Shown here piece after piece: positions 1 through 54,911 of a DNA stretch of 54,911 nucleotides (position 1 is the stretch's first letter; every line of letters starts with the position of its first letter). The notes under the pieces were generated by a model. It ran no database searches, had not been told where the DNA came from, and saw only the letters and a list, made by a program, of their open reading frames with translations. The position numbers and the translations under genes are program-made. This stretch comes from Acidobacteriaceae bacterium (GTDB lineage: Bacteria > Acidobacteriota > Terriglobia > Terriglobales > Acidobacteriaceae), in NCBI GenBank assembly GCA_030040425.1, contig JASHTS010000025.1, positions 1 through 54,911 on the forward strand, given 5' to 3'.

Positions 1-80
1 GAGTGAACTCGTGCCCTGATACAAAACCTCTTGCTTGTTGGGCTTCTCCGCAGCCTGTGAGGCGGTGCCTTTGTTACAGA
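1..80 (+). repeat. Two degenerate copies of the dispersed intergenic repeat
   Basis: GTGCCCTGATACAAAA at 11-26 and GGTGCCTTTGTTACAGA at 64-80 match the core of the copy at 5444-5460 with a few changes. The remainder of 1-173 shows no gene I can support. Confidence 0.5.
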
Positions 81-173
81 GCCCTCCTTCAGCGGAGTTC
101 TTCGGCAGCCCGCGGGCTTGCGAGCCGGGCTCAATCGTCGCGAAGCCGGGCTAGCGCCTGGGGCTACGGCCGC

Positions 174-3100
174 TCATTGATTGATGGCCGTCAGCACCTC
201 GGTCCTTCGGCTCATGCGCGCCGTGCGCTCCAGCTTGTCCCAATTGAAGGGCTTGCCGTCGATGGCGCGCACCAGCGTTTTGAACAGCACCACCGAAAAG
301 ACCTGCCGGTAAGCGAAGCGCTGCAGCCAGATATGGAAGAGCAGCCAGCCATCGCCCTTGTTGGCCGGATGGCGCCGCTCCAGGCAGAAAGCCACCGAAG
401 AGGTGAGGAAGTCGATGACGAGAAAGCCGAGGAAGTAGGCGACCAGTTTTTCAAAGCTGGCCGGCGAAGCCGACTCCGGGTGGTAATGGAGGTCGATGAA
501 GAAGTTCACAATGCCCCAGGCGAACAGGAGATCGATGAACGGAGAAACCAGCGGCAGGAACATCTGGAAGATGAGGATGTTGGGCAACGCGAAGAGCCCC
601 ATCGCGCGGTTGCGCGCAAAGGCGGCGCGATGCTTGAAGATGGCCTGCAGGGTGCCAAAGGACCAGCGGAATCGTTGCCGCATGAGGCCCTTCGCGTCAA
701 TGGGCGCCTCGGTGAAACCGAGCGAGCGGTCTTCATAGTCCACGCGCCATCCCCGCTCGAGCAGGCTCATGGTGAGGTCGGCGTCTTCGGCCACGGTGTT
801 GAGCGGATAGCCGCCGACGGCCTTGACCGGCGCCGTGCGCCACGCGCCGATGGCGCCCGGAACCACGGTGACCACGTGAAACAAATCGAGAGCGCGGCGC
901 TCGAAGTTCTGGCTGGTGATGTATTCGAGGGCCTGCCATCGCGTCCACAGGTTCACGCGATTGCCTACCTTGGTGTTGCCGGCCATGGCCCCGATGCGCG
1001 GATCTTCAAAATGGCGGACGAGCTTGGCGATGGCATCGGGCGCGATCACGGTGTCAGCGTCGATGCCGACGTAGAGCTCTTCCGGCGTGCGCTCAAGCGC
1101 AGAATTGAGCGCGGCGGCCTTGCCCGCATTGGGCTTGCTGAACACCTGCACGCGCCCGGCGCGGATCTCTTCCTGAAAGGCCGCGGCGGCCACTTCGGCG
1201 GTGCGGTCTTCGGAGCCGTCGTCGACGACGATGACGTGCAGGTTCTTGTAATCGGAGTTGAGCACGGAGCGCACCGTGCGCACGATCACCGCCTCTTCGT
1301 TGTATGCGGGAATGAGCACGGCGATGCGCGGATTGAAGCCGGGCGAGGCCTGCGGGCGCGGGCGGCTCAACCTGTCGATCACGGCGAAGACGCCCACCAT
1401 CACCAGGCGCGCGCTCATCAGAACATCGCCGATGAAGAACACCATCACGATGAAGTTGCCGATGATGTCGACCACGGAAAACGCAATCGAATCGGGGATG
1501 GCGCGCACGCGCTGCCAGAAAGTGAGCGGCGGCATCACCTGCGCGGTGGTCTTGCCCAGCAGCGCGGAGACGGGAACAAAGGTGTACCCATGCGCGCGCA
1601 GCGTGTCGATGAGCACCGGCAGCGCGTCCACCGTGGCCTGGCGGTTGCCGCCGCCGTCGTGCATCAGGATGACGGAGCCGCGGAACTGGGGCTTGGTTTT
1701 CATGGTGGCAAGCTGGTCGAGGACCGACTGCACAATTTCCGCCGTAGTCTTGGCCCGCGGCTCGCTGCGGTCGTGCTCATCGATTTCCCAGTCGTGGGTA
1801 TCGATCTTGTTGCCGATGACGATGTAGCCCTCGTTCTGCGCGGGCACCACGGGCGCGGCCTGGTCGTCGGTCTCCGGCTCTTCATCGATGTCGTACGGGG
1901 GGCGGAAGTAAAGCGGCTGCACGCCGAGTTTTGCCGCAAACAGGCTCTCGGTGAGCTTCATCTGCAGCTCGAGCTGGCGCAGGGAGATTTCGCTGATGTC
2001 GGGATGGCTCCAGGTGTGGTTGCCGATCTCGTTTCCGTCGTGCACAATGCGCTTGAGCAGGCCCACGTTCTGCGCCGCCTCAGAACCGATGATCATGAAC
2101 GTGCCCTTCACGTTCTTGCGCTTCAGAATGTCGAGAATCTTCGGCGTCCAGTTGGGATCGGGACCGTCGTCGAAGGAAAGCGAAACCTCGTTGGGATGAT
2201 ATCCGTAGTACTCCACGCTGTAGTTGCGCGGGTAGACGTCCATGTGCTCGTCGACGATGAGCTTCTTGCGCGGATCGGGCTCGTCGGTATCCACCTCCAC
2301 GGTGCGCTTGCCCGGCTGCTTCAGCCCGGTTACGCGCATGATGTCGCCGCTGCCCTCGATGTCCACGTCGTGGCCCGGCTGCACGGAAGCGAGATCGCTG
2401 AGCGAGTCGGGGCTGCTGGGCCTGTCCCACACGTTCCACAGGGAGCTGTCTTCGGTGCCCAGGCGCCAGAGCGCGAAGGTCTGCAGGCCGAGCTGGTGCG
2501 CGGCGCGCATCTCGTCGAGCAGCGTCACGCCGTCAAGAAACCAGACCACGTGCCTTTGATCGGCGTCTTCGTCGATGTATTCGAAGTGCGGATTGAGGGT
2601 GTCGTAATCGAGATCGAGATCGGCGTCGGCGTCGGAGGCCTCCTGCCAGGTGTCGGAGACGGACATGTCCTCGGTATCGAGCACCTGCGGCTTGGCGGCC
2701 TTTCCGTGCTTGCGTTTGGGCGGAATGGAGAGCGTCCAGTCATAGCCGTAGTTGCCCAGCGCGCAGATGAGCTTGTTCTTGGGCACCAGCTTGAGCGCGT
2801 GCACCAGGTTGCCGACAAACCACTGCTGCGCGGCAATCGGCCCCGGATCGCTGGTGACCTGGTGCTGGTCGTAATCCATCAGAATCACGCCGTCGGAGTT
2901 GGCGGCAATCTGCCGGAGCTCATCGTCCGGCGTGCCCACGGCGACGTTGACGTAAAGGCGCAGGTTGCGCGGATGCATCTGGACATAAAGCTCGCGGATG
3001 AAGCTCAGGTATGCCGGCGTCGCGTTGTCGGGAAGATTCTCGAAGTCGAGGGAGATGCCGCGATAGGCGGGGTCGGCGGCGAGAAAATGGACGATCTGCC

Positions 3101-3776
3101 CGCAGAGGGTGGCGCGATTGCCGGGATCGGCGAGCAGTGTGCCCACCTTCGCGTCCCACACCTGCGTGGCGGAGTTGAAGTTGTTCAGGTGGGGAAAGAT
3201 TTCCGTATCTTCGCGCGCCTCCTGGATGACACGCTTGATGCGATCGAGATCGTCGGGATCGTGCACGGTGTCGCCGTCAATGACCGGATAGGCGAGATGG
3301 GTGTCATTGTTGATGGCCAGCAGCTCCGGTCCGGACGAGAAGACGTGGAGCCACTCGGGAAACAGCATGTCGATCTGATGAACGTGCTGCTTGAACGAGG
3401 AGTAGCTGGCCTCGTCGTAGGGAACGTAGTAGGCGGCCCGCAGACCTTCGCCGGTGTTGAAGGGGATCTCCGATGGGCGGCGTGTGGTTTTGCGCCGCGC
3501 CGGGCGCGGAAGCTTGCTGTTGCGCACCAGCAGCGTGCGATCGGGCAGGGCGCGGTAGTTATGCCGCGGCGTGGGCAGCAGGAGCTCGGGCAGCTCCTGG
3601 TTGCGCACCATGTTCAGGACGAAGGCGACCACTACCAGCGTGGAGAGAACGGCGCAGGCGTCGAGAATGCGGCGCAGGCGCCTCCAGCGTTTGCGTTCGG
3701 GGTCGAAAAAAATCTGTCGATCAGGCATCGGCGGTTTCATCTCCGCGCCGGCGAGCGCCGCGAAGATGGTCTGCAT
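174..3776 (-). CDS. GH18 / polysaccharide deacetylase / GT2 fusion protein
   Basis: A 1200-residue membrane protein with three enzyme modules. A transmembrane anchor lies at about residues 38-58. A GH18-like hydrolase region carries GISLDFENLP near residue 243, keeping the D-x-E of the catalytic motif. A NodB (CE4) deacetylase near 530-720 has SFDDGPDPNWT and the metal motif HTWSH. A family 2 glycosyltransferase from about 815 has IPAYNEE, VVDDGSEDRT, DADT, AEDADL and RQRFRW, followed by several membrane helices. The set resembles PgaB plus PgaC joined in one chain, so it may make, deacetylate and trim a beta-linked hexosamine polymer at the inner membrane; this role is inferred. The start ATG lacks a Shine-Dalgarno but has TATCCT 5 nt upstream; ATG 3740 is an alternative. 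The same DNA is open on the opposite strand, which I treat as a codon-bias artefact. Confidence 0.9.
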   Translation of the reverse strand: MQTIFAALAGAEMKPPMPDRQIFFDPERKRWRRLRRILDACAVLSTLVVVAFVLNMVRNQELPELLLPTPRHNYRALPDRTLLVRNSKLPRPARRKTTRRPSEIPFNTGEGLRAAYYVPYDEASYSSFKQHVHQIDMLFPEWLHVFSSGPELLAINNDTHLAYPVIDGDTVHDPDDLDRIKRVIQEAREDTEIFPHLNNFNSATQVWDAKVGTLLADPGNRATLCGQIVHFLAADPAYRGISLDFENLPDNATPAYLSFIRELYVQMHPRNLRLYVNVAVGTPDDELRQIAANSDGVILMDYDQHQVTSDPGPIAAQQWFVGNLVHALKLVPKNKLICALGNYGYDWTLSIPPKRKHGKAAKPQVLDTEDMSVSDTWQEASDADADLDLDYDTLNPHFEYIDEDADQRHVVWFLDGVTLLDEMRAAHQLGLQTFALWRLGTEDSSLWNVWDRPSSPDSLSDLASVQPGHDVDIEGSGDIMRVTGLKQPGKRTVEVDTDEPDPRKKLIVDEHMDVYPRNYSVEYYGYHPNEVSLSFDDGPDPNWTPKILDILKRKNVKGTFMIIGSEAAQNVGLLKRIVHDGNEIGNHTWSHPDISEISLRQLELQMKLTESLFAAKLGVQPLYFRPPYDIDEEPETDDQAAPVVPAQNEGYIVIGNKIDTHDWEIDEHDRSEPRAKTTAEIVQSVLDQLATMKTKPQFRGSVILMHDGGGNRQATVDALPVLIDTLRAHGYTFVPVSALLGKTTAQVMPPLTFWQRVRAIPDSIAFSVVDIIGNFIVMVFFIGDVLMSARLVMVGVFAVIDRLSRPRPQASPGFNPRIAVLIPAYNEEAVIVRTVRSVLNSDYKNLHVIVVDDGSEDRTAEVAAAAFQEEIRAGRVQVFSKPNAGKAAALNSALERTPEELYVGIDADTVIAPDAIAKLVRHFEDPRIGAMAGNTKVGNRVNLWTRWQALEYITSQNFERRALDLFHVVTVVPGAIGAWRTAPVKAVGGYPLNTVAEDADLTMSLLERGWRVDYEDRSLGFTEAPIDAKGLMRQRFRWSFGTLQAIFKHRAAFARNRAMGLFALPNILIFQMFLPLVSPFIDLLFAWGIVNFFIDLHYHPESASPASFEKLVAYFLGFLVIDFLTSSVAFCLERRHPANKGDGWLLFHIWLQRFAYRQVFSVVLFKTLVRAIDGKPFNWDKLERTARMSRRTEVLTAINQ

Positions 3777-3908
3777 AGTTCAGGATAACGAATGCCCGCC
3801 GCTCTCGCCTCCCGCACGCGCGCGGCAGCCACCGGGCAGCCTGTTCGATCGCACGGGAAGAGCGTTAAGCCATCCTGAAAATGCCGTACGCTGTACATTA
3901 CGAAGGGT

Positions 3909-5333
3909 ATGGGAGTCCGCTTCTTGCGTCAATCGGGTTTGGGCCGTCCAGCGCTGACGCGCTGCGCCCTGGCGGCCTTGCCGCTGGCCGCGGGCCTGGC
4001 GCTGCGCCTTTGGATGCTCAAAATTGTTTTTGAGGTCGCGGGCGACGGGCTGCTCTATGGCGCCCTGGCCAAAAACCTGCTTCGGCACGGCCGTTATGCC
4101 TTCACGGGTACGGGCGGCGCGCTCATCCCCACGCTGATCCGCCTTCCCGGCTATCCTCTCTTTCTCGCGCTCTGCTTCCGCCTCTTCGGCATGGAGAACT
4201 ACTATGCCGCGTGCTGCGTGCAGATCGCGCTCGATCTCGCCGGCTGCCTGCTGCTGGCGGATTTCGCGCGCCGCATCGCGCCGCCGCCGATTCAGGGAAA
4301 GGCGGCTCTGGCCGCGCTCTGGCTGGCGGCGCTTTGCCCTTTCACCGCCTCCTACGCGGCGCTTCCGCTCACGGAAACGCCCACGCTCTTCACCCTTGCC
4401 CTTGGGCTCTGGGCCATGGCGCGTTTCCGCGATGATCCGGGATGGACGTACGCGCTCTGCTTCACCTTTGCCGTGTGCGGGTGTGCGCTGCTGCGTCCGG
4501 ACGGCGCGCTGGCCGCGGTTGCTTTCGCGCCCGCGCTGGTCATGGCGCTGCCCCCGGAAAAAATTGCACACGCCAAGCTGCTGCGCATGGCCTGCGCGTG
4601 TGCGCTGCTTGCGCTTGCTCCCTTTGCCGCGTGGACGGTTCGCAACTGGAAGACGTTTCACGTCTTCGAGCCGCTCGTGCCGCGCCTGGCGAACGATCCC
4701 GGCGAGGCGGCGCACCCGGGGTGGGAAAAGTGGGTGAAGACGTGGTGCCTGGACTACATCTCCACCTACCAGATTTACTGGAACGTGCCCGGCAGCGCGT
4801 TTGCTGTGGGCGATCTACCCCGGCGCGCCTTCGACTCGCCCGCGCAACAGGCGGAGGTCGCGGCACTCGCAAACGAGTACGAGGATAACGGGGAGGACCT
4901 TTCCCCCGGCCTCGACGCGCGTTTCGCCGCCCTCGCCGGCCAGCGGATCAGCGCGCATCCGCTTCGCTACCATCTCTGGCTGCCGCTGGGGCGACTGGCG
5001 GACATGGCGTTGCGCCCGCGCGTCGACAATCTGCCCATCGATCTCGACTGGTGGATCTACGCGCATCACCACGCGGAAACGGAATTCAGCTGGGCTTATG
5101 CGGCGCTCAGCGCGCTCTATCTCGCGCTGGGTATCGCGGGATTGTGCCTGCGTCCCCGCTTCGCCTGGGCGCTCGCCGCCTACATCCTGCTGCGCGCCGC
5201 GGTGCTGGCGTTTACGGTCGCCGCACCGGAGACGCGCTACACGCTGGAGTGGTTTCCCATGCTGTTTGCGCTGGGCGGAGTTGCCGTGGCAGCGGCGGCG
5301 GGGATGCTTATGCCGCGCAATTCGATGAGTTGA
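3909..5333 (+). CDS. GT-C family membrane glycosyltransferase (ArnT/PMT-like)
   Basis: A 474-residue polytopic protein. The first luminal loop has an acidic residue in AGDGLLYGALAKNLL, followed by RLPGYPLFLALCFRLFG, the arrangement seen in GT39/GT83-type enzymes that use polyprenyl-phosphate sugars as donors. About ten hydrophobic helices follow, and the protein ends with a helix close to the C-terminus. The acceptor cannot be told from sequence. It is transcribed divergently from the GH18-deacetylase-GT2 fusion across 132 bp, which suggests a shared envelope glycan role. TACATT lies 9 nt before the ATG, with GAAGGG almost touching it, so the mRNA may have a very short leader. Confidence 0.8.
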   Translation: MGVRFLRQSGLGRPALTRCALAALPLAAGLALRLWMLKIVFEVAGDGLLYGALAKNLLRHGRYAFTGTGGALIPTLIRLPGYPLFLALCFRLFGMENYYAACCVQIALDLAGCLLLADFARRIAPPPIQGKAALAALWLAALCPFTASYAALPLTETPTLFTLALGLWAMARFRDDPGWTYALCFTFAVCGCALLRPDGALAAVAFAPALVMALPPEKIAHAKLLRMACACALLALAPFAAWTVRNWKTFHVFEPLVPRLANDPGEAAHPGWEKWVKTWCLDYISTYQIYWNVPGSAFAVGDLPRRAFDSPAQQAEVAALANEYEDNGEDLSPGLDARFAALAGQRISAHPLRYHLWLPLGRLADMALRPRVDNLPIDLDWWIYAHHHAETEFSWAYAALSALYLALGIAGLCLRPRFAWALAAYILLRAAVLAFTVAAPETRYTLEWFPMLFALGGVAVAAAAGMLMPRNSMS

Positions 5334-5429
5334 AGCGATCGGGCGGGACCTTGGTTTCGCTGGACAAGGGTCAGATGAGGAGGCGACATAGCAGGGGCTT
5401 AAGCCCGAGTTCATTTGGCGCTGTTCATG

Positions 5430-5464
5430 GCCTGGCTGAAGCCGTGCCCTTGTTACAAAACTCT
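5430..5464 (+). repeat. Dispersed intergenic repeat, best copy in forward orientation
   Basis: The core GTGCCCTTGTTACAAAA (5444-5460) is preceded by GGCTGAAGCC. Related copies lie at both ends of the window and at 20112-20145. It sits in the 230 bp convergent gap between the GT-C gene and the LolA-like gene; I see nothing else there. Confidence 0.6.
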
Positions 5465-5563
5465 TTCGATCGAGAATTTCAGCGTGGGGTTCGGCGGGTT
5501 AGCGGGCTGAGGCCCTCGCTTGGTCTTCGGGTCTCTGCTCGAGTTGCGCCCTTTCGACGGAAG

Positions 5564-6262
5564 TCAGTGCGTCGTGTAGGTCGTCTTGCTGTCGGTCTTG
5601 AAGGTAAATGCGTCTTTGGGCAGCGATCCGTTGACCTTGATGTTGGTGTAGTGACAGGTGCGCGACTGGCCGTTGCCCTCATCGAAGTATTGCTTCAGGC
5701 TGACGGCGCGGCTCAAATCCATCCACAGAATCACCTTGGGCAGCTTCTGGCGCACGGCGGGATCCTTGGGCACCAGCTCGAGCTTGGCAGTCTCGACGCC
5801 GTCCACGGGTTCGACGCCGTCGTAGGTGATGTCCCACTTCTCCTCGAGCTCGTTGCCGCTGGCGCCAAAGCCGAGCATGAACCAGCTCTCATACTGGCTC
5901 AGCTTGCTCAACGTGGTTACCTGGTCAGTCAATTTCTCATAGAGCTGGATGGTTCCCCTGGCGCAACACACAACCACCTTGGGCGAGGGCTGGTCGTCGT
6001 CTGTGGCGATGTGCACACCCATGTGGAAAGTGGAGCCGCTGCGCTCGTAGTAGACGACACCCTTCTGCACGTCGGTATCGGGAACCGGATTGGTCTGCGT
6101 GGAGTCGAATTCGACGTCGGCGGAGGTGGTGCGGAAGCCGGCCGCAGCGGTGTTCAGCCTGGCGAGCACGCTGTTGAGGTCTTCGGCGGCAAAGGCGGCA
6201 CGGCAGGGAATGAGAGTGAAACCAGAGAGCGCGACCCAGGCGAACAGTATTTTCCAGCGCAT
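5564..6262 (-). CDS. LolA-like outer membrane lipoprotein carrier protein
   Basis: A 232-residue secreted protein with a signal peptide (about residues 1-26, ending in AFA). The body has the LolA/LolB-like pattern: an N-terminal helix (LNSVLARLNTAAAGFRTTSADVEF, shown here only to its start region), paired beta strands, LVPKDPAVRQKLPKVILWMD and a C-terminal F-x-F strand. Members carry or sense lipids or lipoproteins in the periplasm. In many acidobacteria such genes are paralogues rather than the single essential lolA, so I give no symbol. AAGGA lies 5-6 nt before the ATG. It follows serS and a small membrane protein gene on the same strand with a 78 bp gap, so read-through is possible. Confidence 0.72.
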   Translation of the reverse strand: MRWKILFAWVALSGFTLIPCRAAFAAEDLNSVLARLNTAAAGFRTTSADVEFDSTQTNPVPDTDVQKGVVYYERSGSTFHMGVHIATDDDQPSPKVVVCCARGTIQLYEKLTDQVTTLSKLSQYESWFMLGFGASGNELEEKWDITYDGVEPVDGVETAKLELVPKDPAVRQKLPKVILWMDLSRAVSLKQYFDEGNGQSRTCHYTNIKVNGSLPKDAFTFKTDSKTTYTTH

Positions 6263-6340
6263 AGATTCCTTGGTTTTTTGGATGCGCGCGAGGCTTGAGC
6301 CGGTCCAGGAAAATTGATCGCCCTGGGGAAATCCCCGGTC

Positions 6341-6775
6341 CTATTTATGGGCCCACACCTTCCAGGCGAGCTTCCCGTTGGCGTCCATCACCGTCTCCCA
6401 GTGCTCCACGAAGACGTCGTCACCGGTGACCGGCTCAATGGCCGCGCGCAGCGCCTTTCTTGCCTGCGCATCGGTGGCGCCGGGAGGGACGCTCACATCG
6501 GCGGCCTGCACCGTGATGACCACCCCGCGAGCGCCGTTCCAGCTCACCTCGAGAGGGTGCTGCGGCCCCAGCCTCTGCGAAGGACGGTCGCCGTAATTCC
6601 ATATCCGGGGCGTCACGAAGATGAAGAGCAGGATGAGCGTGACCATGACGTCGTATTGAAACGAGCCGCGCGTGAAGGTCCAGAAGAAGTAACTCTTCAG
6701 GACTTGCCCGACGCTCTGGCCTTCTTCGCGGCGTTGCGGCTCATCCGCCGGCAATGCGGCGCTTTCAAACTTCAT
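6341..6775 (-). CDS. Small single-pass membrane protein coupled to serS
   Basis: A 144-residue protein with a cytoplasmic N-terminus, one membrane helix at about residues 42-57 ([17 protein letters not shown]) and a soluble C-terminal half rich in beta-prone segments ([33 protein letters not shown]). I do not recognise the family. The start is well supported: AAGGAG lies 5 nt before the ATG, and the ATG overlaps the serS stop codon as ATGA, so translation is probably coupled to seryl-tRNA synthetase. The topology resembles ExbD/TolR-type proteins, but I see no matching motif. Confidence 0.7.
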
Positions 6776-8124
6776 CGCGACTCCTTTACGATCCGGTCCA
6801 TACCGCCCATGTAGGGCCGCAGGGCCTCCGGGATCTCCACTGAGCCGTCGGCCTGCTGATAGTTCTCGAGAATCGCCAGCCAGGTACGGCCCACGGCCAG
6901 CCCGCTGCCGTTGAGGGTGTGCACGAACTCGACCTTGGCCCGCGCACCGCCCTCGAGGCCGGCCGATGGCCGATAACGGATGTTGGCCCGCCGCGCCTGA
7001 AAGGCCTCGAAGTTCGAACACGAGGAAATCTCGCGGTAAAGCTGCTGCCCGGGCAGCCAGACCTCGAGATCGTACGTTTTGGCAGACGAAAATCCGGTGT
7101 CGCCGGTGCAAAGCAGGACACGCCGGTACGGCAAGTCCAAAGCTTCCAGAATCTCTTCGGCGTCGCGCGTCAGTTTTTCGTGCTCCGCATCGGATTCTTC
7201 GGGCCGGGTGAACTTGACGAGCTCCACCTTCTGGAATTGATGCTGCCGGATGATCCCGCGTGTATCTTTTCCTGCTGCACCCGCTTCGGCGCGGAAACAG
7301 GGAGTGTAGGCGGTGAGCGAAATGGGCAGCCGGGCTTCGTCCAGAATCTCATCGCGGTAGAGATTCGTGACCGGAACCTCGGCGGTGGGAATCAGCCAAT
7401 GGTCGCTGTCTTTGAACTCGCCGCGCGCCGCGGCCTCGGCATCGGCGTCAGAGCAGCGAAACAGGTCGTCGGCAAACTTGGGCAGCTGCCCGGTTCCAAA
7501 CAGCGACTTCGAATTCACCATGAAGGGCGGCAGCACTTCCTTGTACCCGTGCTTCCGCGTGTGCAGGTCGAGCATAAGCGAGATGAGCGCCCGCTCCAGG
7601 CGCGCACCCGCGCCCATATAGACGGCGAAGCGCGCCCCGCTCAGCTTGGCCGCGCGCTCGAGATCGAGAATTCCCAGCGCTTCGCCAATCTCCCAGTGCG
7701 GCCTTGGCTCGAAGTCGAATTGCCTTTTCTCTCCCCAGCTCTTGACGACCTTGTTGTCCGCTTCCGAAGCGCCGGCGGGCACCTCGTCGCGCGTGAGATT
7801 GGGAACCCTCGCCAGCGCCAGGCGCAGCTCTTCATCGAGCGCAATCGCGCTCTTGTCCAGCTCTTCCAACTTTTCCTTGAGAGCCCGCGTCTCTTCCATG
7901 GCCGCGGCGGCTTCGTCGTTCCTGCCGGCCTTCTTGAGCGCACCCACCCGCTGGCTCAGCTCGTTGCGGCGGGCCTTCAGCTTCTCCGCGTGTGTAATCG
8001 CCTCGCGCCGGCTTTTATCGAGGGCGCGAAAATCGCCCAGCAGAGCTGCGGGATCGGCGCCGCGCGCGCGCAGTTTTTCCTCCACAAATTCCAGGTTTCC
8101 CCGGACAAATCCCAGGTCGAGCAT
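6772..8124 (-). CDS. serS: Seryl-tRNA synthetase
   Basis: A 450-residue class II synthetase that charges tRNA-Ser. The N-terminal antiparallel coiled-coil arm runs from about residue 30 to 105 ([20 protein letters not shown] and on). Motif 2 is [20 protein letters not shown], and motif 3 is [16 protein letters not shown] followed by [10 protein letters not shown]. The length is normal for the family. Its stop codon overlaps the next gene. No Shine-Dalgarno precedes the ATG, but TAAACT lies 9 nt upstream, so the mRNA may be leaderless. Confidence 0.97.
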
Positions 8125-8209
8125 CGCTCTTCCAGTTTACTCGACGGAGGTGCGGCATCCCGGCAATTGAACCCGGGTGAAAGCCACGCATTCTGCTAGG
8201 CTTATTCCC

Positions 8210-9457
8210 ATGCGACCAGCGGAGAGCGCGTTGTCTGAGCGGGCGCCCTCGCTCGGCTCGCACGAGCGCCCCTGGCTCTTCGCCTTTCTCATCGCGCCGG
8301 ACGCGGTGATCTCGCTGGGCCTCGTCCTGGGCGGTCTCGGTTACCTGCTGCGCGACGAAGGCGTCGATCCGGCGCGCATCGGCAGCATCGTGGGCATGCT
8401 CTCGCTGTCTCACGCCATCTATTTTCTCTGGGGCCCGGTCACCGATTTCTGGATGCGGCGGCGCACCTGGCTCCTGCTTGCGGCCGTCGTCTCCGCGCTT
8501 ACCGTACTGCTCGCGTTTCGCCAGCCGCGCCTCGCGTCTTCCTGGGCCATTGCACTTCTGTTCCTCGCCGCGTGCATCGGGATGCTGGTTCCGGCGGCGT
8601 GCGGCGGCATGATGGGCGCTCTGCGCAGCGAGGTGAACCGGCGGCGGGCCGGCGCATTTTACCAGACCGGCTCGCTGGCTGTCAGCGCCCTGGCCACATT
8701 TCTTCTTGTTTCCTATTCGAAACGGCTCAGCCTGTTTGCGCTCGGAGCCCTTGTTGCCGCACTGGTTGCCTTGCCTGCACTCGCCGCGCTGGCCGCGCCT
8801 GCGCAATCCGTCTTGAGCGAGCAAAGCGCGCGCCAGACAGCGCAACGCATCTGGCGCGAGTTCAAAGCCACGTTTCTGCGCAAAGAAGCCATCCCCTATA
8901 CGCTGCTGGTCACCTTTCCCATGTGCAGCGGCGGCATGCTCGGACTTTTACCACAGCTTGCCCGCGACTACGGCGTGAGCGGCGCCGAGGTGGCGTGGAT
9001 CAACGGCGTCGCGGGCGCGCTGCTCACCTCGCTGGGCGCGCTGGCCGCTTTGCTCATTCCCGTCCGGGTGCGCGCGCCCATCGCGTTTCTGGTCGCGGGG
9101 CTGGCCAATGCCGGGTCGCTGGCCATTCTCGCGCTTGGGGCGCAGCGGCCGGCTGTCTACTTCGCCGCCACGGTGCTTTTTCTCTTCACCATCGGCGCGT
9201 GCTATGCGCTCTTCACCGCGGTGGCGCTCGAGTTTCTCGGCAGCTCCGGCAAGAGCGGCAGCTCACGCTACGCCATCATCAATTCGCTCGGCAATCTTTC
9301 TCCCGCTTACATGGCCTGGGCCGATGGCCGCGGCCATGTGCTCTGGGGACCGCGCGGCATGCCCGGCACGGACGCGGTGCTGAGCGCCGTGGGCGGGTGC
9401 GTGCTGCTGGCGTATTTTCTTTTTGCGCGGCGGCGGAATTCGCCCCTGGCGGCGTGA
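8210..9457 (+). CDS. Major facilitator superfamily permease (AmpG-like)
   Basis: A 415-residue protein with about twelve membrane helices. EFLGSSGKSGSSRYAIINS followed by LGNLSPAYMAWADGRGH resembles AmpG/PAT-type permeases, which import muropeptide or other small solutes; the substrate is not readable here. The frame opens at GTG 8177, but I prefer ATG 8210: GCTAGGCT (8195-8202) ends 7 nt before it, as at many genes in this window, and the protein then begins with a short cytoplasmic tail (HERPWLFAFL) leading into helix 1. It is divergent from serS with 85 bp between them. Confidence 0.78.
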   Translation: MRPAESALSERAPSLGSHERPWLFAFLIAPDAVISLGLVLGGLGYLLRDEGVDPARIGSIVGMLSLSHAIYFLWGPVTDFWMRRRTWLLLAAVVSALTVLLAFRQPRLASSWAIALLFLAACIGMLVPAACGGMMGALRSEVNRRRAGAFYQTGSLAVSALATFLLVSYSKRLSLFALGALVAALVALPALAALAAPAQSVLSEQSARQTAQRIWREFKATFLRKEAIPYTLLVTFPMCSGGMLGLLPQLARDYGVSGAEVAWINGVAGALLTSLGALAALLIPVRVRAPIAFLVAGLANAGSLAILALGAQRPAVYFAATVLFLFTIGACYALFTAVALEFLGSSGKSGSSRYAIINSLGNLSPAYMAWADGRGHVLWGPRGMPGTDAVLSAVGGCVLLAYFLFARRRNSPLAA

Positions 9458-9504
9458 TCCGGGCCCAATCGCAGCTCACAAGAGGCCGCCGGCCGTTCCC
9501 CGGC

Positions 9505-9960
9505 TCAAATCGACTGCTCCTGCTCGATGTACGCCTCGAGCCAGCCCAGGATCTGCGGCCAGCCGCGATGGCTGTTCCGCGCTTCCTCCGTCGCCAGGCC
9601 GGAGTGCGTCAGGCGCACCGTCGTCAAGCCCGCATGCTCCTCCAGGTCCCACTGCACCAGGGATTCGGTTGCATGATCGTACCAGTCGGGAAGCCAGGTG
9701 AAGACCAGCAGGCGCGGCGGCTCGATGATGCGATACTCGCCCCGGATGGTGACCGGCTTTCCGCTCGACTCGGCGCGCATTGTCCATTTGCCGCCGGGGC
9801 GCAGGTCCGATTCGAACGAGGTGAGCTTGAAACGAGCGCCGGGACCACCCCACCACTTGAGCCGCTCTTCGGGATCGGTTAGGGCCGTAAAGACGCGCTC
9901 CGCCGGAGCCTTGATTTGAATTTCCTGCGTAATGGTGTCGCTGACTGCCGCCGCATTCAT
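9505..9960 (-). CDS. SRPBCC (AHSA1/START-like) domain protein
   Basis: A 151-residue AHSA1-type protein (ITQEIQIKAPAERVFTALTD, WWGGPGARF, DLRPGGKW, GEYRIIEPPRLLVFTW, VRLTHSGL). The fold forms a hydrophobic pocket; the ligand is unknown. The start ATG 9960 overlaps the stop codon of the upstream ArsR gene as ATGA, so the two are coupled. ArsR-SRPBCC pairs recur in many bacteria, with the regulator thought to control the pocket protein. A second pair with the opposite gene order lies at 51105-51951. Confidence 0.88.
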   Translation of the reverse strand: MNAAAVSDTITQEIQIKAPAERVFTALTDPEERLKWWGGPGARFKLTSFESDLRPGGKWTMRAESSGKPVTIRGEYRIIEPPRLLVFTWLPDWYDHATESLVQWDLEEHAGLTTVRLTHSGLATEEARNSHRGWPQILGWLEAYIEQEQSI

Positions 9961-10286
9961 TCGAGATTCTCCGCATAGGATTTGAGTCCGCGCAAGGTTT
10001 GCGCCCAGAAGGTCTCGTAATCGCGCAGCCACTCGTTCACGGCGCGCAGCGGCCGCGCATTCAGCGTGCACCGGCTGGCAGTGCCTTTGCGGCGCGATTC
10101 CACCAGTCCCGCCGAGCGGAGCACGCGCAGGTGCTTGGAGATGGCGGGGCGGCTGACGGAGAAATTGTCTGCAATTTCGCCCACCGTAAATCGCCGGCCG
10201 CGGAGCAGCCTCAAGATCTCGCGCCGCGTGGGATCGGCGATGGCCTTGAAAACAAGATCGCGCCGCTGCTGTGAATCGGAAACCAT
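9957..10286 (-). CDS. ArsR family transcriptional regulator
   Basis: A 109-residue winged-helix regulator (FKAIADPTRREILRLLRGR, then FTVGEIADNFSVSRPAISKH as the recognition helix, then the wing at VESRRKGTASRCTL). No metal-binding cysteine motif is visible, so it is not an obvious metal sensor. I start at ATG 10286 because the domain begins just after it and the promoter ends 13 nt before it; the frame is open further upstream. It is co-translated with the SRPBCC gene that follows. Paired inverted repeats overlapping its own promoter suggest autorepression. Confidence 0.9.
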   Translation of the reverse strand: MVSDSQQRRDLVFKAIADPTRREILRLLRGRRFTVGEIADNFSVSRPAISKHLRVLRSAGLVESRRKGTASRCTLNARPLRAVNEWLRDYETFWAQTLRGLKSYAENLE

Positions 10287-10328
10287 CGGGTTACCAATAA
10301 CCGTAACCAAATGGTTTCCAATTGTCAA
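10287..10328 (-). promoter_or_regulatory. Promoter with overlapping palindromes upstream of arsR-SRPBCC
   Basis: On the minus strand TTGACA (10323-10328) is separated by 17 nt from TACGGT (10300-10305). The inverted repeat GGTTAC-N8-GTAACC (10289-10308) covers the -10 and likely start point, and a second one, AACC-N4-GGTT (10305-10316), covers the spacer. This is the layout expected for an autorepressing ArsR dimer. The predicted leader is only about 7 nt. Confidence 0.55.
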
Positions 10329-10440
10329 GGAGAATTCCGCATGGAGGGGGTGCAACGGCTGCGCGGAGCTGGATGTGGAGCGGCTGCCCGGAGAAGTTGC
10401 GCCGTCCCTCCGGGACTTCGGAGGCAATTCCTACAATCCG

Positions 10441-10541
10441 TCAGCCCCACGCTGAAGCGCCGGGCTGACGAACGTTGCGCCTCGGGCGCGCTTCTTAGCC
10501 TCCTGAAGGGGCCATTTAGAGCCTCCCGAGGAGGCCATTTA
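10441..10541. repeat. Cluster of short hairpins and a 23 bp direct repeat
   Basis: Three hairpins follow one another: TCAGCCC/GGGCTGA (10441-10468), GCGCC/GGCGC (10477-10489) and GCCTCC/GGAGGC (10521-10535). GGCCATTTA occurs at 10510-10518 and again at 10533-10541. They lie just past the 3' end of the NADH dehydrogenase gene and may end its transcript, though no T-run follows. Confidence 0.4.
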
Positions 10542-10560
10542 AGGAGGCAAGTTGGTTGTC

Positions 10561-11937
10561 TTAGTCCGCGGCTTTTCCGCTCTCCTTGCGGTTGGCGGTC
10601 TGCTCCTGCCAGCCCGGCAGCCGCTGGTCGCCGGTGATCAGGCGCGCGCCGCGCGTGAAGGTGAAGTAGGTCCACATCCAGTTGGCCAGCACGGAGAGCC
10701 GGTTGCGGAAGCCGATGAGGAAGAAGATGTGCACCGTGAGCCAGGTGAACCACGCCGACAGGCCGCTCATGTGGGCGCGGAACGGCCACTTCACATCGGC
10801 CACGGCGGACATGCGGCCAATGGTGGCCATGTCGCCCTTATCGAAGTAGCGGAAGACCGGGCGCGGTTTTTGGGCGAGATCGGCGGCGACGGCTTTGCCC
10901 ACATAGTCGCCCATCTGCATGGCCGGCTGGGCCACGCCGGGAACCTGGTGACCATCCTGCTCGAAATGAGCCAGGTCACCCAGCACAAAGACATCCGGCA
11001 AGCCCGGCGGATTCAGCCGGCCGTCTACGCGCACGCAGCCGCGACGGTCGAAATTCACCTTGGGCGGCACGCCCAGCATTTTTCCCAAGGGCGACGCCTG
11101 CACGCCCGCGGCCCAGAGCGTGACCGCTGCATCGATCCGCTGGCCGTTGGCTTCCACCCAGCCCGGCCCCACGCCGGTGACCTGCGTCCCGGTGTGCACC
11201 TCCACGCCCAGACGCTTGAGCGTGGCCTCGGCCTTGGCCGAAAGATCCTCAGGATACGCGGTGAGGATGCGATGCCCGCCATCGAGCAGCAGCACGCGCG
11301 ACTTGTCCGGCTGGATGTGGCGGAAGTCGTGGCGCATGTAAAGCTGCGCGATGTCGGTGATGGCGCCCGCCAGCTCCACACCCGTGGGCCCTCCGCCAAT
11401 GACCACAAAGTTCAGCGGCGGATGCCAGCCGAACTCCACCTTCTGCCGCTCCGCCAGCTCGAAGGCCAAAAGCACGCGGCGGCGAATCTCGATTGCATCT
11501 TCGACCGTCTTGAGCCCCGGCGCCAGCGGAGCCCAGTCTTCATGACCGAAGTAGGAGTGCGTGGCGCCGGTCGCCAGCGCCAGGTAGTCGTAGGCGATTC
11601 GCGCTCCGCTGGCAAGCGAGACCACGCGCGCGCCCGTGTCGATGCCCACCACCTCGTCCATCAGCACTTCGGCATTCTTTTGCTGGCGCAGGATGGTGCG
11701 GATGGGCTGAGCGATGTCGGCGGGCGAGAGAACCGCCAGCGCCACCTGGTAAAGCAGCGGCTGAAACAGGTGGTGGTTGCGCCGGTCGACGAGGGTGACG
11801 TCCACGTCAAGATGTGCAAGGCTGCGGGCCGCGTGAATGCCGGCGAACCCTCCGCCCACAATCACCACGCGAGGGCGGCGACGCGTGTTTCCGTGACGGG
11901 CCGCAACGGCTTCCTGCGCCACACGCTCGTCGGCCAT
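10561..11937 (-). CDS. ndh: Type II NADH dehydrogenase
   Basis: A 458-residue FAD-dependent oxidoreductase that moves electrons from NADH to quinone without pumping protons. The FAD motif is VVIVGGGFAGIHAARSL (residues 24-40), the NADH motif is VVIGGGPTGVELAGAI, and the second FAD contact is DVFVLGDLAH. NHHLFQPLLYQVALAVLSPA is typical of NDH-2. A hydrophobic C-terminal segment (LSAWFTWLTVHIFFLIGF) anchors it to the membrane. I choose ATG 11937 over GTG 11943 because GGGAGG lies 5 nt upstream. It is read away from terC. Confidence 0.9.
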   Translation of the reverse strand: MADERVAQEAVAARHGNTRRRPRVVIVGGGFAGIHAARSLAHLDVDVTLVDRRNHHLFQPLLYQVALAVLSPADIAQPIRTILRQQKNAEVLMDEVVGIDTGARVVSLASGARIAYDYLALATGATHSYFGHEDWAPLAPGLKTVEDAIEIRRRVLLAFELAERQKVEFGWHPPLNFVVIGGGPTGVELAGAITDIAQLYMRHDFRHIQPDKSRVLLLDGGHRILTAYPEDLSAKAEATLKRLGVEVHTGTQVTGVGPGWVEANGQRIDAAVTLWAAGVQASPLGKMLGVPPKVNFDRRGCVRVDGRLNPPGLPDVFVLGDLAHFEQDGHQVPGVAQPAMQMGDYVGKAVAADLAQKPRPVFRYFDKGDMATIGRMSAVADVKWPFRAHMSGLSAWFTWLTVHIFFLIGFRNRLSVLANWMWTYFTFTRGARLITGDQRLPGWQEQTANRKESGKAAD

Positions 11938-12089
11938 GCGCACCTCCCGCTCCTATGTAGAAGATGCGGCAAGCCCGGCATCCGTCTCACTCTCGCTGTT
12001 GCCGAGTCTCTGACCGGCTCGTCTGCCCCAGCCGCCGACTTGTCAACGCGCTGACTCGTTAACTCGCAGCCTTGCTGTAGCATCCAGCT

Positions 12090-13034
12090 ATGATTGCAGG
12101 CGCTTCCTGGCTCTGGTGGCTGGGCTTTCACGCAACCGTGGCGGCGCTGCTGGTGGCCGACTCGCTGCTGCCCGGACATCGCAGCCAGAGTCGCCGGCCT
12201 GAGAAATGGACCCCACGCCGTCAGGCTGCCTGGGAATTGGCGGGGACAGGCGGTTTTGCCCTGGCCGCCGCCGGGTTCGCCGTCTGGATAGGCTTTACCC
12301 AGGGACGCCAGCCGGCGCTCGAGTTCGTGGCCGGCTACACCCTCGAGGCTTCGCTCAGCATCGATAACCTCTTTGTTTTCCTGGTGCTTTTCCAGGGTTT
12401 TCAGATCAGCCGAGAACGCCAGCACACGGCGTTGCTGTGGGGAGTCTGGTGCGCCGTGGTGCTGCGCGCCCTGTTTATCTCCCTCGGTGTCACGCTGCTC
12501 GCGCGCTTCGCCTGGATCACCTGGCTCTTCGGCCTGATCCTGCTCTACGCAGCCTGGCGCCTGCTGCGCGGCGGCTCGACCCGCGCTGTCATTCCGCAAT
12601 GGATCCGCCGCCTGCAGCCCGCGCGCGGCTCGCTTTTGCCCGTCATCCTTGCTGTCGAGGTTACCGATCTTGTCTTCGCCACCGACTCCATCCCCGCCGT
12701 TCTCTCCGTCACCCACAACCCGTTTGTCGCCTATACCTCCAACATTGCCGCCATTCTCGGCCTGCGCTCGCTTTACTTCATGTTGGCTGCCATGCTCGAT
12801 CGCTTCCGCTCGCTTCCCTACGGACTTGCCGCGCTCCTCATCTTTGCGGCCTTCAAAATGCTCGCCGCGCGCTGGATCGAGATTCCCATTGAGCCTTCGC
12901 TGGCGGTCATCGGCGCGATTCTGGCAGTCTTCGCCCTGATCACATGGAGGCAAAGGGAAGGGAATAGGGAACAGGGAACAGGGATCAGGGATCAGGAATC
13001 AGGGAACAGGGATCAGGGGACAGGGAGGGATTAA
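12090..13034 (+). CDS. TerC family integral membrane protein
   Basis: A 314-residue protein with seven to nine membrane helices. The acidic family motifs EASLSIDNLFVFLVLF and EVTDLVFATDSIPAVLSVT are intact. TerC proteins are linked to manganese or calcium efflux and to tellurite resistance. The last about 26 residues (from REGNREQGTG) are low-complexity and are encoded by a tandem DNA repeat that runs past the stop codon, so the natural C-terminus has probably been overwritten. TAGCAT lies 6 nt before the ATG, with no Shine-Dalgarno. I looked for a yybP-ykoY-type leader and saw none. Confidence 0.88.
   Translation: MIAGASWLWWLGFHATVAALLVADSLLPGHRSQSRRPEKWTPRRQAAWELAGTGGFALAAAGFAVWIGFTQGRQPALEFVAGYTLEASLSIDNLFVFLVLFQGFQISRERQHTALLWGVWCAVVLRALFISLGVTLLARFAWITWLFGLILLYAAWRLLRGGSTRAVIPQWIRRLQPARGSLLPVILAVEVTDLVFATDSIPAVLSVTHNPFVAYTSNIAAILGLRSLYFMLAAMLDRFRSLPYGLAALLIFAAFKMLAARWIEIPIEPSLAVIGAILAVFALITWRQREGNREQGTGIRDQESGNRDQGTGRD
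12954..13028 (+). repeat. Tandem repeat of about 7-14 bp forming the 3' end of terC
   Basis: Units of the form AGGGAACAGGGATC repeat with small changes. The 14-mer GGGAACAGGGATCA occurs at 12974-12987 and 13002-13015, and again far away at 42379-42392 after the rhomboid-like gene. The related CAGGGGACAGG also occurs just after the last gene, near 54725. Confidence 0.8.
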
Positions 13035-13084
13035 GGGAGCGAGCGGCGAAGGGATTGACCCCTGATTCCCGATCGCTGTCCTTT

Positions 13085-14191
13085 TCATCCCATCGTGATT
13101 TGCACCAGCGGTTTTTCCGGCGGCGTGGCTTGCCCGCGCTCGCGCCACGCCGGCAGGGCAAGCTTTTTCATCCGCGCCACGGCGCTGCCGATCACCATCG
13201 ACCCGCGCAGAAGGTGTTTCGCTTTGAGCGGCCCGGCGACGCGCAACCCGCTGACCCAGTGCGCTGCGGCGCTGACCGAACAGCCACACTGCGCGCAGTC
13301 CGGATCGCCGCCGAAGACGCAGGGCTCGACATGCGTCTCGAGATCGGCGGAGTAGTTTTTCGAAAGCCGCGAGAAGGTGCACGCGCGGGGCGAGGCGGGA
13401 GGATGCAGCAGCGCCTCTGCGTAGCCTTCGGGGGCCAGCAACTTGGGATAAAGCCGGCTCAGACGCGGCAGCTCGCCGGCCACGAATGCCCGCTGCTCCG
13501 CGCCTAGCCGCTCCGGGCTCTGCTCGCCGCGCTGGGGCGAGTAGAGGCTCACCCAGATGTGGCCCACCTCCGGCCGTGCATTCCAGAAGCGCACGTATTC
13601 TTCCATATACCCCTTGGGTCCGAGCGTGGGCGCGATGAGCATGGGCGCGGTGATGGTCCAGTGAATGTTCACCCGCCGGCCCTCGAGGTTCTTGAGGATG
13701 CGGTCATAGGTGGCCGGATGCCGGCGCACATCGTGGTGTTCGGGAAGCCCGTCGATTGACACGGCCGCGACAAAGTTTCGGAGCTGCATCCATTCCAGGG
13801 GAATGGGAATGATGCCGCTGGTGACCACCATGGTGAAGATGCCGCGCGTTGCGAGCTCGGGAAGGATGCGGCTGAGCTCGTGGTGGCGCACCATGGGCTC
13901 GCCGCCCACCAGCGTCATCTGCAGCGGTTTGTGCCGGTCAGCCAGGGCGAGCACGCCGCGCACCAGATCGTCGCCGCGCTTGTCACTGAGCTCGCGCAGG
14001 GTGACTTCGCCGCCGAGGTGGTTGTCGCCGTACGCGTAGCAGCCCGGGCAGCGCAGCGGGCACTCTCGCGTGATCTCAATGGAAAGCAAGGGCGTGTGGC
14101 CCTTGAGGACCTTGCTCCAGGAATGCAGAATGTGTGCGGCGCGCAAGCGGTTACTCCATGGGAGTGGGAGCCCGTTTCGAGATTTCGTCAA
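13085..14191 (-). CDS. Radical SAM protein with C-terminal cysteine cluster
   Basis: A 368-residue radical SAM enzyme. The iron-sulfur motif is CPLRCPGCY (C44, C48, C51), followed by LVGGEPM and VSIDGLPEHHD. A second group, C271, C291, C299, C302 and C304 (CVFGGDPDCAQCGC), could bind an auxiliary cluster as in SPASM or Twitch proteins. The substrate is unknown; HpnH-type enzymes are one comparison. The only standard start is TTG 14191, with AAAGGG very close to it. AAGGAG lies further upstream, about 10 nt before an in-frame CTG at 14233, so the true start is uncertain. It follows nadB by 92 bp. Confidence 0.82.
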   Translation of the reverse strand: MTKSRNGLPLPWSNRLRAAHILHSWSKVLKGHTPLLSIEITRECPLRCPGCYAYGDNHLGGEVTLRELSDKRGDDLVRGVLALADRHKPLQMTLVGGEPMVRHHELSRILPELATRGIFTMVVTSGIIPIPLEWMQLRNFVAAVSIDGLPEHHDVRRHPATYDRILKNLEGRRVNIHWTITAPMLIAPTLGPKGYMEEYVRFWNARPEVGHIWVSLYSPQRGEQSPERLGAEQRAFVAGELPRLSRLYPKLLAPEGYAEALLHPPASPRACTFSRLSKNYSADLETHVEPCVFGGDPDCAQCGCSVSAAAHWVSGLRVAGPLKAKHLLRGSMVIGSAVARMKKLALPAWRERGQATPPEKPLVQITMG

Positions 14192-14283
14192 GCCCTTTGA
14201 CGTTCGATGCTCGAATCGGGCGCCTCCCGGCAGTGTGAATGTTCTCCTTTTCTTCCGGTCAACTCACTTTCGTTTCTCTTTCG

Positions 14284-15945
14284 TTACCATCTTTCGAAGA
14301 TGACCTCGCGGTTGGCGCCCAGCACCGAGTGCCTGCCGAAGTTCTGGTCATCGCGCCGCGGATAATCGCTGCGGAAGTGCGCGCCGCGGCTTTCCGTGCG
14401 CGCAACTGCCGATTTGAGAATGGCCTCGGCCACGCGGCTCAGCGCCTGCGCCTCGCTCAAGCGCCGTCCGCGCTTTGCGCCCATGGCAAGCCCGGCCAGC
14501 GCAGCATCGCACTCAGCCTGGCGGGCGAGCCCCTCGCGCAGGCTGCTTTCCTCGCGCAGGAGCCCCGCGTGGGTCCACATCGCCGACCGGAGCCGCACGA
14601 TCGTGGCTTCCAGGTGCTGCTCTTCGGCCGCGCTCAGCGGCTTTGCCTCCTGCGGCATTTCGCTTTCCGTGTGGATGAGCGGCAATGCGTCGGCCAGCAT
14701 CGCCTGCGCCGCGCGCGCGCCGAAGACCAGCCCCTCCAATAAGGAGTTGGAGGCCAGCCGGTTGGCGCCATGAACGCCCGTGCAGGCGGCTTCGCCCGCA
14801 GCGTACAGACCGGCGATGCTGGTGCGCCCGGAAAGATCAGTGCGAATGCCGCCCATGAGGTAATGCGCCGCGGGCCGTACGGGAATGAGATCGCACGCCA
14901 GATCGAGACCGTGGCGGGCGAGAAAGGCGCTGATCCCGGGAAAGCGGCGATGCAGATCGACATTTTTCACGTGGCGCATGTCCAGGTAAACGGGCCGCGC
15001 TTCACCCTCCACCGCACCTTCACGCGCAATCGCCCGCGCCACCACGTCCCGGGGCGCGAGCTCGAGCTGGGGATGGTAGCGCTCCATGAAGCGCTCGCCG
15101 CGCCCGTTGCGCAGGTAAGCGCCTTCTCCGCGCAGCGCCTCGGAGAGCAGAAAGCGCGGCGCGCCCTCGAGCGCCAGCGCCGTGGGATGGAACTGGTAGA
15201 ACTCCATGTCTGCGAGCTCGGCGCCGGCTTCCGCGGCCAAAGCGATGCCGTCCCCGGTTGCGACGGCAGGATTTGTAGTCTCCGCGTAAACCTGCCCCGC
15301 GCCGCCGGAGGCCACCAGGACCGCGCGGGCGCGCATGCGCAACGGCGCAGCGACTGGCTGGCCGGAGCCGGCGCCTGCCGGACCTGCGCCGGCCAGTTCC
15401 GCTCCCATGACTCGCCGCTCGGCGGTCACGAGCCGCGTCACCTGCGTCCATTCGGCGAAGCGGATACGCGGCTGCCTGCGCGCATGGGCAACCAAGGCGC
15501 GGCTGATCTCCGCGCCGGTGGCGTCGCCATTGGCGTGCAGAATCCGCTCCAGGGAGTGCGCGCCCTCGCGGGTGCGCAGGAACCGTCCGTTCAGGCGGCG
15601 ACCTTCGCTGTCGGTGGCCTCGTCGAAATTCGTACCCCACTCGATCAGCTCGGCCACGCGGAGCGACCCTTGGCTCACCAGCACCTGAGCCGCAGGCGGG
15701 TACACCAGGCCATCCCCAGCGCGCACCGTATCCTCAAGGTGCAGCCCGACATCCGCGCCATCCTCCGCGGCTACGGCGATGCCGCCCTGGGCATAATGGG
15801 TGTTCGACTCGCCCAGCGATTCCTTGGTGACCACCAGCACGTCGCCGTGGCCGGCGAGCTCCACCGCGGCCCGCAGACCGGCCACGCCCGCACCCACCAC
15901 CAGAAAATCCACCGCCGGCGAATCCGCCGCTGCTCCCGTCTCCAT
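14284..15945 (-). CDS. nadB: L-aspartate oxidase
   Basis: A 553-residue flavoprotein that oxidises L-aspartate to iminoaspartate, the first step of de novo NAD synthesis. The FAD motif is FLVVGAGVAGLRAAVELA near residue 14; the substrate-binding region includes ESNTHYAQGGIAVA, and the C-terminal FAD motif is AGLYAAGEAACTGVHGANRL. Succinate dehydrogenase flavoproteins are related, but the missing histidyl-FAD motif and the aspartate-oxidase-type ends favour nadB. Neither nadA nor nadC is in the window; the gene leads into a radical SAM gene instead. Confidence 0.93.
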   Translation of the reverse strand: METGAAADSPAVDFLVVGAGVAGLRAAVELAGHGDVLVVTKESLGESNTHYAQGGIAVAAEDGADVGLHLEDTVRAGDGLVYPPAAQVLVSQGSLRVAELIEWGTNFDEATDSEGRRLNGRFLRTREGAHSLERILHANGDATGAEISRALVAHARRQPRIRFAEWTQVTRLVTAERRVMGAELAGAGPAGAGSGQPVAAPLRMRARAVLVASGGAGQVYAETTNPAVATGDGIALAAEAGAELADMEFYQFHPTALALEGAPRFLLSEALRGEGAYLRNGRGERFMERYHPQLELAPRDVVARAIAREGAVEGEARPVYLDMRHVKNVDLHRRFPGISAFLARHGLDLACDLIPVRPAAHYLMGGIRTDLSGRTSIAGLYAAGEAACTGVHGANRLASNSLLEGLVFGARAAQAMLADALPLIHTESEMPQEAKPLSAAEEQHLEATIVRLRSAMWTHAGLLREESSLREGLARQAECDAALAGLAMGAKRGRRLSEAQALSRVAEAILKSAVARTESRGAHFRSDYPRRDDQNFGRHSVLGANREVIFERW

Positions 15946-16204
15946 CCACTTTCGAGGCTACCATTCGCGCACTGCCCGGTTCGGTACCGGAAGAGTCATC
16001 CCCGCAACGAAGAATTCATTTGACGCTGGCGCGATTCCCGCACAATAATTCGTGCAACATTTGCCGCGTGATCCAGGGGGAACGGGAACGGGCGCCTAGC
16101 CCGATGGTTGACGTCGCGGCGGATTGTGCGCGAGGACGTGCGCAGGGTGGGCGAGGACCTCGGTCCTTCTTCGCTGGAGAGTCACCGTTTACGATTGACG
16201 TACT

Positions 16205-17311
16205 GTGCAGACCATCCGCGTTGCCACACCCTCGGCCCGCTACGACGTCCTTACCGGCAGCGGACTTCTGGAATCGCTCGCGCCGCGCATTGAAAAGGCC
16301 GCCGGCCGGCTGCCCCGCCGCATCTTCGTGCTTACATCGCCGGAGATCTGGTCCCTGTGGGCTGAGACCTTCCTACATTCGTTTCTCGAACTGAAAATCG
16401 ACCCGCCTGTGGCGCTTTTCCTTCCCCCCGGCGAGCCGCACAAGACCATGGCCAGTGCGGAGCGGCTCACGCGCGAGATGATCCGCGCGGGCGGCGACCG
16501 CAGTTCCCTGCTCATCGCCTTCGGCGGAGGCATTGTGGGCGATGTGGGCGGATTTGCGGCCTCCGTCTTCATGCGCGGCATTCCCTACGTGCAGGTGCCG
16601 ACTACGTTCCTGGCCCAGGTGGATTCGAGCGTCGGCGGCAAGGTGGGCGTGAACCTGCCCGAAGGCAAGAACCTCGTGGGCAGCTTTCACCAGCCCCGCG
16701 CCGTATTTGCCGACATCGGCGTGCTGGGGACGCTGAGCGACCGCGAACTGCGCGCAGGGCTGATGGAGAGCATCAAGGCCGGGATCATCCGCGACCGCGG
16801 ACTGCTGCGTTTCATGGAAGAGCAGGCAGAAGCCATTCTCGACCGCGACCCCAAGGCGCTCGAGCGCGTCATCGCCGCCTCGATCCGCATGAAGGCCGAC
16901 GTAGTCAGCCGCGACGAGCGCGAGAGCGGCCTGCGCATGATCCTCAACTTCGGCCACACTGTGGGCCACGCCCTGGAGCAGGTTACGCGCTATAAAGCCA
17001 TGCTTCATGGCGAGGCCATCGCCTGGGGCATGGTGGCCGCGCTCTCTCTCGGCCGCGCGCGGGGAACACTTACCGCGGGGCAGCTCGATCGCCTGGAAAC
17101 CCTGATCTATCTCTACGGACCGCTGCCGGCGCTGAAGCTGCGCGCGCGCGCGATCGTGGCCGCCACCGCCAGCGACAAGAAGAATACGGGCGGCGTGCGC
17201 CGTTTCGTGCTGCCCCTCGGCATTGGCAACGCCGGCGTGGTGGAAGACGTGACGCCGAGCGAGCTCGAAGCCGCGGTGAACTATATGCTGGACAAGGCGA
17301 AGGCCGGGTAG
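16205..17311 (+). CDS. aroB: 3-dehydroquinate synthase
   Basis: A 368-residue enzyme that converts DAHP to 3-dehydroquinate in the shikimate pathway, using NAD and zinc. Motifs seen are FGGGIVGDVGGFAASVFMRG, PTTFLAQVDSSVGGKVGVN, GLMESIKAGII (with the metal-binding glutamate), FGHTVGHALEQ and LHGEAIAWGM (metal-binding histidines). It begins at GTG with TACGAT 9 nt upstream and no clear Shine-Dalgarno. No other aro gene is nearby. Confidence 0.95.
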   Translation: MQTIRVATPSARYDVLTGSGLLESLAPRIEKAAGRLPRRIFVLTSPEIWSLWAETFLHSFLELKIDPPVALFLPPGEPHKTMASAERLTREMIRAGGDRSSLLIAFGGGIVGDVGGFAASVFMRGIPYVQVPTTFLAQVDSSVGGKVGVNLPEGKNLVGSFHQPRAVFADIGVLGTLSDRELRAGLMESIKAGIIRDRGLLRFMEEQAEAILDRDPKALERVIAASIRMKADVVSRDERESGLRMILNFGHTVGHALEQVTRYKAMLHGEAIAWGMVAALSLGRARGTLTAGQLDRLETLIYLYGPLPALKLRARAIVAATASDKKNTGGVRRFVLPLGIGNAGVVEDVTPSELEAAVNYMLDKAKAG

Positions 17312-17552
17312 AGAGCGAGTCAGCGGCTAGTTTTGGAATGGGTCTCCCGCCCTTTTGTTCGCCGCAGCGAACGAAAGGATGCTGCAACCTGCGAGTCGGC
17401 GGTCGGCGGGTCAGCGGGCCGACGCTTCGACCACGACTTTTCCCCGCAAGATGGCGTCTAATTATCAGACAGGTCCGCATCCGGATAGGCACTCGGGGAC
17501 CGAGGCGGATGGATTACACTGGAGAGGCTCTGGATTGTCCGCACCTTCCCCC

Positions 17553-18962
17553 ATGTGCCGGACCGTAATGCTCGTCTTCGCGCTGGCTGCCTTTGCGGCA
17601 GCAACGGCTTATGGTTCAACGGCTTCCCCGGCTACAACGCACAGGAGAGCTGCGGGCGAGCGTCTGCCCCACCGGTCGTCTTCTGCGCGTGCCCGCTCCA
17701 CGCACACCTCTTCCGCCGCTCCAAGCTCCCGCGGCCGGGCCGCCGAGCGCCGGGCAGGCGAGCGCAGTGCAAGTCAACGCAGCCGCCGGGTGACTTCGGA
17801 AAGCCGCCGGCCGAGCCCCGAGGAAGTTGGCCGCGCCGCCGGCCTGAAGATCCGGCGCGATCTTGCCCGCCGGAACGGGTATCGCTCCACGGAAGCTCGA
17901 TCCACAGAACGCCCAAGGACTTACCAGCGTGTCCGCTACCGCGAGGCCTACCGCTATCGCCGCGCCCGGGCCGTGCGCGTCGCAGAGCGCGAACCTCTGC
18001 CCACGGAACGGCTTGAGCCGGCGCGGCCGGAAAGCTATGAGGAGCCCGGCCGGTGGGCGGACCGGGGTGCCGATATTCCGGCGGAACGAGCCGATGTTGT
18101 GCCCGACCAGCCGATGCCGGAGCACTCAAGACCGGACGAGGCCAGACCGGAGCAGCCATCTGCCGATTCCGGCACAAGCGAAGCCAGCGACGTTCAAGGG
18201 CCGGCGCGTCAGCCTGCTGACGGCGCCGCCGCTCCCTCCACTCTTCCGGCTGCCTCCGGCGAAGAGGAAACCACCGAAGATCTGGCGCCGGATACCACGC
18301 ATCCGGACGAAGATACCGACGAAGCCTCGCTCGCCATTCCCCGCGGCGCCATGCCCGCGCCGCTGCGCGGCTCTCTTGCGTCGTTGGAGCGCCAGAATGC
18401 GAGGCTGGATGCGGAGGGCCTGGAGCGCATCGAGGACGAAAGCGACCTGGCCGCGCGCATTGCCGATGGCCTGCTGGTCCCGGTTCCGGTTTCGAGCGCC
18501 CTCACCGTCAATGCCGAGCTTCCGCCGAACCATCGCTACTGCCGTCCCTGGACGGCGCGCTTCCTCGCCGACCTGGCGCGCGCGCACGAAGCTTTATTCC
18601 ATCGCCCGCTCGAGGTCAGCTCGGCCGTGCGCACGGTCGAGTATCAGCAGCACCTCATGCGCGTGAACGGCAACGCCGCCCCGGCCGAAGGCGACATCGT
18701 GAGCCCGCACCTTACCGGCGCCACCATCGATATTGCCAAGAGAGGCCTGGACCGCGAAGAGATCGGCTGGATGCGCCGGCGGCTGCTGGAGCTTGAATCC
18801 GAGGGGAAGATCGACGTGGAGGAAGAGTTCCGCCAGGCCTGCTTCCACATCACCGTATACAAGACCTACGATCCGCCGCGGACTTTACGCCGGCCCTCCG
18901 AGGCCAAAGAGCCGCAGACCGCGCCTGCAGCCGATGCCGGCTCCTCCACTTCAGGGCTTTAG
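17553..18962 (+). CDS. DUF5715 family secreted protein with M15-type peptidase motifs
   Basis: A 469-residue exported protein. A signal peptide (MLVFALAAFAAATAYGS) is followed by about 130 residues rich in Arg and Ser, then an acidic Pro/Glu-rich linker. The folded C-terminal part starts near residue 265. It holds SSAVRTVEYQQHLMRVNGNA, SPHLTGATID (the S-x-H-x6-D pattern of VanY/M15 peptidases) and CFHITVYKTY with a further His. These fit a zinc D,D- or L,D-carboxypeptidase acting on peptidoglycan, by inference. The frame is open from 17355, but the signal peptide fixes the start at ATG 17553 or 17568. TACACT lies about 30 nt upstream. Confidence 0.75.
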   Translation: MCRTVMLVFALAAFAAATAYGSTASPATTHRRAAGERLPHRSSSARARSTHTSSAAPSSRGRAAERRAGERSASQRSRRVTSESRRPSPEEVGRAAGLKIRRDLARRNGYRSTEARSTERPRTYQRVRYREAYRYRRARAVRVAEREPLPTERLEPARPESYEEPGRWADRGADIPAERADVVPDQPMPEHSRPDEARPEQPSADSGTSEASDVQGPARQPADGAAAPSTLPAASGEEETTEDLAPDTTHPDEDTDEASLAIPRGAMPAPLRGSLASLERQNARLDAEGLERIEDESDLAARIADGLLVPVPVSSALTVNAELPPNHRYCRPWTARFLADLARAHEALFHRPLEVSSAVRTVEYQQHLMRVNGNAAPAEGDIVSPHLTGATIDIAKRGLDREEIGWMRRRLLELESEGKIDVEEEFRQACFHITVYKTYDPPRTLRRPSEAKEPQTAPAADAGSSTSGL

Positions 18963-19195
18963 CGGCGAACTGGAGTCTTTCGAGGATCGCGCCAGGCCGT
19001 CCTCATGATCCGGAAAGCGGCGCGCCGCCTGTTGCCCTCACCCAAGTCCTCCGCAAAAATTGATTGGTGCCCTTGCAGGATTCAAATGTACAATCGCGGG
19101 CGAACCCAATTCATCGCGCGCTCTCCGTTCGAACCGCGCTGCCGTTCGCCCTGGAGAGCGACGCCCTGTGGTCTTTTAAGAGAGAAAGGAATTCT

Positions 19196-19954
19196 ATGAG
19201 CCCGCTTGAAGCGCAACCGGCAACGGAAGCCGTTCCGCTCACGCAGATGCAGCGCATCACCAACGCCTTTGCTGCACCCTCCAAAACTTTTCAAGACATC
19301 AAGCGCGGCAACCGGAGCTGGTGGGTGCCGTTCATCGTTCTCGCGCTGGTCGGCTACATCTTCTTCGCCGCATTTGCCTACAAGGTTGGAGTGCGCCAAT
19401 CGATGGCGAATGTCATCAACATGAATCCAAGAGCGCAGGAGCAGATGGCGCAGGCGACACCGGAGCAGCGCGAAAGGGGAATGAATTTTTGGGTCATCTT
19501 CACCGAGGTATTTTCCATTGGCGGTCCCGTCATCGGTCTGCTGGGCGCGGCGGTGGTCTCCGGCGTCCTGCTCGGGACCATCAATTTCGGGTTCGGCGGC
19601 AGGGCAAAGTTCGGCGACGTGTTTGCCGTGTCCTATTATGCGTGGCTGCCGAGCATCGTAAAGCTGCTGCTGGGGACAGCGGTGATGTGGTTCCAGCCCC
19701 CCGAACAATTCAATATCCAGAACTTTGCACCCACCAACGCAGCTGCACTTTTCATGGATCCGGCAACCCCTCACAAAGCCCTCTATGCCCTGGCCACCCA
19801 TTTGGATTTTGTTCAGATCTGGATGGCAATCCTGTTCGGCATTGGGTTGTCCATCGTAGCCGGCGTGAAACGCAGCTCCGGTTACATCGCTGTCTTTGGC
19901 TGGTGGGTGCTTATCGTGCTGGTTGGCGTGGGCTGGGCCGCAGCCTTCGGTTGA
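19196..19954 (+). CDS. Yip1 domain membrane protein
   Basis: A 252-residue protein with five to six membrane helices and a short N-terminal soluble stretch (MQRITNAFAAPSKTFQDIKR) typical of bacterial Yip1/YIF1 proteins. FGGRAKFGDVFAVSYYAWLP and the closing helix YIAVFGWWVLIVLVGVGWAA also fit. The bacterial function is unknown. Start ATG 19196 has GAGAAAGGA just upstream. A candidate -10, TACAAT, lies at 19088-19093. A strong hairpin with a T-rich tail follows the gene. Confidence 0.8.
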   Translation: MSPLEAQPATEAVPLTQMQRITNAFAAPSKTFQDIKRGNRSWWVPFIVLALVGYIFFAAFAYKVGVRQSMANVINMNPRAQEQMAQATPEQRERGMNFWVIFTEVFSIGGPVIGLLGAAVVSGVLLGTINFGFGGRAKFGDVFAVSYYAWLPSIVKLLLGTAVMWFQPPEQFNIQNFAPTNAAALFMDPATPHKALYALATHLDFVQIWMAILFGIGLSIVAGVKRSSGYIAVFGWWVLIVLVGVGWAAAFG

Positions 19955-19971
19955 TCTCGCGTGCTGCCATG

Positions 19972-20013
19972 AAAAGCGGTGTGAATCCCTTCGGACTCGC
20001 GCCGCTTTTCTTG
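19972..20013 (+). terminator. Intrinsic terminator after the Yip1 gene
   Basis: The outer stem AAAAGCGG (19972-19979) pairs with CCGCTTTT (20002-20009). Inside it, GAATCC pairs with GGACTC at five of six positions around a C-TTCG-G type loop. A T-rich tail (CTTGTCTTT) follows. The A-run on the other side makes it usable in both directions. Confidence 0.75.
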
Positions 20014-20111
20014 TCTTTGAGCACTCGTTCCAGGAGTTGGCTGCATCATGGCCTGAGGCCACCGGCAAGGTCCCTCCGCGGCTAAAGCCCGGAAAAATCT
20101 CGGACTGTTCT

Positions 20112-20145
20112 TCGGCCCGACTTAAACCGTGCCCTTTTACAAGGC
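20112..20145 (+). repeat. Dispersed intergenic repeat copy
   Basis: GCCCGACTTAAACCGTGCCC followed by TTTTACAAGG matches the family core with one deletion. It lies in the 235 bp convergent gap between the Yip1 gene and fabF. Confidence 0.55.
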
Positions 20146-20188
20146 CATCGATGCGGCGAGTTCTATTTCCCGATCCGTGGCCTCTCTG

Positions 20189-21436
<1,248 letters not shown>

Positions 21437-21451
21437 TCCCTGAGCCAATGC

Positions 21452-21694
21452 CTACTTGCCGCCTTTCGCGTTCTTCTCGATGTAATCGATCGCGTCCTTC
21501 ACCGTCTTGATTTTTTCGGCATCTTCGTCGGGAATCTCCAGATCGAATGCCTCCTCGAACTGCATCACCAGCTCGACCACGTCGAGCGAATCGGCGCCCA
21601 GGTCCTCCTGAAAACTGGCGCCGGGAGTCACCTCGGCTTCGTCCACCTGCAGTTGCTCGACAATGATCGTCTTCACCTTTTCTTCAACGGCCAT
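21452..21694 (-). CDS. acpP: Acyl carrier protein
   Basis: An 80-residue acidic carrier protein. The phosphopantetheine attachment serine is S36 in [12 protein letters not shown], and the helix pattern and length are standard. GAGGAG lies 7-8 nt before the ATG. It is the first gene of the acpP-fabF unit and is divergent from rmuC over 333 bp. Confidence 0.97.
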
Positions 21695-21774
21695 GCACGC
21701 TTCTCCTCAATTGTTGATGGAAACCTGGGGGATTGTTCCGGAGCTCCAGAAGATGCGCTCCCGCTCCGCTGCCT

Positions 21775-21804
21775 ACCATATCGTTCCCCGGCAGGGAAAG
21801 ACAA
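21775..21804 (-). promoter_or_regulatory. Candidate promoter of acpP-fabF
   Basis: On the minus strand TTGTCT (21799-21804), an 18 nt spacer and TATGGT (21775-21780) precede acpP by 80 nt. The rest of the 333 bp gap to rmuC is G+C-rich, and I see no further feature in it. Confidence 0.4.
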
Positions 21805-22027
21805 CCATTGCGCCGAAAAAGATGCGCATGGCCCCGAAACTCCAAGTCTAAAGGGGGCGCGCGGAGGGTGTAAAGCCGCGCATCCCAAGCGCCGCGTCCC
21901 CGGGCGCGCGCCTTGCCGAGGTGGCGAAAGAACTAACGCCCCCTAGGTACCACGGTTTTTCCCGCCGCGGGGAATCCGCGTGAATTTCAGCCCTCGCGGG
22001 CGTACATTAGGCGAAGAGGAAGATTGC

Positions 22028-23551
22028 ATGCTTAGCTTCGATGTCACCGTTGTCGCACTCCTCGTCGGGTGCCTGGTCGGAGTTGTGCTTGGTTTGCTGG
22101 GAACCCATTCGATGGCCAAAAGAGAGAGAGCCAATCTTGAGCACAGCAAAGAGCAGCTCTCCACGGCGCTCAATGCGGCGGGCGATTCGCTGAAAAAAGC
22201 GCAGGCGCAGCTGGATGAACGCGCCGGCTTTGAAGCGTTGGCCGGGGAGCGGCAGAAGACCATTGAACGTTTCAACGTGGAGAAATCGGAGCTCCGCGAC
22301 GAGCTGCGGGCAAAGACGGAAGCCGAGAGCGCGGGCCAGGCGCGCATCCGCGAGCTTGAGACCGAATTGAAAAACGAGCGCGACGGCATGGCCGAGAAGG
22401 TCGCGCTTCTTGAGCAGGCAAAGAAGACGCTTGCCGACCAGTTCCAGGCGCTGGCCGGCGAGATCCTCGAGCAAAAGACCAAGACCTTCTCCGAGGCGAA
22501 CGAGAAGGAGATGGGCGCCCTGCTGACGCCTTTGCGGGAGCAACTGGGCGATTTCCGCAAAAAAGTGGAGGAGGCGCAATCGGATTCGAAGACCGGCGTC
22601 ACCGAGCTCAAAGCGCTGATCGGCACGCTGGGCACGCTCAACCAGGCACTCACGGAGGAGGCTCACAATCTGGCCACGGCCCTGCGGCGCGATACCAAGG
22701 CGCAGGGCAACTGGGGTGAGACCATCCTGCGCAATATTCTCGACAAGTCGGGCCTGGAAGAAGGCGTGCATTACAGCTTCCAGCAGAGTTTTCTGGAGCT
22801 GGACAGCGAAGGCGAAGAAGCGCAGCGCCGCCAGACCGACGTGGTGGTGAAGCTGCCGGGCGGCCGGCACCTGATCATCGATTCCAAGGTTTCGCTCAAC
22901 GCCTACAATGACTGCGTCAACGCCGAAGATGAGAAGAGCCGCGCCGAGGCCACCAAGAGGCACCTGGCCAGCGTCCGCAATCATTTCACGGAGCTGGCCG
23001 GCCGCAACTACCACGCCCTGGCCGGAATCGACTCACCCGATTTCGTGGTGATGTTCGTGCCCATTGAGCCGGCGTTTCTCATGGCCCTGCAGAACGATGA
23101 GACGCTCTGGCACGACGCCTACGCGAAGGGCGTGCTGCTCTCCGGTCCAACGACGGTGCTCTTCGTCATCCGCATTGTGGAAGATCTCTGGCGCCAGGAG
23201 AAGCAGGCCGAGAGCGTCGACAAGGTGATGAAGCGCGGCGCCGAGTTGTACGACAAATTTGTCGGCTTCGCCACCAATCTGGGGCAGGTGGGCGCGGCGC
23301 TCATGAATGCGCGCAAAGCGTACGACCTTGCGCACCGGCAGCTCGCCACGGGACCGGGAAACCTGGTGAAGCAGGTAGAGATGCTGCGCAAGCTGGGCGT
23401 GAAGCCGCGCAAGCAACTCTCGGCCAAATTGCTGGAGGGTCGAGAGGCGGAAGCAGCGGAGGTGGAATCGGGCGATTTCGAGTTTGGCGACCTCGAGGCG
23501 CCCGGGCTGGCGCTGGCCGCGGAAGGCGTGGAGAACGGCGAAGCGCATTAA
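22028..23551 (+). CDS. rmuC: DNA recombination protein RmuC
   Basis: A 507-residue protein. An N-terminal membrane helix (residues 5-25) is followed by a long coiled coil (about 30-190) and the RmuC nuclease-like core: GNWGETILRNILDKSGLEEG, RQTDVVVKLPGGRHLIIDSK, SPDFVVMFVPIEPAFLMAL and GVLLSGPTTVLFVIRIVEDLW. RmuC limits rearrangement at inverted repeats in E. coli. I start at ATG 22028, which has GAGGAAG about 6 nt upstream; the frame is open from GTG 21980. The C-terminal 40 residues are acidic and poorly conserved in type. Confidence 0.93.
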   Translation: MLSFDVTVVALLVGCLVGVVLGLLGTHSMAKRERANLEHSKEQLSTALNAAGDSLKKAQAQLDERAGFEALAGERQKTIERFNVEKSELRDELRAKTEAESAGQARIRELETELKNERDGMAEKVALLEQAKKTLADQFQALAGEILEQKTKTFSEANEKEMGALLTPLREQLGDFRKKVEEAQSDSKTGVTELKALIGTLGTLNQALTEEAHNLATALRRDTKAQGNWGETILRNILDKSGLEEGVHYSFQQSFLELDSEGEEAQRRQTDVVVKLPGGRHLIIDSKVSLNAYNDCVNAEDEKSRAEATKRHLASVRNHFTELAGRNYHALAGIDSPDFVVMFVPIEPAFLMALQNDETLWHDAYAKGVLLSGPTTVLFVIRIVEDLWRQEKQAESVDKVMKRGAELYDKFVGFATNLGQVGAALMNARKAYDLAHRQLATGPGNLVKQVEMLRKLGVKPRKQLSAKLLEGREAEAAEVESGDFEFGDLEAPGLALAAEGVENGEAH

Positions 23552-23624
23552 AGCCGGACAAGGCTCCGAGTTTCTGATCTGGAAATTGCGAGCGTATTGG
23601 CAAGAAATGGCGGCGGGCGGAGAC

Positions 23625-23834
23625 CTAGCGCCAGCGCATCCACAGCGCGCGGCCGGCGAGGTAAAAGCTGCTCCACAACAGTGCCGATAGCAGCGCGCTC
23701 AGGGCGATGGCGCGGAACCGCATTTGCAGCGTTCCGGTGATCTCGAGGGGATCGGCAATCCACGAGGGCGGCAGCTCCAGCCGGCGCTCCAGCCGTGCCG
23801 GGTTGGCGCAGACGGTTTCAGCGAATGACGGCAT
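23625..23834 (-). CDS. Small single-pass membrane protein, unknown function
   Basis: A 69-residue protein with a soluble N-terminal half (LERRLELPPSWIADPLEI) and one membrane helix (AIALSALLSALLWSSFYLAG) near the C-terminus. I do not recognise it. The best argument that it is real is a strong Shine-Dalgarno (GGGGAAGG) about 6 nt before the ATG. Overlapping frames on the same strand are weaker. It converges on rmuC. Confidence 0.55.
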   Translation of the reverse strand: MPSFAETVCANPARLERRLELPPSWIADPLEITGTLQMRFRAIALSALLSALLWSSFYLAGRALWMRWR

Positions 23835-24151
23835 CGGCTACCTTCCCCTTTCCAAAGCTTTCAACCCTTCCAACCCGTTCCAGCCCGCTCCAGCCCGTTC
23901 CATCTGATTTACACATTTTTCATGATCAATGTACCTGTGAATCGGTGTGAAAAACAGGGGCGAAATGTAACTTGCTTGGTTCCATCCGCGGGCGTGGGAA
24001 TGCAATCCCAATGCGGGCCACAGTCGCCGCGAGCGGGCAGGCGCGTGGGAAGAGACGGTTTGCCGGCGAGGACAGGCGTCTGAGAGCAGGAGCGCGCCCG
24101 GGCACGAGTCCGCGCGCGAGCGGCAACGGAGACGGGCCTGCTCCGACTCCT
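23835..24151. other. 317 bp gap with a 10 bp tandem repeat, no gene seen
   Basis: 23861-23905 holds about four units of TTCCAGCCCG and variants. The next 60 bp are A+T-rich (around CATTTTTCATGATCAATG) and probably contain the promoter of the small gene at 23625-23834. I see nothing further. Confidence 0.5.
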
Positions 24152-24559
24152 CTACTGCGCGGGCGGCGCCGGCGGCTTGGACTTTTTGAGCGTGAGGTCG
24201 TGCACCGGGAAGTCGGGCTGGTCGGCCTTGGAGCTCAGCTTGATCTCATCGCCGGCATCGTTCACGGTGCCGCTGTGGGTGATGGTCATGCCGTTGAACG
24301 AGACTTCGAAGGAGATGTTGTTGCCGTCGACCTTGCCGTTGCTGATTTCGATGGGATCGCCCTGCGGGCCCTGCACGCTTCCCGTCAGCTTGGCGCCATC
24401 CTGCTTGAAGGTGAAGGTAAGCGGGTAACTGGAGCCGTCGGGACCGACGGAGTCAGCCGTCCAGGTGCCGGTTACATCGGCGGCCATCGCGGCTGCCGCC
24501 GGGAGCGCAAGCGCCAGGACGGCAATGAGGCAAAGCAGCTTCTTCATCGGTTGAGTCAT
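24152..24559 (-). CDS. Secreted small beta-rich protein, unknown function
   Basis: A 135-residue protein with a clear signal peptide (KKLLCLIAVLALALPAAAAM, cleavage after AMA). The mature part is a run of short strands, VTGTWTADSV, YPLTFTFKQDGAKLTGSVQG, NGKVDGNNISFEVSF and ITHSGTVNDAGDEIKL, as in small lipocalin-like barrels found in acidobacteria and planctomycetes. It ends in a Lys/Pro tail. No function can be assigned. I choose ATG 24559 because GAGGG lies 9 nt upstream; ATG 24547 is the alternative. Confidence 0.72.
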   Translation of the reverse strand: MTQPMKKLLCLIAVLALALPAAAAMAADVTGTWTADSVGPDGSSYPLTFTFKQDGAKLTGSVQGPQGDPIEISNGKVDGNNISFEVSFNGMTITHSGTVNDAGDEIKLSSKADQPDFPVHDLTLKKSKPPAPPAQ

Positions 24560-24917
24560 AAGGCGAACCCTCGCTCCGTTGAGAACAGCGCAGGCAGGAT
24601 ACACCGTGGTGCGCTTCCCATGCACGGAAAACGAAACGGGAATTGTGCAAGAGTTCCGCCGCCCCTGCGGGGCTCAAGGGTTGTTTCTTGCGCTTTTCCC
24701 AGGATTTCGTAGGTCGTCTGCAGAGGCGGACGACCTGCTCTCTCCTGGACTAATTTCCACGCATCCCTACGGGATGCGATTGCCGCCGTATTGAGGCGGC
24801 TTGCCGGCGCTCACGCACACACGAAAGCCGCGCGTTTGTGCAGCCTTTGCGGCAGTCAGGGCTGAAGCTCTCACCTACGGGCCGGGCCTATTTACCATGC
24901 GATGGATGCAGCCGGTT
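24560..24917. other. Gene-free stretch with four consecutive hairpins
   Basis: Perfect stems: GCCCC/GGGGC (24661-24673), AGGTCGTC/GACGACCT (24711-24736), GCATCCC/GGGATGC (24761-24777) and GCCGCC/GGCGGC (24782-24800). They sit upstream of the small secreted protein gene and downstream of the HIT gene. They could be a structured RNA, a decayed repeat element or a 3' UTR; I cannot decide. Confidence 0.45.
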
Positions 24918-25505
24918 CTAGCTCGTTGACCCATCTTCTTTCGTTTCGGCAAACGCCGCGCGCAGCCGCTTCCAGGTGGTGTCCAGTTCTTCGGGGAGCA
25001 CGCGCGCTTCGGCCACGGTGGTCATAAAACTGGTATCGCCCACCCAGCGCGGCATGGCATGCAGGTGAACGTGGCCGGCCACGCCCGCACCCGCGGCCTG
25101 GCCCACATTCATGCCGAAGTTGAAACCGTGCGGCGAGTAGACGCGGTCGAGGACCCGCTCGGTGCGCTGCGCCAGATCGATCAGCTCGTGCGCCGTCTCC
25201 GCGGGCAGGAGGGCGAGCCGGTCGATGTGCGCGTAGGGCATGGCCATGACGTGGCCGGAGGTGTACGGGAAGGCGTTCAGGCAGATGAAGCAACGCCCGG
25301 CGCGCAGAACAATGCCTCCGGCGCTTTCGGCCGCCTCGCGATCCATCCCGGCCTCGATGGCGTGATCGACCGAGGCGATGAGATTGCAGAAGACGCAGCC
25401 TTTGTCGCCCGGCCACGCATTGAGCGCCGCGGGAACGCCGGGACGCACCGCCGACTCCGCCATGGTGACGTAGTTATAGCGCCAGGGAGTCCAGAAGTGT
25501 TCCAT
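24918..25505 (-). CDS. HIT family nucleotide hydrolase or transferase
   Basis: A 195-residue histidine-triad protein. The catalytic motif GHVHLHAMPR contains H145, H147 and H149, and CVFC (C37, C40) together with a downstream His probably binds zinc. The length and the N-terminal YNYVT...CVFC arrangement resemble AP4A phosphorylase-like HIT proteins of bacteria. The substrate is likely a dinucleoside polyphosphate or an AMP conjugate, by family. TATACT lies about 65 nt upstream on the same strand. It is divergent from rpsA. Confidence 0.9.
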   Translation of the reverse strand: MEHFWTPWRYNYVTMAESAVRPGVPAALNAWPGDKGCVFCNLIASVDHAIEAGMDREAAESAGGIVLRAGRCFICLNAFPYTSGHVMAMPYAHIDRLALLPAETAHELIDLAQRTERVLDRVYSPHGFNFGMNVGQAAGAGVAGHVHLHAMPRWVGDTSFMTTVAEARVLPEELDTTWKRLRAAFAETKEDGSTS

Positions 25506-25655
25506 TGCTGCGGCCGGTGATTCGATGCAGTGTGCCGCCGGATTCGGCGGGATTGAGGTTCGCCGGAATCAGTATAGAAGGGGCCCTGTGCCATAGCCAT
25601 GCTGGATGGGCGCCTCCGGCCGCAGGGGGAAGGCAAGCCGCGAAGAGGGGATGGT

Positions 25656-25685
25656 TTGACCTTGGCTTGCGGAGATTGCTACACT
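25656..25685 (+). promoter_or_regulatory. rpsA: Promoter of rpsA with a roughly 300 nt leader
   Basis: TTGACC (25656-25661), an 18 nt spacer and TACACT (25680-25685) form a good sigma-70-type promoter. The start codon lies 306 nt downstream. The leader holds no separate gene that I can support, although the rpsA frame is open from 25803. Upstream of it, 25506-25655 also carries TATACT for the divergent HIT gene. Confidence 0.55.
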
Positions 25686-25991
25686 CGTGAGCGTAGCTTC
25701 CTGCGCGGATTCCAGCAGTGAGTTGCGGCCGCACTCCAGCTAGCCGTTGCCTGCCGGGTTTTTCCCCAAGGAGACCAGCCGGTTCTCGCCCAGCGTACGC
25801 GCATGGGAACGGCTGATGCTCCGGAAAGCCTGAACCGGCGTGCTTCAGAAAAGCGACCGCGGGAACACAGCTCGGAGCCGCCCCAAGCCGTCCTGACCGC
25901 AATCGACCGCGGACGCCTGGCCAGGGAGCCGGCCAGCGGCAGATGCGGGCGCGTCGGGCCGCAGGAGCAAGGAATCCCGGAGCTGGTAGGA

Positions 25992-27998
25992 ATGGCAAAC
26001 GTCCTCAATCCCGAAACCGAGAGCATAACCCTGAACACTGAATTGGAAACCCCAACGCTTGAACCTGCAGCGGAGCTGGAGCAGCCGCCGTACGAATCCA
26101 CATCGAACCTCACCACCGACCTCGAAGCCAACCTTGAAAACGGGGCCGCCGTCGAAGTGAGTGTGCCGGACCCCGAGACCCCCGCGACCGAGCACGCCGC
26201 CGAGCTGGAGTCAGCGCATGCGCCGGCGGTTCCGCGGCCCGCGGCTGCGATGGCGCCTCCCAGAGGCGCTGCAGGCGAGCATGGCGTCTCCGCATCCGAG
26301 CCCGCCGAGGATTTTTCTGCGGCGCTCGAGGCCTTTGAGCGCGAGCAGGCCGCCGAAGCGGCGGCGGTTGAAGCCTATGGCGACAAGGTCGTCCAAGGCA
26401 CGGTGCTCAAGCAGACTGAGAAGTACCTGGTGGTCGACGTGGGCCTCAAGTCCGAGGGGCTGGTGCCTCTCGAGCAGGTGGTCGATCACACCGGTGCGGC
26501 GAAGTTTCATCCCGGCGAAGTGATCGACGTGGTGATCGAGCGCGAGGAGCCCGAAGGCGGCTACCTGGTGAGCTACGAGCGGGCGGCGCGCCTGCGCGTG
26601 TGGGACACGATCGAGAAGGCCGCCAACGACAAGACTCCGATCAAGGGCACGGTGGTGAGCCGGGTCAAGGGCGGGCTCACGGTGGACATCGGCCTGAAGG
26701 CATTCCTACCCGGCTCGCAACTGGAAATTCGCCCGGTGCGCAATCTCGACGGCTACCTGGGCCAGCAGATTGACGTCCGCGTGATCAAGCTCAACAAGAA
26801 GCGCGGCAACGTGGTGGTGAGCCGCAAGGAGCTGCTCGAGGAAGAGCTGAACACCAAGCGCTCCGCCACCATGGAACACCTCTTCGAGGGCGCGGTGCTC
26901 ACCGGCACGGTGAAGAACCTCACCGACTACGGCGCATTCGTCGACCTGGGCGGCATCGACGGGCTGCTGCACATCACCGATATGAGCTGGGGCCGGCTCA
27001 CCCATCCCCGCGACCTGGTGAATGTGGGCGACGAGATCCAGGTGAAGGTGCTCAAGTTCGACAAGGACAAGCAGCGCGTCTCTCTGGGCTTCAAGCAGTT
27101 GACGCCCGACCCCTGGCTCGATGCCTCGGAGCGCTACCCCGTCGGCGCACGCGTGCACGGCCGCGTGCTTTCCGTCACCGACTACGGCGCGTTTGTGGAG
27201 CTGGAGCAGGGCATCGAGGGTCTCGTCCATCTTTCGGAGATGACCTGGTCCAAGCGGCTCAAGCATCCCTCCAAGCTGGTGAAGCCGGGCGACGAGGTGG
27301 ATATCGTCATCCTCAGCGTGAACCCCGCCGATCGCCGCATCTCGCTGGGTATGAAGCAGCTCATGGAGAATCCCTGGGAGAACCTCACCGAGCGTTATCC
27401 CATCGGCACCATCGTCGAGGGCCGGGTGCGCAATCTCACCGATTTCGGCGCCTTCATCGAGATCGAGGACGGCATCGACGGCCTGGTGCACGTTTCGAAC
27501 CTCACCTGGACCAAGCGCGTCAAGCATCCCTCCGAAGTGGTGAAGAAGGGGGAAAAGGTGAAGGCCGTGGTTCTGGGCGTGGAGCCGCAGAACCGGCGCC
27601 TCAGCCTGGGCATCAAGCAGCTCCAGCCCGACGTGTGGGAGAGCTTCTTTGCTACCCATCGCGTGGGCGACGTGGTGCACGGCAAGGTGCTGCGCACGGC
27701 GCAGTTCGGCGCCTTCGTTGAAATTGCCGAGGGCGTCGAGGGCCTTTGCCATATCTCCGAGGCCGGCGAAGAGCCGGGCGGCGGACACGCCAAGCTCGAA
27801 GCGGGCCAGGAGCACGACTTCAAGATCATCAAGATCAATGTCGAGGAGAAGAAGGTCGGTCTGAGCCTGCGCGCGGTCACCGGCCACGAGGCCAGCCGCG
27901 CCACGGTGGAGAACTACAAGACGGATACCCGCAAGCATCCGGTCTCCAGTTCCACCACCACTCTGGGCGACCTGGTGAACTGGAAGAACGAGCGGTGA
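25992..27998 (+). CDS. rpsA: 30S ribosomal protein S1
   Basis: A 668-residue protein with six S1 (OB-fold) domains at about residues 128-195, 213-280, 296-370, 383-458, 469-545 and 555-630. Repeats three to five carry the usual TDYGAFVDLGG or TDFGAFIEIEDG strand and the end motif RVSLGFKQL or RLSLGIKQL. The protein binds mRNA and brings it to the ribosome. The N-terminal 125 residues are acidic and longer than usual. I start at ATG 25992 (TAGGA upstream); an in-frame start at 25803 would add 63 low-complexity residues. A strong terminator follows. Confidence 0.95.
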   Translation: MANVLNPETESITLNTELETPTLEPAAELEQPPYESTSNLTTDLEANLENGAAVEVSVPDPETPATEHAAELESAHAPAVPRPAAAMAPPRGAAGEHGVSASEPAEDFSAALEAFEREQAAEAAAVEAYGDKVVQGTVLKQTEKYLVVDVGLKSEGLVPLEQVVDHTGAAKFHPGEVIDVVIEREEPEGGYLVSYERAARLRVWDTIEKAANDKTPIKGTVVSRVKGGLTVDIGLKAFLPGSQLEIRPVRNLDGYLGQQIDVRVIKLNKKRGNVVVSRKELLEEELNTKRSATMEHLFEGAVLTGTVKNLTDYGAFVDLGGIDGLLHITDMSWGRLTHPRDLVNVGDEIQVKVLKFDKDKQRVSLGFKQLTPDPWLDASERYPVGARVHGRVLSVTDYGAFVELEQGIEGLVHLSEMTWSKRLKHPSKLVKPGDEVDIVILSVNPADRRISLGMKQLMENPWENLTERYPIGTIVEGRVRNLTDFGAFIEIEDGIDGLVHVSNLTWTKRVKHPSEVVKKGEKVKAVVLGVEPQNRRLSLGIKQLQPDVWESFFATHRVGDVVHGKVLRTAQFGAFVEIAEGVEGLCHISEAGEEPGGGHAKLEAGQEHDFKIIKINVEEKKVGLSLRAVTGHEASRATVENYKTDTRKHPVSSSTTTLGDLVNWKNER

Positions 27999-28030
27999 CG
28001 ACAGTGGCCAGTGGTCGGTGAACAGTTTGA

Positions 28031-28056
28031 GCGGCCGCCCTCCGGGCGGCCGTTTT
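28031..28056 (+). terminator. Intrinsic terminator of rpsA
   Basis: CGGCCGCCC (28032-28040) pairs perfectly with GGGCGGCCG (28044-28052) around a TCC loop and is followed by TTTT. It lies 33 nt after the rpsA stop codon. Confidence 0.88.
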
Positions 28057-28129
28057 GCGTGCGGGAGAAATTTTGGTGTGCCGGTGGGAGGCTGATACGC
28101 GCGGCAGCCGACGCGTCCGATCGATTGGC

Positions 28130-28173
28130 TGACCTCTTTGCGACTGGTGATTGACCTCTTTGCGGCTGGCCGT
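28130..28173 (+). repeat. Two 22 bp direct repeats with decayed further units
   Basis: TGACCTCTTTGCGACTGG at 28130-28147 recurs as TGACCTCTTTGCGGCTGG at 28152-28169. Shorter related pieces (CCGTCTTGCGGCTAA, CCGTCTTGAAGCGGC) follow up to about 28200, near the 3' end of the ATP-grasp gene. Confidence 0.55.
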
Positions 28174-28213
28174 CTTGCGGCTAACCGTCTTGAAGCGGCA
28201 TCTTCGCTTTGAG

Positions 28214-29257
28214 CTACAGGCTGCGCGCGCGGGCGAGTTCCACGATCTTGTTGATCATGTCGGTGTAGTTGTAGCCGGCCTTTTTGGCGGCCATGGTGAA
28301 TTCGGCGGCGCTGGCGAGCCACGGGTTGGGGTTGGCCTCGATCACATACACCTCGCCCTTCTTGTTCAGGCGCATATCGATGCGGCTATAGTCGCGCAGG
28401 CGGAGGGCCCGGCAGGCGGCCAGCGCCGTGTCCTGCAGTTTCTTTTGAATCTCCTCGTCGAGATCCTCCACCGGCGCGGACTTGGTCACCTTGTAGGCCT
28501 CGGTCTCGAAATCGAACTTCACGTCCTGCCCCGCGATGCGACGGGTTCCCTTGGGCAGCTTGGAGAGATCGAGCTCGATCAGCGGGAGCACTTCGGCGTT
28601 GTCGTTGCCGAGGATGGATGCGTAGATTTCGCGTCCTTCAATGTACTCCTCGATGAGCGCCGGACTGTCGAACTCCTCGTGGATATAGTCGATGCGCTCC
28701 ATGAGCTCTTTCACGCTGTCGACCACGGAGCCGTTGTCGATGCCGATGGAACCGTCTTCGGAGACTGGCTTCACGATCAGCGGGAACTCGATGTCGTGGG
28801 AGTGGTCGGTGCGGCCCTTATAGGAGGTTGCGAAGTCGGGAGTGTTGATCTTGTGAAAGTCGAAGATCTTCTTGGCGACGGATTTGTCCTGGGCGAGATA
28901 AAGAGCCTGCGGGCCGCTGCCGGTATAGGGAATGTGCAGCAGCTCGAGGTAGGCGGCGATGTTCTTGTCCATGGTGTCGTCGCCGGCGTACGACTCGGTG
29001 AGGTTGAAGATGAGGTCCGCTCCGCAGCGGGCAAGCGCCAGCAGCGATTGCGGCTTGCCGTCGAGGACGTGATAGGAGGGCTCGTGGCCCAGCTTGGTCA
29101 GCGCCTCGAAGATCTCTTCGCGGTCGTGCAGCGCGTCCTTTTTCCTCTTCGATCCTTTGCCGCTCTTGCCGCGCGGCGCCTTCTGAGGCTCCGGCTCGGG
29201 CTCGGGCGGTCCCTCTTCCCAGACGTCGTGGAGGATCGTTACTTTGAGGTTTGCCAT
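28214..29257 (-). CDS. ATP-grasp ligase, D-Ala-D-Ala ligase-like
   Basis: A 347-residue ATP-grasp enzyme. Seen are FNLTESYAGDD and IPYTGSGPQALYLAQDK (Ddl-like N domain), FPLIVKPVSEDGSIGI (ATP-binding), SPALIEEYIEGREIYASI and the metal site YVIEANPNPWL. True Ddl has E-x-N-T-x-P-G here, so the substrate may be another amino acid or peptide. A proline- and lysine-rich insert (about residues 16-41) splits the first strand from the first helix, which is unusual. GAGG lies 6 nt before the ATG. It lies 59 bp after a metallopeptidase gene on the same strand. Confidence 0.85.
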   Translation of the reverse strand: MANLKVTILHDVWEEGPPEPEPEPQKAPRGKSGKGSKRKKDALHDREEIFEALTKLGHEPSYHVLDGKPQSLLALARCGADLIFNLTESYAGDDTMDKNIAAYLELLHIPYTGSGPQALYLAQDKSVAKKIFDFHKINTPDFATSYKGRTDHSHDIEFPLIVKPVSEDGSIGIDNGSVVDSVKELMERIDYIHEEFDSPALIEEYIEGREIYASILGNDNAEVLPLIELDLSKLPKGTRRIAGQDVKFDFETEAYKVTKSAPVEDLDEEIQKKLQDTALAACRALRLRDYSRIDMRLNKKGEVYVIEANPNPWLASAAEFTMAAKKAGYNYTDMINKIVELARARSL

Positions 29258-29316
29258 GATGCCTCAATGCTTCCCGGCTCGGCCGTATCGCGCACGCGAG
29301 TCGCGGCCGGCGCCCG

Positions 29317-30330
29317 TCAGGGAAGAATGAACTTGCCCCGAGCAATGTAATTCATCGCCAGCGCGGTCGCGTACACCGTGACCTCGGTCAAGTATTCCCT
29401 GTCACATTGTATGTCGGCGCGCAAGCCGAGGTCGCTTACTTTTGCTTCGATGGTCTCCACCAGCTTCTTCACCAGCGGCCGTTGCACGCCCGTCCAGTAA
29501 TTCACCTTGTCGATGAGGACCTTGCGATTGTCGCGAAGAAGGTCGGCCGCCGGGCGAACATTCTTCCGCCGGCGCTTCGACACGTTGAAGATGTCGCGCA
29601 GATCGGTCTCCAGCGGAAGCTCGCCCGGGGTGAGCTGCTGGCCGAGGGCGCGCTGGTAGAACTCGCCCACGGTGACGTCCATCTCGTCCACGGTGATATC
29701 GGTGTCGCCGTGCGCGACCACGGGGTCGGCATCGCGCAGCTTATGCCCCATGCGGTCCATGTAGACGAGCTTCTTCATCGCGTCCCAGCCCTTGTAGCGC
29801 TTCCGCCAGTTGGAGCGGGGCGTGAGCCACACGGCGAAGGTTTCCGCGAAGTCTTCGTCGGGATGTTTTTGCGCGTACCAGCCCTCCATGTGCCGCACGA
29901 ACTGGCGCGAGAACGGAACCGGCTTGTAGTTGTCCCGGTAAGCTCGCCGGAACGGTCCGAAGCAGCTGCGCCATTCCGCGGTCTTATACAGAGCGTAGGC
30001 GTAGTTGAAGGCGTGGCCGGCCTCGTGGCGCATGTACATCATGATCTGCCGCGCGTCTTCGATGTCGTTCATCTCCGACTCAAGGCGCTGTAATTGCGGA
30101 TCGGCCAGGTAGAACGGGATGCCAATGACGGGCTCCATGTTCGGGCAGCCCCACTCGTCGGTGAGGTAGCACTTGGGACGAAACCTGCGCAGCCCCTTGG
30201 CGTCGAGCTCCTTGTAAAGCTGGTGGACGAAGCGTTCGAGGGGAGAGCCCTCGAGTTTAAGCCCGAGTTGCTGGATGGGCTTGGAAAGGATCTCCTGGAC
30301 TTCAGCGGGGGCTTTTTCGAAGTTGGCCAC
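29317..30330 (-). CDS. Putative zinc-binding metallopeptidase (zincin)
   Basis: A 337-residue protein of the family usually named putative zinc-binding metallo-peptidase. The motif HEAGH (H102, E103, H106) and the downstream DEDFAETFAVWL, whose glutamate (E163) is a probable third ligand, make a gluzincin-like site. No signal peptide is visible, so it acts in the cytoplasm. I choose GTG 30330 because TAGGCT (30339-30344) ends 8 nt before it, as at other genes here; GTG 30354 would add eight residues. The ATP-grasp gene follows, and the pair probably acts together on a peptide. Confidence 0.8.
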   Translation of the reverse strand: MANFEKAPAEVQEILSKPIQQLGLKLEGSPLERFVHQLYKELDAKGLRRFRPKCYLTDEWGCPNMEPVIGIPFYLADPQLQRLESEMNDIEDARQIMMYMRHEAGHAFNYAYALYKTAEWRSCFGPFRRAYRDNYKPVPFSRQFVRHMEGWYAQKHPDEDFAETFAVWLTPRSNWRKRYKGWDAMKKLVYMDRMGHKLRDADPVVAHGDTDITVDEMDVTVGEFYQRALGQQLTPGELPLETDLRDIFNVSKRRRKNVRPAADLLRDNRKVLIDKVNYWTGVQRPLVKKLVETIEAKVSDLGLRADIQCDREYLTEVTVYATALAMNYIARGKFILP

Positions 30331-30401
30331 TGTGCGCAAGCCTAGCACAGGCACGAGAGACGACTCGGGCTTTGCCCGGGCAAGAGCGCGGTGTGCGCCC
30401 C

Positions 30402-30848
30402 TCAGTTGCCCGTGGGAATGATGCCGGCGTTTTCAACCATCAGGATGGTGGTGCGCTGCAGCGCGCGCGTGCGATGCACCACCGTCTTCGGCACCACGAA
30501 TCCCTGGCCGGGCCTGAGCGCGATTGTACGGCCTTCGATTCCAACTCCGGCGATCCCCGCTCCGGCCATTCCCGCTCCGGCCATTCCCGCTCCGGATTGA
30601 CCTTCGAGATCGATCAGCAGCTCGCCGTCGACCACGTAGAAGAACTCATCGTCTTCGTCGTGCTTGTGCCAGTGGTATTCGCCTTCGATGGCCGCCATGC
30701 GCACCACGGAGTCGTTCACCCGGCACAGCGTCTGGTTGAACCATTTGAAGTCATTGGCGCCGGGAACGGCATGCACGTCGATGAGCTCGAGCGACCCGTG
30801 CAGGATGTTGAGGCGGGTTTCGTAGGGATACGATGTGGCTTGAGCCAT
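30402..30848 (-). CDS. Cupin domain protein with an in-frame repeat insert
   Basis: A 148-residue single-domain cupin. The metal-binding motif is YHWHKHDEDDEFFYVVDGEL (H59, H61, H63, E68), with a second His at PKTVVHRT (H125). Between the two halves of the barrel, residues 84-106 consist of five-residue Gly/Ala/Met units encoded by a 15 bp tandem repeat, an insertion absent from ordinary cupins. It replaces a loop, so the fold can survive. The ligand is unknown; it may be a sugar or small-molecule isomerase or a binding protein. Confidence 0.8.
   Translation of the reverse strand: MAQATSYPYETRLNILHGSLELIDVHAVPGANDFKWFNQTLCRVNDSVVRMAAIEGEYHWHKHDEDDEFFYVVDGELLIDLEGQSGAGMAGAGMAGAGIAGVGIEGRTIALRPGQGFVVPKTVVHRTRALQRTTILMVENAGIIPTGN
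30541..30595 (-). repeat. 15 bp tandem repeat inside the cupin gene
   Basis: On the plus strand CCCGCTCCGGCCATT is present twice in full, flanked by two variant units. The unit length is a multiple of three, so the reading frame is kept. Confidence 0.85.
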
Positions 30849-30902
30849 GGCGGCAGACCCTCGCGGTCGCAGATCTCAAAGGGAGGATAGCAGGCTGCGG
30901 GC

Positions 30903-32111
30903 TCAATCTGTCTGCATCTGCCGGAGGACCACCACGATGCCCAGCGCGCAGAGCACGCTGGCCAGCGCGAAGAGAAACACGCTACGGTAGCTGAACCAGC
31001 CGATGACGGCGCCGGCGATGGGCCCGACCAGGAAAAAGGAGACATCGGCGAAGGCAGTATAGACGCCCAGGGCGGTGCCGCGGCTGATCTCCGGCACGCG
31101 CTTGACCGCCTCGACGCCGATGGCGGGAAAGACCAGCGAAAAGCCGAAGCCGCCCAGCGAGGCGCCGGCCAGGGCAATCCAGGGCGAGTTCCCGCTCCAC
31201 AACAGAACCAGCCCGACGGACTCGACCAGCAGGCAAGCCATGGCCACCGGGAATCCACCGAAACGGTTGACGGTCTGGATGAAGAACAGCCGCGCCAGGA
31301 TGAACGCGACCCCGAACGCCGTGAGGCACAGCGCCGCGCCGTTCCAGTGCCGGCTGAAGTAGTAAAGAGTGATGAAGGTGGCCAGCACGCTATAACAGAC
31401 GCCGCCGAGCGCAAGTCCCATGCCGTGCGGGGCGACTCGGCCCAGCACGTGGCGGAAAGGCAGGTGCTCGCCTTCGATGACCGGAACCGGCTGCTTGCGG
31501 CACGCCATGACTATGCTGAAGACACCGAGCAGGATGGTGAAGATGCCCAGCGAGCTCAGGCCCCATTGCTGGTCCATCACCACGCCCAGCGGCGCGGCCA
31601 CGGCCATGGCGCCGTAAGTGCAGACGCCGTTGTAGGAGATAACTTTGGCCATCGCTGCCTGTCCCGTACTGGTGATGCCCCACAGCGTGGCCCCGGTTGA
31701 GCCCAGGCTTTCCCCCACGCCCAGCACCAGCCGGCTCAGAATCAAAGCCCAGAAACTGAGCCAGTGAATGTGGAGCGAAAAAAGCAGCGCCGCGGCGAGA
31801 AGAAGCACGCCGCTCGCCGTGCAGGCGCCCATTCCCCAGATTACGGAGATCTTTGCTCCCTGCCGGTCGCTGATGCGTCCCGCCCAGGGACGGCTGGCCA
31901 GTGTGGCGATGTACTGGATGCTGATGACCAGGCCGGCGAGGATGGCGCTGTAGCCCATGCGCAGGTTCACGTAGGGCGGCAGCACGGCCAGGGGTAAACC
32001 GATGGAAAGATAGCAGATGAACGTGAAATAGACGTAGCCGAGAATCTGCCGCACGCCGCTCTTGGGAGCTACACGCGTGGCCGTAACCATGCTGGCGGAA
32101 GCTGTAGACAT
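30903..32111 (-). CDS. Major facilitator superfamily transporter (YfcJ/YhhS-like)
   Basis: A 402-residue protein with twelve membrane helices. The family loop motif is present between helices 2 and 3 (ASRPWAGRISDRQGAKIS). LSRLVLGVGESLGSTGATLW and the conserved ALGVYTAFADVSFFLVGP resemble the YfcJ/YhhS group of predicted sugar or drug efflux pumps. The substrate is unknown. TACAAT (32130-32135) lies 18 nt upstream of the ATG. It ends 54 bp before the cupin gene on the same strand. Confidence 0.83.
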   Translation of the reverse strand: MSTASASMVTATRVAPKSGVRQILGYVYFTFICYLSIGLPLAVLPPYVNLRMGYSAILAGLVISIQYIATLASRPWAGRISDRQGAKISVIWGMGACTASGVLLLAAALLFSLHIHWLSFWALILSRLVLGVGESLGSTGATLWGITSTGQAAMAKVISYNGVCTYGAMAVAAPLGVVMDQQWGLSSLGIFTILLGVFSIVMACRKQPVPVIEGEHLPFRHVLGRVAPHGMGLALGGVCYSVLATFITLYYFSRHWNGAALCLTAFGVAFILARLFFIQTVNRFGGFPVAMACLLVESVGLVLLWSGNSPWIALAGASLGGFGFSLVFPAIGVEAVKRVPEISRGTALGVYTAFADVSFFLVGPIAGAVIGWFSYRSVFLFALASVLCALGIVVVLRQMQTD

Positions 32112-32213
32112 GCCTGGGACTTTAACCCGATTGTAGAGCGGGTCTTAATCCAGTATATCGGAAGGACAAATTTCTTCCTTGAATCCAAGTGGGGCGGGTT
32201 GTGTGCAGATCGA

Positions 32214-32633
32214 TCATTCCACTTGGGTTCCCTGGTGATATACGATTCGCCATCCTTCCGCCATCCGCTCCCAGATCGTCATCCGGCGGGTGGTGCGCGG
32301 GCGACCGTTTTGGGGCTTCTGCACCAGGGTATAGGTGAGCAGAAAGAACTCCGCGCCGAGACGGCGGCACCAGAAATCGCGCGCTTCCCACAGGTCGTCC
32401 TGCCAACCCGTCCCGCTAGAACGCCGTTCGAGTTCGTCCAGGACAAACGCCCGGCCGTACCGGCGCCCGGAGGCGCCCGTCTCCCAGAAGTCGGGAGCCG
32501 TCATACGCTCGAAATCCGCTCGCGTAGCGGCGTGCTCCGGCCGGTGAAAGATGGGCTCTCGATCCATCAACTCGCGGAGGATCTCGGCGAGCTCCGGCGC
32601 GGTCTCGAGCTGCGGCTCCTGTTGGCTGTGCAT
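32214..32633 (-). CDS. DUF4440 / NTF2-like protein
   Basis: A 139-residue protein of the NTF2-like fold. It starts with an N-terminal helix (ELAEILRELMDREPIFH); then come ADFERMTAPDFWETGASGRRYGRA, the strand FFLLTYTLVQ and the closing strands RRMTIWERMAEGWRIVYHQGTQVE. Members bind small ligands or act as auxiliary domains; no catalytic site is evident. TATGAT (32640-32645) ends 6 nt before the ATG. It is divergent from mtaB with only 37 bp between the start codons. Confidence 0.78.
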   Translation of the reverse strand: MHSQQEPQLETAPELAEILRELMDREPIFHRPEHAATRADFERMTAPDFWETGASGRRYGRAFVLDELERRSSGTGWQDDLWEARDFWCRRLGAEFFLLTYTLVQKPQNGRPRTTRRMTIWERMAEGWRIVYHQGTQVE

Positions 32634-32639
32634 GGCGCC

Positions 32640-32663
32640 ATCATACTTTGCAACCGCTACACT
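32640..32663. promoter_or_regulatory. Back-to-back -10 elements for DUF4440 gene and mtaB
   Basis: TATGAT on the minus strand (32640-32645) is 6 nt from the DUF4440 start, and GCTACACT on the plus strand (32656-32663) is 7 nt from the mtaB start. The whole gap is 37 bp, so neither mRNA can have a normal leader unless its promoter lies inside the opposite gene. Confidence 0.6.
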
Positions 32664-32670
32664 GAAAGAG

Positions 32671-34152
32671 ATGGCCGGCTTTCACATGGAAAACTTCGGC
32701 TGCCGGGCGGCGCGCGCCGACGGCGAAGCGCTGAGCAGCGCTCTGCTTGCCGCCGGCCACTGCGTGGGGCAGCTCCCTGAAGCCGATGTGGTTGTGGTAA
32801 ACACGTGCAGCGTGACCGCCGAAGCGGACCGCGAGGCGCGCGCCTTCATTCGCCACGCACATCGCAGCAATCCTGAGGCGAAGATCGTGGTCACGGGCTG
32901 CTACGCGCAGCGAGCGCCCGGCGAAGTTGCCGCGCTCGACGGAGTTTCCGCGGTGATCGGCAACAGCCACAAGGCGCTTGCGCCCCGGATCATCGCGAGC
33001 CAGCTTCTCGGGGAGGGAGCCGCGCGCGGCGCCGCAATCCGCGCCTCCGCATCGCCGGAACTTCTCCCCGTCCAGGTGCTGCTGCGGGGCGGCGCGGCGG
33101 TTGATTCGGCGCCGAACCGGTCCGCACCGATCTGGGCCGACGACCGCTTCGCACACTCGTTTATCGAGGAAGCGCAGATAGCGCCCGGCGCACAGACGCG
33201 GCCCAACCTCAAGATCCAGGAGGGATGCGGCAACCGGTGCACGTTCTGCGTCATCCCCCTCACGCGCGGCCCTTCGCGCAGCCTGCCGCGCGCGGCTATT
33301 CTGCGGCAGGTGGAGAGCTTTGTGGCCGCGGGCGGAAACGAACTGGTTCTTTCCGGCATCAATCTCGGCCGCTGGGGTCGCGAGCTGGACAATGCAAGCG
33401 GGCAGCCGCGGTCGACGCTCGCCTCGCTGGTGCGGGCCATTTTCGAAGAGGCGCGACTTCCGCGCCTGCGCCTCAGCTCCATTGAGCCGATGGATTGGGA
33501 CGACGATTTGATCGCACGGATGGCTGAGTTCGGAGGGTCGCGCCTGGCGCGGCACGCGCATCTGCCGCTGCAGTCGGGCTCGGATGCGGTGCTGCGGCGC
33601 ATGCATCGCCGATACCGACCGTGGCACTACGCGGAGAAGGTGAATGCGCTTCTGCGCGCGGCCGGCGAAGACCTGACCCTTGGCGCCGATGTGATGGTGG
33701 GTTTTCCCGGCGAAACCGATGCCGAATTCGAAGAGACGCTGGCCCTGGTGCGGGCGCTGCCTTTCGGCTATCTGCACCTGTTTCCGTTTTCGCCGCGCCC
33801 GGGCACGGCCTTGCATGCAGCGGACCCTGTGGATGCCGTGGCGGTGCGGGAGCGCATGGCGGCGCTCCGTGCGCTCGCCGCGGAAAAAAGCCGCGCCCAT
33901 CGCGCCCGCTTCCTGGGCCGCGCGCTCGATGCCATCACGCTGCACACGTCTGCGGAGTTGACGGAGGACGGCCGCACCTCGGCGCTCACGGAAAACTTTC
34001 TTCCGGTCGAGATCGAGAGCGTGGTGCCTTCGAACCGGCTCCAGCGCATTCTCATCTCGGGATTCACCCCGCGGGGCGCGCTCCAAGGCTGGTGTCAAGA
34101 CTCGTCCCGGGACGGATTCAAGGGCTCATTCCAACCCTGCTTCCAGGGGTAA
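32671..34152 (+). CDS. mtaB: tRNA t6A37 methylthiotransferase MtaB
   Basis: A 493-residue radical SAM methylthiotransferase that converts t6A37 to ms2t6A37 in tRNAs reading ANN codons. The N-terminal domain has C11 (ENFGCRAARADGE), C46 (VVVNTCSVTAEADREAR) and C77 (VTGCYAQ) for the auxiliary cluster. The radical SAM cluster is C186, C190 and C193 (IQEGCGNRCTFCVIPLTRG). LPLQSGSDAVLRRMHRRY and ADVMVGFPGETDAEFEETL are typical of the family. GAAAGAG touches the ATG, and TACACT lies 7 nt upstream, so the mRNA may be leaderless. Confidence 0.92.
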   Translation: MAGFHMENFGCRAARADGEALSSALLAAGHCVGQLPEADVVVVNTCSVTAEADREARAFIRHAHRSNPEAKIVVTGCYAQRAPGEVAALDGVSAVIGNSHKALAPRIIASQLLGEGAARGAAIRASASPELLPVQVLLRGGAAVDSAPNRSAPIWADDRFAHSFIEEAQIAPGAQTRPNLKIQEGCGNRCTFCVIPLTRGPSRSLPRAAILRQVESFVAAGGNELVLSGINLGRWGRELDNASGQPRSTLASLVRAIFEEARLPRLRLSSIEPMDWDDDLIARMAEFGGSRLARHAHLPLQSGSDAVLRRMHRRYRPWHYAEKVNALLRAAGEDLTLGADVMVGFPGETDAEFEETLALVRALPFGYLHLFPFSPRPGTALHAADPVDAVAVRERMAALRALAAEKSRAHRARFLGRALDAITLHTSAELTEDGRTSALTENFLPVEIESVVPSNRLQRILISGFTPRGALQGWCQDSSRDGFKGSFQPCFQG

Positions 34153-34173
34153 CCCGGCCGCGCCGCGAGCTTC

Positions 34174-34201
34174 TTGATCGCAGCCAAGCGAATGCTATAC
34201 T
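34174..34201 (+). promoter_or_regulatory. Candidate promoter of infC
   Basis: TTGATC (34174-34179), a 16 nt spacer and TATACT (34196-34201) lie between mtaB and infC. The predicted leader is about 80 nt and ends in the Shine-Dalgarno GGAGGAAG (34276-34283). Confidence 0.5.
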
Positions 34202-34286
34202 CAGGGTGCGTTCGTGGGACTCGCTGCACCGCCGCACCCCTCTGACAAAGAGAAGCGGCTGCAGCCACAGATCCTGGAGGAAGATC

Positions 34287-34883
34287 ATCGCACTCGATAA
34301 GCGTTCGGCCAAGTCCTTTATCCGCATCAATGACCGGATTCGCGCCCGCGAGGTCCGCGTAATCGACGAAAACGGCGAACAGTTGGGCATCATGCCGCCC
34401 TTTGAAGCCCTGCGAGTTGCGCGCGAGCGCGGCCTGGATCTGGTTGAGGTTTCGCCCACCGCCGTTCCGCCCGTCTGCCGCATCCAGGACTACGGCCGTT
34501 ATCTCTACGAAAAAGAAAAGAGCGAGCGCGCCGCGCGCAAGCGGCAAAAGGTGATCGTGGTCAAGGAGGTCAAGTTCTCCGTGACCGTGGACGAGCACGA
34601 CTACCAGACCAAGAAGAATCAGGCGGTGCGCTTCCTGAACGACGGCGACAAGGTGAAGGCCAGCCTGCGCTTCCGCGGCCGGCAGATGGCCCATCGCGAG
34701 CTCGGTTACAACATCATCAACCGATTGATTCAGGACGTGGGCGACGCCGGCGTGGTGGAGTTCATGCCGCGCATGGAAGGTACGATCCTGCACGCGATCC
34801 TCGCGCCCGCCCGCAAAGACGCATCGAAGCCGAAGTCTCCGCCCCCTCCGCCGCAGCCGCCGGCGCCGCGCCCTTCGGCGTAA
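34287..34883 (+). CDS. infC: Translation initiation factor IF-3, AUC start codon
   Basis: A 198-residue IF-3. Both domains are present: the N-domain (RINDRIRAREVRVIDENGEQ, LDLVEVSPTAVPPVCRIQDY, KVIVVKEVKF) and the C-domain (DYQTKKNQAVRFLNDGDKVK, RFRGRQMAHRELG, MEGTILHAILAP). The C-terminus has a proline-rich tail. No ATG, GTG or TTG fits the family N-terminus. GGAGG (34276-34280) is 6 nt before ATC 34287, and ATC 34284 lies just before it; IF-3 genes are known for rare AUU or AUC starts that allow self-repression. A GTG at 34206 would add 27 unrelated residues. rpmI and rplT, its usual partners, are not adjacent. Confidence 0.9.
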   Translation: MALDKRSAKSFIRINDRIRAREVRVIDENGEQLGIMPPFEALRVARERGLDLVEVSPTAVPPVCRIQDYGRYLYEKEKSERAARKRQKVIVVKEVKFSVTVDEHDYQTKKNQAVRFLNDGDKVKASLRFRGRQMAHRELGYNIINRLIQDVGDAGVVEFMPRMEGTILHAILAPARKDASKPKSPPPPPQPPAPRPSA

Positions 34884-35002
34884 CCGCGCGCAGATCCATT
34901 TGCAACGCAGGCTGCCCGGGCCGGGTCCCGATGGACAACCGGTGGGCAGGTCGCCCGGGATTTCCTGTCGAATCGGGCAGGAAAGCCTTGTATGCTTGCG
35001 GC

Positions 35003-37234
35003 ATGCGGAAACCACCCTTGGATTTCCTTCCGTGGCTTGTCCTCGGAGCCGGATTCCTTATCGCCGCGCCGGTCGCAGGCGGCCAGGCTCCTCAAAGCAG
35101 CTCCACGCCGCCGGGATCGACGGAGCCACACTACCCCATGAATGAAGATCTGCGCCACATCAAGGCGCTGAGCCAGCCGCAGCTCTCGCCGGACGGCAAG
35201 CAGGTTCTTTTCACGGTCACGGAGTCGACGGCCGACGGCGCGGGAAGCCACCTGTGGATGGTTCCCGTTGCCGGCGGCGAGAAGCCGCGGCAGCTCACCT
35301 ATTCGCCGTCGACGGACAAGTCCGGCGAACACGCCGCGCAGTGGTCTCCGGATGGAATGGCCATTTACTTCGCTGCCAGACGCGGCGAGCACACGCAGCT
35401 TTTCCGGCTCGATATGCGCGGCGGCGATGCAGCTCCCTATGACCTGAAGGTGCCGCCGGCGGTTGACGAGTCGAAAGCCAGCAACGCCATTCCGCCGGTC
35501 GGCGCTGAGAAAAAGGGAACCGCGGCTGGAGGGAGCAAAGACAGCAGCGACTCGGCGGGAAAACCGGACGCTGCCGCGGAGCCGCTGGCGATCGACGTGA
35601 GCGGATTCGCGCCCTCGCCCGACGGCAAGTGGCTCGCCGTGTGGGCGCGCGACCCGGAGACTCCCGGCGAGAAGAAGCAGAGGGACGCCAAGGCCGATGC
35701 CGAGGCTGTGAACCAGTCGCAGCACTTCACCCGCCTCTACCTGGCCGCGCTCGCGCAGGATGGGTCTTTTGACGGTGCGTTGAAACCCGTTGCCGTCGAT
35801 CCCGACGTGCACGGTGTGTATTGGTCGCCGGACGGCGGACGCCTGCTGGTATTCACCGAAAAGCCGAACGGCGAGTCCGATCTCGGCCCGGGCGGGGCGG
35901 AGTGGATGGTCGAGGTTTCCGCGCCCGGCAAACCCGTCCGCCTCGCGAGCGTTCCCGCCACGGTGAGCGGGGGTGCGGCGTGGAAGGCCGACGGCAGCGA
36001 GATTTTCTTTGCGGCACAAACGCCTGAGGACGCGCCTCCGGGTTACGACGAGCTGTTCGCGCTGCCGACCGGCGCCGACCCAAACTCTGGCGGAAGCCCG
36101 CGCCGCCTCTCCGCCGGATTCAAAGGGCAGTTGTACGGCCAGCCCATGTTTTCGACGAGCGATGGCCTCGTGGCCGAGGCGGGCATCGGCTTCAGCATCG
36201 CGCCGGTGCGGCTGGAGCTCGATGGCAGCAAGCCGCCGGTTCCTTTGCGCCTGGGCGCCGCGGTGGTCAGCGGACTGAACACCAATCGCCGTCAGACGGG
36301 CTGGGTGTGGCTGGCGGAGAGCGGAGGCGATCCTGAAAAAATGTGCTACGCGGAGCATCTCGGCGATGCGTGTACCTTGCTGCCCACGCCGGCTCTCGCA
36401 CCCGAGCACCTGAGAGGAGTGAAGCCGGAGCTGGTTCGCTGGAAGAGCGGCGACTTCGAGATCGAGGGACTGCTCGCCTTGCCCGACATCCCGGCGGGCG
36501 CAAAGGCGCCCCTGATCGTGGATGTGCACGGAGGGCCGTTTGGCGCTTTTGCCGACCGCAACGATTCCTTCGTGGCCTTCCTCGTTGGCCATGGCTGGGC
36601 CGTGTTGCTTCCCAACCCGCGCGGATCGTCCAACTATGGCGTCGCTTTCGCCGCGGCCAACAAAGACGACCTGGGCGACGGCGATTACCAGGACATCATG
36701 GCGGGCGTAGATGCGGTGCTGGCCCAATATCCCATCGATGCCGGCAGGATGGCTCTCTTCGGGTACAGCTACGGCGGGGAAATGGCCGCCTTCGTCGAAG
36801 GCAAGACCGATCGCTTCAAGGCCATCGTGAGCGGGGCGCCGGTCATCGACCAGTTCAGCGAGTACGGCACGGAAGGCGACTCATGGTACGACCGCTGGTA
36901 CTTCGGCAAACCCTGGGAGCACTTCGCGGACGCGTGGAAGCAGAGTCCGCTCTCCGGCGCCGGCCGGGCAAAGACGCCGTTTCTGCTGCTGCAGGGCGAG
37001 AGCGACACCGTTGACCCGTTAGGCCAGTCCGAAGAGATGTATCGCGCCCTGCGCCAGGAAGGCGTTCCGGTGGAGCTGGTCGCCTATCCGCGCGAGAACC
37101 ACGGACCACTGGCTGGCGGCCTGCTGGGAAGACCGTCGCCCGAGCCGTGGCACGGCTACGATGCGCGCCAGAGGCTGGTCGAGTTCATCGAAAAAAACTT
37201 CGGCCCGACCCATGCTGCGGAGAGCAGGCAGTAG
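35003..37234 (+). CDS. Secreted S9 family serine peptidase
   Basis: A 743-residue exported prolyl-oligopeptidase-type enzyme. The signal peptide is at residues 1-29. A WD40/TolB-like beta-propeller follows (LSPDGKQVLFTVTEST, WSPDGMAIYFAARRG, WSPDGGRLLVFTEKP), then the alpha/beta-hydrolase domain: nucleophile in LFGYSYGGEMAAF (S about 587), acid in LQGESDTVDP (about 667) and His in PRENHGPLAG (about 699). It likely trims peptides in the periplasm or outside. I choose ATG 35003 because the signal peptide begins there and TATGCT lies 6 nt upstream; the frame is open from 34931. Confidence 0.88.
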   Translation: MRKPPLDFLPWLVLGAGFLIAAPVAGGQAPQSSSTPPGSTEPHYPMNEDLRHIKALSQPQLSPDGKQVLFTVTESTADGAGSHLWMVPVAGGEKPRQLTYSPSTDKSGEHAAQWSPDGMAIYFAARRGEHTQLFRLDMRGGDAAPYDLKVPPAVDESKASNAIPPVGAEKKGTAAGGSKDSSDSAGKPDAAAEPLAIDVSGFAPSPDGKWLAVWARDPETPGEKKQRDAKADAEAVNQSQHFTRLYLAALAQDGSFDGALKPVAVDPDVHGVYWSPDGGRLLVFTEKPNGESDLGPGGAEWMVEVSAPGKPVRLASVPATVSGGAAWKADGSEIFFAAQTPEDAPPGYDELFALPTGADPNSGGSPRRLSAGFKGQLYGQPMFSTSDGLVAEAGIGFSIAPVRLELDGSKPPVPLRLGAAVVSGLNTNRRQTGWVWLAESGGDPEKMCYAEHLGDACTLLPTPALAPEHLRGVKPELVRWKSGDFEIEGLLALPDIPAGAKAPLIVDVHGGPFGAFADRNDSFVAFLVGHGWAVLLPNPRGSSNYGVAFAAANKDDLGDGDYQDIMAGVDAVLAQYPIDAGRMALFGYSYGGEMAAFVEGKTDRFKAIVSGAPVIDQFSEYGTEGDSWYDRWYFGKPWEHFADAWKQSPLSGAGRAKTPFLLLQGESDTVDPLGQSEEMYRALRQEGVPVELVAYPRENHGPLAGGLLGRPSPEPWHGYDARQRLVEFIEKNFGPTHAAESRQ

Positions 37235-37360
37235 CGCGAGAAGTGTTTTCGCGAGCGCAGTGGAGCAGGGCTCGATGCAGCACAGAGAAACGCCGGCGCT
37301 GCTGCCGGACTTCGCGGCGGGCCGGCTCTCCGGCGAGCGTGTGTTACACTCCCATCCGTC

Positions 37361-38971
37361 ATGCGCACCCGCTTCTTTCTCGCATCCATTGCGCTCTTGT
37401 GTCTCTGCGTGGAAACGGCCGCGCTGGCCGCGCAGGATGCGGGCGCGCCGCATCTTGAGAAACACGGCGCGGCCACGCACATGGTTGTCGATGGCCAGCC
37501 TTTTCTCATGCTGGCCGGCGAGCTGCACAATTCCTCTTCGTCGAGCCTCGAATACATGAAGCCCATTTGGCCCAAACTGGAAGACCTGGGCCTGAACACG
37601 GTGGTCACGCCGCTGAGCTGGGAACTGATCGAGCCCAGGGAAGGGACCTACGACTTCACGCTGGTCGACGGGCTGATCGATCAGGCGCGCGCGGCGCACG
37701 AACACGTCGTCTTCCTGTGGCTCGCAACCTGGAAGAACGGGCTTTCGAGCTACGCGCCGGTCTGGGTCAAAGAGGATTCGCGCCGCTTCACACGCGAGGT
37801 GCTTCACGGGCAGGAAGCGGAGATATTGAGTCCGATGTGCGCGGCCACGCTCGAAGCCGACAGCCGCGCCTTTGCGGCGCTGATGCGCCACATCAAGGAA
37901 AAGGATGGCAGCGGGCACACGGTCCTGATGATGCAGGTGGAAAACGAGGTGGGCGTGCTGGGCGACTCGCGGGACCGCTCCGAGGCGGCGGACAAGGCCT
38001 TTGCATCGCCGGCTCCGGCGCAGCTGACGGCGTATCTGGTTGCCCACCGCGACACGCTGTATCCCGATCTGCACGATCTTTGGATTGCAAACGGCGCCAG
38101 GACATCCGGCACGTGGGCCGAAATCTTCGGCGACACGCAACGCGCCGACGAGATCTTCATGGCCTGGCACTACGCGCGCTTTATTCAGGCCGTGGCCGCG
38201 CGCGGCAAACAGGAGTACGACATTCCCATGTACGTGAATACCTGGCTTGCCGGCGAGGACACGCCGCCGGGCGAGTACCCGAGCGGAGGGCCCGAACCAC
38301 GAGTGGTCGATATATGGAGGGCGGCCGGGAGCGCGCTCGATTTCTATTCGCCCGATCTTTATTCGCCGAACTTCGAGGAGTGGTGCCGGCGCTATCATCG
38401 CGACGGCAACCCGCTCTTCATGCCGGAGGCGCGCGGCGGCGCGGCCGGCGCCGCGAACGTGTTTTATGCTCTGGGCGAGGAGGCGGGCCTGGGATTCTCG
38501 CCCTTCGGCATCGAGTCAGAAGCCAGCGACAGCGACCCGCTGGGCGAGAGCTACAAGGCCATCGCGGCCATTGCACCGCTGCTGCTCGCGCACCAGAGCG
38601 CGGGCGACGTGCGCGGCTTTGTGCTCAACCACGACCACCCCGTTGCGGACCTAACCTTGAACGGCTACACGCTGCACGTGACCATTGACAACGTCTGGGA
38701 TCGATCGATCGAGAACGGCTTCGGACTCATCATGGCTGACGGCAAGGACGCATTTCTCGGCGTGGGTAAAGGCTTTCGGGTGCAGTTCACGCCGCGCGAC
38801 GGGAGCCCGCTCAGAGCCGGCATAGGCGCGGTGGACGAAGGCGCATTTCAGGCCGGCCAGTGGATTCCCGGCCGGCGGCTGAACGGCGACGAGGACGAGC
38901 AGGGCGTGGCCTGGCGCTTCGATTCCAGGCAGGTGCACACGGAGAAGGTCACGCTATACCGGTTCGAGTAG
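37361..38971 (+). CDS. Secreted GH35-like beta-galactosidase with DUF5597 C-terminus
   Basis: A 536-residue exported glycosidase. The signal peptide is at residues 1-23. A TIM-barrel follows: FLMLAGELHNSSSSSLEYM, LNTVVTPLSWELIEPREGTY (GH35/GH42-like), the acid/base Glu in MMQVENEVG (about 194) and the nucleophile Glu in FMPEARGG (about 355). The last 130 residues match the DUF5597 type that accompanies these enzymes. It probably releases beta-linked galactose or arabinose from plant polymers. TACACT (37345-37350) lies 10 nt before the ATG, which has no Shine-Dalgarno. Confidence 0.85.
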   Translation: MRTRFFLASIALLCLCVETAALAAQDAGAPHLEKHGAATHMVVDGQPFLMLAGELHNSSSSSLEYMKPIWPKLEDLGLNTVVTPLSWELIEPREGTYDFTLVDGLIDQARAAHEHVVFLWLATWKNGLSSYAPVWVKEDSRRFTREVLHGQEAEILSPMCAATLEADSRAFAALMRHIKEKDGSGHTVLMMQVENEVGVLGDSRDRSEAADKAFASPAPAQLTAYLVAHRDTLYPDLHDLWIANGARTSGTWAEIFGDTQRADEIFMAWHYARFIQAVAARGKQEYDIPMYVNTWLAGEDTPPGEYPSGGPEPRVVDIWRAAGSALDFYSPDLYSPNFEEWCRRYHRDGNPLFMPEARGGAAGAANVFYALGEEAGLGFSPFGIESEASDSDPLGESYKAIAAIAPLLLAHQSAGDVRGFVLNHDHPVADLTLNGYTLHVTIDNVWDRSIENGFGLIMADGKDAFLGVGKGFRVQFTPRDGSPLRAGIGAVDEGAFQAGQWIPGRRLNGDEDEQGVAWRFDSRQVHTEKVTLYRFE

Positions 38972-39011
38972 CATGAAATTCGAACCAAGCGTGCGGCGCT
39001 AGAATTAACCC

Positions 39012-40490
39012 ATGTCCGCAGCCGCATCGCTCGCAGCCGGGGTTCTGGCCAAATACGAGCCCGTCATCGGCCTCGAAGTGCACGCGCAACTGCTCACCGC
39101 GACGAAGATTTTTTGCGGTTGCGCGAACAAGTTCGGCTCCGAACCCAATACCAACATCTGCGCGGTGTGCCTCGGCCTGCCCGGCGCGTTGCCGGTGCTC
39201 AACGCCAAAGCCGTCGAGTTCGCTACGCTGGCGTCGCTGGCTCTCCACTGCACGGTGAACGAGCGCTCCATCTTTGCGCGCAAGAATTATTTCTATCCCG
39301 ACCTGCCCAAGGGCTACCAGATCTCGCAGTACGACCGGCCGCTGGCGGAGCATGGCTGGATCGAGGTTCCCGCCGCGGAAGGCTCGGGGAAAAGGATCGG
39401 CATCACTCGCCTGCACATGGAAGAGGACGCAGGCAAGAGCCTGCACGAGGGGTTCTCCGACTCGGCCACGCGTACCTACCTTGACCTCAACCGCTGCGGC
39501 ACGCCGCTGATTGAAATTGTCAGCGAGCCGGACATGCGCACGCCGGGCGAGGCTTTCGAATACCTCACGCGGCTGAGGGAGATTCTTCTTTACTGCGGCG
39601 TCTCCGACTGCAACATGGAGGAAGGCTCGCTGCGCTGCGACGCCAATGTGAGCGTGCGCCCGCGCGGCCAGGAAAAATTCGGCACCAAGGCGGAAGTGAA
39701 AAACGTCAACAGCTTCCGCTTCATCCGCGCGGCGCTCGAGTACGAGATCGAGCGCCAGGCGGAGATTCTCGAGTCCGGCGGCCGCGTGCTGCAGGAGACG
39801 CGCCTGTGGAACGCCGATGAGGGCCGCACCTATTCCATGCGCTCCAAGGAGCAGGCCCACGACTATCGCTATTTCCCCGAGCCCGATCTGCAGCCGCTGA
39901 TCGTTAGTCCTCAATTCTTGTCCGAGACCAGGAAAAAACTGCCCGAGCTTCCCGAGGCCCGCCGCGCGCGCATGATCGCCGAGTACGATCTTGCGGCTCA
40001 GGACGCGCAGACGCTCACCGCTTCGCGCGCGTTCGCCGACCGCTTTGAGGCCGCGGCCGGGAGGGCACGCACTCCGCGCCGCGTGGCCAACTTGCTGCTC
40101 AATGAAGTGGTAGGACGGCTGAAGGCGCTCGGCCTGGAGCTGGAGCAGTCGCCGGTTTCGATGGCCGGCATCGTGCTCGCTGCCGATTTGCTCGACGAAG
40201 GCAAGATCAGCTCAAAGCAGATGAAACAGCTCTTCGATGCGGCCTTTGAAAAGAGCGAGGATTTCGCCACCGTCTACGAGCGCGAAAAGCCGGAACAGAT
40301 TACCGATGCCGCGGCCCTTGAAAAACTCATTGACGAGGCGATCGCCGCCAACCCCAAGCAGGTGGAGCAGTACCGCAGCGGGAAGAAAACCATGGCCGGT
40401 TTCTTTGTGGGCCAGGTGATGCGCGCCACAAAAGGACAGGCCAATCCGGCGCTGCTCAATGAGCTGGTGACCAAAAAGCTGGAAGGCTGA
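39012..40490 (+). CDS. gatB: Asp-tRNA(Asn)/Glu-tRNA(Gln) amidotransferase subunit B
   Basis: A 492-residue GatB, the kinase and tRNA-binding subunit that amidates Glu-tRNA(Gln) or Asp-tRNA(Asn). Seen are VIGLEVHAQLLTATKIFCGC, NICAVCLGLPGALPVLN (zinc-binding cysteines), FARKNYFYPDLPKGYQISQY, LEEDAG-type HMEEDAGKS, MRSKEQAHDYRYFPEPDL and the C-terminal YqeY-like domain. gatA and gatC are not in the window. GCTAGAAT (38998-39005) ends 6 nt before the ATG and there is no Shine-Dalgarno, a clear leaderless candidate. Confidence 0.96.
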   Translation: MSAAASLAAGVLAKYEPVIGLEVHAQLLTATKIFCGCANKFGSEPNTNICAVCLGLPGALPVLNAKAVEFATLASLALHCTVNERSIFARKNYFYPDLPKGYQISQYDRPLAEHGWIEVPAAEGSGKRIGITRLHMEEDAGKSLHEGFSDSATRTYLDLNRCGTPLIEIVSEPDMRTPGEAFEYLTRLREILLYCGVSDCNMEEGSLRCDANVSVRPRGQEKFGTKAEVKNVNSFRFIRAALEYEIERQAEILESGGRVLQETRLWNADEGRTYSMRSKEQAHDYRYFPEPDLQPLIVSPQFLSETRKKLPELPEARRARMIAEYDLAAQDAQTLTASRAFADRFEAAAGRARTPRRVANLLLNEVVGRLKALGLELEQSPVSMAGIVLAADLLDEGKISSKQMKQLFDAAFEKSEDFATVYEREKPEQITDAAALEKLIDEAIAANPKQVEQYRSGKKTMAGFFVGQVMRATKGQANPALLNELVTKKLEG

Positions 40491-40497
40491 AGCCGGC

Positions 40498-40514
40498 GCG
40501 CTGCGGCGCAGCGC
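40498..40514. terminator. Hairpin between convergent gatB and the secreted-protein gene
   Basis: GCGCTGC (40498-40504) pairs perfectly with GCAGCGC (40508-40514) in a 27 bp convergent gap. A short T-rich stretch (TTATTTC) follows on the plus strand. Confidence 0.45.
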
Positions 40515-40517
40515 AGG

Positions 40518-40898
40518 TTATTTCAGCTTGAGATCGGCCACGAAGTCTTTGCGCGCGTCCCACGAACTTACCGTCTTCATTGCGCTCTTGTGGCCGCCTT
40601 TTTCCGCCCACAGGTCGAAATCCTGGGCCATGTCTACCTGTGCGAAATGGAAGTGGCCGTCGTTGTCGGAAGTGTAGCTGCGGATGGTCTTGGTCTTCTC
40701 GTTTCTCAGGAAGACCGTGGCTCCGGACACCTGGTTCGAGGACGCGTCCTGCACGGTGCCCGAGACTGTGCGCTCGCCGATGTTTTGTGCCTGAACCGCA
40801 GGCGGCGCAAGCACCACGCCCACCCCGAAAAGAATCGTTCCCGCAGCCAGCAACGCAAGAAGCCAGGCAGCCGGCCGGCTTGCCTCGAGATGCTTCAC
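40518..40898 (-). CDS. Secreted carboxypeptidase-regulatory-like (CarbopepD_reg) protein
   Basis: A 126-residue protein with a signal peptide (AAWLLALLAAGTILFGVGVV) and one beta-sandwich of the carboxypeptidase regulatory type: ERTVSGTVQDASSNQVSGAT, VFLRNEKTKTIRSYTSDNDG and HFHFAQVDMAQDFDLWAEKG. Such domains occur at the start of TonB-dependent receptors, but here one stands alone. It starts at GTG 40898, with GAGGAGGA directly upstream, inside the acidic tail codons of the LysW-like gene. The two genes overlap as GTGA, so they are translationally coupled. Confidence 0.75.
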   Translation of the reverse strand: MKHLEASRPAAWLLALLAAGTILFGVGVVLAPPAVQAQNIGERTVSGTVQDASSNQVSGATVFLRNEKTKTIRSYTSDNDGHFHFAQVDMAQDFDLWAEKGGHKSAMKTVSSWDARKDFVADLKLK

Positions 40899-41092
40899 TC
40901 CTCCTCCTCGTCTTCGTTTTTGTAAAGATCTTCTTCCTCCTCGAATTCTTCCTCTATGCGTGCCAGCTCCAGCGGCTCGACCCCCACCACCTCGAACTCC
41001 GTTCCACACTCCTCGCAGGCGACCACGTCGCCTTCTTCCACTTCGTCGATCTCAATATCCAGGTCGCTCTCGCATTCGGGGCAGCTGGGCAT
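40895..41092 (-). CDS. LysW-like zinc-ribbon carrier protein
   Basis: A 65-residue very acidic protein. Two CxxC pairs (C4, C7, C26, C29) form a zinc ribbon as in LysW, the amino-group carrier of lysine and arginine synthesis; VVACEECGTEFEVVGVEPLEL matches LysW closely. LysW normally ends in EDWGE, whose last Glu carries the substrate; here the end is NEDEEEE, still a Glu but without the motif. No LysX, LysZ, LysY or other lys/arg gene is near. GAGG lies about 8 nt before the ATG and TAGAAT about 28 nt upstream. It is coupled to a secreted-protein gene. Confidence 0.75.
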   Translation of the reverse strand: MPSCPECESDLDIEIDEVEEGDVVACEECGTEFEVVGVEPLELARIEEEFEEEEDLYKNEDEEEE

Positions 41093-41519
41093 GGCAGATT
41101 CCTCTCTCCACTTGCATTCTAGTTCGAGGGTTGCGGCATGTGCCGCAAAAGCGAAAAACTCAAGTCTCCGCAGATTCCCTGAAGTAGCCCTGTTGCGGAA
41201 TGGCCGCTGCGCGTATCCGCGCCCAAAACCGCACGGGTTCCGATCGCAGTCCTACGCATCCCGGTGAAGAAAATCGGCTTCCGGAGTTCAGAGCGAAAAA
41301 GCGAAAAACCGGAACGATCCCTCTCAATTCCGCGGCGCAGGGACTTGCGATCCCGCTATAGTTTTAGGGAGGACCCGGCCTCAGGTCAAGGCCCGACGCC
41401 ACAGCCGACGTAACCTCCGGCACGGGATTCCACGGCGCATTTTGAAGCGCGGACGAGGCGCTCGCGCTCCGCCGCCTCCATGACAGCGAGCCGCATTTGC
41501 GGTTACCCTGAGGATTGCA
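41093..41519. other. 427 bp divergent gap, no gene seen
   Basis: AAAAGCGAAAAAC occurs near 41150 and again near 41302. GCTATAGT (41355-41362) is a candidate -10 on the plus strand. TAGAAT for the LysW-like gene lies near 41120 on the minus strand. I see nothing else. Confidence 0.4.
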
Positions 41520-42356
41520 ATGGCTCGAACCGGTTCCAGGTCGATTGTCTTCCCCGATTTCCGCGGCGCCACGCGCTGGCTCATCCTCGTCAATCTTGCT
41601 TCCTATTTTCTGTTCATGCTCCTGAGCCTGGCCTCTTCCGGGCTGGCCGCGCTGCTCATGAGCAAGTTGATGTTCATTCCCGATTCCTTTCTGCACGGAG
41701 AGCTGTGGCAGCCGGTCACGTACAGCTTCATCCATCCTCCCGACGTGCTGCTGGGCACGGTGCTCGAGCTGCTTTCACTCTGGTTCCTGGTTGGATTTCT
41801 GGAAAGCTTTCACGGCGCGAACTGGGTGATGAGCTTATACGCGGTCTCCGTGCTGGGCACGGCCGCGGCGGGGCTGGCCATCTATGCGGGCAGGGGCACG
41901 CTGGGCTACTCGCTGCTGCCCCTGCCGCTTTACGGATGCTTCGGAGGAATCTTCGGGCTGCTCGTGGCCATTGCCGCGCTCTACGGCGATATGCAATTCA
42001 CGCTTTTCCCGTTGCCGATAAGCATCAAGGCCCGCTATATCGCCGTAATCTATCTGCTCGTGGCCCTGGCCCTGCTGTATGGCCAGGAGCGGATGCTTGC
42101 CTTTGCCCAGCTCGGGGGCGCGCTCGGCGGCCTTTTCTGGGCGCGGCTGGCGCCGCGGCAGAGAATCTCCTTCAAGCCCGGCTTTGCGTTCAGCGAGCGA
42201 TGGTACGGGATGCGCAACCGCTACTACCGCTGGAAGCGCCGCCGCGCCGCGCGCAAGTTCGAAGTCTATATGCGCCGCCAGGGGCGCACCGTCAAATTCG
42301 ACGGCCAGGGCCGGCTGATCGACGAAGACCAGGACGACAAGAAGCGCTGGAACTGA
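41520..42356 (+). CDS. Rhomboid-fold membrane protein lacking catalytic residues
   Basis: A 278-residue protein with six membrane helices in rhomboid order. LWQPVTYSFIHP matches the rhomboid loop before helix 2, and LWFLVGFLESFHG matches its continuation. The catalytic sites are changed: G-x-S-G is GCFG (F141 in place of Ser), the helix 6 His is Gln (Q197 in FAQLGGALGG), and the helix 2 H-x3-N is lost. It is therefore probably a rhomboid pseudoprotease. A basic C-terminal tail (RWKRRRAARKFEVYMRRQG) follows. GAGGA lies about 6 nt before the ATG. Confidence 0.78.
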   Translation: MARTGSRSIVFPDFRGATRWLILVNLASYFLFMLLSLASSGLAALLMSKLMFIPDSFLHGELWQPVTYSFIHPPDVLLGTVLELLSLWFLVGFLESFHGANWVMSLYAVSVLGTAAAGLAIYAGRGTLGYSLLPLPLYGCFGGIFGLLVAIAALYGDMQFTLFPLPISIKARYIAVIYLLVALALLYGQERMLAFAQLGGALGGLFWARLAPRQRISFKPGFAFSERWYGMRNRYYRWKRRRAARKFEVYMRRQGRTVKFDGQGRLIDEDQDDKKRWN

Positions 42357-42378
42357 AGAGCAGGGAGCGAGGGAGCAA

Positions 42379-42392
42379 GGGAACAGGGATCA
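42379..42392 (+). repeat. Copy of the terC tail repeat unit
   Basis: GGGAACAGGGATCA is identical to two units in the repeat at 12954-13028. It sits just after the rhomboid-like gene. Confidence 0.6.
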
Positions 42393-42460
42393 TCTGAACA
42401 CGGAGCGAGCCCGGGTGACGCGAGAGCCGGCGCGTCCAATCCGCTACAATCCTTTCTGGC

Positions 42461-43411
42461 ATGAGCGCAAAGATCGCCTTTCTTTTTCCTGGACAGGGAT
42501 CGCAGGCTGTGGGCATGGGCCGCGATCTGGCGGAAAAGTTTCCCCTTGCCGCGGAGACCTTCAACGAAGCCGATGCAGCGCTCGAGTTTCCGCTGTCCCG
42601 TCTCTGTTTCGACGGGCCGGAAGAAGAGCTGCGCCTGACCGAGAACACGCAGCCGGCCATTCTCACCGTGAGCGTGGCCGCGGCGCGCGTGCTCGCTGGG
42701 CACGGCGTGACGCCGACGCTCGCGGCCGGCCACTCTTTGGGCGAGTGGTCCGCGCACGTGATCGCCGGCACTTTCAGCTTTGCGGATGCAGTGCGGGCGG
42801 TGAAAGCGCGCGGGCGCGCCATGCAGCAGGCGGTTCCGGCAGGCGAAGGCGCCATGGCGGCCGTGCTCGCGCTCGACGCAGCGCAGGTGACGGAGGCGTG
42901 CGCGGCAGTGGAGAGGGAAACCGGACTCACGGTGACTGCGGCCAATCTCAACTCGCCTAACCAGACCGTCATTTCCGGCGCCACGGCCGCGGTGGAGAAG
43001 GCTGCTGCTCTGTGCAAAGCGAGGGGCGCGCGCCGCGCGGTGATGCTTCCGGTGAGCGCGCCTTTTCATTGCGCCCTGATGGCTCCAGCGCAGGAGGCAG
43101 TGGCGCGCGTGCTCGCCGGCGTCGCGCTGAATCATCCGCGCATTCCCGTTGCTGCGAATGTGAGCGGCACACTGGTGACAACCGCGGACGCCACGCGCGA
43201 CGCGCTGACGCGCCAGGTCACGGGCGCGGTGCGCTGGGTGGATTGCATGCGCGCGCTGAAAGCTGCGGGCGCGCAAGCGTTCATTGAAGCCGGTCCCGGC
43301 AAAGTGCTCTGCGGCCTGCTCAAGCAGATCGATCCGGAGCTGAAATCGATGAACGTGGAGGATGCGGCGAGTTTGGAGAAGACGCTGGCGGAGCTGACGG
43401 CTCTCGCATAA
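42461..43411 (+). CDS. fabD: Malonyl CoA-ACP transacylase
   Basis: A 316-residue enzyme that loads malonate from CoA onto acyl carrier protein. The nucleophile is S92 in GHSLGEWSAH and the catalytic His is H203 in SAPFHCALM; FLFPGQGSQAVGMG opens the protein as usual. It is a lone gene, not clustered with fabH, fabG or acpP. GCTACAAT (42443-42450) ends 10 nt before the ATG and no Shine-Dalgarno is seen. It converges with the oligopeptidase gene with only 9 bp between them. Confidence 0.96.
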   Translation: MSAKIAFLFPGQGSQAVGMGRDLAEKFPLAAETFNEADAALEFPLSRLCFDGPEEELRLTENTQPAILTVSVAAARVLAGHGVTPTLAAGHSLGEWSAHVIAGTFSFADAVRAVKARGRAMQQAVPAGEGAMAAVLALDAAQVTEACAAVERETGLTVTAANLNSPNQTVISGATAAVEKAAALCKARGARRAVMLPVSAPFHCALMAPAQEAVARVLAGVALNHPRIPVAANVSGTLVTTADATRDALTRQVTGAVRWVDCMRALKAAGAQAFIEAGPGKVLCGLLKQIDPELKSMNVEDAASLEKTLAELTALA

Positions 43412-43420
43412 GTCGGCTTC

Positions 43421-45511
43421 CTACGTACCAGGACTTACAACGACAAGTTCGCGCAGCAGGAATGCATAATCGACCGCAATTTCCTTGAGGTAATCATAGC
43501 GCCCGCTGGCGCCGCCATGGCCGGCCTGCAGGTTCGTGACCAGCAGCAGGGGGTTCGCGTCGGTCTTGAGCGTGCGCAATTTGGCCACGTACTTCGCTGG
43601 CTCCCAGTACATCACCTGGCTGTCGTGCAGGCTGGTCTTGACCAGCATGGCCGGATACTCCTGCGGGCGGAGATTGTCATACGGAGAATAACTCAGCATG
43701 TACTTGAAGAAATCTTCCTGGTTCGGGTCGCCCCACTCTTCGTATTCGGGGACGGTGAGGGGCAGGGAAGCATCGAGCATGGTATTCATGACGTCGACAA
43801 AGGGCACATGCGAGAGCACCGCGCTGAAAAGCTCCGGGCGCATGTTCACGACCGCGCCCATCAACAGTCCTCCCGCCGATCCGCCCTCGATGGCCACGCG
43901 GTGCGGGTCGCCATAGCCGCTGGCCGTCAGGAGCTCCACGCAGGCAATAAAATCAGTGAACGTGTTTTGCTTCACCAGCATCTTGCCGGCATCGTGCCAG
44001 GGCTTGCCCAGGTCGCCCCCGCCGCGGATGTGCGCGTAGGCCATGACGACGCCGCGGTCAAGCAGGCTCAGACGATTCGAGTTGAAACCGAGCGGCAAGG
44101 CGTAGCCGTACGATCCGTAACCATAGACGTAGAGCGGATTGCGGCCCGGCTCGCGAGTGTCCTTTCGGTAGACGAGCGAGACCGGAACCTCGACGCCGTC
44201 CGCGGCTCGCGCGCGCACACGCTCGCTCGCATAGAGCGCGCGGTCGAATCCGCCGGGGATCTCAAGCTGCTTGAGCAGCGTGGATGCTTGCGCGGCTACG
44301 TCATATTCATAAACCGAGCTCGGCGTGACCAGCGACTGGTAGCCATAGCGGAAGGTCGCGGTGTCGAAGATGCGGTTGATGTGCGGATGCGCGCTGTAGG
44401 CCGGCTCGGGAAATGCGATCTCGCCGGCCGGCATGGCTTGCGGGCCCTCGCCCGCGAATTGCCACAGCCGCAGGCGCGGCAGGCCGTCTTCGCGCTCGCA
44501 GGCCACAAAAAAATCGCGGAAGAGATCGATCTCCTCGAGCATCACCTGGTCGCGGTGCGCGATCCTCTCGGTCCAATGCTCGCGGCCGGGCTCATTCTCC
44601 CGCGCGGTCACCAGCCGGAAGTTGCGCCCCCGGTCGTTGGTGCGGATGAACCACAGGCCGTTGCGGTGGTCGATCGAATACTCATGCTCGTCCTCGCGCG
44701 GCGCGATCAGGCGAAACCCGCCCTCGGGCGCATCGGCGCTGAGCACGCGGCATTCAGTGGTGGTGTGGCTGGCCGCTTCGAGCACCAGAAATTTGCCGTC
44801 CCGCGTGCGTCCCGCGCCCACATTGAAGCGCTCGTCGTCTTCCTGGTATATGAGCACGTCGCCGGCGTGCGGTGTTCCCAGGGTGTGACGCCAAAGCTGA
44901 TATTGGCGCTTCTGCTGCTCGTCTTCGACGGTATAGAACAACGTGCGGTTATCGGCCGCCCACGCCAGCGTGCCCACGCGCTCCACTTCTCCAGGCAGCG
45001 TCTCGCCGCTTTCGAGATCTTTGATATGCAGCGTGTACTGGCGAAAGCCGCGCGTATCGGTGGAATACGCCAGCCAGCGCCCGTTGTCGGAGATATCTGT
45101 GCCGCCGATGGCAAAGAAGGGAAAGCGCTCGGCGAGCATGTTTCCATCCAGGAGCACCTCCTCGGGCGCATCGGCGTCCGGCGCCGCATGCGCGCCGCGC
45201 TTGCGGCAATGAATCGCGTACTGCAGCCCCTCCTCGGTGCGCGAGTAATACCACCAGGCGCCATCGCGGAAGGGAACCGAAACATCGGTCTGCTTGATGT
45301 GGCTGAGCATCTCCTGGTAAAGCTCTTCGCGCAATGAGGCGAGCGGCGCCAATTGCGCGTCGGCGTAGGCGTTTTCGGCCTCGAGATACTCGGTCACCTG
45401 CGGGTTTTCGCGATCGCGCAGCCAGGCGTAGTCGTCGCGCAGCACCACGCCGTGGATGCGGGTTTCCGTGGGTTGTTTGCGGGCGAGGGGCGGGGTGGAA
45501 AGCTCGGTCAT
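43421..45511 (-). CDS. Oligopeptidase B (S9A family)
   Basis: A 696-residue cytoplasmic serine peptidase that cuts peptides after basic residues. The N-terminus PLARKQPTETRIHGVVLRDD and YAWLRD is typical, the beta-propeller follows, and the hydrolase domain has YGYALPLGFNSNRLSLLDRG, the nucleophile in EGGSAGGLLMG (S about 543) and the His in LQAGHGGASGRYD. No signal peptide is present. I choose ATG 45511 because TACACT (45519-45524) lies 7 nt upstream; ATG 45517 would then fall before the predicted RNA start. Confidence 0.92.
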   Translation of the reverse strand: MTELSTPPLARKQPTETRIHGVVLRDDYAWLRDRENPQVTEYLEAENAYADAQLAPLASLREELYQEMLSHIKQTDVSVPFRDGAWWYYSRTEEGLQYAIHCRKRGAHAAPDADAPEEVLLDGNMLAERFPFFAIGGTDISDNGRWLAYSTDTRGFRQYTLHIKDLESGETLPGEVERVGTLAWAADNRTLFYTVEDEQQKRQYQLWRHTLGTPHAGDVLIYQEDDERFNVGAGRTRDGKFLVLEAASHTTTECRVLSADAPEGGFRLIAPREDEHEYSIDHRNGLWFIRTNDRGRNFRLVTARENEPGREHWTERIAHRDQVMLEEIDLFRDFFVACEREDGLPRLRLWQFAGEGPQAMPAGEIAFPEPAYSAHPHINRIFDTATFRYGYQSLVTPSSVYEYDVAAQASTLLKQLEIPGGFDRALYASERVRARAADGVEVPVSLVYRKDTREPGRNPLYVYGYGSYGYALPLGFNSNRLSLLDRGVVMAYAHIRGGGDLGKPWHDAGKMLVKQNTFTDFIACVELLTASGYGDPHRVAIEGGSAGGLLMGAVVNMRPELFSAVLSHVPFVDVMNTMLDASLPLTVPEYEEWGDPNQEDFFKYMLSYSPYDNLRPQEYPAMLVKTSLHDSQVMYWEPAKYVAKLRTLKTDANPLLLVTNLQAGHGGASGRYDYLKEIAVDYAFLLRELVVVSPGT

Positions 45512-45606
45512 CTTCATCAGTGTAGTCGGCGGGATGCAGCGCAGGACCGGCGGCGGAGCGATGATGGCGGAACCGAGCGCGGCGCGAACACGTACAATAA
45601 ATTGCA

Positions 45607-46437
45607 ATGAACCCTTGTCGGCGCGCACATGGGGCACGCGTTCTGTCGCTTCTGCTGTTCCTGGCGGCTGTTCTCGCCTGCTTTCCTCGTGCGCCGCGCG
45701 CCGAGCCGATCGCCAGCCTGCCCCAACCCACCGACTACGTGAGCGACTTTGCCCACGTGCTCTCGCCCGATGCGGTCGCGCGCATCGACTCCATCTGCGC
45801 GCAGCTCGATCACTCCGCGGCCAACGCCGAGCTGGCCGTGGTGACCGTTCACGATCTTGACGGCGACGACGCGGCCGATTATGCCAACCAGCTGGAAGAC
45901 CACTGGAAGATGGGCAACAAGGGCGAGAACCGCTATGCGATGGTTCTGCTTGCGGTAGCCGACCGCAAGTACCGCATCGAGGTTGGCTACGGGCTCGAAG
46001 GCATTTTGAACGACGCCAAGGTCGGCGACATCGGCCGGACCATGATTCCCGACCTGCGCGCCGGTGACTATAACGGCGCCATCCTGCTGGCCGTGGGCCA
46101 GGTGGCGCAAGACATCGCTGCCGACGCCAACGTCACGCTCAACCAGAACCTGCCGGCTGCGCCCGAAGCGAGCCAGCCGGTCGAGGACCACGGCTCCGTG
46201 CTGGGCAAGTTGATCCTGCTTATCGTCGTCCTGGTCTTTTTCGGCGGCTTTTCGCTGTTGCGTATGCTTTTTGGCTTCGGCCTCTTTTTCGGCGGCTGGG
46301 GCGGAGGTGGCTGGCGCGGCGGCGGCCTGGGCGGCTGGGGCGGCGGTGGATTTGGCGGGGGCGGGGGTGGCGGATTCGGCGGATTTGGCGGCGCGGGCGG
46401 AGGATTTGGCGGCGGCGGCGCAGGGGGAAGCTGGTGA
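45607..46437 (+). CDS. TPM domain protein (YgcG family)
   Basis: A 276-residue exported membrane protein. The signal peptide (about residues 1-32) is followed by the TPM domain at about 40-165 (YVSDFAHVLSPDAVARID, ELAVVTVHDLDGDDAADYAN, NRYAMVLLAVADRKYRIEVG, YGLEGILNDAKVGDIGR). Next are one membrane segment (LILLIVVLVFFGGFSLLRML) and a glycine-rich tail. Family members have acid phosphatase activity in some plants or assist membrane proteins; the bacterial role is unclear. TACAAT lies 8 nt before the ATG. A LemA gene follows by 87 bp, a common pairing. Confidence 0.85.
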   Translation: MNPCRRAHGARVLSLLLFLAAVLACFPRAPRAEPIASLPQPTDYVSDFAHVLSPDAVARIDSICAQLDHSAANAELAVVTVHDLDGDDAADYANQLEDHWKMGNKGENRYAMVLLAVADRKYRIEVGYGLEGILNDAKVGDIGRTMIPDLRAGDYNGAILLAVGQVAQDIAADANVTLNQNLPAAPEASQPVEDHGSVLGKLILLIVVLVFFGGFSLLRMLFGFGLFFGGWGGGGWRGGGLGGWGGGGFGGGGGGGFGGFGGAGGGFGGGGAGGSW

Positions 46438-46524
46438 AGGACAGCTTTCAGCCTCTTGTGCTGGAGCCGGGAGCCGACGGTTGAGAGCTGAGGGTCTTAA
46501 GTTTGCGAAGGAGAATCGAAAGCG

Positions 46525-47103
46525 ATGAGCAAGGGACTTGGAATTACGCTGGCTGTGGTGGGTGTGCTGGTTCTGGTGGCCCTGCTGGTGGGCGGCAGCT
46601 ACGTGAGCGCGAAGAACCAGATGGTGGCCAAGGACCAGATCGTGAAGACGGCATGGTCTGAGGTGGATGTGCAGCTCGAGCGCCGGGCTGACCTGATTCC
46701 CAACCTGGTGGAGACGGTGAAGGGATTCACCAAGGAAGAGAGCAGCGTGTTTACTGAAGTGGCCCAGGCCCGCGACGGCCTGATGAACGCGCAGACGCCG
46801 CAGGACAAGATCGCTGCCAACGGCCAGCTCGACAACGCCCTGGCCAAGGTCCTGGTGCTTACGGAGAATTATCCGCAGCTGCGCTCGAGCGACCAGTTCA
46901 TGCGTTTGCAGGACGAATTGGCGGGCACGGAAAACCGCATCGCCGTGGCCCGGAAGCGCTATAACGAAGCCCTGCAGGACTACAACACCTTCGTGCTGCA
47001 GTTCCCCAACAGCATCTGGGCCGGTATGGCCGGCTTCCACCAGAACAGCACCTATTTCAGCGCCAGCCCCGCGGCGCAGCAGGTGCCGCAGGTCAAGTTC
47101 TAG
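46525..47103 (+). CDS. LemA family protein
   Basis: A 192-residue protein with an N-terminal membrane helix (residues 5-25) and the LemA four-helix body: KTAWSEVDVQLERRADLIPN, LVETVKGFTKEESSVFTEVA, VLVLTENYPQLRSSDQFMRL and QDELAGTENRIAVARKRYNE. The function is unknown; LemA and TPM genes occur together in many bacteria. GAAGGAGA lies about 10 nt before the ATG. A hairpin follows the gene. Confidence 0.92.
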   Translation: MSKGLGITLAVVGVLVLVALLVGGSYVSAKNQMVAKDQIVKTAWSEVDVQLERRADLIPNLVETVKGFTKEESSVFTEVAQARDGLMNAQTPQDKIAANGQLDNALAKVLVLTENYPQLRSSDQFMRLQDELAGTENRIAVARKRYNEALQDYNTFVLQFPNSIWAGMAGFHQNSTYFSASPAAQQVPQVKF

Positions 47104-47127
47104 CCGGCGAGCTCACGCAGACGAAGA

Positions 47128-47153
47128 GGCCATCCCGCATCCCCGGGATGGCC
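47128..47153 (+). terminator. Hairpin after lemA
   Basis: GGCCATCCCG pairs perfectly with CGGGATGGCC around a six-base loop, 25 nt after the stop codon. No T-run follows, so it may act as an mRNA end stabiliser or a weak terminator between convergent genes. Confidence 0.6.
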
Positions 47154-47181
47154 CTGATGGATCCGCTTTCCGCGGCGGGGC

Positions 47182-47526
47182 TTATTTGTAGGAGCCGATG
47201 GCGCTGGCTTCGTCGTCGTAGATATCGAAGACGGTGTAGAGCTTGGTCAGCTGCAGCACGTCGTGGACCCTCTTGGTCAACTTGAGCAGTTTCAGGCTGG
47301 CGCTCTGGTTCTTCGATGTGGTGTAGGCGCTCACCAGCTCGCCCAGGCCCGAGCTGTCGATGTAGCTCACGTCGCCCATGTTGAGCAGAATATTCTTTTG
47401 CCCCTTGCCGATCAGGTCGCGAATGGCGTCGCGCAACTGCACGCTGCCTTCCCCCAGCGTGATCCGCCCGCTCAGGTCCAAAACGGTGACGCCGTCAACT
47501 TCACGCGAAGCAATAGTCAATGCCAC
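47182..47526 (-). CDS. STAS domain anti-sigma factor antagonist (RsbV-like)
   Basis: A 114-residue STAS protein. The phosphorylation segment is VSYIDSSGLGELV (S58 or S59). It would bind the RsbW-like kinase and release its partner when dephosphorylated. It starts at GTG 47526 with AAGGAGG about 8 nt upstream. The kinase gene lies 129 bp upstream on the same strand. No sigma factor or PP2C phosphatase gene is in the window. Confidence 0.9.
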   Translation of the reverse strand: MALTIASREVDGVTVLDLSGRITLGEGSVQLRDAIRDLIGKGQKNILLNMGDVSYIDSSGLGELVSAYTTSKNQSASLKLLKLTKRVHDVLQLTKLYTVFDIYDDEASAIGSYK

Positions 47527-47655
47527 GGATGATCCTCCTTCTTCGGTTTATTTCGGTTATAGCACTCGCCGCCGGATCCAGGGCGGAAAACTCCGCGAGC
47601 CGGGCCGGCTGCCCGGCGAAAATCGCGCCCGGCCCATCCCTTCCCCGGCAAATGC

Positions 47656-48120
47656 TCAGGTTTTTTCTCCCGCCGGCGCCAGGTGCTTGACCAGCGTCAA
47701 TTCGGTCCCCGGATGCAATTGACGAAAGTGTACCTCATCCATCAGGGAGCGGATGAGGAAGATGCCGCGCCCGCTGCTCTTGAGCACGTTTTCCGGCGCC
47801 AGCGGATTGGGCAGGTGATCGGGATCGAATCCATGTCCCTCGTCGGCCACAATAAAAACCAGATCGTTTCCCGTGTTCTCAAGCGACCCCTCGATCTTGC
47901 GCTTGGGATCGTACTCGTTTCCGTGCAGAACGGCGTTCACCGTGGCTTCGCGCACCGCCATGGTCACATGGAAAACCTCATCCTCGTCGAGGCCGGCGCC
48001 GGCGGCCATCTTCTCCGCTGCCGACTCCACCACGCCCACGCTGTCCATCGTGGAGTCCAGCCGAAAACTCCACCTGTCTCTGTTCGGTGCGCTCACCGGG
48101 TGCGTTCCGCCTTCGCTCAA
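47656..48120 (-). CDS. RsbW-like anti-sigma factor / serine kinase
   Basis: A 154-residue GHKL ATPase. The N box is REATVNAVLHGN, G1 is DEGHGFDPDHLPNP, and G2 is SSGRGIFLIRSLMDEV. It would phosphorylate the STAS protein and hold a sigma factor or another partner. The start is uncertain: TTG 48120 opens the frame, and GTG 48096 is also possible; the fold begins at WSFRLDSTMDSV shortly after. Together with the STAS gene it makes a partner-switch module. Confidence 0.87.
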   Translation of the reverse strand: MSEGGTHPVSAPNRDRWSFRLDSTMDSVGVVESAAEKMAAGAGLDEDEVFHVTMAVREATVNAVLHGNEYDPKRKIEGSLENTGNDLVFIVADEGHGFDPDHLPNPLAPENVLKSSGRGIFLIRSLMDEVHFRQLHPGTELTLVKHLAPAGEKT

Positions 48121-48280
48121 GCCCGTCTGCAGCTTGCTCGCAGTTTCAGGTCTCCATGCGATTGTGTCAAGAGGATCGGCGGCGGCCGCCGGCGCACCCC
48201 ATCGAACTCAGCACATCAGAAAACCGCCCGCAAGCCCGCCGGAAAGGCGCTACACTCAACCGGGGAGATCGCACGCAGCG

Positions 48281-49537
48281 ATGGAGCCACGCACTTCAAT
48301 CCGCGTCAGCCTCACCGCCCTGCTGGGCACGCCGGTCACGGACGCGCAGGGCCAGCTCCGCGGCAGGCTCAAGGACATTGCCGTGGCCACGGGCCCCGAT
48401 GCCGGCAAAGTGGCCGGCCTGGTGCTCAAGACCAAAACCGGCCTCGCTCTGGTGCCCTCGCAGGAGGCCAGAGAAACCCCCGCGGGCACGCTCGAGCTGC
48501 GCTCGCCGGATTCTCTGGCGCCGCTCAAGGACGAGGGGAATTTTCTCTTTCTTCAGCGGGATCTCATCGATCGCCAGATCATCGATGTTCACGGCCGTAA
48601 AGTGGTCCGCGTCAACGACGTCGATCTCGAATGGCACGACCGGGACGGCTCCAGCCTGCTGCGCGTGGCCGAAGTCGAGGTGGGCCTGCGCGGCTTTATT
48701 CGCCAAATCTTCAAAGGCGTCTTGCCCCGGGTCAGACTGGAGGCCGTTTCGCGCAAATTCGCCCCCCGCGGCATTCCCTGGCAGTTCGTCGATGTGATCG
48801 AGGTCGATCCCGCGCGGCGCGTCAAGCTGCGTATCGAGAACGAGCGCCTGGCGGAGATGCACCCTTCGGATCTGGCGGAGATTCTCGAAGACCTGGCTCC
48901 GGCCGAGCGCGAGGCCGTCTTTACCTCGCTCGACGAAGAAGTGGCCGCCGAGGCGCTCGAGGAGGTCGAGCCCAAGCTGCAGAAGGCGCTGCTCGAGAAG
49001 CTCGACGAGGAGCGTATCGCCGACATCGTGGAAGAGATGGATCCTGGCGCCGCCGCCGACCTGCTTGCCGAGTTGCCGGAAGAGCAGTCCGAGGCCATTC
49101 TCGAGGAGATGCAGCCGGAGGAGCGGCAGGAGGTGGAAGAGCTGCTCGAGTTCGACGAGCATTCCGCCGCGGGCTACATGACCACCGATTTTGTCTACGT
49201 GGGCACGGATGCCAGCGTGGGCCAGGGCGTGCAGGCGCTGCGCAGCTTCGACGGCGACCCGGAAAGCGTGACCGACATCTTCCTGCTCGACGAAAAACGC
49301 GTGCTGCGCGGCTCCGTTTCGCTGGCCCGCATGGTCATGTCGCAGCCGGAGACGCGTCTGAGCGTGCTCAGCGAGCCCCGCGTCCTCTCCTGCCCCGCCG
49401 ATCTTAACCAGAATGAGCTGGCCGAGCTCTTCGACAAGTACAACCTGCATTCGCTGCCCGTGGTCGATGCACAGGAGCGCATGGTAGGCGTGGTTCAGGC
49501 CGACCAGGTAATCAGCTTTTTGCGCGAGCGGCTCTGA
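48281..49537 (+). CDS. PRC-barrel-like / MgtE-N / CBS protein without channel domain
   Basis: A 418-residue soluble protein. Residues 1-160 resemble PRC-barrel units (LLGTPVTDAQGQLRGRLKDI, IIDVHGRKVVRVNDVDLEW). Residues 193-295 are an MgtE N-domain of acidic helical repeats (HPSDLAEILEDLAPAEREAV, VEPKLQKALLEKLDEERIAD, MDPGAAADLLAELPEEQSEA). Residues 300-418 are a CBS pair ending in VDAQERMVGVVQADQVISFL. The MgtE membrane channel is absent, so it is a lone magnesium-type sensor. GGGGAG lies 15 nt before the ATG; GCTACACT lies 24 nt upstream. Confidence 0.85.
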   Translation: MEPRTSIRVSLTALLGTPVTDAQGQLRGRLKDIAVATGPDAGKVAGLVLKTKTGLALVPSQEARETPAGTLELRSPDSLAPLKDEGNFLFLQRDLIDRQIIDVHGRKVVRVNDVDLEWHDRDGSSLLRVAEVEVGLRGFIRQIFKGVLPRVRLEAVSRKFAPRGIPWQFVDVIEVDPARRVKLRIENERLAEMHPSDLAEILEDLAPAEREAVFTSLDEEVAAEALEEVEPKLQKALLEKLDEERIADIVEEMDPGAAADLLAELPEEQSEAILEEMQPEERQEVEELLEFDEHSAAGYMTTDFVYVGTDASVGQGVQALRSFDGDPESVTDIFLLDEKRVLRGSVSLARMVMSQPETRLSVLSEPRVLSCPADLNQNELAELFDKYNLHSLPVVDAQERMVGVVQADQVISFLRERL

Positions 49538-49604
49538 GTTCCGCGTCTGCCTTCGGGTCCTTCCTTCCAAGCCGTCCGGCGGCATCTAATCGGTTAATTG
49601 GCGC

Positions 49605-49625
49605 AGTCTAGCCCGATGCTAGACT
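49605..49625. repeat. Perfect 8 bp inverted repeat after the MgtE-N/CBS gene
   Basis: AGTCTAGC (49605-49612) and GCTAGACT (49618-49625) flank CCGAT. It lies 68 nt past one stop codon and 130 nt before the next start. The right arm also reads as a -10 (TAGACT), so it may be an operator or a weak terminator. Confidence 0.5.
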
Positions 49626-49755
49626 TGACCCATCGTCCACACGGCAGGCTCGGCCTTTTGCGTTTGAGCCGCTTGTTGCGCTCCTGCATCCATCGGAGTC
49701 CGGGACGCAGCCCGATTCGAGCGCAAGGCCCGGCGGCAGGTCAACGGGAGGATGA

Positions 49756-50367
49756 ATGCTCGACCCCGCGAATCGGTGGCGCCCGGTGACGACGGAGTAC
49801 CAGGAAGAGCTGGCTCCGCCCAAGCGCCGTTCCCTGCGCGACCGCCTGCGGAAAAAACGCGGCGCCGGCAAAGCCGACCCCGCTCCGGCAGAGGGTGGAA
49901 TGCCGGCCGGCATCCTGGGCATCACCTGGTTCTATCTGCTCAGCGCCGCCGCCTATTTCCTCTCGGGCTCGGTGCTGCTTTCGTTCCCGCTCTCCGATTT
50001 TGCCTACAAGGTCATGCGCCACAGCCACGCGCTGATCCCGTTTCCAGTTCGCCAACTCGAAAACGTTCCCTTCGTCAATGTGCTCGCCGAGTCGCTCTTC
50101 ATCATGGCTGTGGTTTCGGCCGCAGTGGCCGTGCTGTGGATCGCCCACTCGCGGGCGGCTTTCGGGATCACGCTCTGCTACGCCGCGGCGTGGCTGGTGC
50201 GCAACGCATTTTACCTGGTTGCCGGCCGCTTCGGGCTGAGCATGCCCCCGCTTGCTCCCGGCGCGCGCACCTGGCTGCTTCTCGACTCGCTGGCGGAAGC
50301 GCTGATCTTTGGCTACCTCGCCCTGCATCTCCGCGCAGCGCGGAGCGGGCCGAAACTCAGAAGCTGA
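49756..50367 (+). CDS. Membrane protein, first of two tandem paralogues
   Basis: A 203-residue protein. A soluble N-terminus (RWRPVTTEYQEEL, then basic KKRRGAGK-like residues) is followed by four membrane helices. Between helices 1 and 2 lies SHALIPFPVRQLENVPFVNV and then LAES. I do not recognise the family. The next gene shares this layout and the motifs W-[RK]-P-V-T-x2-Y-Q and H-S-[HR]-[AS]-L-I-P-F-x-V-R. GGGAGGATGA lies just before the ATG. Confidence 0.75.
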   Translation: MLDPANRWRPVTTEYQEELAPPKRRSLRDRLRKKRGAGKADPAPAEGGMPAGILGITWFYLLSAAAYFLSGSVLLSFPLSDFAYKVMRHSHALIPFPVRQLENVPFVNVLAESLFIMAVVSAAVAVLWIAHSRAAFGITLCYAAAWLVRNAFYLVAGRFGLSMPPLAPGARTWLLLDSLAEALIFGYLALHLRAARSGPKLRS

Positions 50368-50451
50368 ATTTCCATGGCCGGTGCTATAGTGGTGGGCAAT
50401 CTTTCGCAGTTCCCATGCACGCAGTGAAAGCAGTATGGGCCGAGGTGTGCC

Positions 50452-51090
50452 ATGCCGAACGAGAACCCTGCCGGGGAGAGCGCCGCTCCTGAGCTCGTCA
50501 ACACCTGGAAGCCGGTAACCGATTTATACCAGGACACCGCCGCGCCGGACGTGCCCGCACCTCCTCCCGTGCCGGTGGCAGGCCAACCGCCGGCGCAGAC
50601 AGCAAAGGTATTTCAGGAGCGCAAGCTGCCCATCCCCATCGCCATCGTGGGAGGGTTCTACGCCTTGCGCGCCGTTGTGTTTCTGGTCTTCGCCTCCATT
50701 CTCGGCTCGCACCCGGATTCGAGTCTTGCGGCGCTGCTCATTGGCCACTCGCGTTCGCTCATTCCTTTCCAAGTGCGCGAGACCGGCGGCCACGTGCCCG
50801 CCGATCTGCTCGCCGAGGCGATGGTCGTCACCGCTATTCTTTCCATCGTCGTCAGCGTCATGTGGTTCGTGCGCTGGTGGCGCATCCGCTGGATCACCAT
50901 GTTCTACGCGGGCGTCTCCCTTTTCCGCACCGTGCTTTACTTCCTCAGCGACAAGGCTGCCGGGCTCACCACCCAGCTCACTCCCGACCAGAAGCAGGCT
51001 CTTTCGCTGGCCTGCGCCGTGAATCTCTTCGTGCTGTGCTATCTGGCCTTCTATCCCGGCGTGGCGCAGGCTTTCGAACAGCGACGCTAG
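50452..51090 (+). CDS. Membrane protein, second of two tandem paralogues
   Basis: A 212-residue protein with a proline-rich soluble N-terminus (TWKPVTDLYQDTAAPDVPAP) and four membrane helices. HSRSLIPFQVRETGGHVPAD and LLAEA align with the preceding gene, as do the later FYAGVSLFRTVLYFLSDK and its counterpart CYAAAWLVRNAFYLVAG. The function is unknown. GAGGTG lies about 5 nt before the ATG. GCTATAGT (50383-50390) may be its own promoter. Confidence 0.75.
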   Translation: MPNENPAGESAAPELVNTWKPVTDLYQDTAAPDVPAPPPVPVAGQPPAQTAKVFQERKLPIPIAIVGGFYALRAVVFLVFASILGSHPDSSLAALLIGHSRSLIPFQVRETGGHVPADLLAEAMVVTAILSIVVSVMWFVRWWRIRWITMFYAGVSLFRTVLYFLSDKAAGLTTQLTPDQKQALSLACAVNLFVLCYLAFYPGVAQAFEQRR

Positions 51091-51104
51091 GGCCTGCTCC
51101 CGCT

Positions 51105-51461
51105 TCAGTTTCGGCCGGCATCCTCTTCAGCGAGCAGCCGGCCGAGGCGATCGAGCTTCTTCTCCCACGCGGTGCGGTGATCGCGAATCCACTGTTCGAG
51201 GGCGCGAAAGCCCGCCGTCTCTATGCGGCAGCTGCGCACGCGTCCAAGCTTTTCCGTGTGCACCAGCCGCGCCTCTTCGAGAATCTGCAGGTGCTGCATC
51301 ACGGCCGTCACGGTGATGCCCAGCGGCTCCGCTAACCCGGAAACAGTCATGGGCCTGTCCACGAGTTGATCGAGAATGGCGCGGCGGGTTCGATCGCCGA
51401 GCGCGTGAAACAGCTGGTCGATATCGATGGAACGGTCGCGGTCGATGGGACGGTCGCGCAT
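51105..51461 (-). CDS. ArsR family transcriptional regulator, second copy
   Basis: A 118-residue winged-helix regulator (LFHALGDRTRRAILDQLVDR, MTVSGLAEPLGITVTAVMQH as recognition helix, VHTEKLGRVRSCRIETAGFR). There are no cysteines for metal sensing in the recognition helix. The N-terminus repeats Asp-Arg and Ile-Asp units (RDRPIDRDRSIDIDQ). I choose ATG 51461 because AGGGG lies about 7 nt upstream and the fold begins soon after. It follows the SRPBCC gene by 10 bp, the reverse of the order at 9505-10286. Confidence 0.88.
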   Translation of the reverse strand: MRDRPIDRDRSIDIDQLFHALGDRTRRAILDQLVDRPMTVSGLAEPLGITVTAVMQHLQILEEARLVHTEKLGRVRSCRIETAGFRALEQWIRDHRTAWEKKLDRLGRLLAEEDAGRN

Positions 51462-51471
51462 CGGGACACCC

Positions 51472-51951
51472 CTACCGCGCCAGATCCTTTGCCAGCCGTG
51501 CAATGAGCCCGCGCCAGCCCATCTCGATCATCTTCACCCCGTCCGGCCAGTCGATATAAGTTCCCTGATGCGTGAGGACCACATCCGTGCCATTTTCCGT
51601 GGGCACAAACTCGAAGGTCGCCAGCATCACCACGATGGGCTTCCCGTTCAACGACATCTTCGACGTCATCACAATCCGCTGCTCGGTCTCGATGTCCTGA
51701 TACACGCTTTCGTTGGCGATCACCGAGCCGGCAATGGGATGACCCTCCTTGAAGCGATAGCGGAACTGTTCGCTTCCGCCCTCACGAAAATCCATGTGAA
51801 ATTCCTGGATCTCGTGCTCGCCGCCCTCGGCGTACCAGCGGCGCTTCAATGCCGGCTGGGCAAAGGCGGAGAAGACGCGCGCCGGGCGCCAGGGAAAGTT
51901 GTGTTCGATGACGAAGGTGTTGTGCAGAATCTTCGATTCAGTGGCGGTCAT
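51472..51951 (-). CDS. SRPBCC (AHSA1-like) domain protein, second copy
   Basis: A 159-residue AHSA1-type pocket protein (NTFVIEHNFPWRPARVFSAF, ALKRRWYAEGG, MDFREGGSEQFRYRF, IVMTSKMSLNGKPIVVMLAT, DVVLTHQGTYIDWPDGVKMI). The ligand is unknown. GCAGGAGGA lies 5 nt before the ATG, one of the strongest ribosome sites here. The promoter upstream is overlapped by two near-identical 18 bp sites, so the arsR-SRPBCC unit is probably repressed by its own regulator. Confidence 0.88.
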   Translation of the reverse strand: MTATESKILHNTFVIEHNFPWRPARVFSAFAQPALKRRWYAEGGEHEIQEFHMDFREGGSEQFRYRFKEGHPIAGSVIANESVYQDIETEQRIVMTSKMSLNGKPIVVMLATFEFVPTENGTDVVLTHQGTYIDWPDGVKMIEMGWRGLIARLAKDLAR

Positions 51952-51977
51952 AAATTCCTCCTGCGGAGAGATTACTT

Positions 51978-52035
51978 AAGCAACAACTTCAGTATCCGGC
52001 AGGCTCGAACAATAGTCAAGTGAAAACTTCAGTGT
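51978..52035 (-). promoter_or_regulatory. Promoter with two direct-repeat operator sites
   Basis: On the minus strand TTGACT (52014-52019), a 17 nt spacer and GATACT (51991-51996) form the promoter of SRPBCC-arsR. On the plus strand AAGCAACAACTTCAGTAT (51978-51995) and AAGTGAAAACTTCAGTGT (52018-52035) match at 14 of 18 positions and are 40 bp apart. One covers the -10 and the other the -35. Confidence 0.6.
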
Positions 52036-52064
52036 TTTGAAAAATTCTTTGGGGAGCGCCCCAA

Positions 52065-53282
52065 TCAGGGCTGGGCTGCCGGTAACGGGGCAGCCCCCGC
52101 GCCACCGCCGACGCTGAAGACGCGCGGAATGCGCTCCGCCGCCGCGGGCAGAGCAGGGAAGGGTGCGTGCGGCTCCGTCTGGTACCAGTAGGCGGTCGAG
52201 TAGAAATTGTCGGAGCGGTGGTTGGCGTGGCCGTGCTCGATGGTCACGCGGATCGATTTTTCAAAGGCAATGGGGCTCTCCACGTGCCAGCGGTAGAGGC
52301 AATAGCGCCCGCCGACCCGCTCGGGATCCACGACGTAGGGGGCGCCGTTATGCTGGTAGCCGAAGGCCTGGCCGCCGAAGTCCCACGCGCCGTTGTAATA
52401 ATCCTCCGTCCCGGTGCCGTTGATGGTGGGCAGCGTGTCGCCGTCGAGGAAGATCATGTCGTCGCCTTCGCCGAACCATCCGTTCTGGTTCTGCTCCACG
52501 GCCTGCGTCACGCCCAGGAAATGCCCCTTACCCGCGGCCTCGAGAAAAACATAATTGTCCGCGCCGTTCAGGTTCTTGCGCTCGTTAATGCCCGGGCTGC
52601 CGTTGTCCGTCCAGTCGTTGGTCCAGCCGTGGCAGGGCGCGGCCTGGCGATATTGCGCATGAAAACGGCCCACGTCTTCAGGCAGGCCGGCGAAGAGAAC
52701 GTAATCGACCGCGAAGTAGAGGCTGCGCACCGCCGCGGAGCCCTGGTTCTCAAGCGTCATCCGCGCCGCCGTGGCAAACGGCATGGGGAAATACGCGTTC
52801 AGCGCCTTGACGGGCGCCACGGCCAGGAGCGCCGACTGGTAGACAAAGTACTCGCCCAGGCCGAGCCCGAAAAAATCGCCGATGGGCGTCTCGATTGACG
52901 GAGCAGCCTCGCCGTCCCACCACGCGCGCAGCACCAGGTTCTTGAGGTGCATGGGGTCGGGCGAATTGATGGTGAACCAGAGATGCTGGATCGCGCCCGC
53001 GCCTTGGAGGTCGAGCAGCGTGGCCGCCTGGCCCGGCTCCACGCGCACCCAGTCGGCGTTGCCGCCGGTCCGGTCCCAGCTCGAGGAGCGCCGGCTCCTG
53101 TAACTGCGCAGCCGCGCGAGATCCAGCATGCCGGAAGGCACTTCGCCGGACTCGGGTCCAGGTTCGGCCCCGACATCCGTTGCGGGCGCACCCAGAAGCG
53201 CGGCCGCAGGAATGCCCCCGGCAAGCGCGCCGAGAATCTTGCGCCGTGTGCGCAGGTTTTGCGAGTCTTTGAGCCAATGCAT
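52065..53282 (-). CDS. DUF2961 / GH172-type secreted glycoside hydrolase
   Basis: A 405-residue exported enzyme. A Tat-type signal (TRRKILGALAGGIPAAALLG) lies at residues 12-31. Seen next are SYRSRRSSSWDRTGGNADWV, GAIQHLWFTI, LVLRAWWDGEAAPSIETPIG DFFG-type region, GWFGEGDDMIFLDGD and GTGTEDYYNGAWDF, the core of DUF2961, now family GH172 with activity on D-arabinofuranose and difructose anhydride linkages. The exact substrate is not readable. GGAGGAGA lies about 6 nt before the ATG. Confidence 0.88.
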   Translation of the reverse strand: MHWLKDSQNLRTRRKILGALAGGIPAAALLGAPATDVGAEPGPESGEVPSGMLDLARLRSYRSRRSSSWDRTGGNADWVRVEPGQAATLLDLQGAGAIQHLWFTINSPDPMHLKNLVLRAWWDGEAAPSIETPIGDFFGLGLGEYFVYQSALLAVAPVKALNAYFPMPFATAARMTLENQGSAAVRSLYFAVDYVLFAGLPEDVGRFHAQYRQAAPCHGWTNDWTDNGSPGINERKNLNGADNYVFLEAAGKGHFLGVTQAVEQNQNGWFGEGDDMIFLDGDTLPTINGTGTEDYYNGAWDFGGQAFGYQHNGAPYVVDPERVGGRYCLYRWHVESPIAFEKSIRVTIEHGHANHRSDNFYSTAYWYQTEPHAPFPALPAAAERIPRVFSVGGGAGAAPLPAAQP

Positions 53283-53472
53283 ACCAATCTCCTCCAGCCT
53301 GGAAACGCTGCGAGCGTATTGTAATTTGGCCATGGCCGGGTGCCGGTGCATCCGCATGACGCAGGCGCACACCTCGCGATTTCCTCTCGCGCCCCTTGCC
53401 TGATATGGTCAGTGAGGACGCACGTCGTGCGACCCACCCCTGAAATGAACGCAGCATCAGGAAATCGACCGC

Positions 53473-54723
53473 ATGTGGAAGCGCTGGCGAATCCGGATCC
53501 TTCTTTTTCTGGCCGTTCTCGGTCCCGGATTCATCACCGCCAACGTCGATAACGACTCCGGCGGCATCTTCACTTATTCGCAGGCCGGCGCGCAGTACGG
53601 CTACTCGCTGCTCTGGACCATGATTCCCATCACCATCGCCCTCATGGTGGTGCAGGAGATGTGCGCGCGCATGGGCGTGGTTACCGGCAAGGGTCTGAGC
53701 GACCTGATCCGCGAAGAGTTCGGCCTGCGCCTCACCTTCATCCTCATGGTGCTGCTGGTGGTGGTCAATTACACCAACGTCGTGACCGAGTTCATCGGCA
53801 TCGCCGGCTCCATGCATCTGTTCCACGTCTCCAAGTTCATCTCCGCGCCGATCTGCGCCGTGCTGGTCTGGCTCCTGGTCCTGCGCGGCGATTACAAGAG
53901 CACGGAAAAAATCTTTCTCATCGCCTCGCTCGTCTATATCGCTTACATCTTTGCCGGCGTTCTGGCGCAGCCGGATTGGCACGAGTCCCTGCGAGCGACC
54001 ATTGTGCTGCCTCCCCGGTCGGTGTGGCGCGACAAGGCTTATCTCTATATGGCCATCGGCGTGGTGGGCACCACCATTGCCCCATGGATGCAGTTCTACC
54101 TGCAGTCTTCGGTGGTTGAGAAAGGGATCCCCGTAAAGGATTATCCGGCTTCGCGCCTCGATGTGGTGGTGGGCTGCTTCTTCACCGACCTCATCGCCTG
54201 GTTCATTGTGGTGGCCTGCGCGGCCACGCTCTTTGTGCACGGGATGGGCGCCATCCAGGTAGCCGCGGATGCGGCAGAAGCCATGCGCCCGCTCGCCGGT
54301 GACTACGCCTTCATTCTGTTCGCCTTCGGGCTCTTTAACGCCTCACTCTTTGCGGCTTCCATTCTCCCGCTCTCCACGGCCTACACCGTCTGCGAAGGCC
54401 TGGGCGTCGAGTCGGGCGTCGACAAGAGTTTCAGAGAAGCGCCATTCTTCTATTGGCTCTACACGCTGCTCATCGCCGGTGGCGGCATCACCGTCCTCGT
54501 CCTGCCCGACGCGCAGCTCATCAACGTGGCCATCTTCTCGCAGGTGCTCAACGGAGTTCTGCTGCCCGTCGTCATCATTCTCATGCTGCTGCTCATCAAC
54601 CGGACAGATCTGATGGGCGAGCACAAGAACTCGCGCCTCTGGAATGTGATCGCCTGGAGCACCAGCATCATCGTCATCGGCATGACCTTCGCCATGCTGT
54701 GGGGCATGATCCCAGGCCACTGA
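53473..54723 (+). CDS. Nramp-related divalent metal transporter (NRMT-like)
   Basis: A 416-residue protein with eleven membrane helices in Nramp order. Helix 1 has LGPGFITANVDNDSGG in place of the canonical D-P-G-N, keeping D26 but with S29 where Asn should be. Helix 6 has TTIAPWMQFYLQSSVVEKG, where A203-P204-W205 replaces M-P-H. Loss of the helix 6 Met is a mark of Nramp-related magnesium transporters, so Mg2+ is a likelier substrate than Mn2+ or Fe2+. AGGA lies about 9 nt before the ATG. Confidence 0.87.
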   Translation: MWKRWRIRILLFLAVLGPGFITANVDNDSGGIFTYSQAGAQYGYSLLWTMIPITIALMVVQEMCARMGVVTGKGLSDLIREEFGLRLTFILMVLLVVVNYTNVVTEFIGIAGSMHLFHVSKFISAPICAVLVWLLVLRGDYKSTEKIFLIASLVYIAYIFAGVLAQPDWHESLRATIVLPPRSVWRDKAYLYMAIGVVGTTIAPWMQFYLQSSVVEKGIPVKDYPASRLDVVVGCFFTDLIAWFIVVACAATLFVHGMGAIQVAADAAEAMRPLAGDYAFILFAFGLFNASLFAASILPLSTAYTVCEGLGVESGVDKSFREAPFFYWLYTLLIAGGGITVLVLPDAQLINVAIFSQVLNGVLLPVVIILMLLLINRTDLMGEHKNSRLWNVIAWSTSIIVIGMTFAMLWGMIPGH

Positions 54724-54757
54724 GCAGGGGACAGGTTACAGGTTGCAGGTTACAGTC
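54724..54757 (+). repeat. Short tandem repeat after the Nramp-related gene
   Basis: CAGGGGACAGG at the start matches the terC tail repeat. It is followed by three ACAGGTT-type units (54732-54756). Confidence 0.5.
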
Positions 54758-54870
54758 CTCACGCAGCAGACTTCATTAAATCCGCGCTGTGACGTTGACC
54801 AGCAACTCAATCGCAGATGGTTTGTAACGACGGCATGGCTTCAGAGCTTGCTGAAAAAGCCTGTCGAGGG

Positions 54871-54905
54871 GGTTTTGTAACAGGGGCACGACTTCAGTCG
54901 GGCCA
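54871..54905 (-). repeat. Dispersed intergenic repeat, reverse copy
   Basis: On the minus strand GGCCCGACTGAAGTCGTGCC is followed by CCTGTTACAAAA, the cleanest copy of the family with its 5' part. Nothing else is seen after the last gene. Confidence 0.6.
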
Positions 54906-54911
54906 ATAGAG

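Follow-up and report, generated by a model that had tools for sequence, protein, structure and literature searches.

We found that TANNNT hexamers standing a few nucleotides before start codons in an Acidobacteriaceae-type bacterium are very probably −10 boxes that would give rise to mRNAs with leaders of 0 to 4 nt. The finding was made on a 54,911-nt stretch of DNA (hereafter, the window), which is one contig of a 4.56-Mb draft assembly of 312 contigs and 75% completeness. The closest named relatives of its MtaB, among the matches listed, are Acidobacteriaceae and Terracidiphilus MAGs, with about 70% amino-acid identity. We propose that the hexamers would serve as −10 elements of ordinary sigma-70-type promoters that abut the coding sequence. 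The mRNAs would be leaderless because RNA polymerase would start on the first base of the start codon or at most about 4 nt before it, and they would be translated through recognition of the start codon without Shine-Dalgarno (SD) pairing. Other genes, above all those overlapping the upstream gene, would use either an SD sequence or neither signal. The first-pass annotation, made from the letters of the window, had already proposed leaderless mRNAs, and this reading is supported by a positional peak of the hexamer, the rarity of SD sequences beside it, its dependence on gene context and its conservation in orthologs, all established by computation, with which Escherichia coli and Deinococcus deserti as controls agree.

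Gene starts were chosen by a coding-potential model alone, which is blind to upstream signals. This gave 47 genes in the window and 530 in a 740,573-bp sample of the host genome, 483 of them outside the window. TANNNT at a spacer of 5 to 10 nt before the start was then counted against 100 dinucleotide shuffles, with genes less than 80 nt from the end of a sequence piece excluded from every count. The absence of a positional peak in such a comparison with shuffled sequence had been set beforehand as a refutation; in the 740,573 bp sampled from the 4.56-Mb assembly, the peak is present. The hexamer preceded 57 of the 530 genes compared to 14.7 in shuffled sequence (standard deviation 4.0, maximum 26), and 44 of the 483 genes outside the window compared to 13.1 (standard deviation 3.7, maximum 23). 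Contigs that had not been chosen through a hit to the pattern gave 32 of 305 compared to 8.7 (maximum 15). The window itself, with 13 of 47 called genes, was richer than the rest (P = 5 × 10−4), which is expected because the region was picked by eye. The most frequent spacer was 6, with the first T at −12 (20 sites outside the window), while a single site had spacer 5 and the counts dropped beyond 10. Spacer 6 is the position at which the start site of a sigma-70 promoter would fall on the start codon.

The signal was stronger among genes with only one plausible start, of which 18 of 89 carried the hexamer compared to 2.9 in shuffled sequence (maximum 7 in 200 shuffles) and 3 to 9 in offset windows. 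TANNNT also exceeded the shuffled level farther upstream, with 17 to 27 of 483 genes per 6-nt window between 12 and 47 nt before the start, and thus part of the near-start count may represent chance or leadered promoters. The near-start excess over these farther windows amounted to about 4% of called genes. Internal in-frame ATGs showed a low rate of about 1.3 to 1.9%, with 3.0 per 223 genes in the host genome and 5.0 per 264 in a second genome of the same genus (G002). Together, the excess corresponds to 4 to 6% of all called genes, some of which have misplaced starts, and to 14 to 17% of genes with a pinned start. The leaderless share is therefore something like 1 gene in 10 as a middle estimate, with bounds of about 1 in 20 to 1 in 6.

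The same count was made in relatives. A search for loci of named relatives matched at least 593 stretches, of which 79 loci were kept, while ortholog loci of relatives came from whole-genome searches and lean toward close relatives because only up to 30 best matches per search were taken. Repeated mtaB and gatB copies inflated both the pooled hexamer counts and the hexamer profile, and thus any gene that matched mtaB, gatB, or infC in BLASTP was left out of the pooled locus sets (78 genes of 490, 59 of 187, and 31 of 342). The peak was weaker in G002 (21 of 264 genes compared to 9.9 in shuffled sequence, maximum 19; nine at spacer 6). After the removal, family loci gave 13 of 128 compared to 4.5 (maximum 9), and other Acidobacteria loci gave 30 of 311 compared to 11.8 (maximum 20), with 13 at spacer 6. 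Named Acidobacteriaceae loci gave 34 of 412 compared to 13.9 (maximum 26), spread broadly without a sharp peak (7, 9, 5, 5, 5, and 7 at spacers 6 to 11), and the window 36 to 41 nt upstream held 41 TANNNT, more than the 34 near the start. With the same script, 150 kb of E. coli K-12 showed no excess (4 of 128 genes compared to 9.0 shuffled; one-start genes, 3 of 38 compared to 3.0). D. deserti is described as having important leaderless mRNAs (de Groot 2014, cited in PMC9581028), and 200 kb of its plasmid 1 gave 17 of 129 compared to 4.4 (one-start genes, 6 of 20 compared to 0.8), with the same modal spacer of 6 as in our genome.

Within the window, an in-frame start listing of the 47 called genes recovered all 15 hexamers named in the first-pass annotation, each at the spacer claimed for it. 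Eleven of these stand before the called start and four before another in-frame start (3909, 8210, 35003, and 45511). Genes outside that list also carry the hexamer, two at the called start (15945 on the minus strand and 41520) and two at an alternative start (32111 on the minus strand and 46558). On the plus strand, predicted −10 boxes are TACGAT (16190–16195) at spacer 9 before the GTG of aroB (16205), TACACT (32658–32663) at spacer 7 before the ATG of mtaB (32671), TACACT (37345–37350) at spacer 10 before a GH35-like gene (start 37361), and TAGAAT (39000–39005) at spacer 6 before gatB (start 39012). The −10-like boxes on this strand are TACATT (3894–3899) at spacer 9 before the alternative ATG 3909 of a gene annotated earlier as a putative GT-C, TAGCAT (12078–12083) at spacer 6 before a TerC-family gene (start 12090), TACAAT (42445–42450) at spacer 10 before a fabD-like gene (start 42461), and TACAAT (45593–45598) at spacer 8 before a TPM-domain gene (start 45607). 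Further plus-strand hexamers are TAGGCT (8197–8202) at spacer 7 before ATG 8210 of an MFS gene, for which TTG 8231 with an SD-like GGAG is a rival start; TATGCT (34991–34996) at spacer 6 before ATG 35003 of an S9 peptidase gene; and the newly found TACCCT (41504–41509) at spacer 10 before the gene at 41520, where an SD-like AGGA is present as well.

On the minus strand, predicted −10 boxes are TAAACT (8134–8139) at spacer 9 before serS (start 8124) and TATGAT (32640–32645) at spacer 6 before the ATG of a DUF4440 gene (32633). The −10-like boxes are TATCCT (3782–3787) at spacer 5 before a glycosyltransferase-2 (GT2) fusion gene (start 3776), TAGGCT (30339–30344) at spacer 8 before GTG 30330 of a putative metallopeptidase gene, and the newly found TAGCCT (15955–15960) at spacer 9 before a FAD-binding fumarate-reductase–like gene (start 15945). 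The hexamer TACACT (45519–45524) lies at spacer 7 before ATG 45511 of an oligopeptidase B–like gene. As a separate observation, orthologs of the minus-strand gene at 30903–32111 suggest that its start is ATG 32111, which lies 21 nt farther upstream than the start called here and has TAAAGT at spacer 7.

Pfam matches agree with the identities of SerS, 3-dehydroquinate synthase (AroB), GatB, TerC, DUF4440, the MtaB-like protein, MFS, and GH35, and further with the S9 peptidases, the putative metallopeptidase, the GT2 fusion, the acyltransferase (FabD-like), and TPM. The predicted leaderless gene 32214–32633 on the minus strand encodes a DUF4440 protein (PF14534, E = 3.3 × 10−8), and the one at 32671–34152 on the plus strand is mtaB-like (UPF0004 and radical SAM in Pfam). 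The starts of mtaB and serS are pinned, as their Pfam matches begin at residues 4 and 1, respectively. A scan of the window against Rfam at gathering thresholds gave no match.

Most hexamer genes had been claimed to be without an SD sequence, and the counts bear this out. SD 4-mers preceded only 4 of the 57 hexamer genes in the host sample compared to 17.4 expected (P = 1.2 × 10−5), and the two signals occurred together less often than expected in four other sets (P = 2.6 × 10−2, 5.6 × 10−5, 3.2 × 10−2, and 1.7 × 10−3). The separation has exceptions: an SD 4-mer was scored in 12 of 44 family orthologs of mtaB, in some cases because GGAG follows the box, and in 6 of 28 orthologs from the genus. 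The genes acpP and rmuC had been named as SD-bearing, and the window copies of both indeed carry an SD; before the gene called acpP (21452–21694), GAGGAG is kept in all seven listed orthologs.

The rarity of the hexamer alongside SD, and its placement where a ribosome-binding site would lie, could also mean that it is an AT-rich element bound by the ribosome or by S1 in a leadered mRNA, rather than part of a promoter. We consider this very improbable, and gene context speaks against it. In five pooled sets with repeated genes removed, the hexamer preceded 1 of 123 genes that overlap the upstream gene compared to 76 of 569 divergent genes (P = 4 × 10−6), and this single case is no more than the low rate seen in coding sequence alone. 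The SD sequence showed the reverse, being commonest in overlapping genes (54 of 123 compared to 170 of 569 divergent genes, P = 0.004). We read the pattern as promoter-like, since the hexamer is all but missing from genes that need a start of translation only. The remaining same-strand classes were mixed, with 14 of 120 genes at 0 to 30 nt behind the upstream gene, 33 of 226 at 31 to 100 nt, and 27 of 530 beyond 100 nt. The first of these frequencies matches that of divergent genes, as a translational element would predict.

The letters of the hexamer, which are those of a −10 box, likewise argue against a purely translational element. The fifth base was A or C in 100 of 118 sites compared to 272 of 437 control TANNNT sites (P = 2 × 10−6). 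The fourth base did not differ significantly from the control TANNNT sites (A in 42% compared to 33%, P = 0.10), the share of A at this position having fallen from 59 to 42% once repeated genes were removed. Five-of-six matches to a TTGACA-like −35 element were found at 6 of the 118 sites compared to 1.6 expected, while the other match classes stayed near the shuffled level, and TGn, as in an extended −10, was present at 18 of 118 sites.

Next, we evaluated conservation in orthologs. Six of the 15 named genes (mtaB, gatB, serS, aroB, fabD, and DUF4440) were counted, with a hexamer at spacer 5 to 10 before the aligned start as the criterion; counts for gatB, serS, aroB, and fabD leave out the own genome, and three mtaB, two fabD, and two aroB rows were dropped. 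The box was kept in 34 of 44 family-type orthologs of mtaB, in 18 of 32 more distant ones and in 24 of 28 from the genus, as well as in 22 of 29 relatives for gatB, 21 of 29 for serS, and 19 of 27 for aroB. Equally wide windows farther upstream held 0 to 4 boxes per gene, and shuffled sequences averaged 1.1 to 3.7, the own copy being included in these figures. The fabD box was found in only 2 of 27 relatives and is thus not conserved outside close relatives. When aligned on the hexamer, the flanks showed only chance identity (0.26 to 0.28), while the free positions of the hexamer are alike in a gene-specific manner. All 34 box-bearing family orthologs of mtaB have TANACT, the gatB boxes (n = 26) have TANAAT in 17 and TANACT in 8 cases, and the fifth base of the aroB boxes is A in 20 of 20. 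Inspection by eye of the GH35-like gene showed TANACT in all eight listed orthologs, seven at spacer 10 and one at spacer 9.

Alternatively, the hexamers might be normal −10 elements of leadered promoters, with the true start codon lying farther downstream. This holds for infC, in which TATACT (34196–34201) is followed by GGAGG and an apparent AUC start at 34284 or 34287. It also appears to hold for the gene at 24918–25505, for which 12 of 13 listed orthologs have, by eye, a TATACT 12 to 35 nt ahead of the aligned start. As a general explanation, however, it is highly improbable. In both mtaB and serS, the called start coincides with the beginning of the conserved protein, and the hexamer is more frequent among genes with only one plausible start than in the whole sample (18 of 89 compared to 57 of 530).

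The infC gene, encoding IF3, was considered as a leaderless case and rejected because its apparent GGAGG-led AUC start lies well downstream of TATACT. In the window (34196–34290), its apparent start is the rare AUC and not GTG 34206, which cautions against taking every box 4 nt ahead of a possible GTG as the mark of a leaderless gene. Among 29 relatives, the first candidate placed behind an SD was AUC in 24, AUA in 2, AUG in 1 (followed by AUC), and GTG in 2 (followed by AUU). About 80 nt separate TATACT from the start, and several relatives show hairpin-like leader sequence by eye. A rare start codon of infC is known from enterics. Two other genes have the layout of a short leader. In orthologs of the minus-strand gene at 24918–25505, TATACT mostly lies 20 to 22 nt before the start, as judged by eye, while the window copy has only CACACT. 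Upstream of the start of rmuC (22028–23551), GGCGTACATTAGGCG is kept in all three listed orthologs, as in an ordinary short-leader promoter; the window copy has TACATT 19 nt before the start, followed by an SD, and this TACATT is kept in the same three of three.

The weakest alternative, that free choice of starts lets TANNNT be found by chance before many genes, draws on the 4 of 15 cases with a re-chosen start, on the richness of the window compared to the rest of the sample and on the unconserved fabD box, yet it is contradicted for the class as a whole by the signal-blind calls outside the window and by the box being kept in four of five genes across the family, although individual genes could still be chance, and we regard it as extremely improbable.

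The first-pass annotation had singled out the gap between the DUF4440 gene and mtaB for its back-to-back hexamers. Both boxes are present (32640–32645 on the minus and 32658–32663 on the plus strand), 12 bp apart, with predicted transcription start sites about 37 to 38 bp apart; the arrangement itself, however, is not conserved in relatives. DUF4440 was absent from all 29 mtaB loci of the genus, as far as their short flanks extend (3.2 to 4.5 kb for the six lengths given), and in one relative within the genus (G004) about 140 kb of a single contig separates the two genes. DUF4440 relatives gave a mixed picture, with a hexamer at the nearest start in 7 of 17 (two more were dropped); four others had, by eye, TATACT, TATGCT, or TATCCT six bases ahead of an in-frame ATG that lies a little farther upstream.

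Since DUF4440 was not found at the mtaB loci fetched from relatives, the back-to-back layout of this gap seems to have arisen from two independent leaderless promoters. A conserved bidirectional promoter was considered and rejected because DUF4440 is not beside mtaB in the relatives fetched, and because few divergent pairs carry both hexamers, about as many as expected. There were 5 such pairs among 86 in the host sample compared to 2.3 expected, and 0 of 52, 3 of 92, 1 of 30, and 2 of 61 in four other sets compared to 0.7, 2.1, 1.9, and 2.4. Bidirectional promoters of E. coli, according to the part of the source available to us, have divergent start sites most often 18 bp apart, and also 10 or 23 bp (PMC12825309). 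The gap resembles them in having two divergent starts near each other but differs in the predicted distance of about 37 to 38 bp. Separately, a Bryobacterales MAG has divergent called genes across an 18-bp gap (locus L057, 12279–12298) with TANNNT at spacer 5 to 10 on both sides.

To see the spread across the phylum, we compared TANACT before ATG at spacer 6 with the same pattern at spacer 15 in 297 Acidobacteriota genomes. The spacer-15 control took the place of a reversed pattern, which was dropped as apparently sensitive to composition, its count exceeding the forward one in a number of genomes. Sums were made for ten families chosen by eye, covering 138 of the 297 genomes. Because non-start ATGs are included and only one hexamer subset was counted, these figures indicate direction and not size. 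In the family of the host (f1), spacer 6 gave 1347 and spacer 15 gave 766, with spacer 6 higher in 28 of 31 genomes. A strong excess was found in f24 (841 compared to 169), f48 (254 compared to 50), and f25 (254 compared to 55), and spacer 6 also exceeded spacer 15 in f46 (110 compared to 30), f47 (126 compared to 31), and f6 (67 compared to 23). Little difference was observed in f22 (527 compared to 507), f29 (382 compared to 338), and f43 (179 compared to 149).

These data would fit a broader model, for and against which we see the case as evenly balanced. Across the Acidobacteriaceae-type family, leaderless expression may be fixed in core genes (serS, gatB, mtaB, and aroB) as a gene-specific trait, each gene having its own −10 variant at a sliding distance of about 6 to 11 nt. 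The trait would be stronger in f24, f48, and f25 and would have been lost, or never present, in f22, f29, and f43. Under such a model, the sliding distance implies that the start codon itself would be the anchor.

The leaderless layout is of a known kind that had already been predicted in the phylum; it is well supported here, and its mechanism is not new. The first-pass annotation had cited Actinobacteria and Deinococcus-Thermus as groups with leaderless genes. The prediction reaches beyond these two phyla, as TA-led leaderless genes were predicted in three of three Acidobacteria genomes (Zheng 2011, BMC Genomics 12:361; PMC3160421), with an average share of 13.3% (9.7 to 19.4) given in the portion of that paper accessible to us. 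Our hexamers resemble these TA-led genes in that the first T of TANNNT lies about 12 bp before the start, corresponding to spacer 6, and in standing apart from SD-led genes. In contrast to the phylum averages reported there, as far as that text was available, the present analysis concerns an uncultured Acidobacteriaceae-type genome and adds ortholog footprints, a gene-context test, and a family survey. The accessible part of a study on Deinococcus-Thermus (PMC12340547) describes the same layout of a −10 box few base pairs before the open reading frame, a leaderless mRNA, and an optional −35 element. It differs in offering reporter and transcription-level data, where ours are computed from sequence, and in a share of about 30% of open reading frames compared to about 10% here, in a different phylum. 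A literature search found no transcript mapping in Acidobacteriota, with subscription journals mostly outside its reach.

Two aspects appear to be new, as neither was found in the literature searched, part of which was seen only in excerpt: the box is kept across the family in a gene-specific form, and it is spread unevenly among families. In practical terms, the −10 box could improve the annotation of start codons in Acidobacteriota. The combination of leaderless starts widely kept in core genes with an uneven spread among families would provide a comparative setting in which to study why such starts are gained or kept. If the trait is indeed fixed and gene specific, the phylum would be a natural test bed for the gain and loss of leaderless translation.
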